From assembly GCA_944372055.1 (NCBI GenBank), contig CALVYF010000008.1, positions 1 through 40,913 of the forward strand: 40,913 bases of DNA. Direction: 5' to 3'. Position numbers and translations under genes: made by a program. Below the pieces are notes generated by a model. The model had not been told where the DNA came from and made no database searches. It saw only the letters and a program-made list of their open reading frames with translations. This DNA comes from an uncultured Bacilli bacterium. GTDB lineage: Bacteria > Bacillota_I > Bacilli_A > RF39 > UBA660. Shown piece by piece: positions 1 to 40,913 of this stretch (its first letter is position 1; each line of letters begins with the position of its first letter).

Positions 1-9
1 AAACTCCTC

Positions 10-38
10 TTTTGTTATGTCGAAATATATGATATAAT
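10..38 (+). promoter_or_regulatory. Candidate ftsEX promoter
   Basis: The -10 box TATAAT lies at 33-38, with a weak -35-like TTTTGT at 10-15 (17-base spacing). Transcription would start near 45, just before the ribosome binding site GTGGAGG. The in-frame ATG at 37 sits inside the -10 box and cannot be the translation start. Confidence 0.55.
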
Positions 39-63
39 GAAATATACTAGAGTGGAGGTAAAT

Positions 64-762
64 ATGGACTTAATCAGATTAAAAAATGTAGAAAAAAAAT
101 ACAAAAATGGTGTAACAGCAATTTATGATTTAAATCTTGCTATTGAGAAGGGTTCTTTTACTTTCGTAATCGGTGGGTCTGGTAGTGGTAAGAGTACCTT
201 GATTAAAATGCTATATCGAGAAGAAAAACCTACAAAGGGGCAAATTATTGTAGGTGGATTAGATGTAGCAAAGCTTAGAAATACTAAGGTCTACAAACTT
301 AGAAGAAAATTAGGTATCGTATTCCAAGACTATCGCTTGTTACCAAAGTTAACGGTTTATGAAAATGTGGCATTTGCAATGGAAGTGATTGGTGCGACAA
401 AAGAAGCAACAAGAAAAAACGTGTTGCGCGCATTAGAAGAAGTTGGACTAAAGAATAAAGTCCATAACTATCCAGATCAATTATCAGGAGGAGAACAACA
501 ACGTGTAGCGATTGCTAGAGCTATTGTAAATAATCCCAAACTATTGCTATGCGATGAACCAACAGGTAACCTAGATCCCGAAAGAAGTATGGAGATTATG
601 AAAGTATTAGACGATATTAATAAAACAAGAGGAACAACAATCATTATGGCAACTCACGACAAAGAAATTGTAAATAGAATGAAAAAACAAGTTGTTACTC
701 TAAAAGACGGTCATTTGGTTAACTTTAAGAAGAAAGGAACATATGTAGATGAAAATATTTAG
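64..762 (+). CDS. ftsE: Cell division ATP-binding protein FtsE
   Basis: This is the ABC-type ATPase of the FtsEX complex, which drives a wall hydrolase across the membrane at the division site. The 232-aa product has every ABC motif: Walker A GGSGSGKST at residues 37-45, Q-loop Q88, signature LSGGEQQ at 140-146, Walker B LLLCDEP at 160-166 and switch His198. The length is normal for FtsE. I chose ATG 64, which follows GTGGAGG by a proper spacing, over the in-frame ATG 37, which lies in the promoter -10 box. It overlaps ftsX by 14 bases, indicating translational coupling. The role is known from the family and the identification is firm. Confidence 0.96.
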   Translation: MDLIRLKNVEKKYKNGVTAIYDLNLAIEKGSFTFVIGGSGSGKSTLIKMLYREEKPTKGQIIVGGLDVAKLRNTKVYKLRRKLGIVFQDYRLLPKLTVYENVAFAMEVIGATKEATRKNVLRALEEVGLKNKVHNYPDQLSGGEQQRVAIARAIVNNPKLLLCDEPTGNLDPERSMEIMKVLDDINKTRGTTIIMATHDKEIVNRMKKQVVTLKDGHLVNFKKKGTYVDENI

Positions 763-1654
763 AATGTTAGGTAGAAGTATCAGAGATGCCTTTAAAAGTG
801 TAATAAGAAACTTTAGCTTATCTTTAGCATCTATTTCTTGTATCACAATTACATTAATTATAGTAGCAATCGCAATTATGGCATCATTTAATGTTCAAAA
901 TTTTACCAAGGAAATAGAAAAAGATTTAACAATCGTAATATTCTTAAATAATGATGTCACAGAAGAAGATGTGACATCAGTAGAACAAAGATTAAGAAAA
1001 ATACCAAATGTCGATAAAAAAAGTATAACTTTCGAATCAAAACAAGAAGTAAAAGAAGATATGCAGAAAGAATCAGAAGTGTTTGATACCGTATTAGATG
1101 AATGGGATGACACAGAAAGCCCATTAAAAGATACTTTTCAGGTAAAGGTAAAGAATGTCGAGAATATATCAGCAACAGCAAAAAAAATAGAAAAAATTGA
1201 TCAAGTAAATACAGTACGATATGGTGAAGGAATGGTAGATAAAATGATAACCGCCTTTTCATCTATTGAAAAAGTAACATATGGAATAGTAATAGCCCTA
1301 GTAGTGGTAACTGTATTCTTAATCATAAATACTATCAAACTAACAATCTCAGCAAGACGTAGAGAGATTGGAATTATGCGTTTGGTAGGAGCAAGTAATT
1401 TTACAATAAAGACACCGTTTATTATAGAAGGAATGATTCTAGGGTTATTAGGATCAATAGTTCCAATTATTTTCACAACATATGGTTACTTAGCTTTCTA
1501 TAATCATTTTGATGGTTATTTATTTACTCAGCTAATTCAATTGATTAAGCCAGAACCTTTCATCTATTCTACAGCAGGAATTGTTATAATAATTGGAATC
1601 TTAGTTGGTATGGTTGGTAGTGCCGGTGCCGTAAGAAAGTATTTGAAAATATAA
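749..1654 (+). CDS. ftsX: Cell division permease-like protein FtsX
   Basis: FtsX is the membrane partner of FtsE. It transmits ATP hydrolysis to an extracellular peptidoglycan hydrolase. The 301-aa protein shows the family layout: one membrane segment near residues 24-46, an extracellular domain to about 170, then three membrane segments near 177-197, 222-247 and 273-294. A cytoplasmic coupling loop (ARRREIGIMRLVGAS) follows the second segment. Its start lies inside ftsE, preceded by AGAAAGGA, and its stop overlaps the next start in TAATG, so ftsE, ftsX and the hydrolase gene form one coupled operon. Confidence 0.95.
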   Translation: MKIFRMLGRSIRDAFKSVIRNFSLSLASISCITITLIIVAIAIMASFNVQNFTKEIEKDLTIVIFLNNDVTEEDVTSVEQRLRKIPNVDKKSITFESKQEVKEDMQKESEVFDTVLDEWDDTESPLKDTFQVKVKNVENISATAKKIEKIDQVNTVRYGEGMVDKMITAFSSIEKVTYGIVIALVVVTVFLIINTIKLTISARRREIGIMRLVGASNFTIKTPFIIEGMILGLLGSIVPIIFTTYGYLAFYNHFDGYLFTQLIQLIKPEPFIYSTAGIVIIIGILVGMVGSAGAVRKYLKI

Positions 1655-2874
1655 TGAAAAAATTAACTATAATTTTAACTAGTTGTCTAATTGTAGTCTC
1701 TATGTTAGCACTACCAATAGAAACAAGAGCTAAAACAATTAGCCAATTTGAAGCAGAAGCAGAAAAATTAACGAAAGAATTAGAAGAACAGAAAAGTAAG
1801 TTAGTTACAAACGAGAAAGAAATTAAAGAAATAAAAGCTAAAATTTCTGATATTGAAAACCAAATTACACAGACAGAAAATGACATTGTTTCTTTAGAAG
1901 AAGAAATAAATAAAAGTAATCAAGAAATTAAAGAAAAAAGTGAAGAAAGTAAAAAAATATTAGAATACTATCAAATCGCTAATGGAGAAAATGCATATCT
2001 TGAATATGCCTTTGGAGCAACCAGCATTACAGACATGATATATAGAATGTCTGTTGTTGAACAATTAACAGAATATAATGATAAAATAATGAAAGAATTA
2101 GAAGACTTGATAGAAAAAAATAAGCAACAACAAAAAGATTTGACGGCAAAAAAAGAATCTTTAAAAAAACTACAAGAAGAACTAAATTCAGAGAGTGAAA
2201 AGATAGCAGATGAAAATGCCAAAATTAGAGTTGGAATGCCTACTATTGAAGAACAAATAAAAGCTGCGAAAAGCAATGTACAGTATTATAAAAGCTTAGG
2301 ATGCGGTGCTAACGAAGATATTCAGGCCTGTCAGTATAGAATTCAGCAATCAAGTGGCGGAGGTGGTGGCTCCGTTCCAAGTGCAAATGGATTCCTTAGA
2401 CCAATGGAGTATGGATATATTACACAACGTTATGGTAATAATGGTCATTTAGGTATTGATTTAGGATCGGATAATAAGTCTATTACTATATATCCAATCG
2501 CTGCCGGACAATTATTCTTTGCAGGTTATGATAATGCAGGTGCTTATATTGTAATATTACGTCATAATATTGGAGGAAGATATGTCTATGCTACATACGC
2601 ACATATGAGAAGCTTTAGCTCTGCGGTGGCTCCATATGTCAATGGTAAAAGGGGAACAAGTGCAAGTATTAGTAATGGACCAATCATTTCTGCATATACA
2701 CCTATTGGAAATATGGGATCAACAGGAAATTCCTCAGGACCACATTTACATCTTGAAATGTCAACGTGTAGTTGGCATAAAGGTGGAGGATGTCTAAGTT
2801 ACAGTGCCTATACTTCTAGAGTATTTAATCCAGCAAATTATGTTACATTCCCATCAAGCTGGAATAATAGATAA
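1654..2874 (+). CDS. Secreted coiled-coil M23 (LytM) peptidase, likely FtsEX effector
   Basis: Probable extracellular peptidoglycan endopeptidase switched on by FtsEX. Residues 1-26 form a signal peptide (KK, hydrophobic core, then about TRA). Residues 30-215 are highly charged and predicted coiled coil, and a GGGGG linker (235-239) leads to a LytM domain at about 245-400. The zinc-site residues are intact: H265 and D269 (HLGID), H317 (YAHM) and HLH at 364-366. It may therefore be an active enzyme, unlike EnvC-type activators whose LytM domain is degenerate. B. subtilis CwlO (NlpC/P60) and pneumococcal PcsB (CHAP) play the same role with unrelated catalytic domains. The gene starts on the ftsX stop (TAATG). 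No exact gene name can be assigned. Confidence 0.88.
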   Translation: MKKLTIILTSCLIVVSMLALPIETRAKTISQFEAEAEKLTKELEEQKSKLVTNEKEIKEIKAKISDIENQITQTENDIVSLEEEINKSNQEIKEKSEESKKILEYYQIANGENAYLEYAFGATSITDMIYRMSVVEQLTEYNDKIMKELEDLIEKNKQQQKDLTAKKESLKKLQEELNSESEKIADENAKIRVGMPTIEEQIKAAKSNVQYYKSLGCGANEDIQACQYRIQQSSGGGGGSVPSANGFLRPMEYGYITQRYGNNGHLGIDLGSDNKSITIYPIAAGQLFFAGYDNAGAYIVILRHNIGGRYVYATYAHMRSFSSAVAPYVNGKRGTSASISNGPIISAYTPIGNMGSTGNSSGPHLHLEMSTCSWHKGGGCLSYSAYTSRVFNPANYVTFPSSWNNR

Positions 2875-2875
2875 T

Positions 2876-2903
2876 AAAAAGGTATATTACGATACCTTTT
2901 TTA
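2876..2903. terminator. Bidirectional terminator between converging genes
   Basis: A 10-bp perfect stem (AAAAAGGTAT at 2876-2885 with ATACCTTTTT at 2892-2901) encloses the loop ATTACG. It has a T-rich side on both strands, so it can end the ftsEX operon and the converging gene at 2913-3644. Confidence 0.85.
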
Positions 2904-2912
2904 TTTTATATT

Positions 2913-3644
2913 TTAATAATATCTATCTTCCATCTTTTTAGCATACTGTAAAACTCCTTCTCCTAAAGTATTAGAATGATTACTAATATTTTCAAAAAAA
3001 TGAATTGGAGTATAAGATGCTCTTAATTTGTCAATAACATAAGGTCTAACTAGCTCTAAGTTATAGGCAAGTAAATATTCTTCAATCATATCTTCAATTA
3101 AATGAGTAAACTCATGATGGTTAGATTGCCTGTGATAAGAAGAGAGAGTATAACTACTATCATCAAAAACGTATAATTTTTCATCACCATTTGCAACTCT
3201 ACCAAGCATAACGTTATAAGAATTCCAATCGTCAAGTAAAATGCCATTTTCATTAAAGATAGGAATCTTTTCTTCTATTTTTTGAAAATGTTCTAATGCT
3301 TTTTCTTTAGGAAGTTGAAAAACTGCTTCAGTAGTATTAGGAGAGGAAGCTTTTATATAGTCTCTAGCACATCCGATATAGTTTCCCTTACCGTCTCTTA
3401 CAAGATATTGACTTAATAAAATGGGACTGGTATAAGGAGACAATTGAATTAACTTTTCTAAGGTCTCTTCATCAGGAAAAAAGACCTCTTCACCACTTAA
3501 ACCAGACTCACTTAAATATAGTTTTACTGTTAATATACAATCATCACCATAAACTTTATAACATTTACCGCTGGCACCAGCATCTAAATAATCAGTTTTA
3601 GGATAAATAAAATACTCTTTACCATCGATATAAATAGGAACCAT
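2913..3644 (-). CDS. Atypical protein-kinase-like protein
   Basis: The 243-aa product is not a recognised named family but has the outline of a small kinase fold. It shows a glycine-rich loop AGASGKCYKV (22-31), a candidate ATP lysine K41 (TVKLY), a catalytic-loop-like LLDDWNSYNVML (137-148) that would place Asp138/139 and Asn144 where HRD...N normally lie, and FDD (160-162) in place of DFG. No membrane segment or secretion signal is visible. The start is ATG 3644, preceded by GAGGAGA. A longer in-frame extension to 3740 is hydrophobic only because it translates the promoter region, with a TATAAT box at 3673-3678. The target is unknown and the kinase assignment is an inference from motif order. 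Confidence 0.6.
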   Translation of the reverse strand: MVPIYIDGKEYFIYPKTDYLDAGASGKCYKVYGDDCILTVKLYLSESGLSGEEVFFPDEETLEKLIQLSPYTSPILLSQYLVRDGKGNYIGCARDYIKASSPNTTEAVFQLPKEKALEHFQKIEEKIPIFNENGILLDDWNSYNVMLGRVANGDEKLYVFDDSSYTLSSYHRQSNHHEFTHLIEDMIEEYLLAYNLELVRPYVIDKLRASYTPIHFFENISNHSNTLGEGVLQYAKKMEDRYY

Positions 3645-3672
3645 ACTATATCTCCTCGCTTTAAGGCTTATT

Positions 3673-3701
3673 ATTATACTATAAATATAAAGAAAATAAA
3701 A
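3673..3701 (-). promoter_or_regulatory. Candidate promoter of the kinase-like gene
   Basis: On the minus strand a perfect TATAAT (3673-3678) stands 17 bases from a weak TTTTAT (3696-3701). The expected transcript start lies about 20 bases before ATG 3644, which rules out the longer reading frame. Confidence 0.5.
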
Positions 3702-3812
3702 GATTGTAAATAAACAAATAAAAGAGTATGATAAAGTCAAAAGAAACTAGTGTGCTTAAAAACAAACAGAGATGTTTTATATAGATAAATTTTAAGTAAA
3801 GGACTATAGTTT

Positions 3813-6320
3813 ATGGAAAAGAAGAAATTAGGACAAAAAGAAATCGTAAAGCTATCAATTGAATTATTAGACAGAGTAGAAACAGTAGAAGAAATTGAAA
3901 ACATCTTAGGAGTAAAGATAACGAAAGAAACATTATCATTAATTGGTAAAGAATTAAATAACAGAAAAAGAAAAGCAACATCTGCAAAAAGGAAATATGC
4001 CGCAACAGGAAAAAGAGAATTAGTTGCTGAACAGAATGCTACGAATAAGAGACTAGAACTTACGTATCAAAAATTTCTTCAATTACGTAAGAAGGTATAT
4101 AACACAGTAACAGATACAAAAAGTCAAAAACAATTATTAATTGAAAATATCGAAGAAAGCAATTATTGGTTAGATAGAGAAACCAAGTTATTATTTGATA
4201 CATATCTAACTTCAAAAGTGCATAGAGACAGAATTGATCTATTAAGAGAATTAGCCTTTAGATATTTAGAGGATGTAGCAGAGCTATTAGATATAGAATT
4301 ATCTACAACGGAAAATATGCAAGAAATGGAAGCAGAGAAGAAAAATCCAACGAGAAAATACTTGATGCCTTGGTCTAAAACAATGCCTCCAACGAAAGAA
4401 ATGTATCAACCTTATGAAGAAAAACTAAAAGAAATCATCAATCGTGCAAATCGAAGTAAAACAATGATAAAACTTCTACAAGAACTAGAAGAAGTAGAAA
4501 GTATAGAATTATCAAAAGTAGATAGATTAGAAATAACTACAGAAGAATTATTAGAGAGTAGAGAATTCATAATACCAACAAATGAAATTGAAGAAAGATA
4601 TCAAAAATTTTTACAGGATATAGATAACGGAAAATACAACATATCTTTAATATCTAGCCTACAAAATGGACTACCAGAAGAAGTAAAAATACTATTAAAA
4701 GAAATGAAAACTCTACCAAGGTTTCAACTAGATGAAATGATAACATTAGCTAAACAGGTAATTAAAACCAAAAGAAATCAAATAGGAAAAAGTGATACAT
4801 CTGCTAAAGATACAGAAAAAAGATTCTTAAAACACTTAGAGACAGCAATTGAAGATATTAGACCTCTAATTTATATAGAAGATGAAGATACTAGGGCATA
4901 TTTTGATATTTTACAAGTTCTTTTAAATGATGATAGAAATTATGAATATATCAAGAAACTATTAGAAATTGGAGAGTTTAAAAATGCGAGACAAGCTATA
5001 AAAATAAAAGAAGGAAAAGGCAGAAAAAAAGTAAGGATTACTGAAAGAAAACATGTCACATTATATATTCTAGATCAATTTATTAAAAACTATAAACTAA
5101 AACTACTAAATCAAAAGAAAGATTATATAGAACCAAGTTATTATAAAGAAATATTAAAACAATTTATCAAACAAGGAGCAAGATTAACATCGAGAGAATT
5201 AATGGAATATAATCAAAGACTAGAAGAGTTTAGAGAATATATAAAAGGAAAAGGATATCAAAATACAAATCAAATATTACAAGATATTAATGAAATAAAT
5301 TATATTCATCCTATAACTAAAACTAAGAGTACGCCTAAATCTGAACAAAATAGAATAGATAAAGAACAAACCTATCAATATGCTTTAGACACAGGTGTTG
5401 CACAAAATAGGAATCGTAATTATCCTGAATTTATACCAAATGATACAGTTAAAACATTCCAAATGGAAGGCTTAGAGCCTTATGCATTTTCAATAGAGTA
5501 TCAAATGGATGGCAGTAGAAAAATAGGGGTTCATGTATTAGATACAACAAAAATTGTAAATGAGAATTCAGACTTTTTCAATGATATAAAAGAAGAATCT
5601 GAACAGCTTCCTAAATTAGATACTACAAGAATCTATCCTACATATTCTTTTCAAACAGGAATTGGTAACGATAATGAATTATATCACGGTGAAATTACTC
5701 CTGCGAATATCTTAATACAAAACTATTTCAGTGAAAGTGACCAAGAACAATATAGAAAATATCCTGAACTAAAAGAAATGGCCAATTGGCTTAGACTATT
5801 ACAAATAAATGCAGAAACAGAAAATAATGAGTATTTTCAAGGCAGTATGAAGGATTTAATTTCTAGTCATTTATCAAAAAAAATATCAAGTCGTTTAGAA
5901 GCAGGAAGAGTTCCCTTCATTTATAAGTCTGTATTACCAAATCAAGAAGAATTAATAGAAAGAAATCATAATAACACATGTGAGATATTATCAAAAATTC
6001 CTAAACCAACAGCCCATAGAATTTATGATATTTTAGATCAAAAGGAACCAACATCTACCTATTACATTCCTAATAAGACAGAATTAAGTAAAATAGAAAC
6101 AAATTCAATGACATTAGAAGGAACATATTTATTAGAAATACTACATAGAATACAAGAACAACGATATAATCCAGACGAAGCAGGAGAAGAGGTAAAAACA
6201 TTGTTACAAGAGTTAAACAGTAATCATGAATATGTACCATCTTGCTTAAGCAGTCATAATGATAAACAGGTTTATAGAATGGTAAAATCATATAAACAAC
6301 AACACAAAGGACAAAATTGA
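3813..6320 (+). CDS. 835-aa protein with degenerate RNase II/R-type (RNB) C-terminal domain
   Basis: Residues 1 to about 530 are charged, lysine/glutamate-rich and mainly helical, with no recognised domain. Residues 538-835 follow the order of an RNB exoribonuclease domain: SIEYQMDG then GVHVLD (572-577; family GVHIAD), VPFIYK (700-705; family VPFIYR), then QRYNP and a last helix ending VYRMVKSY (family HRLIRTY). The metal-binding aspartates of the family motif D-x5-D-x-DD are not visible in IPNDTVKTFQMEGLEPYAFS, and the SPIRRY RNA-binding motif is replaced by CLSSHNDKQ. It would therefore bind RNA or protein rather than cut RNA, if the relation holds. The start ATG follows AAAGGA by nine bases. 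The homology call is by eye only. Confidence 0.55.
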   Translation: MEKKKLGQKEIVKLSIELLDRVETVEEIENILGVKITKETLSLIGKELNNRKRKATSAKRKYAATGKRELVAEQNATNKRLELTYQKFLQLRKKVYNTVTDTKSQKQLLIENIEESNYWLDRETKLLFDTYLTSKVHRDRIDLLRELAFRYLEDVAELLDIELSTTENMQEMEAEKKNPTRKYLMPWSKTMPPTKEMYQPYEEKLKEIINRANRSKTMIKLLQELEEVESIELSKVDRLEITTEELLESREFIIPTNEIEERYQKFLQDIDNGKYNISLISSLQNGLPEEVKILLKEMKTLPRFQLDEMITLAKQVIKTKRNQIGKSDTSAKDTEKRFLKHLETAIEDIRPLIYIEDEDTRAYFDILQVLLNDDRNYEYIKKLLEIGEFKNARQAIKIKEGKGRKKVRITERKHVTLYILDQFIKNYKLKLLNQKKDYIEPSYYKEILKQFIKQGARLTSRELMEYNQRLEEFREYIKGKGYQNTNQILQDINEINYIHPITKTKSTPKSEQNRIDKEQTYQYALDTGVAQNRNRNYPEFIPNDTVKTFQMEGLEPYAFSIEYQMDGSRKIGVHVLDTTKIVNENSDFFNDIKEESEQLPKLDTTRIYPTYSFQTGIGNDNELYHGEITPANILIQNYFSESDQEQYRKYPELKEMANWLRLLQINAETENNEYFQGSMKDLISSHLSKKISSRLEAGRVPFIYKSVLPNQEELIERNHNNTCEILSKIPKPTAHRIYDILDQKEPTSTYYIPNKTELSKIETNSMTLEGTYLLEILHRIQEQRYNPDEAGEEVKTLLQELNSNHEYVPSCLSSHNDKQVYRMVKSYKQQHKGQN

Positions 6321-6335
6321 CAATTGTCCTTTTTA
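6306..6335 (+). terminator. Terminator of the RNB-like gene
   Basis: Nine-bp perfect stem AAAGGACAA (6306-6314) with TTGTCCTTT (6324-6332) and a short T run. Its left arm overlaps the last codons of the gene. Confidence 0.8.
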
Positions 6336-6357
6336 GTATATTTATATATTTTCTAAC

Positions 6358-6386
6358 TTGATAAAATAAGTATCAGCAGCTATACT
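6358..6386 (+). promoter_or_regulatory. Candidate promoter of the HAD gene
   Basis: TTGATA (6358-6363) and TATACT (6381-6386) are spaced by 17 bases, about 20 bases before the start of the broken HAD gene. Confidence 0.6.
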
Positions 6387-6406
6387 TTTGTTAGAAAGTG
6401 AAGATT

Positions 6407-7197
6407 ATGAAATATAAACTTATTGCAATGGATTTTGATGGGACCTTATTAACAGATGATAAAAAAGTAAGCCCTAAAACAGAAAAAGTATTACGAGAAT
6501 TAAAAAAAGAAGGTTACTATATCGTTGGAGCAACAGCTAGAACTTTAGATGGATTAAGGGATGTTGTACCAATTGATATGTTTAACTATATTATTATTAA
6601 CAATGGGGTTTCTATATATAATCCAGAGGAAGACACAGATGAATGGATGGGTTTTTTAAAACAACAAGAAGCAGAAAAAATTACGAAAGCGATAGAAGAA
6701 TGTGCTACTCAAATAGATATAATATCAGGAAACAAGTACTATATTTATAAACAAAAAAGAAAAGTAATCTACCATTCATAATCGATATCGATTCTGTTAG
6801 TGAAGTACATGAAAAAATTGCCAGAATGAATATTTTTCTAAAGCCAGGAGAAGAAGCAAGAAAGCATTATAAATGGATAAGTACTAACTTTCCGGATATT
6901 AATTGTTTTGTAATGCAGGACTCAAAAGACGACAGGCAATGGTTAATTATTAATCCACAAAATATAAATAAGTCACATACTTTAAAGCATCTAGGTGACA
7001 ATCTAGGAGTTTCTTCGGAGGAAATGATTTTCTTTGGAGACGGGCTAAATGATTTGGAGATAATCGAAAGTGTAGGTTTAGGTGTAGCCATGGGAAATGC
7101 TCTTCCCGAAGTAAAAGAACAAGCAAAAGCAATAACAACTTCTAATGAAGAAGATGGTATTGCAGAGTTTGTATTAACATTAAAGAAAAAAAGATAA
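6407..7197 (+). pseudogene. Cof-type HAD hydrolase split by one frameshift
   Basis: Two adjacent reading frames together give a normal-length (about 263 aa) Cof-like HAD phosphatase. The first part has motif I MDFDGTLLTDD and runs to a stop at 6781; the second has motif IV FFGDGLNDLEII. Reading one base earlier across the A tract at 6753-6763 restores continuous protein (KKKSNLPFIIDIDSV) into the second frame, so a single A is missing relative to the intact gene. Such enzymes dephosphorylate sugar phosphates or flavin intermediates. There is no other damage, which suggests a very recent mutation, a phase-variable tract or a sequencing error. ATG 6407 follows AAAGTG and gives the usual MKYKLIAMDFDGT start; an in-frame GTG at 6398 is less likely. 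Confidence 0.85.
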
Positions 7198-7219
7198 AGT
7201 AGCAACTTTACCTTTTTTT
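7187..7219. terminator. Bidirectional terminator
   Basis: The stem AAAAAGATAAAGT / ACTTTACCTTTTT around loop AGCA has one A-C mismatch on the plus strand that becomes a G-U pair on the minus strand. It has A and T runs on both sides and separates the HAD gene from the converging phosphoesterase gene. Confidence 0.75.
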
Positions 7220-8071
7220 TATAAAACTATACTGTCGAACTTCCCGGGGTTCTTTATCTTCTAAAGAATATCCTTTAAAAGTTAACTGCTTCTTCTCATC
7301 TTCTAAAATAGCAAAACCAGGCACTGCTAACCCATATGAATTTTTTTGTAGAGAAAAATCACTACAAGTAGTAACAGAAAGATGTTTTTGATTTTTATAA
7401 AAAGCATGTCCATGACCAGTTAGAGATAAAAAAGAATTCTCTTCCGATGGGATAAAATCATTAGTTAAAGTAGGATGATTTAAAGATAAAATAGAGTTCC
7501 CTAAAGTAACACAACACCGTCCTTCCCCAATAGAAAAAACATCATTTCTTTTTGCTGGAATATGTTCCCATAAATCCATACCAACATCTTCGAATCTTTT
7601 TTCATGATTACCATGTATTAAAAATGTAGTAAAGCCCTTAGGATAATGTGTTTCAAAATCAACTAATTGACTATAGCACTCAAAAACAGCACGATTAGGA
7701 TTATTTCTACTTTTATAATAAAAGCCATGAAATAAATCGCCAAGATTAAAGACTGTATAAATATCATTTTCAGCAAAAAAATCATAAGCACGATAAACAT
7801 AATCCCAATTCATTTGTGAATGACCAATATGAATATCTGAAACAATTCCAACTTTAGTATCAGTAAGTTGAAATAATGACTTTTTTTTCTGTAAAAGTTT
7901 TTTCAAATAAGTAGCTTGTAATAAAGAAAGATTAGAGTAAAGAGCAGACTCAATTAAACCAAGTAATTGTCCTTGTGTTAAATGATAATGTTCCATAAAA
8001 TCATCAAAATTAGCTAAGTTTACTTTTTTAGCAATTTGTAAATATTGTGTTTTATCCATTTGTTTCACCAT
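7208..8071 (-). CDS. Calcineurin-like metallophosphoesterase
   Basis: The 287-aa product has the full metallophosphoesterase motif series: SDIHIGH (D79, H81), NLGDLFHG (D112), IHGNHE (N155, H156), a histidine in LNHP and GHGH near residues 226-229. The family uses two metals to cleave phosphomonoesters or diesters; the substrate cannot be read from the sequence. Residues 1-70 before the first motif are an extra helical segment without a clear match. No signal peptide is seen, so it is probably cytoplasmic. ATG 8071 has AAGGA upstream but lies only nine bases after a TACAAT box, so ATG 8059, preceded by GGTGA, is a reasonable alternative. It stands alone between a terminator and the divergent GT8 gene. 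Confidence 0.85.
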   Translation of the reverse strand: MVKQMDKTQYLQIAKKVNLANFDDFMEHYHLTQGQLLGLIESALYSNLSLLQATYLKKLLQKKKSLFQLTDTKVGIVSDIHIGHSQMNWDYVYRAYDFFAENDIYTVFNLGDLFHGFYYKSRNNPNRAVFECYSQLVDFETHYPKGFTTFLIHGNHEKRFEDVGMDLWEHIPAKRNDVFSIGEGRCCVTLGNSILSLNHPTLTNDFIPSEENSFLSLTGHGHAFYKNQKHLSVTTCSDFSLQKNSYGLAVPGFAILEDEKKQLTFKGYSLEDKEPREVRQYSFIKKR

Positions 8072-8127
8072 CTTTTCCTTATTGTATCATTTATTTGTAG
8101 AAAAAATGTCGAAACATAGACATTTAG

Positions 8128-8159
8128 TTGACGAATTTTAAAAAATTAGTTAGTATAAT
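8128..8159 (+). promoter_or_regulatory. Candidate promoter of the GT8 gene
   Basis: TTGACG at 8128-8133 is followed by TAGTAT (17-base spacing) and an overlapping TATAAT at 8154-8159 (20-base spacing). The leader GCAGGTGA that follows is the same as the one in front of uvrA. Confidence 0.55.
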
Positions 8160-8174
8160 GTAGCAGGTGAACAT

Positions 8175-9179
8175 ATGCAAAACACAGGAATATTATATGC
8201 CACAAATAAAGAATATTTAATGATAACGTTATCATCAATGCTTTCATTAATAGAAAATGTAAACGAAAAAGAATTAAACATTTACTTTATGACAGAAAAT
8301 TTGGACAAACAAGACTACTCATTAATAGAAAAAGTAGTAAAAAAATACCCCAATGTCAATTTATCAATTTATCCAATAGAAGGTTTTCATTTAGAAAAAT
8401 ATGGAATACCAGGCTGGCAAAATACACAGGCAGCTAATGCTAGACTTTTTTTTCAAAGAATATTAGGGAATCAAATAGATGAAATAGAGGAACTATTATA
8501 TTTAGATTCAGATACCATTGTAGTTGATAATTTGAAAGAATTAAGGGCCTATGATGGTAAAATTCATGCAGTATTAGACAATGCTACACCTTCCTATCTG
8601 AATCAACTTGGGGTAGCAAGATATTTTAATTCTGGGGTATTGAGAATCAACACAAATTGGTGGCAAAAAGAAAATTGTGAAGAAAGAATAATAAAATTTG
8701 TTCGAGATAATCCTACTAAAAAATTAACTTATCCAGATCAAGATATATTAAATTATGTATTAGGGGAAGAAATAGAAGAGATACCAATGAGTTATAATCT
8801 ACCACCATCGGTTAGTATGATGGAAGGAATAACCCTTGATTTATATTGTAAAAAAATAAAAAGAGATACAGCAGAAATAATAGCTGCAAAAAAAGCCCCT
8901 AAAATATTACATAGTTATGGATTATTAGGAATAAAACCATGGACAGATAATGAAGTTAACCCATATAATGATATATTTAGAAGATATTTATATAAAGTAA
9001 ATCCTGAGTTTGAACTACAAGAGTTGGATTCAATGAAAAAACTTTTATCCACAAATCCAAGATTGTTTAATAGTCTTTTCTTATTAAAAAGCTATACTCC
9101 AGAATGCCTGCAAGGAATAGTAAAAAAAACAGCCCTAACTTTCTATAAGCAAAAAAAAACTAATCGAAATAAAAAATAA
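8175..9179 (+). CDS. Glycosyltransferase family 8 protein
   Basis: Transfers a sugar from a nucleotide sugar to an acceptor, probably a surface glycan or glycolipid. The 334-aa product has the GT8 layout: an N-terminal nucleotide-binding part starting GILYATNKEYL, the metal-binding DSD at 111-113 in LLYLDSDTIV, an NSGVLRIN segment near 150-160, DQDILN, and the late LHSYG...KPW motif that holds a catalytic-site histidine. There is no membrane segment. ATG 8175 follows CAGGTGA. The gene stands alone with its own promoter and terminator, with no neighbouring polysaccharide genes, so the acceptor is unknown. Confidence 0.87.
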   Translation: MQNTGILYATNKEYLMITLSSMLSLIENVNEKELNIYFMTENLDKQDYSLIEKVVKKYPNVNLSIYPIEGFHLEKYGIPGWQNTQAANARLFFQRILGNQIDEIEELLYLDSDTIVVDNLKELRAYDGKIHAVLDNATPSYLNQLGVARYFNSGVLRINTNWWQKENCEERIIKFVRDNPTKKLTYPDQDILNYVLGEEIEEIPMSYNLPPSVSMMEGITLDLYCKKIKRDTAEIIAAKKAPKILHSYGLLGIKPWTDNEVNPYNDIFRRYLYKVNPEFELQELDSMKKLLSTNPRLFNSLFLLKSYTPECLQGIVKKTALTFYKQKKTNRNKK

Positions 9180-9185
9180 TAAAAT

Positions 9186-9222
9186 AAAAAACACTCTACT
9201 TATTTTCGGTAGAGTGTTTTTC
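9186..9222. terminator. Bidirectional terminator
   Basis: A 13-bp perfect stem, AAAAACACTCTAC paired with GTAGAGTGTTTTT (9209-9221), around a nine-base loop, flanked by A and T runs. It closes the GT8 gene and overlaps the last codons of the converging gene ending at 9196. Confidence 0.88.
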
Positions 9223-9567
9223 AGCAGAATGTTCTAATGTTAATACTTTAGTATATGGAATCTCATAGCTTTTATCAAAATCCATAATATCATTGATACC
9301 ATTATTTAAAAAACAAGTATCTACAGAGTATTCATTAACAATTGCTAATCGCAATGGGTTAAGAGATACATATAGCATCTGCTGACCCGAAGACTTTTTG
9401 TTTTTTAAGTATAGTTCCATTTCTATTCTATCTAACTCAGGAACAAATTCAACTGCTTTAGTATGAATCGATGATGTGTCAGAAGTAAAATACTCTTCAG
9501 GAACATCCTCATCTAATAGTAATAAATCATAGCTACCTTGAATTAAATTAGAATGATCTTGTCTCAT
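9196..9567 (-). CDS. Hypothetical protein, 123 aa
   Basis: Not recognised. The protein is acidic, has no membrane segment and looks like a small alpha/beta protein (stretches SYDLLLLDED, RIEMELYLKN, MLYVSLNPLRLAIV and YTKVLTLEH read as strands). ATG 9567 follows a very good AAGGAGG site. The longer frame beginning at 9594 starts inside a TATAAT box at 9593-9598 and is rejected. The gene's 3' end forms part of the terminator shared with the GT8 gene. No function is proposed. Confidence 0.65.
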   Translation of the reverse strand: MRQDHSNLIQGSYDLLLLDEDVPEEYFTSDTSSIHTKAVEFVPELDRIEMELYLKNKKSSGQQMLYVSLNPLRLAIVNEYSVDTCFLNNGINDIMDFDKSYEIPYTKVLTLEHSAEKHSTENK

Positions 9568-9592
9568 AATTCGCCTCCTTGCGTGTTCTTCC

Positions 9593-9621
9593 ATTATAGA
9601 TAAAAGGAAGAAAAAAGTAAA
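9593..9621 (-). promoter_or_regulatory. Promoter of the 123-aa orphan
   Basis: On the minus strand TTTACT (9616-9621) and TATAAT (9593-9598) are spaced by 17 bases. Confidence 0.65.
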
Positions 9622-9655
9622 GTACTTTTATAATTGCATAAACTGTAATACTTTC

Positions 9656-9684
9656 TTGCATTGTTAGTCATAAAATGCTAAAAT
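9656..9684 (+). promoter_or_regulatory. Promoter of the 163-aa orphan
   Basis: TTGCAT (9656-9661) and TAAAAT (9679-9684) with 17-base spacing, followed by the ribosome binding site GAAAGGA. Confidence 0.65.
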
Positions 9685-9711
9685 AAAAAGCCGAAAGAAA
9701 GGAACGAAGTT

Positions 9712-10203
9712 ATGAATAATGCTTATAAATATTCTTCTCTAGCAAAACAAATGTATGAAAGAATAGAACAAACACTAACAGCGGAAAGTAAAAGTAAGGA
9801 TCAATTAATAACATTAAAAGAGATAAGAGAAATCTTAAAAGAAAATAGAGAGTTATTATGGTATCATCCTATTTATAATGATAACGGAATGTTTTATTTA
9901 CAAGGGATGAAAACGCCAAGTAGTAGTTATCTGCATTTAGAGACCAGCAATCCATATCTTCCAGAAGATATAACTGTATATTTTGATATGGATATAGAAA
10001 GTGCTTGCATGTCAATAAACACTAGAAATGACTATTTAAACTTAAAAGTTCAAAGATTATTAAGAGACCAATACCTAGAACATAATCCCTGGGCAAGGCA
10101 ACATAGAATACCAAATTTAAGTGAACCATTAAATAAGCTTACTTTTCCTAGAAGTCAGTTTAATCAAATGGAAAAAGAACTAATAAAAATAAGAACAAGA
10201 TGA
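9712..10203 (+). CDS. Hypothetical protein, 163 aa
   Basis: Not recognised. A charged helical N-terminal part (to about residue 50) leads to a mixed region with aromatic residues (LWYHPIYNDNGMFYLQG) and an acidic strand ITVYFDMDIES, then a basic C-terminal tail. No membrane segment, cysteine pattern or nucleotide motif is seen. It has its own promoter and terminator and AAAGGA before ATG 9712. Its style resembles the other orphans of this window (small, soluble, lysine/glutamate-rich), which suggests a lineage-specific family. Confidence 0.6.
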   Translation: MNNAYKYSSLAKQMYERIEQTLTAESKSKDQLITLKEIREILKENRELLWYHPIYNDNGMFYLQGMKTPSSSYLHLETSNPYLPEDITVYFDMDIESACMSINTRNDYLNLKVQRLLRDQYLEHNPWARQHRIPNLSEPLNKLTFPRSQFNQMEKELIKIRTR

Positions 10204-10213
10204 AAGTAAAAGT

Positions 10214-10245
10214 AAAACAAGAAATGACAAGTACTTTCTTGTTTT
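10214..10245 (+). terminator. Probable terminator
   Basis: Eleven-bp perfect stem AAAACAAGAAA (10214-10224) with TTTCTTGTTTT (10235-10245) and a ten-base loop. The T run is part of the stem, so strength is uncertain. Confidence 0.6.
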
Positions 10246-10326
10246 ATTATGTAATAAATGCTAGAATATTTCCGTGAGATATAAACAAATATATTATTCG
10301 GTCAGTATAAAAAAGGAGGGAAAAAT

Positions 10327-12279
10327 ATGTTTAAATTAGTATCCAAATTTAAGCCTTCCGGAGATCAACCAGAAGCTATAAAAGAGCTAGTAGAAGGTAT
10401 TAAAGAAGGAAAAAAAGAACAAGTTCTACTAGGAGCAACAGGTACCGGAAAAACATTTACAATTGCGAATGTAATCAAAGAAGTAAATAAACCAACATTA
10501 GTACTTGCTCACAACAAGACTTTAGCAGGCCAGCTTTATTCAGAACTAAAAGAATTATTTCCTGAAAATAGAGTTGAGTACTTTGTATCATACTATGATT
10601 ATTATCAACCAGAGGCCTATGTACCATCAACAGATACCTATATAGAAAAGGATTCATCAATTAATGACGAGATTGATGAATTGCGTCATGCTGCGACTAG
10701 TAGTTTATTATCTCGTGATGATGTTATCGTTGTTGCTAGTGTTTCTTGTATTTATGGTATTGGAGAAGTAGAAGAATATAGAAATAAAATGCTAACTCTA
10801 TCTGTTGGAGAAGAAGTAGAAAGAAATGAAATATTAACAAAGTTAGTAGATATGATGTATGAAAGAAATGATTTGGATTTTAAGAGAGGAACTTTTAGAG
10901 TACGTGGAGATATTGTAGAAATTATTCCTGCTTATCAAAATACAACAGGATATCGAGTAGAATTTTTTGGTAATGAAATTGACAGAATCAGTGAAATCGA
11001 CACTCTAACAGGAGCAATCATTTCTAACAAAAAGAATGTTAGTCTTTTCCCTGCGAGCCACTTCGTAGTTAGTGATGATAAGTTAAAAGCTGCTATTGTA
11101 CGTATTAAAGAAGAGTTAAAAGATAGATTACAAGAATTAAAGGAAAATAATAAACTATTAGCAGCAGAACGACTAGAGCAAAGAACAAATTATGATATTG
11201 AAATGTTAGAAGAAACAGGTTTTTGTTCTGGTATTGAAAACTATTCAGCACCAATGGCTGGTAGAAAAAAAGGAGAAACTCCAACGACATTAATGGACTT
11301 CTTTCCAAAAGATTATTTATTAGTGGTAGACGAATCTCATGTTACCCTACCACAGGTTAGAGGAATGTATAATGGAGATAGAGCTAGAAAGATGAATCTT
11401 GTAGAGTATGGATTCCGTCTTCCAAGTGCACTTGATAACAGACCGTTAAAATATGATGAATTTGAGAAAAAGATTAATCAAGCTATCTATGTGTCTGCTA
11501 CTCCTGGAGATTTAGAATTAGAACATACAGGAGGAAAATTTGTAGAACAAATTATTCGTCCGACAGGACTACTAGATCCAACAATTGAAGTAAGAAAAAC
11601 AGAAGGACAAATTGATGACTTAGTAGGAGAAATTAAAGATAGAATTGAAAAGAATGAAAGAGTATTAGTAACAACATTAACTATCCGTATGTCAGAAGAA
11701 CTAACAAATTACCTAAAGGAACTAGATATCAAAGTAGCATATCTTCATTCGGAAATTAAAACGTTAGAAAGACTACAAATTATTCATGACCTACGTGTTG
11801 GAAAGTATGATGTAGTAGTAGGAATTAACTTGTTGCGTGAAGGTATTGATATTCCTGAAGTATCACTTATTGCGATATTAGATGCAGATAAAGAAGGATT
11901 CTTACGTAGTACTAGAAGTTTAATTCAAACAGTAGGGCGTTGTGCAAGAAATGCAAATGGCCATGTCATTATGTATGGAGATAAAATTACAGACTCTATG
12001 AAAGAAACCATAGAAGAGACTGCAAGACGTAGAAAGATTCAAGAAGAGTATAATGAGAAACATGGAATTATTCCTCAAACAATTAATAAGGAAATTAGAG
12101 AAGTAATTAGTAACGTAGATGAAAAAGCTGCAGAAAAACCAAAGAAGATGACCAAGAAAGAATTCGCAAAGACAGTAGATGCAATAGAACAAGAAATGAG
12201 AGAAGCAGCAAAAGCCTTAGACTTCGAACGTGCTATGGAATTACGTGATATCTTATTTGAAATGAAAGCAGGTAATTAA
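10327..12279 (+). CDS. uvrB: UvrABC excision repair subunit B
   Basis: Damage-verifying helicase-like subunit of nucleotide excision repair; UvrA loads it and UvrC cuts around it. The 650-aa product has Walker A GATGTGKT (36-43), the beta-hairpin segment [20 protein letters not shown] that threads behind damaged strands, DESH at 335-338, helicase motifs near the C-terminus ([24 protein letters not shown]) and a UVR domain at about 613-648 for contact with UvrC. ATG 10327 follows AAGGAGGG. Only a weak TTTCCG/TATTAT promoter is visible, and the 11-base motif found before uvrA and dinB is absent here. The orphan at 12281 follows after one base. Confidence 0.98.
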
Positions 12280-12280
12280 T

Positions 12281-12979
12281 ATGAATAGTATATTGTTAAG
12301 AGAATTAAAAACGAAAGAAGAAGTGCATGAAATATTCCATCGTCAAACAGAACATGATTTAACAGAATTAGCAAAAATTATTGAAAGAGATTATCCAGAG
12401 GATATATTACTAGATTTTAATTTAGAAGAATATTGGTTGAAAGCAACACCGATTTCATTGAATCAAGGTAAAAAGTATTCGATAGGTGATAAACCAGATT
12501 ATAAATTAATAAGGCAAGAAGAATTAAAAGTTTTAGATCACTATGTGACATTAAAAATATTAGAGAGTCTAGCACAAAAAGATTCTATATTAAAAGTACT
12601 TTTTAATAAAGAAGATTTAGAGATATTTACCTCTGGAAATACAGAAAAATATGAAGAAAGAAAAGATTCTCTATATACCAGTGAAGAAATCAAAGAAATA
12701 CTAAAATGTGACGAATTTGCACCTTCAAGAGTTCATTTTATTATGAATGGAATAAAATCATGTAGACTATGTGACGTTATTAGTACATACTTAGATCATG
12801 ATACTCCGTTCACAACCAGAATCTATCTGTCACCCAACGCATTTTATACAAATCAATTAGACCATAATGGGAAGAAAGAATGGATGTGGGCAGTATACGA
12901 TTATATAGACTTTTATGGTGACCAAGAGGGAACAAAAACTATACCATATGGTAAGAAAAAAGGACAAAAGAAGAATTGA
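12281..12979 (+). CDS. Hypothetical protein, 232 aa, in the uvrB operon
   Basis: Not recognised. It starts one base after the uvrB stop and ends inside the TTG start of the radical SAM gene, so the three genes are read together. The protein is soluble and rich in charged residues. Around residue 160 it has a CRLC pair, followed by a hydrophobic, aromatic region (FTTRIYLSPNAFYTN, EWMWAVYDYIDFYGD) and a lysine-rich tail. The CxxC pair alone does not identify a metal site. Coupling to uvrB may be only transcriptional. Confidence 0.7.
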   Translation: MNSILLRELKTKEEVHEIFHRQTEHDLTELAKIIERDYPEDILLDFNLEEYWLKATPISLNQGKKYSIGDKPDYKLIRQEELKVLDHYVTLKILESLAQKDSILKVLFNKEDLEIFTSGNTEKYEERKDSLYTSEEIKEILKCDEFAPSRVHFIMNGIKSCRLCDVISTYLDHDTPFTTRIYLSPNAFYTNQLDHNGKKEWMWAVYDYIDFYGDQEGTKTIPYGKKKGQKKN

Positions 12980-13806
12980 TAAATATAAAAAAAGTATATA
13001 TAGAAATAACAAATTGTTGTAACTTAAATTGTTCTTTTTGTTCCCCTGTGAAAAAAGAGAAAAGATTTATGACCGAAGAGGAGTTTGAACGTATTCTAAA
13101 AGAAGTATCAAAAGTAACAAAAGTTATCTATCTTCATGTGAAGGGAGAACCATTACTGCATCCTAAAATAATAAAATTTCTAAATTTAGCGGAAAAGTAT
13201 AACCTAAACGTAAACCTTACAACCAATGGAACATTATTTCCTAAATTAGCAGATAAATTAAAAGATTGTAAGGCATTACATAAAATAAATTTTTCTCTCC
13301 ATTGTGAACAAAATATTCCAAACTATGAAGAAGAAATATTTAAAAATGTAGAGAAACTATCCCCAGATACTGTGATTATTTACAGGTTATGGACATTAAA
13401 AGATAATAAGTTAGATAAAAAGTCCACAAAAACAGTGGAAAAACTAAAAGCTTATTATCATTTATCCACAGAAACAGTGGAAAAATTAAAAACAGAAAAT
13501 AACGTAAAAGTTTCTTCCACAATATATGTGGATAAAGATAATGAGTTCCAATGGCCAGAAATTACAAGTCACAAAAGCTGTGGGTATTGTCATGCGCTAA
13601 AAACGCAAATCGCGATATTAGTAGATGGAACGGTAGTACCATGTTGCCTTGATAGTAATGGAATCATCAATTTAGGAAATATCTATAAAGAAACCATAGA
13701 AAAAATACAAACTAAAGAAAGATACAAAAACCTAAAAAAATCTTTTCAAGATAGAAAGCCTTGTGAAGAATTATGCAAATCATGTACTTTTAAATTGAAA
13801 AAATGA
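12976..13806 (+). CDS. Radical SAM/SPASM domain protein
   Basis: The N-terminus has the 4Fe-4S motif CNLNCSFC (C15, C19, C22), then the HVKGEPLLHP segment (family GGEPLL) and LTTNGT. A C-terminal cysteine set (C202, C205, C223, C224, C263, C267, C270) around ILVDGTVVPCC fits an auxiliary SPASM-type cluster. Such enzymes modify peptides or cofactors by radical chemistry; no peptide substrate gene is seen nearby. At 276 aa it is short for the group. No ATG is available: the start is TTG 12976, overlapping the previous stop (TTGA). Residues 150-172 carry a repeated ST[K/E]TVEKLK unit. The family is firm, the reaction unknown. Confidence 0.85.
   Translation: MINIKKVYIEITNCCNLNCSFCSPVKKEKRFMTEEEFERILKEVSKVTKVIYLHVKGEPLLHPKIIKFLNLAEKYNLNVNLTTNGTLFPKLADKLKDCKALHKINFSLHCEQNIPNYEEEIFKNVEKLSPDTVIIYRLWTLKDNKLDKKSTKTVEKLKAYYHLSTETVEKLKTENNVKVSSTIYVDKDNEFQWPEITSHKSCGYCHALKTQIAILVDGTVVPCCLDSNGIINLGNIYKETIEKIQTKERYKNLKKSFQDRKPCEELCKSCTFKLKK
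13423..13491 (+). repeat. Two 27-base near-identical units in the radical SAM gene
   Basis: The units at 13423-13449 and 13465-13491 differ at only two bases and have a 42-base (14-codon) period. They encode STKTVEKLK and STETVEKLK. This looks like an in-frame internal duplication. Confidence 0.75.
13462..13535. other. Pair of convergent perfect DnaA-box sequences
   Basis: TTATCCACA occurs at 13462-13470 and its complement TGTGGATAA at 13527-13535, both exact matches to the DnaA-box consensus. A third copy is at 9045-9053 in the GT8 gene. Whether DnaA binds here is unknown. Confidence 0.4.
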
Positions 13807-13835
13807 TAATTACAATTCGGTGAAATAAACCAATA

Positions 13836-13844
13836 TGGTATACT
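13836..13844 (+). promoter_or_regulatory. Extended -10 promoter of the HExxH gene
   Basis: TATACT at 13839-13844 is preceded by TG at 13836-13837 (extended -10). The -35 region TTCGGT at 13816-13821 is weak. Confidence 0.5.
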
Positions 13845-13868
13845 TATCTAAAAGTAGGGTGATAATAC

Positions 13869-15788
13869 ATGTATAATTGGAATTATATCAATAGCTTTAG
13901 AGCGAGTTATCCAAGTGACAAAAAATATCGAGAGATATTAGAGAATCCTAAGTTATTAAATATGTTAGAAAAAGAGTATCTAGCTAAATATAGTATGGAT
14001 GCGGATGTTTACTATTTAGCTTTAAAAGAATCACTAGATCATTATGTAGCAATGAAAATTGCTAAAGATAAAAGGTTTACAGAAACAGAAGAGTTTAAAA
14101 ATTATGCACAATATTTGAAAAGACTTGTACAACAAAACAAAGAAAATTATATGGGAATAGCATTATATATAGAACCAAGTATTAATATTGTTTTTAATTA
14201 CTTAGATGAAGAAACACTAAACCAAATATATCCCAATAATGTGTTAAAAAGTCATCGCGAATATAACAAAAGAATATATGATAGAATTTTTAGAAAGTTA
14301 GAAGAAAATGCAATGGTAACATCAGAAGAGTTATCCTTGGCGAGTATTTATCTAGATAATGTCAAAGACTTTAAAAGTGGAAGATATGAAACATATATAA
14401 AGTATATCTTTAGTCATCTAGATTCTATTAAATCAACCCCAGAATTAGCATCCGCCATTCTTTCTTTTTTACCCCACTTTTATAAAGAAGGAACAGAAAA
14501 TACTAGAACATTTATTGGTGGAAAAGATCGAGGAAATCCCATCAACTGGGCACATAGCATGGGTCTACACGGGTATACTTGCTTTGACTATAATGTCATT
14601 AATGCTATGAAACTGAATTCTTCTGCTTCTGCCAACAGTTCAAGAACTTTTCAAGAAAAAGATTTAATTTTTTTACTATTTGTAGAGAACCATGAATTAT
14701 CTCATCAAAGACAGGTGGTACAAACAAAAAATGAAGAAAGTTTTGAAGGAGCATCATATGAGTTGAATCAGATGCTACGAAGCACTTTTAATGATTATAG
14801 AAATAACCACGATAGTGATGAAATAGAGATAGATGCAGATGAAAGAGGATGGAAGAAAACAAGACAGTTCCTATCGAAATATTATAATGGAAAAGACAAA
14901 CAAGAATTAATGACAAAATGTTTTAAGAATGCACAAGCTGTAAATTGCAGAAGATCTTTTTCTGTAAAAATAAATCCTGTTACAAAAAAGGCATATAGAT
15001 ATATTGATTATGATATAAAGCACTTGTTAGAAGCAATCAAAACAAATCCTGAGAGCCTACAACAGTATCCTCATCTTGCAGCAATATTGACTACTTCTGG
15101 ACAAATAAATATAGACTACCTTTTCAACAATGTAATTACTCCAACCCCTGCAGGAAGAGAATTTTGTAATTTTATTTTAAACAATATTCCAGAACAAGTA
15201 GTAATAGCTGCTATAAACAGTGGAAAATATACAGCTAGACAAGTAAATAATCTAATAGAAAATTTTGTACAAGTTCCTCACTATAATGCACTAACCATGC
15301 GTGATTTAAAAAAGACAGATTTAAATACATTTAAAGACACAGTTTCACGATATAAAATAGAAGAAAATGGAATGTTAGATAGAGTATATAATAGTTACTT
15401 TATTGAATGCTCCCAACAATTAATGAAATTTTCAACAATACTAGAGGTAGCAAAGAAAAAATATGATTATTTTGACCAATCATACGTAGATAGCTTATAT
15501 AGATTTTTTATAGAACATTATTATGTAGAAATGTTAGAAAATATAGAAAGACCAAATATGGAATCAATTAGTCAAGTAATGACAAAGTATCAACAATCAG
15601 ACAATAAAATTTTAATTTATTTAGCCAAATATACAATGAGTTATTTAAATAGAAATACAAATCAAGCAAATCAGAGCTTCGCACAAGCATCAGATAAACA
15701 GGATATAAACAATCAATTAAACGATATGTTAACAAGTATGGATAATAATATAGTAGGATCAAAAGAGCCTACTACAACAAAAAAATAA
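13869..15788 (+). CDS. Putative zinc-metallopeptidase-like protein (HExxH), 639 aa
   Basis: No family is recognised, but two signals point to a zinc peptidase of gluzincin type. One is HELSH at residues 275-279, inside a predicted helix (LIFLLFVENHELSHQRQ). About 40 residues later comes EIEIDADERG (318-326), whose E320 or nearby acids could be the third ligand. Upstream lie mainly helical residues 1-220, including a PINWAHSMGLHGYTCFDYNVIN segment. Downstream are about 300 helical residues and a Gln/Asn-rich tail. No signal peptide or membrane segment is visible, so it is probably cytoplasmic. ATG 13869 follows AGGGTGAT. HExxH also occurs by chance, so activity is unproven. Confidence 0.55.
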   Translation: MYNWNYINSFRASYPSDKKYREILENPKLLNMLEKEYLAKYSMDADVYYLALKESLDHYVAMKIAKDKRFTETEEFKNYAQYLKRLVQQNKENYMGIALYIEPSINIVFNYLDEETLNQIYPNNVLKSHREYNKRIYDRIFRKLEENAMVTSEELSLASIYLDNVKDFKSGRYETYIKYIFSHLDSIKSTPELASAILSFLPHFYKEGTENTRTFIGGKDRGNPINWAHSMGLHGYTCFDYNVINAMKLNSSASANSSRTFQEKDLIFLLFVENHELSHQRQVVQTKNEESFEGASYELNQMLRSTFNDYRNNHDSDEIEIDADERGWKKTRQFLSKYYNGKDKQELMTKCFKNAQAVNCRRSFSVKINPVTKKAYRYIDYDIKHLLEAIKTNPESLQQYPHLAAILTTSGQINIDYLFNNVITPTPAGREFCNFILNNIPEQVVIAAINSGKYTARQVNNLIENFVQVPHYNALTMRDLKKTDLNTFKDTVSRYKIEENGMLDRVYNSYFIECSQQLMKFSTILEVAKKKYDYFDQSYVDSLYRFFIEHYYVEMLENIERPNMESISQVMTKYQQSDNKILIYLAKYTMSYLNRNTNQANQSFAQASDKQDINNQLNDMLTSMDNNIVGSKEPTTTKK

Positions 15789-15791
15789 ACT

Positions 15792-15837
15792 AAAAAAGAA
15801 AACAGTGATTAAAAAAAGTAATTGTTTTCTTTTTTTT
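15792..15837 (+). terminator. Terminator upstream of uvrA
   Basis: Thirteen-bp stem AAAAAAGAAAACA (15792-15804) with TGTTTTCTTTTTT (15823-15835), followed by T residues. Its T run leads straight into the inverted repeat at 15835. Confidence 0.75.
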
Positions 15838-15855
15838 GTTCGATTGACGAACAAA
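15835..15855. promoter_or_regulatory. Perfect inverted repeat on the uvrA -35 box (candidate operator)
   Basis: TTTGTTCG (15835-15842) and CGAACAAA (15848-15855) are exact 8-base inverted arms around ATTGA. The repeat covers the -35 box TTGACG (15844-15849). The 11 bases TTGTTCGATTG (15836-15846) recur at 31965-31975, in the same position on the dinB -35 box. A repressor site for DNA-repair genes is inferred. It is not the classical Bacillus LexA arrangement (CGAAC-N4-GTTCG), since the half-sites here face the other way. Confidence 0.6.
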
Positions 15856-15871
15856 TGTTTTTTGCTATAAA
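15844..15871 (+). promoter_or_regulatory. uvrA distal promoter
   Basis: TTGACG (15844-15849) and TATAAA (15866-15871) with a 16-base spacer. The -35 box lies inside the inverted repeat. Confidence 0.6.
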
Positions 15872-15909
15872 ATATTAATGCAAAACTTGAGTAAAAAAAA
15901 TAAAAAATA

Positions 15910-15918
15910 TGGTATAAT
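15910..15918 (+). promoter_or_regulatory. uvrA proximal extended -10
   Basis: TG at 15910-15911 precedes TATAAT at 15913-15918. The ATG at 15919 that directly follows is too close to be the translation start. Confidence 0.5.
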
Positions 15919-15936
15919 ATGTGGCAGGTGAAGTAT

Positions 15937-18750
15937 ATGGATAAAATTATTGTAAAAGGTGCAAGAGAAAACAATTTAAAAAATATAAATATAGAGTTAC
16001 CAAAGAATAAACTTATTGTTATGACTGGAGTATCAGGAAGTGGAAAGAGTAGTCTCGCTTTTGATACAATTTATGCCGAAGGACAAAGAAGATATGTAGA
16101 AAGTTTATCTGCTTATGCTAGACAATTTTTAGGCGGTAGTGAGAAGCCAGATGTAGATAGTATTGAAGGCTTATCACCTGCAATTAGTATTGATCAAAAA
16201 ACAACAAATAACAATCCTAGATCAACTGTTGGAACAGTAACAGAAATATATGATTACCTAAGACTAATTTTCGCAAGAGTTGGAGTTCCATATTGCCCAA
16301 ATCACAATATCCCAATATCAAGTCAAAGTGTAGAAGAAATGACAAATAAAGTATTAGAATACGAAGAAGGAACTAAGATAATTATTATGGCTCCTGTTGT
16401 TCATGGTGAAAAAGGTACTCAAAAAGATTTGTTAGAAAGTCTACGCAAAGAAGGTTATATTAGAGTTCGTGTAGATGATGAGATGATGGATTTATCTGAT
16501 GATATTACATTAGATAAGAATAAAAAACATAAAATAGACGTAATAATAGATCGACTAATTATTAAAGAAGGAATAAGATCAAGACTGTTCGAAGCAATCG
16601 AGTCCGCGACTAAATTAGCAGAAGGAAAAGTAGTAATAGATGTATTAGGAGAAAATAAAAAAGAAATCGTTTTATCTGAATCATTTGCCTGCCCTTACTG
16701 TGAGTTCTCTTTACCAGAGTTAGAACCAAGAATATTTAGTTTTAATGCTCCGTATGGAGCTTGTCCGGATTGTAAGGGGTTAGGAATAAAGTTACAAATT
16801 GATGCAGATTTAATTATTCCCGATAAAGACAAATCTATTGCATCAGGATGTATAAAAACATTAACAGACGACCCAGAAGGACTAGATTATCAAAAACTAG
16901 AATGCGTTTGTAAACATTATAAAATAGATATGACAAAACCATGGAAGAGTCTAACTAAAAAACAACAAAACGTAATTCTTTACGGTTCGGATGAAGTAAT
17001 TCATTTCCAATATTCTTCAAAGAGCGGAAATAAATATAATAGTAGAGATTTCTATGAAGGTATTATTAACAACTTAGAAAGAAGATATATGGAAACAAGT
17101 TCTACATGGATTAGAGAATGGTTAGAAAACTACATGGTAGAGCATACTTGTGAAACTTGCCATGGTGCAAGACTAACAGATGATGTGTTATCAGTAAAAC
17201 TAAATGGAAAAAATATTTATGAAGTAACACAAATGAGTATTAAAGAATTAATTCCTTTCTTTGATAATTTAGAATTATCAGAAGAGAAGAAAGAAATTGC
17301 TAAACTTGTTATTAAGGAAGTACAAGATCGCCTACACTTCTTAAAAAATGTAGGTTTAGAATATTTAACATTAAGCAGAAGTGCAGGAACATTATCAGGT
17401 GGAGAAGCACAACGTATCAGATTAGCAACACAAATAGGTTCACACTTAACAGGTGTTCTATATGTATTAGACGAACCAAGTATCGGTCTTCATCAAAGAG
17501 ATAATGAAAAACTAATTAATTCAATGTTAGAGATGAGAGATTTAGGGAATACTTTAATCGTAGTAGAACATGATACTGATACAATGCTTGCTTGTGATTA
17601 TTTAGTAGATATCGGTCCAGGCGCAGGAGACCACGGTGGAAAAATAGTAGCAGCTGGAACTCCAGAAGAAGTAATGAAAAACGAAAATAGCTTAACAGGA
17701 CAATACTTGAGTGGTAAGAAATGTATCGAAGTTCCAAAAACAAGAAGAAAAGGAAATAAGAAGTTCCTAAAGATAAAAGGAGCAGAAGAACATAATCTAA
17801 AAAATATTGATGTGGATATTCCTCTTGGAACATTTACTTGTGTAACTGGAGTATCAGGAAGTGGAAAAAGTAGTTTAATAAATGAAATTCTTTGTAAAGC
17901 AGTGGCATCTAAATTATATAGTTCTAAAGAAAAACCAGGAAAACATAAGAAAATTTTAGGATTAGATAACATTGATAAACTGGTTGCGATTTCTCAAAAC
18001 CCAATAGGAAGAACTCCAAGGTCTAATCCAGCTACATATACTGGAGTATTTGATGACATTCGCACTTTATTCACAACAACAAAAGAAGCTAAAATGTATG
18101 GTTTTGAAAAGAATCGTTTCTCATTTAATGTAAAAGGTGGCCGCTGCGAAGCTTGCCGTGGAGATGGTGTAAAGAAAATAGAAATGCACTTTTTACCAGA
18201 CGTTTATGTGCCATGTGAAGTATGCCATGGAACAAGGTATAATAGAGAAACTTTAAACATAAAGTATAAGGGAAAAAATATTGCCGAAGTATTAGATATG
18301 AGAGTAACGGAAGCATTAGAATTTTTCTCAAATGTACCGAAGATAAAAAATAAATTACAAGTATTAGAAGATGTAGGATTAGGATATATTAAGTTAGGAC
18401 AAAGTGCCCCAACTCTATCAGGTGGAGAAGCAGAACGTGTAAAACTTGCCAAAGAATTACAAAAGAAAGCAACAGGTAAAACTTTATTTGTCTTAGACGA
18501 GCCAACAACTGGTCTTCACACTGATGACATCAAGCGATTGCTTGCAATTTTACAGAAAATAGTGGATAATAAAGATACGGTAGTAGTGATTGAGCATAAT
18601 TTAGATGTTATTAAAGTCGCTGACTATATTATAGATTTAGGACCAGAAGGTGGAGATGAAGGTGGACAAATCGTTGCCACGGGTACACCAGAAGAAGTAG
18701 CCAAAGTAAAAGAATCTTATACCGGACAATTCTTAAAGAAAATATTATAA
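15937..18750 (+). CDS. uvrA: UvrABC excision repair subunit A
   Basis: Damage-recognition ATPase of nucleotide excision repair, which works as a dimer and loads UvrB. The 937-aa product has two ABC modules. GVSGSGKSS occurs at 31-39 and again in the C-terminal half, with two LSGGEA signatures, DEPSIGLH and DEPTTGLH. Zinc-binding cysteine pairs lie in CPYCEF/CPDCKGLG and CEACRGDG/CEVCHG, and the UvrB-contact region CETCHGARL is present. I start at ATG 15937 (MDKIIVKGAREN), preceded by GCAGGTGA. The longer frame at 15919 begins directly behind the -10 box. lgt follows after 15 bases. Upstream promoters and an inverted repeat suggest DNA-damage control. Confidence 0.98.
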   Translation: MDKIIVKGARENNLKNINIELPKNKLIVMTGVSGSGKSSLAFDTIYAEGQRRYVESLSAYARQFLGGSEKPDVDSIEGLSPAISIDQKTTNNNPRSTVGTVTEIYDYLRLIFARVGVPYCPNHNIPISSQSVEEMTNKVLEYEEGTKIIIMAPVVHGEKGTQKDLLESLRKEGYIRVRVDDEMMDLSDDITLDKNKKHKIDVIIDRLIIKEGIRSRLFEAIESATKLAEGKVVIDVLGENKKEIVLSESFACPYCEFSLPELEPRIFSFNAPYGACPDCKGLGIKLQIDADLIIPDKDKSIASGCIKTLTDDPEGLDYQKLECVCKHYKIDMTKPWKSLTKKQQNVILYGSDEVIHFQYSSKSGNKYNSRDFYEGIINNLERRYMETSSTWIREWLENYMVEHTCETCHGARLTDDVLSVKLNGKNIYEVTQMSIKELIPFFDNLELSEEKKEIAKLVIKEVQDRLHFLKNVGLEYLTLSRSAGTLSGGEAQRIRLATQIGSHLTGVLYVLDEPSIGLHQRDNEKLINSMLEMRDLGNTLIVVEHDTDTMLACDYLVDIGPGAGDHGGKIVAAGTPEEVMKNENSLTGQYLSGKKCIEVPKTRRKGNKKFLKIKGAEEHNLKNIDVDIPLGTFTCVTGVSGSGKSSLINEILCKAVASKLYSSKEKPGKHKKILGLDNIDKLVAISQNPIGRTPRSNPATYTGVFDDIRTLFTTTKEAKMYGFEKNRFSFNVKGGRCEACRGDGVKKIEMHFLPDVYVPCEVCHGTRYNRETLNIKYKGKNIAEVLDMRVTEALEFFSNVPKIKNKLQVLEDVGLGYIKLGQSAPTLSGGEAERVKLAKELQKKATGKTLFVLDEPTTGLHTDDIKRLLAILQKIVDNKDTVVVIEHNLDVIKVADYIIDLGPEGGDEGGQIVATGTPEEVAKVKESYTGQFLKKIL

Positions 18751-18765
18751 AAAACGAGGTAAGAT

Positions 18766-19551
18766 ATGGAAAAAGTAGCTCTAGATTTAGGACCAATTCA
18801 AATATACTGGTATTCTATATTTATTTTTATTGGAATGCTAGTTGCTTGCTTTTTAATTTATAAAGAAGCAAAAAAAAGAGACATTGAAGAAGATTTTTTA
18901 GTAAACCTTACCTTTAATACCATTATCATAGGAATCATTGGAGCTAGACTTTACTACGTCCTTTTTAACCTTTCTTACTATCTAGATAACCCTGTGGAAA
19001 TTTTTCAAATATGGAATGGAGGACTAGCAATCCATGGCGGGATTATTGCCGGACTTCTATTTATTATTTATTATTGCAAAAAGCATGAAGTGAATTTATG
19101 GAAAATGCTAGATATTATCGTAGTTGGACTAATTATTGCTCAAGCAATCGGAAGATGGGGAAACTTTTTCAACAGCGAAGCTTATGGCCCAATAACAACA
19201 TCAGCACATTTAAAATCACTTGGCATACCGCAATTTATAATTGATGGAATGTATATTTTAGGAGAATATCGTCAGCCTACTTTCTTTTATGAATCGGTAT
19301 GGTGTCTCTTTGGTTTTTTAGCAATGCTAATAATACGTCAATATAAATATTTAAAAATAGGACAATTAACAAGCTTTTATTTGATTTGGTATGGAATAAT
19401 TCGATTTATGATAGAGGCTATGAGAACAGATTCACTAATGCTGGGTCCACTAAAAATAGCTCAATTAGTATCTTTAGTGTTCATAGTTTCTGGAATTATA
19501 ATTTTAATAAGAAGTGCGAAAACTAATCAAAAAAAGTTATATAATGTATAA
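18766..19551 (+). CDS. lgt: Prolipoprotein diacylglyceryl transferase
   Basis: Membrane enzyme that attaches a diacylglyceryl group from phosphatidylglycerol to the lipobox cysteine of prolipoproteins. The 261-aa product has about seven hydrophobic segments and the Lgt signature GRWGNFFNSEAYG near residues 127-139, plus HGGIIAG with the essential-region histidine. Length is normal. ATG 18766 follows GAGGTAAG and lies 15 bases after uvrA. In Bacillus it is paired with hprK, which is missing here. Confidence 0.96.
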   Translation: MEKVALDLGPIQIYWYSIFIFIGMLVACFLIYKEAKKRDIEEDFLVNLTFNTIIIGIIGARLYYVLFNLSYYLDNPVEIFQIWNGGLAIHGGIIAGLLFIIYYCKKHEVNLWKMLDIIVVGLIIAQAIGRWGNFFNSEAYGPITTSAHLKSLGIPQFIIDGMYILGEYRQPTFFYESVWCLFGFLAMLIIRQYKYLKIGQLTSFYLIWYGIIRFMIEAMRTDSLMLGPLKIAQLVSLVFIVSGIIILIRSAKTNQKKLYNV

Positions 19552-19564
19552 TGAGGAGGAAAAA

Positions 19565-20515
19565 ATGCATAAGAAAGTTGTAATCTTTGGTGGAGGAACT
19601 GGTTTATCTTATCTGTTAAAAGGCCTAAAAGATTTTCCAATAGATATTACATCAGTAATTACTGTTTCTGATAGTGGAAAGTCAACAGGAAAATTACGGA
19701 AAGAATTTAATACTCCAGCTGTAGGAGATATTAGAAAAGTAATTACGGAATTATCAGAGATTGATGAACCAATCAAAAAAATGATGGAATATCGCTTTCA
19801 TACTTCAAGTGATTTAGATGGTCATGCAACAGGAAACTTAATTTTAACCTCTTTATTAGATATCACGGGCTCTCTAAAAGAATCAATTTTTTCACTAAGT
19901 AAATTATTAGATGTAAAGCATACTGTATTACCAATTTCTGAAGATTCATCATTAACTTTGATAGGGATCGATAAAGACGGAAATATTATAGAAGGTGAGG
20001 ATAAAATAACAAAATCACATCATAAATTTGAAAGAATTTGTTATAAACAAGAACCTAACGTATTGCCAGAAGTAATTACTGCAATAGAGCAAGCAGACTT
20101 AATCATTTTTAGTATGGGAAGTTTATACACAAGTATTTTGCCAAATATCATTTGTAAAGATGTACAAAATGCATTAGCTAAAACCCCAGCACCTATAATG
20201 TATTTATGCAATTCGGTAACTCAACCTGGAGAAACAGATGACTTTACTGTAGGAAATCATGTTGAAATGTTAAATAGACATTTAGAAACTCGTAAGATAG
20301 ATGTTGTAATCGCTAGTAATTCTGAAATTGATAAAAAAATAGCAGAAAAATATTATACAGAAGAATATAAGACTCCTGTAAAAATAGATGAAAAATATTT
20401 AAAAAAAATAGGCGTAGAATTAATAGCTGCAGATTTGATTACAATTGAAGATAATACCATTAGACATAATAGTTTAAAATTAAGTACTATAATTTTTAAC
20501 TATTTAATGAGGTAA
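19565..20515 (+). CDS. yvcK: Gluconeogenesis factor YvcK family protein
   Basis: Cytoplasmic CofD-like protein that binds UDP-GlcNAc-type ligands in Bacillus and Listeria and is needed for growth on gluconeogenic carbon and for cell shape. The 316-aa product begins VVIFGGGTGLS, the nucleotide-binding loop, and contains PAVGDIRKVI and GHATGNL. One conserved loop differs: family VADDGGSSGRLR reads VSDSGKSTGKLR here. ATG 19565 follows GAGGAGGAAAAA directly after the lgt stop; an in-frame start at 19514 lies inside lgt and is rejected. rapZ, usually just upstream, is absent. whiA follows after four bases. Confidence 0.93.
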   Translation: MHKKVVIFGGGTGLSYLLKGLKDFPIDITSVITVSDSGKSTGKLRKEFNTPAVGDIRKVITELSEIDEPIKKMMEYRFHTSSDLDGHATGNLILTSLLDITGSLKESIFSLSKLLDVKHTVLPISEDSSLTLIGIDKDGNIIEGEDKITKSHHKFERICYKQEPNVLPEVITAIEQADLIIFSMGSLYTSILPNIICKDVQNALAKTPAPIMYLCNSVTQPGETDDFTVGNHVEMLNRHLETRKIDVVIASNSEIDKKIAEKYYTEEYKTPVKIDEKYLKKIGVELIAADLITIEDNTIRHNSLKLSTIIFNYLMR

Positions 20516-20519
20516 TAAT

Positions 20520-21458
20520 ATGTCATATACAACACAGATAAAAGAAGAAATTTCTAAAAATATGGGTTCTAAGTCCGAAATGATTGCAGAATTATCAGGT
20601 TATATCAGAAATAATGGTCACTATACTTCAAACGGATTTCAATTAACAACAGAAAATCCTATAATATGCGAAAGAATAGAAAAACAACTAGAAGTATTAT
20701 ACGAAGTAAAAATAAAAAAAGAAATAAAAGACAGCTTAAACTTTAGTAAAAAAGATTTATTTGTTTTAACTATCGAAGAAAAAACATCATTCATTTTAAC
20801 AGATATTGGTTATCAGGATGAACAAGGAAATTATCTTGAACGACCACCACAATATATTGTAGGTGCAAATGAAGAAATCAGAGCTTATTTAAAAGGAGTG
20901 TTCTTAAGTTCTGGTAGCATTAACGATCCTAAAACATCAAGATATCATATGGAATTATTAATAGAAGAATCTACAGAGGCGGTTTTTGTACAAAAACTAT
21001 TAAATCTATTTGATTTAAATGTAAAAATACTCACAAGAGATAAAGGTTATATGCTATACATTAAAGAAGCAGATAAAATTAGTGATTATTTAAAACTAAT
21101 CAAAGCAAATAATGCAGTTTTATATTTTGAAAATCAAAGAATTTATCGCAATAAAAAAAATCAAGCAAATCGTTTGAATAATTGTGAACAAGCCAATATA
21201 GATAAAGTAGTTGCAACAGCGACAGCCCAGTTAGATGATATTACAATAATTGAAGAAAATCTAGGTACAAGTCTATTAGATGAAAAGACGCAAGAAGCAT
21301 TAGAATATAGAAAAAAATATCCAGAAGCTTCTTTAAAAGAATTGAGTGAGATTATTACAATAGAAACAGGAAGCCCTATAACAAAATCAGGGCTAAACCA
21401 TAGATTCCGTAAAATCAAAGAGTTAGCTACTAGATTTAAAGAATTAGACAAAAAATAG
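20520..21458 (+). CDS. whiA: DNA-binding protein WhiA
   Basis: WhiA is a DNA-binding protein with a homing-endonuclease-like N-terminal domain and a C-terminal helix-turn-helix; in Firmicutes it affects chromosome segregation and division. The 312-aa product begins SYTTQIKEEISKN, has the degenerate endonuclease-like segment AYLKGVFLSSGSINDP near 122-137 and a C-terminal HTH (ASLKELSEII...SGLNHRFRKI). It follows yvcK after four bases with AATGAGGTAATAAT in front. The yvcK-whiA pair is widely conserved, whereas crh, which follows in Bacillus, is absent. A terminator ends the uvrA-lgt-yvcK-whiA run. Confidence 0.96.
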   Translation: MSYTTQIKEEISKNMGSKSEMIAELSGYIRNNGHYTSNGFQLTTENPIICERIEKQLEVLYEVKIKKEIKDSLNFSKKDLFVLTIEEKTSFILTDIGYQDEQGNYLERPPQYIVGANEEIRAYLKGVFLSSGSINDPKTSRYHMELLIEESTEAVFVQKLLNLFDLNVKILTRDKGYMLYIKEADKISDYLKLIKANNAVLYFENQRIYRNKKNQANRLNNCEQANIDKVVATATAQLDDITIIEENLGTSLLDEKTQEALEYRKKYPEASLKELSEIITIETGSPITKSGLNHRFRKIKELATRFKELDKK

Positions 21459-21483
21459 AACTTATATTAAGTTCTATTTTTTA
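21451..21483. terminator. Bidirectional terminator between whiA and clpP
   Basis: A 14-bp perfect stem (AAAAATAGAACTTA at 21451-21464 with TAAGTTCTATTTTT at 21468-21481) with a 3-base loop. The converging clpP gene ends inside it. Confidence 0.9.
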
Positions 21484-22048
21484 TTACTTTATCAATCAAT
21501 CCGTATAAAACAGCTTCCTCTGTATCTAAATAATAGTCTCTTTCCGTATCTTTTTCTATTTTGCGCAAAGAATTTTTTGTGTTTTTAGCTAAAATTTTAT
21601 TCAAACGCTTTCGAAGTAAAATAATTCTATCAGCAGCAATTTTAATATCGCTAGCCTGTCCTTCAGCCCCACCTAATGGTTGATGAATCATAATGTCGGC
21701 ATTAGGCAAAGCATATCTTTTGCCCGGAGTACCACTAGAAAGTAAGAAAGCACCCATACTAGCGGCCATACCTATACAAATTGTAGAGACATCACTAGCA
21801 ATAAATTGCATAGTATCATAAATAGCAAAACCAGAAGAAACAATGCCTCCAGGAGAATTAATATAAATAGAAATATCATCATGATTAATAGAATCTAAGT
21901 AAAGTAAGGAAGCAACAACAGTATTTGCTAAAGAATCATTAATTTCTCCACTAATAAAAATGATACGCTCTTTCAATAATCTAGAAAAAATGTCATAACT
22001 GCGTTCACCATCAATCTCTTTATCAACAACAACAGGAACTAAACTCAT
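21467..22048 (-). CDS. clpP: ATP-dependent Clp protease proteolytic subunit
   Basis: Serine protease barrel that degrades proteins fed by Clp ATPases. The 193-aa product has the catalytic triad in its usual context: S97 in [10 protein letters not shown]122 in IHQPLGG and D171 in ERDYYL. The handle helix and YINSPGG are normal. I start at ATG 22048 (MSLVPVV), preceded by AGGTGA; a GTG at 22057 overlaps this ribosome binding site. No CtsR heptad repeat (GGTCAAA) was found upstream by eye. It is divergent from the nucleoside kinase gene. Confidence 0.97.
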
Positions 22049-22087
22049 GTCAATCACCTAATTTTAGTATAGGTGTAAAGCAATCAA

Positions 22088-22099
22088 AATATGCATATT
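22088..22099. other. 12-base palindrome between clpP and the kinase gene
   Basis: AATATGCATATT is a perfect palindrome in the divergent promoter region. It could be a small operator or a chance AT-rich palindrome. A TTGTAA/TACAAT promoter for the kinase gene (15-base spacing) starts at its right edge. Confidence 0.25.
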
Positions 22100-22153
22100 G
22101 TAAAACGACAAAGTATGATACAATAATAAGAGAAAATAAAGAGGGTGACACTA

Positions 22154-23809
22154 ATGATTGAAACAATAGAGGTAGAAATAAAAGGAAAGAAATATCAAAT
22201 GAGTAAAGGGATGTCTTTAGAAGAGATATCTGCAGAATTTCAAAAAGATTTCAAATATCCAATTTTAATAGCAAAGGTAAATAATAGATTAAGAGAACTT
22301 ACCAAGACGATAGAAGAAGACTCTATGATTGAGTTTTTGGATTTAACATCAAAAGAGGGAAATAGTACACATATTAGTGGGCTTACTTATGTTTTATTGT
22401 ATGCGATAAAAAAATTATTTGGAGAAGATGCAGATATTATTGTCCAACATTCTCTAGATAAAGGGATATATATAGAGACAACATTTAAGCTAACAGAAAA
22501 TAGAGTTAAAAATATAAAAGAAACAATGAAAAAGATAATTGAAGCAGATACTCCAATTATCAGAAGTACAGTAGATAGAACAGAAGCAATAAAATATTTT
22601 AAAAGTAAAAATGATGCATCAAAAGCAGGTGTTCTATCATATACAACAAATGGATATGTTACTTTATACAGATTAGGAAACTATTATAATTATTTTTACA
22701 ATCAAATGCCCACATCTACTGGAAGAGTAAAGGATTTTGATTTAACCTATGTAAAAGAGAATGGCTTTATATTACAATTCCCAACAGTATTCCAACCAGA
22801 TAAAATACCAGTATATAAGCATCACCCACATATGTTCGAAGTTTTTCAAGAATATAGAGACTGGGCTAAAATCATAGGTGTAGAAAATTCGGTTGATTTA
22901 AATAGATTAGTATCTTTAGGAAAAATAAATGATTTGATTCGTATTGATGAGACTCTTCAAAGTAACCGTTTATTAAATCTAGCTAAAGAAATCAATAAAA
23001 GAAGAAAAGATATCAAGATAGTTTTAATGGCAGGACCATCATCTTCAGGAAAAACAACAACTTCTAGAAAGTTAAGAATGTATTTAGAGAGTTTTGGATT
23101 ACATCCACGAGTATTGTCTATGGATGATTACTTTGTAGAGCGAAATGAAAACCCAATGGATGAAAATGGAAATCCAGATTATGAATGCTTAGAAGCTATT
23201 GATTTAAAATTGTTTGATAAACAAATAGAAGAGTTATTAAATGGAAAAACAATTAAAGTTCCAACATATAATTTCCCTTTAGGAACAAAAGAATATAAAA
23301 AAGAAATGAGTTTAGGAGAAGAAGATATTTTATTAATAGAAGGCATTCATGCCCTAGACTCAAAAATCTTAACTAATATACCAAGAAACAAAAAATATAA
23401 AATTTACATATCTGCATTAACTGAATTAAATATTGATAATCATAATAGAGTATCTACAGCAGATAATAGAATGTTAAGAAGAATGGTTCGCGATAATCGC
23501 ACCAGAAATAATAATGTAGAACATACTTTAAAAGCGTGGCATAGTGTAAGAAAAGGAGAAGAAAAATATATTTTTCCTTACCAGGATGATGCTGATTTCA
23601 CCTTCAATTCCGCATTGATTTATGAAATAGGCGTATTAAAGACATATGTAGAACCATTATTATATGCAGTAGCACAAGACTCCCCATATTATGCAGAAGC
23701 AAAAAGATTAATTGAGTTTTTAAGATTATTCTTACCAATCCCAGCAGACGTAATTCCGCAAGATTCAATATTAAGAGAGTTTATTGGTGGAAGTTGTTTC
23801 CACGAATAG
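22154..23809 (+). CDS. TGS domain-nucleoside (uridine) kinase fusion protein
   Basis: A three-part protein of 551 aa. Residues 1-65 resemble a TGS domain, about 70-230 resemble the editing-like domain of threonyl-tRNA synthetase, including HSLDKGIYIE and HHPHMFEVFQEYRDW, and 280-480 form a uridine-kinase P-loop domain with GPSSSGKTTTSRKL, SMDDYFV and LLIEGIHAL. Phosphorylation of uridine or cytidine is expected. The role of the ThrRS-like part is unknown, though this fusion is widespread in Firmicutes. ATG 22154 follows GAGGGTGA; a GTG at 22145 lies inside that site and is rejected. A terminator follows. Confidence 0.88.
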   Translation: MIETIEVEIKGKKYQMSKGMSLEEISAEFQKDFKYPILIAKVNNRLRELTKTIEEDSMIEFLDLTSKEGNSTHISGLTYVLLYAIKKLFGEDADIIVQHSLDKGIYIETTFKLTENRVKNIKETMKKIIEADTPIIRSTVDRTEAIKYFKSKNDASKAGVLSYTTNGYVTLYRLGNYYNYFYNQMPTSTGRVKDFDLTYVKENGFILQFPTVFQPDKIPVYKHHPHMFEVFQEYRDWAKIIGVENSVDLNRLVSLGKINDLIRIDETLQSNRLLNLAKEINKRRKDIKIVLMAGPSSSGKTTTSRKLRMYLESFGLHPRVLSMDDYFVERNENPMDENGNPDYECLEAIDLKLFDKQIEELLNGKTIKVPTYNFPLGTKEYKKEMSLGEEDILLIEGIHALDSKILTNIPRNKKYKIYISALTELNIDNHNRVSTADNRMLRRMVRDNRTRNNNVEHTLKAWHSVRKGEEKYIFPYQDDADFTFNSALIYEIGVLKTYVEPLLYAVAQDSPYYAEAKRLIEFLRLFLPIPADVIPQDSILREFIGGSCFHE

Positions 23810-23863
23810 TAGAAAAGGAAAATAAAAACTATTATTTGCATACAAACTCAGCATACATTTAAT

Positions 23864-23894
23864 AAAATATCCACAAAATATGTGGATATTTTTT
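23864..23894 (+). terminator. Terminator of the nucleoside kinase gene
   Basis: A 12-bp perfect stem, AAAATATCCACA with TGTGGATATTTT (23881-23892), around AAATA, followed by T residues. The arms are one base off the DnaA-box sequence, probably by chance. Confidence 0.88.
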
Positions 23895-23952
23895 ACTAAT
23901 AGGAAATTTTCTTCTCTAAAAAATAAAATAATTAATAAAACTAGTTAGATAG

Positions 23953-24226
23953 AGAACAAATGTAAGTTTAGGAGAAATAAGTAGAGTATCAGAATACAAA
24001 TCTAATAAGTATGGAAAGAAATATATTCAAATAGATAGTTATTATCCAAGTAGTCAGATATATAGTAAATGTGGATATAAGAATGAAAAAGTAAAAAAGG
24101 TAAGTGTAAGGTCTAAAATGTGTAAGTAATCATGATAGAGATTATAATGCTAGTTATAATATATATAAGAAAGATAAGAACAAACCTATGCAGCGACTAT
24201 CGGATGTTAAGCCTGTGGAGAAGTAG
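23953..24226 (+). pseudogene. C-terminal remnant of a TnpB (IS200/IS605-type OrfB) gene
   Basis: Only about the last 90 codons remain. The first frame reads SLGEISRVSEYKSNKYGKKY, which matches the TnpB block S-GEF-R-LEYK--WYG, then IDSYYPSSQIYSKCGYKN (family PSSKTCSxCG) and VRSKMC, and stops at 24127. A second frame continues CVSNHDRDYNASYNI, the family CxxCG--HDRDxNAA-NI block, to a stop at 24226. So a frameshift near 24119-24126 separates the two halves of the zinc finger. The catalytic N-terminal part is gone, as is any tnpA. The 575-base gap between the kinase gene and gap otherwise holds only a terminator, IS right-end-like sequence and the gap promoter. Confidence 0.85.
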
Positions 24227-24300
24227 TATTACCTAGTCTGTGAAGCAGGAAACTTGGAAGGTGGCAACCAAGACGAATTAAGATTACTTAATTCTTTTGT
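24227..24300 (+). mobile_element. Probable right end of the insertion sequence, with two hairpins
   Basis: Downstream of the TnpB stop come GAAGCAGGAAACTTGG and a short hairpin CTTGG (24253-24257)/CCAAG (24268-24272). A perfect 8-bp hairpin follows, GAATTAAG (24275-24282)/CTTAATTC (24287-24294), before TTTTGTT. IS200/IS605 elements carry subterminal palindromes, and TnpB guide RNAs come from this region, so this may be the old right end. It could instead act as a weak terminator. The exact IS boundary cannot be fixed. Confidence 0.5.
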
Positions 24301-24334
24301 TCTGACAAAAAAGTGTCAAAAGAAGAGGAATATA

Positions 24335-24363
24335 TTGAAACAAAAAATAGAAAACTATATAAT
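24335..24363 (+). promoter_or_regulatory. gap promoter
   Basis: TTGAAA (24335-24340) and TATAAT (24358-24363) with 17-base spacing, directly before AGGAGGGAT and ATG 24384. No obvious operator repeat overlaps it. Confidence 0.8.
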
Positions 24364-24383
24364 GAGAATATAGGAGGGATTAT

Positions 24384-25388
24384 ATGGTAAGAGTTGCAAT
24401 TAATGGATTCGGAAGAATCGGAAGACTTGCATTTCGTTTAATGGAAGAAGATCAAGAATTTGAAGTTGTAGCAATTAACGACTTAACAGATGCTGAACAA
24501 TTAGCATATTTATTAAAGTATGATACAAATCACAGAAACTATAGAATTGATGAAATTCATAGCGAAGGTGACAATATTGTAGTAGGTGATAGAAGCATAA
24601 AAATTTATGCGGAAACAGATCCTGCAAATTTACCATGGAAAGAGTTAGATGTTGACGTAGTATTAGAATGTACTGGTAAATTTACATCAGAAGAAAAGGC
24701 TATGGCACACATCAACGCAGGAGCTAAAAAAGTAATTATCTCTGCACCTGCAAAAGGTGATATTAAAACAATTGTTTATAATGTTAATCATATGATTTTA
24801 ACAGGAGATGAAAAGATAATTTCAGCGGCAAGTTGTACTACCAACTGCCTTGCCCCAGTAGTAGATGTATTAGATAAAGCTTTTGGTATTGTAAAGGGAT
24901 ATATGACTACAGTTCATGCCTATACAAACGATCAAGCCACTTTAGATGTACCTCATAAAAAAGGAATTAAAGCACGTCGTGGTAGAGCGTGTGCTGCTAA
25001 TATCGTTCCAGCATCTACTGGTGCAGCATCTGCAATTGGAAAAGTTTGCCCTAACTTAGACGGAAAATTAGATGGAGCAGCAATGCGTGTACCTGTACCA
25101 ACAGGATCAGTAATTGATTTAGTTCTTGAATTTGAAAAGAATACAACTGCAGAAGAAATTAATAGAGTATTAAAAGAAGCACAAAATGAAACCTTACAAT
25201 ATACAGATGACCCAATTGTTTCAAGCGATGTAATTGGAAGACATTGCGGTTCATTAGTAGATGGATTATCAACTAGTGTTCTAGAAGTAGAAGGAAAACA
25301 ATTAGCAAGAGTTGTTTCTTGGTATGACAACGAAATGAGTTATACTGCACAAATGGTAAGAACTGCTAAATACTTAATGGAGCAATAA
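24384..25388 (+). CDS. gap: Glyceraldehyde-3-phosphate dehydrogenase, type I
   Basis: Oxidises glyceraldehyde-3-phosphate to 1,3-bisphosphoglycerate in glycolysis. The 334-aa product has the Rossmann start NGFGRIGR (7-14), an Asp in IND at residue 33 typical of NAD use, the active site SAASCTTNC with C151, and H178 in TTVHAYT. Length is normal. ATG 24384 follows AGGAGGGAT. In Bacillus this gene sits behind its repressor cggR; here the space upstream holds a transposase remnant instead. A terminator separates gap from pgk. Confidence 0.98.
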   Translation: MVRVAINGFGRIGRLAFRLMEEDQEFEVVAINDLTDAEQLAYLLKYDTNHRNYRIDEIHSEGDNIVVGDRSIKIYAETDPANLPWKELDVDVVLECTGKFTSEEKAMAHINAGAKKVIISAPAKGDIKTIVYNVNHMILTGDEKIISAASCTTNCLAPVVDVLDKAFGIVKGYMTTVHAYTNDQATLDVPHKKGIKARRGRACAANIVPASTGAASAIGKVCPNLDGKLDGAAMRVPVPTGSVIDLVLEFEKNTTAEEINRVLKEAQNETLQYTDDPIVSSDVIGRHCGSLVDGLSTSVLEVEGKQLARVVSWYDNEMSYTAQMVRTAKYLMEQ

Positions 25389-25412
25389 AAAAGAAGGCAA
25401 CTTCTTTTTTTT
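25387..25412 (+). terminator. Terminator between gap and pgk
   Basis: Ten-bp stem AAAAAAGAAG (25387-25396) with CTTCTTTTTT (25401-25410), loop GCAA, T run. It would reduce read-through from gap and allow separate levels of pgk. Confidence 0.85.
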
Positions 25413-25427
25413 CATTAAAAAAAATGA

Positions 25428-25433
25428 TATACT
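25428..25433 (+). promoter_or_regulatory. Candidate pgk -10 box
   Basis: TATACT at 25428-25433. At -35 only the T run of the gap terminator (25405-25410) is available. Confidence 0.4.
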
Positions 25434-25457
25434 GAATATAGATAGGAGAAGGTAGCC

Positions 25458-26630
25458 ATGAAGACAATAAAAGATATAAATTTAGAAAATAAAAAAGTAT
25501 TAATTCGTTGTGACTTTAACGTTCCAATGAAAGAAGGAAAAATAGTAGATGATACAAGAATTACTGCAGCATTGCCTACGATTCAATACGCATTAGAACA
25601 AAATGCAAAAGTAATTTTATTCTCACATTTAGGAAGAGTAAAAGAAGAAGCAGATTTAGCAAAAAATAATTTAGTTCCTGTTGCTAAAAGATTAGAAGAA
25701 TTATTAAATCAGTCAGTAACATTCATTGAAGAGACTCGTGGAGAAAAGTTAGAAAATGCTATTAATAACATGAAAGAAAAAGATGTAATCTTAGTACAAA
25801 ATACAAGATATGAAGACTTAGATGGCAAAAAAGAAAGTAAAAATGATCCAGAGTTAGGAAAGTACTGGGCATCTCTAGGTGACGTATTTGTTAATGATGC
25901 TTTTGGTACAATTCATAGAGCACATGCATCTAATGTAGGAATCGCTTCTCACTTAGACTCTTGCATTGGATTCTTAATTGAAAAGGAATTAAATGCCTTA
26001 CAAGAATTAGATAATCCAGAGCATCCATTTATAGTCGTACTAGGTGGAGCAAAAGTTGCTGATAAAATTGGTGTAATTGAAAATCTAGTAAAAAAAGCAG
26101 ACAAAATTTTAATTGGTGGAGGAATGGCTTTCACATTCTTAAAAGCAGAAGGATATGAAATAGGGAATTCTTTATTAGATGAAGAAAATATAGACTTCTG
26201 TAAAAGCATTGTAAAAGAATATCCAAACAAAATTGTACTACCAGTAGATGTAGCTGTAGCAACAGAATATAGTGAAAAAGAAGAGTATAAAGTAAAAGAT
26301 ATTAGCAATTTAGAGTATAATGAAATGGGATTAGATATTGGTCCTAATACAGAGGCTTTATTTGAAAACTATCTAAAAGATGCAAAAATTGCTGTTTGGA
26401 ATGGCCCTTTAGGAGTATATGAATTTGAAAAGTATAAACAAGGAACAAATCATGTTTTACAATTTATAGTAGATAATAATATTAAAGTTATATTAGGTGG
26501 AGGGGATATTGTTGCTGCAGCCTCTACTTCAGGATATAAAGATAAAGTTTACCATGCTTCTACCGGAGGAGGAGCCACATTAGAATATCTAGAAGGAAAA
26601 ACTCTACCAGGATTGGAAGCTATAAAGTAA
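25458..26630 (+). CDS. pgk: Phosphoglycerate kinase
   Basis: Transfers phosphate from 1,3-bisphosphoglycerate to ADP in glycolysis. The 390-aa product shows RCDFNVPM near the N-terminus (substrate site), SHLGR, the hinge region and nucleotide loop VVLGGAKVADKIG, WNGPLGVYE, and GGGDIVAA and STGGGATLE at the C-terminus. It is a normal length. ATG 25458 has GGAGAAGG upstream. A GNAT-like gene begins one base after its stop, followed by tpiA, so these three are probably co-transcribed. Confidence 0.98.
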   Translation: MKTIKDINLENKKVLIRCDFNVPMKEGKIVDDTRITAALPTIQYALEQNAKVILFSHLGRVKEEADLAKNNLVPVAKRLEELLNQSVTFIEETRGEKLENAINNMKEKDVILVQNTRYEDLDGKKESKNDPELGKYWASLGDVFVNDAFGTIHRAHASNVGIASHLDSCIGFLIEKELNALQELDNPEHPFIVVLGGAKVADKIGVIENLVKKADKILIGGGMAFTFLKAEGYEIGNSLLDEENIDFCKSIVKEYPNKIVLPVDVAVATEYSEKEEYKVKDISNLEYNEMGLDIGPNTEALFENYLKDAKIAVWNGPLGVYEFEKYKQGTNHVLQFIVDNNIKVILGGGDIVAAASTSGYKDKVYHASTGGGATLEYLEGKTLPGLEAIK

Positions 26631-26631
26631 A

Positions 26632-27126
26632 ATGAGAGAACAAGTGGTTGTTGCCAGTCCATATAATAATGAACATATAAAATTAATAGAAGAGTATGAA
26701 ACTAGAAACGGTTTAAAGAATTCAACTTCAGAATATTTGCAAAAGACAAGAAATATGATGTCTGAAATTGACTATAAACAACTAGAACAAGAACGACCAG
26801 AGATTTTGAAAACCTTATTTATTCAAAGTGATGAACAGATAATAACAGTAGCTCATTTAATGGGAGAAAAAGATAGAAAAGTGTGTCAAATGACAATAGA
26901 TAATACAGCTTCCTCAAAATGGCAAGAAAAAATGTTACAAGAAGCTGAAAATTTTGCATTTACTACTTTAGGTATGGAGGAAGTGGTGTTGCTACAAGAA
27001 GAAGGAACACGTATTCCAACAACATATTTTTCTAATCATGGCTTTGAGGATTTAGGAGTAGAATCTGGAATGCAAATATATATGAAGTCAAGAAATATAG
27101 AGAAAAATAGCGCTTATCAAATGTAG
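26632..27126 (+). CDS. Divergent GNAT-acetyltransferase-like protein
   Basis: The 164-aa product ends like a GNAT domain: a helix WQEKMLQEAENFAFTTLGM, strand EEVVLLQ, then YFSNHGFEDLG and a final strand MQIYMKS, which parallel the family's last helix, Y--GF segment and end strand. The usual acetyl-CoA loop (Q/R-x-x-G-x-G/A) is not visible, so acetyltransferase activity is doubtful. It starts one base after pgk with no strong ribosome binding site, which suggests translation coupled to pgk, and tpiA follows 14 bases later. No glycolytic role is known. Confidence 0.55.
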   Translation: MREQVVVASPYNNEHIKLIEEYETRNGLKNSTSEYLQKTRNMMSEIDYKQLEQERPEILKTLFIQSDEQIITVAHLMGEKDRKVCQMTIDNTASSKWQEKMLQEAENFAFTTLGMEEVVLLQEEGTRIPTTYFSNHGFEDLGVESGMQIYMKSRNIEKNSAYQM

Positions 27127-27140
27127 AAGGAATTGATAAA

Positions 27141-27842
27141 ATGATCATAGCATTAAATAATAAATGTAATTTAACAAAAGAAGACTTTCTAACTTATCAA
27201 AAAGAATTAGAAACAATAGAAAAAAGCTCAAAAATAATACTATGCCCTACGAATATATTTATTGGAATAGTAAATTTATCAAATATAGAATTAGGAGCTC
27301 AAAATGTAAGCAGCACAGAATGTGGAGCTTATACTGGAGAAGTATCGGCATTACAATTAAAATCAATGGGAGTAAAATACTGTATTGTAGGTCATTCAGA
27401 AAGAAGAAAATATCAACAGGAAACGAACAAAGAAATTAATGAAAAAGTTAAAAACCTATTACGTGAAGAAATAATTCCTATTTTATGTATCGGGGAGTCC
27501 AAAGAAGAAAGAGAACATAATCAACAGAATGAAGTAATCATAAACGAAATAGAAAAAGCAATTAGTGATTTAAACGAAGAAATAAGAAAAAAAATAATTA
27601 TTGCATATGAGCCAATATGGGCGATTGGTACGGGACTAACTCCAACAAATGTAGAGATAGAGGAAATTATAAAACTAATCAAAAAATATCTTCCTGATAA
27701 TAAAGTGTTATATGGTGGAAGTGCCAATGAGAAAAACATAGAAGAATTAAGAAAAATATCTATCATAGATGGATACTTATTAGGTGGTTTGAGTTTAAAA
27801 CCAGACCAATTAAAAATCTTTTTAGAAAAATTAGAAAATTAG
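27141..27842 (+). CDS. tpiA: Triosephosphate isomerase
   Basis: Interconverts dihydroxyacetone phosphate and glyceraldehyde-3-phosphate. The 233-aa product keeps all catalytic residues: K8, H85 in VGHSERR and E157 in AYEPIWAIGTG, followed by the phosphate loop VLYGGS. It is shorter than the usual 250 or so residues. The first active-site loop is unusual: the common GNWKMN reads LNNKCN, keeping the lysine and last asparagine but losing the tryptophan and methionine. ATG 27141 follows GAAGGAAT. It belongs to the pgk transcript and ends in a terminator. Confidence 0.95.
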   Translation: MIIALNNKCNLTKEDFLTYQKELETIEKSSKIILCPTNIFIGIVNLSNIELGAQNVSSTECGAYTGEVSALQLKSMGVKYCIVGHSERRKYQQETNKEINEKVKNLLREEIIPILCIGESKEEREHNQQNEVIINEIEKAISDLNEEIRKKIIIAYEPIWAIGTGLTPTNVEIEEIIKLIKKYLPDNKVLYGGSANEKNIEELRKISIIDGYLLGGLSLKPDQLKIFLEKLEN

Positions 27843-27850
27843 ACAAATTA

Positions 27851-27880
27851 GACAGTTTCGACAAAACTTGTCTTTTTTTT
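27851..27880 (+). terminator. Terminator after tpiA
   Basis: GACAGTTT pairs with AAACTTGTC (27864-27872) with one bulged base, followed by a run of eight T. Confidence 0.7.
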
Positions 27881-27906
27881 CTCTATCATTTTTAAGAAAG
27901 CTAGTA

Positions 27907-27912
27907 TATAAT
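27907..27912 (+). promoter_or_regulatory. spo0A -10 box
   Basis: TATAAT at 27907-27912; the -35 region (TATCAT, 27884-27889) is weak. The in-frame ATG at 27911 lies within the box. A sigma-H type promoter could not be recognised. Confidence 0.5.
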
Positions 27913-27943
27913 GAAAATACGTGCAGTACTGAGAGGAGAACAA

Positions 27944-28717
27944 ATGAAAAAGACAAGAGTATTAGTAGTAGACGATAATAAGAGTTTAGTAGAAATGATT
28001 AAGGAATATTTTAAAGAACGTCCCGAGGTCACAATTTCACTAGAAGCTTATGATGGTGCAGAGGGAATTCGTTTGATAGAAAAGAAACAGGAAGAGTATG
28101 ATATCATTCTATTAGACCTAATTATGCCTAATAAAGATGGAATTGCAGTACTGGAATATATGAAAAAGAAATCAATAGATAAGAAAGTAATTGTATTAAC
28201 TTCTTATAATACACAAGATATGATACGAAAAGTTTCCGAACTAGGAGTAAATTACTTTATATTAAAACCATTTGAGTTAGAAGATTTAGAAAAGAGAATA
28301 TTAGAAGTAGCAGCCGGAGTAAAATTTGGTGGAAAAGAAATAGATGTATATCATAACAATCTACAGATAGCTATAACTAAAACACTACATGAATTAGGTG
28401 TACCTTCTCATATTAAAGGCTATCAATATATTAGAGAAAGCATTTCCTTAGTGTATGAACGACCAGAAATTGTCGGAGGAATTACAAAAGAGTTATATCC
28501 AGAAGTCGCTAAAAGATTTAATACTACAGTATCTCGTGTAGAAAGAGCCATACGACATGCTATTGAAGTTAGTTGGAATCGTGGTAACTGGGATTTGATG
28601 GAAGAGATATTTGGTCATAGTGTTGATATTGATAAAGCCAAGCCAACAAATTCAGAATTCATTATTACAGTAGCGGACAAGTTAAGATTAGAATTTTCTA
28701 AGCCATTGGCTAATTAA
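27944..28717 (+). CDS. spo0A: Sporulation transcription factor Spo0A
   Basis: Master response regulator of entry into sporulation in Firmicutes. The 257-aa product has a receiver domain (acidic pocket DD at 10-11, phospho-acceptor D58 in LLDLIMP, T86, K108 in ILKPF) and the long helical Spo0A C-terminal domain from about 140. That domain includes [12 protein letters not shown] and the recognition helix [16 protein letters not shown] start at ATG 27944, after GAGAGGAGAA; the longer frame at 27911 starts within the promoter. No other sporulation gene is near, and it sits between glycolytic genes with its own terminator. Its presence suggests an endospore former or a lineage that recently was one. 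Confidence 0.95.
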
Positions 28718-28738
28718 AGACGAATAACGTCTTTTTTT
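28716..28738 (+). terminator. spo0A terminator
   Basis: Seven-bp stem AAAGACG/CGTCTTT around AATAA, followed by T residues. Confidence 0.8.
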
Positions 28739-28747
28739 CTTTCTCAA

Positions 28748-28776
28748 TTGACTTTTGCCAGAAAAAAAAGTATACT
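28748..28776 (+). promoter_or_regulatory. Promoter of the ATPase-gpmI pair
   Basis: TTGACT (28748-28753) and TATACT (28771-28776), spacing 17 bases. Confidence 0.75.
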
Positions 28777-28809
28777 TATTTTAGAAAATCTGTAAGGAGG
28801 AAACACAAT

Positions 28810-30087
28810 ATGGAACGAAAGATAGAAAAATTTCTTCAAAAATGGCAAAAAGATATTATTAGAAAACCCTTAATCTTATATGGACCTAAACAAGTGGGAA
28901 AAAGTTATTCTGCCTTAGATTTTGGTAAAACAAATTATAAAAATACAATTTATTTCAATACAAGTAACAACAAGCCATTAGAAGAATTATTTATACGTGA
29001 AAAATCCACAGAACGTTTAATCTTAAATTTATCACTTCTATCAGGGGAAACAATACTGCCAGAGGACACCTTAATTATTTTTGATAATGTAAATAATCTT
29101 GAAATAATAAAAGGACTAAAGTTATTTGGCAGTGAACATAGCAAATATCATATGATTGCTATTACTTCACGAAGAGAAAATTTAAATCTTTTTAAGGGAG
29201 AAGAATTGCAATTTAAAGGTATGAATGAAATGGATTTTGAAGAATTTTTATGGGCTAAAAATGAAAAAGCTTTAGCAGAACTGATTCGCGAATCTTTTAC
29301 AAAACATAAAACCTGTCCATTCCATAAATTAGCCTTAGAGCTATTTCAAGAATACTTAATGACCGGAGGATTTCCTGAAGTAGTAGATGCTAACTTATCA
29401 GGTAAGAGTGAACAAGAAATTGATATTATGAAACAGAAAATTTTAGAAGTATATGAAAGAGAACTTATTTCTTGTAAAACATTAATTGATATCCCCCGGG
29501 GACTAGAGGTAATAGAATCTCTTCCAGAACAACTAAAAAAAGACAACAAAAAGTTTCAATATGGAGTAATCGGTACAGGAAGAAGAGCAAAAGAATATGA
29601 TAGTACAATTAATTTCCTAGTAAATAACCAAATTGTTTATAGAAGTTATAAGATTTCTACAGTAAAATCTCCACTTAGTAGTTGCCGAGAAACAGATAGT
29701 TTTAAATTATATTTACCAGATGATGGACTGTTATTTTCAATGTTGCATGTAACCTTAAAACAACTACTGAGCGATGAAAAGATAAAAGAAATATTATATG
29801 AAAATAGTATTGCGAAAGCATTAGCGGAAGCAGGATATGCCCTATACTATTATCAATCTGAAGGAAAAGCAGAAGTTAATTTTGTAATTCAAAATAGAAT
29901 GGGTAAAATCATCCCGATAGAACTAATTACAAAATCAGACTCTAAAGCAAAATCTTTATCAGTATTTATGAAAAAGTTTACAGTAACTGAAGCATATCGT
30001 GTAACAGAAAATAATTTTGCAACAAAAAAAGAAGTTAGATATATCCCAATTTATGCTATGTTTTGTTTAAATGACAGTAGAATGTAA
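28810..30087 (+). CDS. AAA-type ATPase of the AAA_14/DUF4143 type, with altered active sites
   Basis: The N-terminal half is an AAA_14-like P-loop domain: Walker A GPKQVGKS at 25-32, Walker B TLIIFDNVNN, arginine-containing ITSRREN, and MDFEEFL, typical of this family. The C-terminal half follows the DUF4143 layout, ending in a PD-(D/E)xK-like fold. Two sites look damaged: the usual DE after Walker B reads DN, and the nuclease-like signature (xIDF...IEVK) reads AEVNFVIQ...IPIELIT. The role of this widespread family is not established. ATG 28810 follows AAGGAGG. gpmI follows after 12 bases with no promoter, so glycolytic gpmI depends on this transcript. Confidence 0.82.
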   Translation: MERKIEKFLQKWQKDIIRKPLILYGPKQVGKSYSALDFGKTNYKNTIYFNTSNNKPLEELFIREKSTERLILNLSLLSGETILPEDTLIIFDNVNNLEIIKGLKLFGSEHSKYHMIAITSRRENLNLFKGEELQFKGMNEMDFEEFLWAKNEKALAELIRESFTKHKTCPFHKLALELFQEYLMTGGFPEVVDANLSGKSEQEIDIMKQKILEVYERELISCKTLIDIPRGLEVIESLPEQLKKDNKKFQYGVIGTGRRAKEYDSTINFLVNNQIVYRSYKISTVKSPLSSCRETDSFKLYLPDDGLLFSMLHVTLKQLLSDEKIKEILYENSIAKALAEAGYALYYYQSEGKAEVNFVIQNRMGKIIPIELITKSDSKAKSLSVFMKKFTVTEAYRVTENNFATKKEVRYIPIYAMFCLNDSRM

Positions 30088-30099
30088 GGAGATGATGAT

Positions 30100-31602
30100 A
30101 TGAAAAAACCAATTGTATTAGCGATATTAGATGGGTATGGTTTAAGAGAAGAAACACATGGGAATGCTGTAAAATTGGCAAAAAATCCAGTGTTTACAGA
30201 CTTGTGGAATACTTATCCACATACCACTTTAACAGCATCTGGACAACTAGTGGGACTTCCTAAAGGACAAATGGGAAATAGTGAAGTAGGGCATATGAAC
30301 ATAGGTGCAGGTAGAATTGTCTATCAACCACTAGAACTAATCAATAAATCAATTGAAGATAAAGAGTTTTTTCAAAATGAGGAAATAAAAAAAGTAATGC
30401 ATCATGTAAAAGAAAATGACTCTAAACTACACTTAATGGGACTTATAAGTGATGGAGGCGTGCATTCTCATATAAATCACCTACTAGCACTACTAGACAT
30501 GTGTAAACTTGAAGGGGTAACTAATGTATATCTTCATTTATTTACAGATGGACGTGATGTACCTCCAAAAAGTGCTTATACTTATATAGAACAAGTAGAA
30601 GAAAAATTAAAAGAATTAGATTTTGGCCAAATTGCCTCTATTTCAGGAAGATATTACGCAATGGACAGAGATAACAACTATGACAGACTAATAAAAGCCT
30701 ATGATGTTATTGTAAATGACAAAGGAGACATAGAAAATTCACCAAGAGAATATATTGAAAATAGTTATAAAAATGAAATTATAGATGAATTCTTCTTACC
30801 AGCTAGGTTTGCTGAAAACGGCAATGTAGAAGAAAATGACGGAATCATTGCTTTCAATTTTAGAAAAGATAGATTACGAGAACTCTTCACAGCTATAACG
30901 AATCCAACGGCAGTAGATATGGAAACTGTTCATTTTGACAATGTAAAGACATTAACTATGATGCCAGTTGTAGAATCTGTAAAAGCTCCACATGCTTTTA
31001 GTGATCCGATATTAACAAATATTTTAGGGGAGTATATTGAAAAACAAAACTTATCTCAATTAAGAATTGCTGAAACAGAAAAATATGCCCATGTAACATT
31101 TTTCTTTGATGGAGGAAAAGAAGTAGATTATAAAAATGAAAAGAAAGTATTAATACCTTCTCCTAAAGTTGCAACTTATGACTTAAAACCAGAAATGAGT
31201 GCTAACGAAGTAACAGAAGCACTATTAAAAGAATTATCTAATACCGACTTAGTAATTTTGAATTTCGCAAATGGAGATATGGTAGGACACACAGGGGTAT
31301 TAGAAGCTGCAATCAAAGCAGTAGAAACGGTAGATAAAAATTTGAAACTAATCTATGATAAAATAATGGAGCTAGGTGGAATTTTAATTGTTACTGCTGA
31401 CCATGGTAATTGTGAAGAAATGTTAGATGATAATGATAATATAGTAACATCTCATACAACGAACCCTGTACCATTTATTATTACAGAACAAGGACTGAAA
31501 CTTCATGAAGGAAAATTAGGAGATATAGCTCCAACAATATTAGATTTGATGAATATAGAAAAACCAGAGGAAATGACAGGGGTAAGTCTAATAGAAAAAT
31601 AA
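30100..31602 (+). CDS. gpmI: 2,3-bisphosphoglycerate-independent phosphoglycerate mutase
   Basis: Interconverts 3- and 2-phosphoglycerate using two manganese ions and a phosphoserine. The 500-aa product has D11 in AILDGYG, the active serine S61 in GQMGNSEVGHMNIGAGR, FTDGRDVPP, AMDRDNN(Y)DR and the late TADHGNCEEM metal site. ATG 30100 follows AAGGAGATGATGAT. It is read with the upstream ATPase gene and separated from tpiA by spo0A. Enolase, the usual next gene, is not in the window. Confidence 0.97.
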   Translation: MKKPIVLAILDGYGLREETHGNAVKLAKNPVFTDLWNTYPHTTLTASGQLVGLPKGQMGNSEVGHMNIGAGRIVYQPLELINKSIEDKEFFQNEEIKKVMHHVKENDSKLHLMGLISDGGVHSHINHLLALLDMCKLEGVTNVYLHLFTDGRDVPPKSAYTYIEQVEEKLKELDFGQIASISGRYYAMDRDNNYDRLIKAYDVIVNDKGDIENSPREYIENSYKNEIIDEFFLPARFAENGNVEENDGIIAFNFRKDRLRELFTAITNPTAVDMETVHFDNVKTLTMMPVVESVKAPHAFSDPILTNILGEYIEKQNLSQLRIAETEKYAHVTFFFDGGKEVDYKNEKKVLIPSPKVATYDLKPEMSANEVTEALLKELSNTDLVILNFANGDMVGHTGVLEAAIKAVETVDKNLKLIYDKIMELGGILIVTADHGNCEEMLDDNDNIVTSHTTNPVPFIITEQGLKLHEGKLGDIAPTILDLMNIEKPEEMTGVSLIEK

Positions 31603-31640
31603 AAGCAATGCTAAGAAATCTTTTCTTGCATTGCTTTTTC
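31601..31640. terminator. Bidirectional terminator after gpmI
   Basis: Stem AAAAGCAATGC (31601-31611) with GCATTGCTTTT (31628-31638), extended inward by AAGAA/TTCTT with one bulge. It is shared with the converging regulator gene. Confidence 0.88.
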
Positions 31641-31907
31641 TATAATAGGACGAAACTGTTTCATATCAAATTCTAATAAATCATCTAAACTAACATTTAA
31701 TGCTTTTGATATTCTCCATGCGGTAAAAGCGGAAAAAGTGTTTTTCCCTTTTAGAGATTCTAAAGAACGTACAAACTCATGAGAAACATCAATCTCATCA
31801 GCAAGTTGAGCCTGTGTCCAGCCTTTAGCAATTCTAGCATCCCGAATATGTTCGATAGCTATTTTCTTAAAATATAATTCATATAAATTTCTCTCGTCTC
31901 GATTCAT
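31611..31907 (-). CDS. XRE-family helix-turn-helix regulator
   Basis: The 98-aa protein has a Cro/C1-type HTH at about residues 21-77: RIAKGWTQAQLADEIDVSHEFVRSLE with the typical WTQAQLA first helix, followed by WRISKALNVSLDDLLEF. A helical tail of about 20 residues is too short for a ligand domain. The start follows GGTGATGAT. It is divergent from dinB, sharing the 116-base region that holds the dinB promoter, so it may control itself and possibly dinB. No adjacent toxin gene supports an antitoxin role. Confidence 0.85.
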   Translation of the reverse strand: MNRDERNLYELYFKKIAIEHIRDARIAKGWTQAQLADEIDVSHEFVRSLESLKGKNTFSAFTAWRISKALNVSLDDLLEFDMKQFRPIIEKAMQEKIS

Positions 31908-31964
31908 ATCATCACCATATGATTAGTATGCTTTGGTTTTTAAAGAATATTCGAAAAACCATCG

Positions 31965-32001
31965 TTGTTCGATTGCGTGAAAAAGGAAACTTCATTATAA
32001 T
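31965..32001 (+). promoter_or_regulatory. dinB promoter with the uvrA-like motif
   Basis: TTGCGT (31973-31978) and TATAAT (31996-32001) are spaced by 17 bases. TTGTTCGATTG (31965-31975) overlaps the -35 box exactly as it does before uvrA. The right arm of the uvrA inverted repeat is only partly kept here (CGTGAAAAA). Confidence 0.7.
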
Positions 32002-32023
32002 AAGGATAAAAGTGAGGGAAAAT

Positions 32024-33250
32024 ATGAAGGAAAGATTGATTTTTCATATAGACGTAAATAATGCATTTCTATCATGGACAGCAGTACTTTTATTAAAACA
32101 GGGATATAAAACGGATATTAGGAAAATTCCAGCAATCATCGGTGGCTCCGAAACAGAAAGACGAGGAATAGTTTTAGCTAAGTCCCCAGTAGCAAAAAAA
32201 ATGGGAATAAAGACAGCAGAAACGATTTATCAAGCAAAAAAGAAATGTCCTAATTTAAAAATTTTTCCTCCAAATTATCGTTGGTATTATGAACAATCTC
32301 AAAAACTTTTTAAATACTTATCTCAATACTCTCCACTATTAGAACAATTTTCGATTGATGAATGTTTTTTAGATATGACGGGAACTAACTATTTATATAA
32401 AGACTATTATCAATTGGCAGTAAAAATAAAAGAAGAAGTAAAAGAAAAATTTGGTTTTACCGTAAATATAGGAATTGGAAATAATAAATTATGTGCAAAA
32501 ATGGCTTCTGATTTTGAAAAGCCTGATAAGGTCCATACACTATTCAAAGAAGAGATAGAAGAAAAATTATGGCCACTAGATGTAGGTGACTTATTCATGG
32601 TAGGAAAAAGAACGAAAGAGGAATTAAATAAACTAAATATTTATACAATAAAAGATTTAGCTTTTAGTAATGAAAAAACATTAGAAAAACGATTTAAAAG
32701 TCAGGCTAAATATTTAAAAGAAGCAGCCTGGGGAATGGATAAAACAAAAGTGGAACCAAGAAGCAGTAAAACAACTAGTATTTCCACAACCGAAACGCTG
32801 ACGCACGATTATACAGATGAAGAAAAACTAAAAGATATTTTATTTAGGCAAACAGAAGATGTAACCAGGGAATTAAGAAAACAAAAGCAATATGCTAAGA
32901 CGGTGGCAGTCATCTATAAAAATAAAGATTTTAGAAACTATTCTGCGCAAGCAAAATTACCTCATTTAACAAATAGCACAAAGGAAATTTATAAATTAGT
33001 AATAGAAATATTCAATAAAAGTTACAAAAAAGATCCAATTCGTTTAATTGGTGTAAGACTTGCAGATTTACAAGAGACAAAAGAAAGGCAGATGACATTA
33101 TTCGAAGAAAATAATGAGGAAGAGGAAAAGGAAGAAGAAATTCAAAAAACAATTGATGATATTAATCAAAAATTTGGAAAATCAATTATTGCTCCAGCAT
33201 CATTAAAAATTATAGGAAATCCAAAATCCAAACGAAACATGAAGGATTGA
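32024..33250 (+). CDS. dinB: Y-family DNA polymerase (DinB/Pol IV-type)
   Basis: Translesion DNA polymerase. The 408-aa product has the metal-binding FHIDVNNAF (D9), the second catalytic site SIDECFLDMTG, thumb-region helix-hairpin-helix features (VGKRTKEELNKLNIYTIKDL) and the little-finger domain. QMTLF at 356-360 looks like a sliding-clamp-binding motif. I start at ATG 32024 (MKERLIFHID) after AAAGTGAGGG; the longer in-frame start at 31919 lies upstream of the promoter at 31973-32001 and is rejected. A terminator follows. The promoter motif shared with uvrA suggests damage-inducible expression. Confidence 0.93.
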   Translation: MKERLIFHIDVNNAFLSWTAVLLLKQGYKTDIRKIPAIIGGSETERRGIVLAKSPVAKKMGIKTAETIYQAKKKCPNLKIFPPNYRWYYEQSQKLFKYLSQYSPLLEQFSIDECFLDMTGTNYLYKDYYQLAVKIKEEVKEKFGFTVNIGIGNNKLCAKMASDFEKPDKVHTLFKEEIEEKLWPLDVGDLFMVGKRTKEELNKLNIYTIKDLAFSNEKTLEKRFKSQAKYLKEAAWGMDKTKVEPRSSKTTSISTTETLTHDYTDEEKLKDILFRQTEDVTRELRKQKQYAKTVAVIYKNKDFRNYSAQAKLPHLTNSTKEIYKLVIEIFNKSYKKDPIRLIGVRLADLQETKERQMTLFEENNEEEEKEEEIQKTIDDINQKFGKSIIAPASLKIIGNPKSKRNMKD

Positions 33251-33265
33251 AAAAATCCTTTTTTT
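33242..33265 (+). terminator. dinB terminator
   Basis: Seven-bp stem AAGGATT/AATCCTT around GAAAA with a T run; it overlaps the dinB stop. Confidence 0.8.
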
Positions 33266-33266
33266 G

Positions 33267-33275
33267 TGTTATAAT
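33267..33275 (+). promoter_or_regulatory. Extended -10 promoter of the 233-aa orphan
   Basis: TGT then TATAAT (33270-33275), an extended -10 element right behind the dinB terminator. Its T run occupies the -35 area. Confidence 0.55.
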
Positions 33276-33300
33276 ACGCGCCAAGAGAGGGGGGGACTCT

Positions 33301-34002
33301 ATGGAAGAACAACTTTTAATGGCATATCGCGTAGTAGAAATTAACCATATAGTATATATAGTAGTCTTTCCTATCCCAGATCAAAAAGAAATAGAAAAGA
33401 AAAACTTTAAGTATCCTGACTATATAAAAGGACTATTATCAAAATTAAAAGAATTATCACAAGAAGAAACAATAAAAGTGTTAAATGAATGGTCAATTCC
33501 AAAGGAAATACATCCTTATGATATTGCTTTAGGAAGAATACAGATAGCATATGAAAAAGATTTACGTACGAAAGGTAGCGAGGAAATACTACCAGATATT
33601 TACACAGAACAAATGAAACAAGTAATAGAAGAATATAAAAGAAGCTATGAAATTGCTTTAGCTCTTCAACAAGAAGAAACGTTAAAAAAGAAATTTGAAA
33701 AAATTAAAAAGACAAGCCAAGAGCGATTTACTTCTTTTTTAGAAGGAACAACAGAAGTAAGAGACTTATACCTTTATGACTTAAGGAAAATGAACAAAAA
33801 TCCCAAACACAGAAAATTTAAAAGAATATTTTGTGCCAATCTAGATATGGGGATTCAAGATGAGTTAACAGAACTAGAATTAGAGACTATGACCTTACAA
33901 GAAATTTGGAGGTATAATAAAAGTTATTTAAAAAGAAAAGAAGAAAAATGCACTAAAAGAAAAATCAAGCAAAAGAAAACGCATCAAAGTAATCAAATGT
34001 AA
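33301..34002 (+). CDS. Hypothetical protein, 233 aa
   Basis: Not recognised. An N-terminal strand-rich segment (MAYRVVEINHIVYIVVFPIPD) leads to a long charged helical region (about 45-150) and a strongly basic end (KRKEEKCTKRKIKQKK) that could touch nucleic acid. The ribosome binding site contains seven consecutive G residues (GAGAGGGGGGG), rare in such AT-rich DNA. I start at ATG 33301; the in-frame start at 33247 lies upstream of the TATAAT box and inside the dinB terminator. It is transcribed alone. Confidence 0.65.
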   Translation: MEEQLLMAYRVVEINHIVYIVVFPIPDQKEIEKKNFKYPDYIKGLLSKLKELSQEETIKVLNEWSIPKEIHPYDIALGRIQIAYEKDLRTKGSEEILPDIYTEQMKQVIEEYKRSYEIALALQQEETLKKKFEKIKKTSQERFTSFLEGTTEVRDLYLYDLRKMNKNPKHRKFKRIFCANLDMGIQDELTELELETMTLQEIWRYNKSYLKRKEEKCTKRKIKQKKTHQSNQM

Positions 34003-34040
34003 ATTTCAAAATGCCAAGAGTAAAACAGAAAATAAAATAG

Positions 34041-34059
34041 GAGGAAAACCTCTTTTTTT
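34041..34059 (+). terminator. Probable terminator
   Basis: Short stem GAGG/CCTC around AAAA, followed by seven T residues; weak but well placed after the 233-aa orphan. Confidence 0.55.
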
Positions 34060-34060
34060 G

Positions 34061-34089
34061 TTGACGAAATCATTCTGCAACTATACAAT
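34061..34089 (+). promoter_or_regulatory. Promoter of first tandem paralogue
   Basis: TTGACG (34061-34066) and TACAAT (34084-34089), 17 bases apart. Confidence 0.7.
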
Positions 34090-34112
34090 GAAAATAGGGG
34101 ATGAAAAGTAGT

Positions 34113-34601
34113 ATGGAAGTATTAAAAAAAGTAAAAGTAGATAATGAAAAAATGTCAGTAATGAATAATTTATTAAGTGATAAAATTAATGAAGTTTTAG
34201 AAAATCAAAGACAGAGTGAATATTTAGAAGGAATTATATATGTTGGTAGTAATCATTTTAGACCAGAAGTAGAATTGACTTTTATTTGGAATGATGCAAA
34301 TATAGAGCCAGTAAAACTCTCTATGGAAGAAGAACAACAGATTAGGTTTGCAACAGGTATGGATATTAGAATAGAAAACATACCAGAATGGTATTATAGG
34401 CTAGAAGAAAGATTTCAAGATAGAATAGTGTCTCCTCGAGAATTTAATGCTAGAAATGGAATTATTTTATACGATAGAAATAATAGAACCAAAGAACTAC
34501 AAGCGGACCTACAGAATGATTCGTCATTAGATGAAATAGCATCATACTGGACGAGTGAAGTTTGCTTATTTAATCCACCAGTACAATATATTAGAAAATA
34601 A
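34113..34601 (+). CDS. Hypothetical protein, 162 aa, tandem paralogue 1
   Basis: Not recognised, but clearly related to the next gene. Both begin with an LKKV(K/Q)V...KM motif and a helix ending in LSDKINEVLEN or VSDEITRALEN. Both have a middle strand region with MDI and share the late motif (I/L)LYDRN followed by a helix and a C-terminal PP(V/I)QY. No membrane segment or catalytic motif is seen. I start at ATG 34113, which matches the paralogue's N-terminus and has GGGGATGA upstream; ATG 34101 is too close to that site. It has its own promoter, so the pair is not a simple operon. Confidence 0.72.
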   Translation: MEVLKKVKVDNEKMSVMNNLLSDKINEVLENQRQSEYLEGIIYVGSNHFRPEVELTFIWNDANIEPVKLSMEEEQQIRFATGMDIRIENIPEWYYRLEERFQDRIVSPREFNARNGIILYDRNNRTKELQADLQNDSSLDEIASYWTSEVCLFNPPVQYIRK

Positions 34602-34630
34602 TTGACTAGATTTTAAATTTTGTATAGAAT
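34602..34630 (+). promoter_or_regulatory. Promoter of second tandem paralogue
   Basis: TTGACT (34602-34607) begins at the base after the previous stop; TAGAAT (34625-34630) follows after 17 bases. Confidence 0.65.
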
Positions 34631-34659
34631 AGACAACAAGTAAAGGGAAGGTTTGGAAT

Positions 34660-35145
34660 ATGGGAAGTTTAAAAAAAGTACAAGTAGAACCATCAAAGAT
34701 GGAAATATTAAATGATATGGTGTCAGACGAAATAACCAGAGCATTAGAAAATGATTATTATGTTGAAGCTATAGAAGGTATCGTTGCAACTGCTACAGCA
34801 TGGGGGACACAACCAGAAAGAATCAATTTGTTATTTCTATATAATTCATATACACCAAAAAGAATTGAATGGAAAAATATAACAAATGAAGATATAGGAA
34901 TGGACATTCATACAGAAAGTGCGGATTTATGGGTACTAGAAGATGATGAAAAAAGACTTACTTTGCAAGATGATTATTCCTGGGAACAAGAAGTAAAATA
35001 TGGAACATTATTATATGATAGAAATGGAAATGTAGAAAAGTTACGTAAAAAATTATTGGAAGAAGGAACGAATGATATTGATTCCTGGAGGGGAATGTGC
35101 GAATTTGAACCTCCTATACAGTATAAAAAGAGAGCAAAAATGTAA
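34660..35145 (+). CDS. Hypothetical protein, 161 aa, tandem paralogue 2
   Basis: Not recognised; diverged duplicate of the gene at 34113. It has the same length and order of features: LKKVQVEPSKM start, acidic helix, hydrophobic strand INLLFLYN, MDIHTES, GTLLYDRNGN and a C-terminal FEPPIQY. The protein is acidic until its short basic tail. ATG 34660 follows AAAGGGAAGG. The last codons form the left arm of the terminator in front of the S10 operon. Function unknown; the pair may be a lineage-specific family. Confidence 0.72.
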   Translation: MGSLKKVQVEPSKMEILNDMVSDEITRALENDYYVEAIEGIVATATAWGTQPERINLLFLYNSYTPKRIEWKNITNEDIGMDIHTESADLWVLEDDEKRLTLQDDYSWEQEVKYGTLLYDRNGNVEKLRKKLLEEGTNDIDSWRGMCEFEPPIQYKKRAKM

Positions 35146-35168
35146 AAAAACGTATTTTGCTCTTTTTC
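35126..35168 (+). terminator. Terminator before the S10 operon
   Basis: AGAGCAAAA (35131-35139) pairs with TTTTGCTCT (35155-35163), with further A-T pairs outside and a T run. Confidence 0.8.
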
Positions 35169-35204
35169 TATGAAAAAAAACAAAAAATTTCTACAAAAAA
35201 ATGC

Positions 35205-35233
35205 TTGCATTTGTTGATATTCCTTGCTATAAT
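35205..35233 (+). promoter_or_regulatory. S10 operon promoter
   Basis: TTGCAT (35205-35210) and TATAAT (35228-35233) with 17-base spacing and an extended TGC before the -10. This is one of the best promoters in the window, as expected for ribosomal protein genes. Confidence 0.85.
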
Positions 35234-35239
35234 TAATTA

Positions 35240-35357
35240 CGTGTGACTGCTTAGATGTGCGAGGTTGTCGATACACCAGGTTAAGTTGTTAATTTGGTTA
35301 GCGGGTTATTTGCACGGAGCAAGTCTATACTAGATATAGGCGAAGGGAGGATTTTTA
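35240..35357 (+). promoter_or_regulatory. Structured 5' leader of the S10 operon
   Basis: About 118 untranslated bases precede rpsJ and are noticeably richer in G+C than the neighbouring spacers. GTGCGA (35257-35262) can pair with TTGCAC (35310-35315), enclosing smaller hairpins. GTCTATA (35323-35329) pairs with TATAGGC (35335-35341) just ahead of the GGGAGG ribosome binding site. A control element for ribosomal protein synthesis is likely from its place and folding, but no known leader class was identified. Confidence 0.55.
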
Positions 35358-35669
35358 ATGTCAACATCAAAAGTTCGTATTAGATTAAAATCATATGATC
35401 ATAGAATTCTTGATAATGCAGTAACTAAAATTGTTGAAACAATCAAAAGATCAGGTGGAGAAATCTCTGGTCCAGTACCACTACCAACTGAAATTGAAAA
35501 ATTCACAATTTTAAGAGCTGTTCATAAATATAAGGATTCACGTGAACAATTCGAAATGCGTACACATAAGAGACTTATTGATATCAAAAATCCTAGCAAG
35601 GAAACTATTGATGCACTAGCTCATTTAGATTTACCTAGCGGGGTTGATATTGAAATCAAAACAAAATAA
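35358..35669 (+). CDS. rpsJ: 30S ribosomal protein S10 (uS10)
   Basis: Small-subunit head protein that also pairs with NusB in antitermination. The 103-aa product has the usual core ([38 protein letters not shown]). The loop RAVHKYK is the Gram-positive form, with Lys at the position tied to tetracycline susceptibility in other bacteria. ATG 35358 follows GAAGGGAGG. It is the first gene of the S10 operon, behind a strong promoter and a folded leader. Confidence 0.98.
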
Positions 35670-35684
35670 TAGGAGGAAACAATA

Positions 35685-36413
35685 ATGAAAGGAATCTTAG
35701 GTAAAAAAGTTGGAATGACTCAAGTGTTCACTAAGAACGGTAAGTTAATTCCAGTTACTGTAATTGAAGTTGAACCAAATGTTGTAACTCAAATTAAAAC
35801 AGTAGCAAACGATGGATATGATGCAATTCAAATTGCAACAGAAACTATCAGAGAAAAATTATCAAACAAACCAGCAATCGGTCATACTAAGAAAGCTGGA
35901 ACTGAACCTAAGCGCTTCTTAAGAGAAATTAGAGGAGTAAACGTTGAAGATTATACATTAGGTCAAGTAATTAATGTAGACATCTTCGAAGAAGGAGAAA
36001 TGGTTGACGTCAGTGGAATCAGTAAAGGTAAAGGATTCCAAGGTGTTATTAAACGTCATAACCAAAGCCGTGGACCTATGGGTCATGGTTCTCAATACCA
36101 TAGAGGTGTAGGTTCATTAGGTACTATGTTACCAATGCACGTTTTGAAAGGTAAGAAAATGCCTGGACAAATGGGTAATGTAGCAAGAACTGTTCAAAAT
36201 CTTGAAATTATTTCAGTAGATACTGAAAACAATGTAATCTTAGTTAAAGGTAATGTTCCAGGTCCAAAGAAATCATTAGTTATGATTCGTACTGCGGTTA
36301 AAAAACCAAATGTGAAAAAAGAAGCTGCTGACTTAGTTTCATACGAAGCACCAAAAGCTGAAGTTGAAGCTAATACAGAAGCAAACACACCTGCAGAAGA
36401 AACAGCAGAATAA
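35685..36413 (+). CDS. rplC: 50S ribosomal protein L3 (uL3)
   Basis: Large-subunit protein reaching towards the peptidyl transferase centre. The 242-aa product starts [14 protein letters not shown] and has the central [11 protein letters not shown]...[13 protein letters not shown] region with the loop near the catalytic site. The last 25 or so residues form an acidic Ala/Glu/Pro/Thr-rich extension beyond the usual end (about 210 residues), probably disordered. The ribosome binding site is AGGAGGAAAC. The 70 bases between it and rplD hold a long-range inverted repeat. Confidence 0.98.
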
Positions 36414-36415
36414 AA

Positions 36416-36468
36416 TCATCACAGGAACAAATAAAAATGAAAATAAATAAAATAATGAAATGTGATGA
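36416..36468 (+). other. Inverted repeat in the rplC-rplD spacer
   Basis: TCATCACA (36416-36423) and TGTGATGA (36461-36468) form an 8-bp stem with a 37-base A-rich loop. The right arm directly joins the rplD ribosome binding site AAAGGAGG, so folding could affect its access. This is a suggestion from sequence only. Confidence 0.4.
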
Positions 36469-36483
36469 AAGGAGGAATCGTAG

Positions 36484-37110
36484 ATGAAAAAAGTAGAACT
36501 TTTAAATCTAAAAGGTGAAAAAGTAAAGGACATTAACTTAAATGAAAACGTATTTGGAATTGAACCAAATAAAAATGTTTTATATGATGCAATCATCTTA
36601 TCAAGAGCGTCATTAAGACAAGGAACACATAGTACTAAGAACAGAAGTGAAGTAAGTGGTGGCGGAAGAAAGCCATGGAGACAAAAAGGAACTGGACGTG
36701 CTCGTCAAGGTTCTATCAGAGCTGTACAATGGGTAGGTGGAGGAAGATATGGAACTCCAGTACCAAGAGATTACAGCAAGAAACAAAATCGTAAAGAAAG
36801 AAGACTTGCTATTAAGTCAGCTTTAGCTTATAAAGCACAAGAAAATGGAGTTATCGTATTAGAAAACTTAAACTTAGCTACACCAAAGACTAAAGATATG
36901 AAAGCTTTATTAGAAACATTAAAAATTGCTGATAAAAAAGTATTATTAGTAGTAAAAGAATTTGATGATAATATGATTTTAGCATCAAGAAACTTACAAA
37001 ACGTAGTATTAATTTCAGCAGATGAAATCAATGTATTAGATGTTGTAGGTACAAATGTAGTAGTATTTACACAAGATGCATTAAATGCTGTAGAGGAGGT
37101 GCTTAAATAA
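36484..37110 (+). CDS. rplD: 50S ribosomal protein L4 (uL4)
   Basis: Large-subunit protein whose extended loop lines the nascent-peptide tunnel; in several bacteria it represses its own operon. The 208-aa product has the conserved loop base [19 protein letters not shown] (about 59-77). The loop tip differs from Bacillus: RSPQWRGGGTVFGPTP reads [16 protein letters not shown] here with no length change. ATG 36484 follows AAAGGAGG. Its end overlaps the rplW start (TAATG). Confidence 0.98.
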
Positions 37111-37394
37111 TGAAAGACACTAAATATTTAGAAATCATCAAGGCACCAGTTATTACTGAAAAATCAATGGCTGATAAAGAAAACGGAAAATATACATTCA
37201 AAGTTGATCCAAGAGCTAACAAAATTGAAATCAAAAATGCAATTGAAAAAATCTTTAATGTTAAGGTTACATCAATTAGAACAATTAATGTAAAACCTAA
37301 AAAGAGAAGAGTTGGTCGTTATACAGGATTAACGAATCGTACAAAGAAAGCAATTGTTACTTTAGCTGAAGGACAAACAATTGATCTTGGTTAG
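37110..37394 (+). CDS. rplW: 50S ribosomal protein L23 (uL23)
   Basis: Sits at the tunnel exit and is the docking point for trigger factor and signal recognition particle. The 94-aa product has APVITEKS near the start and the [19 protein letters not shown]...[12 protein letters not shown] block typical of bacterial L23. It starts on the last base of the rplD stop, with GAGGAGGTG inside rplD as ribosome binding site. Confidence 0.98.
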
Positions 37395-37410
37395 AAGGAG
37401 GAAATAAATT

Positions 37411-38241
37411 ATGGCAATTAAAACATATAAACCTACTACACCAGGTCGTAGAAAGATGAGTACTTTAGTAAATGAAGAAATTACAAAAAGTACTCCAGAA
37501 AAATCTCTATTAACTACTATTAAGAAAAATAGTGGACGTAACAATCAAGGTAAGATAACTGTTCGTCATCAAGGTGGCGGAGTAAAAAGAAAATATCGTA
37601 TCATTGATTTTAAGAGAAATAAATTAGAGGTACCTGGTACAGTAGCAAGTATCGAATATGATCCAAATAGAACAGCAAACATCGCATTAATCAATTATGC
37701 GGATGGAGAAAAAAGATATATTATTGCTCCAAAAGGACTAGAAGTTGGAATGACAATTGAAGCTGGAGCTAATGCTGATATCAAAGTTGGTAACGCATTA
37801 CCAATCATGAGTATCCCAGTAGGTACAATGATTCATAACATTGAATTACGTCCTGGAAAAGGTGGAGAATTAGCACGTAGTGCTGGTACTTCTGCACAAA
37901 TCTTAGGTCGTGAAGGAAAATATGTAATGATTCGTTTATCAAGTGGTGAACAAAGAAAAGTTTTAGGAACATGTATGGCAACAATTGGTGAAGTTGGAAA
38001 TGAAGATGCTTCACTAGTTAGAATAGGTAAAGCAGGACGTAAACGTCATATGGGTATTAGACCAACAGTTCGTGGTTCTGTTATGAACCCTAACGACCAT
38101 CCACATGGTGGTGGTGAAGGACGTGCTCCAGTAGGACGTAAAGCACCAATGACTCCATGGGGTAAACCTGCACTTGGATTAAAGACACGTAAGAAAAAAC
38201 AATCAGACAAATTCATCGTACGTCGTCGTAATAGTAAATAG
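37411..38241 (+). CDS. rplB: 50S ribosomal protein L2 (uL2)
   Basis: Primary large-subunit rRNA-binding protein near the peptidyl transferase centre and the subunit bridge. The 276-aa product begins [13 protein letters not shown] and has the conserved C-terminal [19 protein letters not shown] segment with the essential histidine, then [10 protein letters not shown]. Length is normal. It follows rplW after 16 bases with AGAAGGAGG. Confidence 0.99.
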
Positions 38242-38258
38242 GAAAGGATGATTAAATA

Positions 38259-38525
38259 ATGGCAAGAAGTTTAAAAAAGGGACCTTATGTATTCGATAGA
38301 TTATTAAAAAAGGTTCAAGAATTAAATAAGTCTGGAAAAAAAGAAGTCATTAAAACATGGTCACGCCGTTCCACAATCTATCCTGATTTTATAGGACATA
38401 CATTTGCCGTTCACAATGGTAAAGAATTCATACCAGTATATGTTACTGAAGACATGGTAGGACATAAATTAGGTGAATTTGCATTAACTCGTAAATTCGG
38501 TGGACATGGTTCAGACAAGAAATAA
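38259..38525 (+). CDS. rpsS: 30S ribosomal protein S19 (uS19)
   Basis: Head protein of the small subunit that contacts uS13. The 88-aa product has [35 protein letters not shown] and [19 protein letters not shown], all standard. The ribosome binding site GGAAAGGATG lies in the 17-base spacer after rplB. Confidence 0.98.
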
Positions 38526-38551
38526 TTAAAAAATGACTAGGAGGGAAAGAA

Positions 38552-38887
38552 ATGGAAGCAAGAGCAATTGCTAAAGGACTTAGAGTATCACCAATCAGAG
38601 CTCGTCTAACAATTGACATGATTCGTGGTAAAAGTGTACAAGAAGCAGCTAACATTTTAATAAACACAACCAATAAGTCAGCAAGACTTATCAAAAAAGT
38701 TCTAGATTCTGCTATTGCAAACGCAGTTAATAATAACAATGCAGATGCTGCTACACTTTATGTAAAAGAAGCAAGAGTAGATGCTGGTCCTGTTATGAAA
38801 CGTCACTTTTTTGATTCACGTTCTCACATAGGACATAGAGATCATAGAACTAGTCACATTATTATCGTAGTGGCTACAAAAAACTAA
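38552..38887 (+). CDS. rplV: 50S ribosomal protein L22 (uL22) with an altered tunnel loop
   Basis: Large-subunit protein whose beta-hairpin forms the tunnel constriction with uL4. The 111-aa product is standard for residues 1-84 (RAIAKGLRVSPIRARLTIDMIRG, KVLDSAIANA) and at the end (RTSHI). Between KR (83-84) and RTSHI the 14 residues HFFDSRSHIGHRDH replace the nearly universal pattern (E. coli IMPRAKGRADRILK), with the same length but no identical position. No frameshift explains it, because the other frames contain stops. The ribosome binding site is TAGGAGGG. Identity is certain; the meaning of the loop is not. Confidence 0.96.
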   Translation: MEARAIAKGLRVSPIRARLTIDMIRGKSVQEAANILINTTNKSARLIKKVLDSAIANAVNNNNADAATLYVKEARVDAGPVMKRHFFDSRSHIGHRDHRTSHIIIVVATKN

Positions 38888-38902
38888 TAAGGAGGTTAAA
38901 AC

Positions 38903-39553
38903 ATGGGACAAAAAGTTAATCCTAATGGACTTAGACTTGGCATCAACAAAGACTGGGAAGCAAAATGGTATGCAAATAAAAAAGACTTCTCTAAAGTATT
39001 AGCTAAAGATATTGAAATCCGTAAATACTTAGAAAAGAACTTAAAAAATGCTGGTATTGCTAAAGTTGAAATCGAAAGAACTGCTAAAAGATGTGAAGTT
39101 GTAATCCATACTTCTAAACCAGGTGTCATGATTGGACGCGGTGGTGAAGAAATCGAGAAATTAAAGAAACAACTATCAAAGATTGCTGATGAAAATGTTC
39201 AAATCTCAATCGTTGATATTAAAAAAGCAGACATGAACGCTCAATTAGTTGCTGATTCAATTGCAAATCAAATTAGTAACAGAGCATCATTCCGTATGGC
39301 TCAAAAACGTGCAATTAGAAACGCTATGAAAGCAGGAGCTAAAGGAATTAAAACATCAGTATCTGGACGTTTAGGTGGTGCTGATATGGCACGTAGCGAA
39401 GGATACACAGAAGGAACTATTCCTCTACATACATTAAGAGCAGATGTTGATTATGCAACAGCAGAAGCTGATACAACATTTGGTAAAATTGGTGTAAAGG
39501 TTTGGATCTATAAAGGAGAAATCCTAAACAAGAAATCTAAGGGAGGTAATTAA
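38903..39553 (+). CDS. rpsC: 30S ribosomal protein S3 (uS3)
   Basis: Forms part of the mRNA entry channel of the small subunit. The 216-aa product has the N-terminal [12 protein letters not shown], a KH domain with [18 protein letters not shown], and the C-terminal [31 protein letters not shown] domain. AAGGAGG precedes ATG 38903. rplP starts two bases after the stop. Confidence 0.98.
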
Positions 39554-39554
39554 T

Positions 39555-39986
39555 ATGTTAATACCGTCAAGAACTAAATATCGTCGTGTTCATAGATTAC
39601 CTTACGAAGGAAGATCACGTGGAAATAGAACATTAAGTTTCGGAGAATATGGTCTTCAAGCAAAAGAAGGAGCTTGGATTACAGCTAACCAAATCGAAGC
39701 TGCTCGTATTGCTATGACTCGTTACATGAAACGTGGTGGTAAAGTTTGGATCAATGTTTTCCCACATATGCCACTTACTAGAAAACCAATCGGTACAAGA
39801 CAAGGAAAAGGTAAAGGTAACGTTGAAGGATGGGTTGCTGTTGTAAAAGAAGGAAAAATTCTTTTTGAAATCGCTGGAGTTAGTGAAGAAGTTGCTCGTG
39901 AAGCATTACGTTTAGCATCTCACAAACTACCAATAGCAACAAAATTTGTAATGAAAGAAAATGGTGGTGAAAATAATGAAGGTTAA
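39555..39986 (+). CDS. rplP: 50S ribosomal protein L16 (uL16)
   Basis: Helps place the A-site tRNA. The 143-aa product has [75 protein letters not shown] and the C-terminal [12 protein letters not shown], all typical. The ribosome binding site is GGGAGGTAAT, partly within rpsC. Its last codons overlap rpmC by 11 bases. Confidence 0.98.
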
Positions 39987-40170
39987 AGAGATTAGAGAAT
40001 TAACAACTGAAGAAATTAATACAAAACTATTTGAAGCAAAACAAGAATTATTTAACTTACGTTTCCAACAAGCTACAGGAAACCTTGAAAAACCTTCTAG
40101 AATTAGAGATTTAAGACACACCGTTGCAAGAATGAAAACTGTTCTAAAAGAACGTGAAAGTAACGAATAG
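39976..40170 (+). CDS. rpmC: 50S ribosomal protein L29 (uL29)
   Basis: Small helical protein near the tunnel exit next to uL23. The 64-aa product has [48 protein letters not shown], standard for the family. I start at ATG 39976 (MKVKEIREL) after GGTGGTG; the frame beginning at 39961 adds only MVVKI and lies within rplP. Confidence 0.96.
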
Positions 40171-40181
40171 GAGGTTATATA

Positions 40182-40442
40182 ATGGAAAAGAAAATTAAAA
40201 GAGAATTAGTTGGAAAAGTAGTTAGCGCAACTAATGATAAGACAATAAGCGTTTTAGTTGAAACTTATAAAAACCATCCGTTATATCACAAAAGAGTTAA
40301 AAGCTCTAAGAAATATAGTGTACATGATGAAAAAAATATTGCTAAAGTTGGAGACACAGTTCGTATAGCTGAAACTAGACCAATGTCAAAAACAAAGCAT
40401 TTCTATTTAAAAGAAGTAGTAAAAGAAGCAGTTATTATTTAA
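40182..40442 (+). CDS. rpsQ: 30S ribosomal protein S17 (uS17)
   Basis: Early-binding small-subunit protein with an OB fold. The 86-aa product has [40 protein letters not shown] and [20 protein letters not shown], all standard. AGGAGGTTATAT precedes ATG 40182. Confidence 0.98.
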
Positions 40443-40476
40443 CGCTTAGATGATTGGAAAGAAGGAGGAATAATCT

Positions 40477-40845
40477 ATGTTACAACAAGAAAGTCGTTTA
40501 AAAGTTGCTGATAACTCTGGTGCACGTGAATTATTAGTAATTCGTGTTCTAGGTGGAAGCAAAGTAAAAACAGGTAACATTGGTGATGTAGTAGTTGGAA
40601 CAGTAAAAAATGCAATTCCTAACTCACCATTACCAAAAGGAAAAGTTGTAAAAGCAGTTATCGTTCGTAGTCGTCAAGGCGTTCGTCGTGAAGATGGATC
40701 ATATATTAAGTTCGATGACAATGCTTGTGTTATCATTCGTGATGACAAGAGTCCAGTAGGTACTCGTATTTTTGGACCAGTCGCAAGAGAACTTCGTGAG
40801 AAAGATTACATGAAAATTGTTTCTTTAGCAAAAGAAGTACTATAA
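40477..40845 (+). CDS. rplN: 50S ribosomal protein L14 (uL14)
   Basis: Large-subunit interface protein and binding place of the silencing factor RsfS. The 122-aa product has [27 protein letters not shown] and the late [28 protein letters not shown], all standard. AGAAGGAGGAATA precedes ATG 40477. The S10 operon order rpmC-rpsQ-rplN-rplX is the usual bacterial one. Confidence 0.99.
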
Positions 40846-40860
40846 TGAGGAGGATAAATT

Positions 40861-40913
40861 ATGAACTTTAAAGTAGGAGATAAAGTTGTAGTTATCGCTG
40901 GTTCTGATAAAGG
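40861..40913 (+). CDS. rplX: 50S ribosomal protein L24 (uL24), 5' end only
   Basis: Seventeen codons remain before the window ends (MNFKVGDKVVVIAGSDK), the start of the KOW-type rRNA-binding protein L24. GAGGAGGATAAAT precedes ATG 40861, 15 bases after rplN. Position in the operon supports the call. Confidence 0.93.
   Translation, partial: MNFKVGDKVVVIAGSDK

Follow-up and report, generated by a model that had tools for sequence, protein, structure and literature searches.

The window analysed here, a stretch of 40,913 nucleotides from an uncultured, gut-type Bacilli bacterium, carries at positions 3813..6320 (+) the gene for an 835-residue pseudo-RNB protein. The open reading frame is intact, with an ATG at 3813 and a stop codon at 6318-6320, and the gene is present in a single copy in its own genome (100% self-match) and has an 83% identical orthologue in the sister species. 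A ribosome-binding-site-like AAAGGA was read directly in the sequence 9 bases 5′ of the ATG (3798..3803, +), and folding revealed a 9-bp hairpin, followed by a T-run, that overlaps the stop codon (6306..6332, +; dG –8.8, z –2.6). This hairpin was not among the terminators listed by the consensus scan, and is a probable terminator of the gene.

Several other coding sequences were noticed in the window. Upstream of the gene, and divergent from it, a 275-residue protein without Pfam match (2913-3740, –) was conserved in three species of the genus. Downstream, a HAD-type hydrolase (Hydrolase_3; 6398-7197, +), which the sister species encodes as one intact protein of 266 aa (L095:9810-10607), was found split into two open reading frames (127 and 123 aa) that do not share a frame; this is a frameshift of either the gene itself or the assembly. 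Two more proteins without Pfam match, of 232 residues (12281-12979, +) and 639 residues (13869-15788, +), were placed in the neighbourhood of uvrB/uvrA and of a radical-SAM SPASM gene.

The single sequence of the pseudo-RNB protein gave nothing significant in Pfam, NCBIfam and PHROGs, or in the PDB by phmmer, and RNB was absent from its Pfam listing up to an E value of 10. When PF00773 was run over the genome, it gave this protein 9.9 bits, under the gathering cut-off of 29.3, and the match covered residues 558-588 at profile positions 23-53, exactly where the landmark belongs. Phage records presented no match to the protein, and the viral library gave significant matches only to giant-virus RNB enzymes. 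The AlphaFold model (mean pLDDT 81.6), whose underlying alignment included two semi-degenerate relatives, L045 and L054, revealed an RNB fold and no other predicted fold at residues 505-810 (5325..6242, +). By Foldseek, only structures of the RNase II/R family matched this model significantly, RNase R with 6.3e-8, and VIA-align superposed residues ~505-810 on M. genitalium RNase R (Z 20.1, 290 residues aligned) and on the yeast pseudonuclease Ssd1 (Z 19.4).

Relatives were gathered from whole genomes and then aligned, and the resulting 37-member family profile matched B. subtilis RNase R in the PDB with 1.1e-10 and fungal Ssd1 with 2.9e-3. Since this profile includes L045 and L054, each of which alone scores ~110 bits with PF00773, the RNase R test was repeated without them. 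By hhalign, the 35 degenerate members matched the canonical RNase R of the same bacterial family with 1.2e-7, while the 18 core members matched it with 2.7e-5 and matched 15 family-specific RNB proteins with 3.8e-16 over 445 columns; reversed or column-shuffled controls gave values of 0.13 to 0.97. Even when the profile was restricted to the eight closest relatives, RNase R was still ranked first in the PDB (0.021). Moreover, when the class was searched with the 37-member profile, one genome after another yielded its RNase R, matched over the RNB part. Residues 505-810 are thus almost certainly an RNB fold descended from an RNase II/R enzyme, and the sequence-only reading of a degenerate RNB domain preceded by a long helical region was borne out by profile, structure, phylogeny and synteny. 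Among the short motifs on which that reading relied, GVHVLD and VPFIYK proved to be true RNB landmarks in the right order (GVHIADVS and LPFIYRVH in RNase R). HVLD (residues 574-577; 5532..5543, +), the counterpart of RNase R HIAD, is kept in nearly all members, and alignment and conservation identified PFIY (residues 701-704; 5913..5924, +) as a retained landmark. Conversely, conservation of QRYNP and of the terminal VYRMVKSY is limited to close relatives, and neither is a general RNB landmark. The gene shows that a real homologue can escape Pfam and NCBIfam, RNB being found by family profiles and hhalign although the single sequence remained below threshold in Pfam.

In E. coli RNase II numbering, the metal-binding aspartates are D201, D207, D209 and D210, and the catalytic arginine is R500. 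All four aspartates and the SPIRRY arginine were present in the aligned canonical RNase R, and the equivalents of D201, D209, D210 and R500 were kept in 14 of the 15 family-specific RNB proteins, in which D207 is often replaced by E. In the window protein, none of the four positions is an aspartate. The metal-binding TID..D.DDA loop was reduced to a shortened remnant without the catalytic aspartates at residues 548-560 (TFQMEGLEPYAFS; 5454..5492, +), and in 35/35 members of the degenerate clade D207 was deleted and the D209-D210 (DDA) pair was absent because of this shortening. Similarly, the TSPIRRY loop of active RNB enzymes was shortened or deleted in 35/35 degenerate members, the deletion site being placed at residues ~758-767 of the window protein (6084..6113, +). 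The E390 position was variable across the alignment of canonical RNase R, family-specific RNB proteins and the degenerate clade. The semi-degenerate L045 and L054 kept the aspartate pair and carried NPLRQY in place of SPIRRY. The loss of the aspartate cluster and of SPIRRY, noticed from the letters alone, therefore holds for the window protein and for the whole 35-member clade, in which catalytic loss proceeded by deletion as well as substitution. Because both catalytic loops were removed and not merely changed, RNB-type catalysis is very unlikely, and the window protein is predicted with high confidence to lack it.

Except for a single hairpin, the front half of the protein is helical in the model, and the chain ends ~25 residues after the RNB fold; neither an OB fold nor a cold-shock or S1 domain was found in the model. 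Residues 1-250 (3813..4562, +) form long helices and are the least conserved part of the front half, and residues 251-360 (4563..4892, +) are likewise helical. They are followed by a conserved basic helical domain at residues 361-500 (4893..5312, +; net charge +10, pI 9.6), which is one of the most conserved regions of the protein, its most basic one and the one with the lowest dN/dS, and which is largely common to the active-type family-specific RNB proteins. The 530-residue front half, described earlier as unknown, is therefore not wholly private, since a helical domain preceding RNB, at residues ~334-463, is common to degenerate and active-type members. Comparison of the front halves only, by hhalign, gave 1.7e-6 for the core set and 3.1e-10 for the wide set, against 1e-3 and 3e-5, respectively, for block-shuffled controls, so that sequence support for front-half homology between degenerate and active-type proteins is good, not overwhelming. 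For the fold of this half, the best Foldseek E value was 0.056 and the best VIA-align match had a Z of 9.7 over 58 residues, while residues 358-501 matched a chain of the U2 5′ module with a Z of 8.9 over 106 residues; no fold is claimed, since these scores fall inside the tool's stated common range for helical proteins. Within the RNB part, residues 718-741 (NHNNTCEILSKIPKPTAHRIYDIL; 5964..6035, +) carry a helix motif, NHNxxCxxLSKIPKxxAHxIxxIL, that is conserved in the core group and that RNase R lacks. The RNB part of the window protein has a net charge of –17, compared with an average of –11 for the RNB regions of canonical RNase R of the same family; being acidic, as canonical ones likewise are, its charge is no argument for RNA binding by this part.

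Relatives were found in 31 of the 386 sampled genomes of the family (~8%) and in 17 of its 150 genera, a count that includes a few semi-degenerate ones, and this sparse presence indicates that the gene is dispensable for the group. Among the matches listed in the class-wide samples, full-length relatives of both the degenerate and the active-type kind occurred only in the same family, and the family profile detected no further full-length relative in a phylum sample of 195 genomes. A weak phylum match of 157 positions, placed in the helical part and in a 2193-residue frame, probably reflects coiled-coil similarity. The window's own genome also encodes an intact canonical RNase R (706-residue frame, PF00773 395 bits), and, in a sample of 117 genomes, canonical RNase R was also present wherever a degenerate member was known. 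In the genomes G004, G055, G114, G036, G104 and G113 of the family the RNB match was absent or weak; canonical RNase R may be absent from these genomes, whose assemblies are incomplete.

In a maximum-likelihood tree of the RNB region, the 35 degenerate members formed one clade (100/100) whose stem measures 1.6 changes per site and whose sisters are L045 and L054 (95/82), and this assemblage together with the family-specific RNB proteins split from canonical RNase R (100/98). The long branches of this tree call for caution on its inner order, and its history is supported by two independent observations, namely the common helical front domain and synteny. The family-specific RNB proteins, such as L067-L081, constitute a family-restricted class of 600-690 aa with a helical front domain and a mostly kept active site, and the 15 active-type relatives presented no CSD or S1 match in Pfam. 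These proteins with kept active site and the two intermediates are the path from RNase R. Accounting for this path, the family would have gained an RNB exonuclease paralogue with a helical front domain and no OB folds, frequently placed next to dnaB-dnaI. The branch that gave rise to the window gene would then have dropped both the arginine loop and the aspartate loop that binds metal, the fold and the helical front remaining under purifying selection. The window protein is not an RNase R and is best called a pseudo-RNB protein of the family-specific RNB lineage.

Synteny revealed a recurrent genomic context, since 7 of the 15 active-type genes, as well as the degenerate genes of at least six genera, adjoin dnaI, the active-type ones often directly downstream of it. 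Usually dnaB (DnaB_2/DnaD-like) precedes these dnaI-adjoining genes and often thrS follows them, the neighbours being separated by tens of bases. This dnaB-dnaI-X-thrS slot being common to degenerate and active-type genes, the loss most likely took place inside an existing gene. In B. subtilis, the place between dnaI and thrS is presumably occupied by ytxC; identity with YtxC was considered, and as PF08812 had no match over the cut-off in 60 genomes of the class, the coincidence stands as a positional remark only. In the window's genus, the gene instead follows ftsE, ftsX and the gene for a PcsB-like M23 peptidase, and a further group has the degenerate gene next to tex. Of the earlier description of a single gene with its own terminator, the single-gene part thus holds within the window's genus but not in other genera, where the gene is joined to dnaB-dnaI; the terminator is plausible for the window gene.

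Most active RNase II/R exoribonucleases contain CSD1, CSD2 and S1 domains. The window protein shares the RNB fold with RNase R (B. subtilis 8cdu, M. genitalium 7dic), its best structural and profile match, but lacks the HTH, CSD and S1 domains of that enzyme along with its catalytic residues. Inactive RNB proteins are known from other lineages: in the pseudonuclease Ssd1, RNA has an alternative, conserved site on the outer face of the cold-shock domains (PMC8934651), and fungal homologues of Dis3L2 have lost the active site on at least four occasions (PMC8097288). Like Ssd1, the window protein is the product of an intact, selected gene, has an RNB fold that lost the metal-binding acidic residues and is predicted inactive, descends from an active RNB enzyme and coexists with one encoded elsewhere in the genome; unlike Ssd1, which keeps both cold-shock and S1 domains, it has a helical front half in their place, its catalytic loops were deleted and not only substituted, and its origin is separate. 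In cyanobacteria, Zam is an RNB protein with a degenerate active site and intact OB domains (PMC9145284). Both Zam and the window protein are bacterial, have an extremely degenerate active site, are predicted inactive and coexist with an active RNB enzyme; whereas Zam keeps CSD1, CSD2 and S1 with conservation concentrated there, the window family has none of these and a helical domain instead, and the CSD/S1 domains with conserved CSD1 cysteines that characterize Zam are absent from the window protein model. Minimal RNB enzymes that are active also exist, such as D. radiodurans RNase II and H. volcanii RNase R (PMC12320835). Together with Dss1, which has front domains of its own, they resemble the window protein in combining RNB with reduced or unusual accessory domains, but they keep the active site, and the window front domain has no clear fold match. 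The literature yielded nothing on RNB proteins of this bacterial group, and no described family was found here to combine a pseudonuclease RNB domain with absent OB domains. The new protein type announced by the sequence-only reading is therefore upheld as to the fold and the lost site but is not wholly new, inactive RNB proteins with OB folds being known in Ssd1 and Zam.

Several other readings of the gene were weighed against this evidence. A chance resemblance to RNB, the true fold being something else, agrees with the silence of Pfam and NCBIfam on the single sequence, but the profile, structure, phylogeny and synteny tests all agree on RNB and have already refuted this reading, whose probability is negligible. 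That the gene is a pseudogene in decay would be consistent with its patchy distribution, with an in-frame TAG in the aligned stretch of one relative (G079) and with five TAA codons in the matched region of another (L034, G318:C16:9413-11599), which is possibly a decayed copy. Nevertheless, most members have intact long frames, many positions are invariant or nearly so among the 18 core members, and the dN/dS between the window species and the sister species, estimated by NG86, was 0.18 overall and 0.045 in residues 361-500, which makes decay highly improbable. It is also very unlikely that the protein is still a nuclease endowed with a new active site: H574, D577, H719, C723 and H735 are widely conserved and could be taken as its components, but H574 and D577 are also conserved in active RNase R, where they belong to the HIAD strand and not to the metal site, the clade as a whole has no conserved cluster of acidic residues, and the arginine loop has been deleted. 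It is possible, though doubtful, that the pseudonuclease has given up handling RNA and works as a protein scaffold, for example for the DnaB-DnaI helicase-loading machinery. The proximity of the gene to dnaI, within tens of bases in several genera and in both active-type and degenerate members, the helical front half devoid of OB folds, the deletion of loops along the RNA path and the lowest dN/dS lying outside the RNB part are all compatible with such a role; on the other hand, the dnaI link is not universal, as illustrated by the window's genus, where the gene lies alone after ftsE-ftsX and the PcsB-like M23 peptidase, and by the group near tex, and adjacency can be inherited without function.

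The reading that we favour, at a probability of roughly 0.6, is that of a predicted non-catalytic RNB-fold protein with a binding or regulatory role, acting in the manner of Ssd1 and Zam and built without OB domains. The basic helical domain (residues 361-500) and the remodelled RNB surface would bind a partner without cutting it, and this partner, in the likeliest case RNA (mRNA or rRNA) but possibly a protein, would thereby be regulated or shielded, much as happens with Ssd1. RNA is somewhat favoured as the main partner because of the ancestry of the protein and its basic helical domain, and it is in this sense that we infer the RNA-binding or regulatory role suggested earlier. It is also conceivable, though rather unlikely, that the RNB lineage of the replication operon (dnaB-dnaI) represents an OB-less exonuclease turned in place into a non-catalytic adaptor; if so, an RNA-decay fold would serve replication-initiation control or a link between replication and RNA in a family with reduced genomes.

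This architecture suggests that an RNB core with a helical domain can be worth retaining even when catalysis and OB domains are both gone. In this bacterial lineage the OB domains were lost before the active site, unlike in Ssd1 and Zam, which retain the OB-fold domains to which their non-nuclease function is ascribed, and the transition is visible stepwise, from RNase R through OB-less active-type RNB proteins and semi-degenerate forms to a fully degenerate, selected clade, so that the passage to a pseudonuclease is now testable in bacterial proteins. Finally, one active-type RNB paralogue, L077 (143-2173, –), has lost the DD pair (FEGALS) and carries TTPVRNY instead of TSPIRRY, which, judging from these motifs, is probably a further, independent loss of catalysis.
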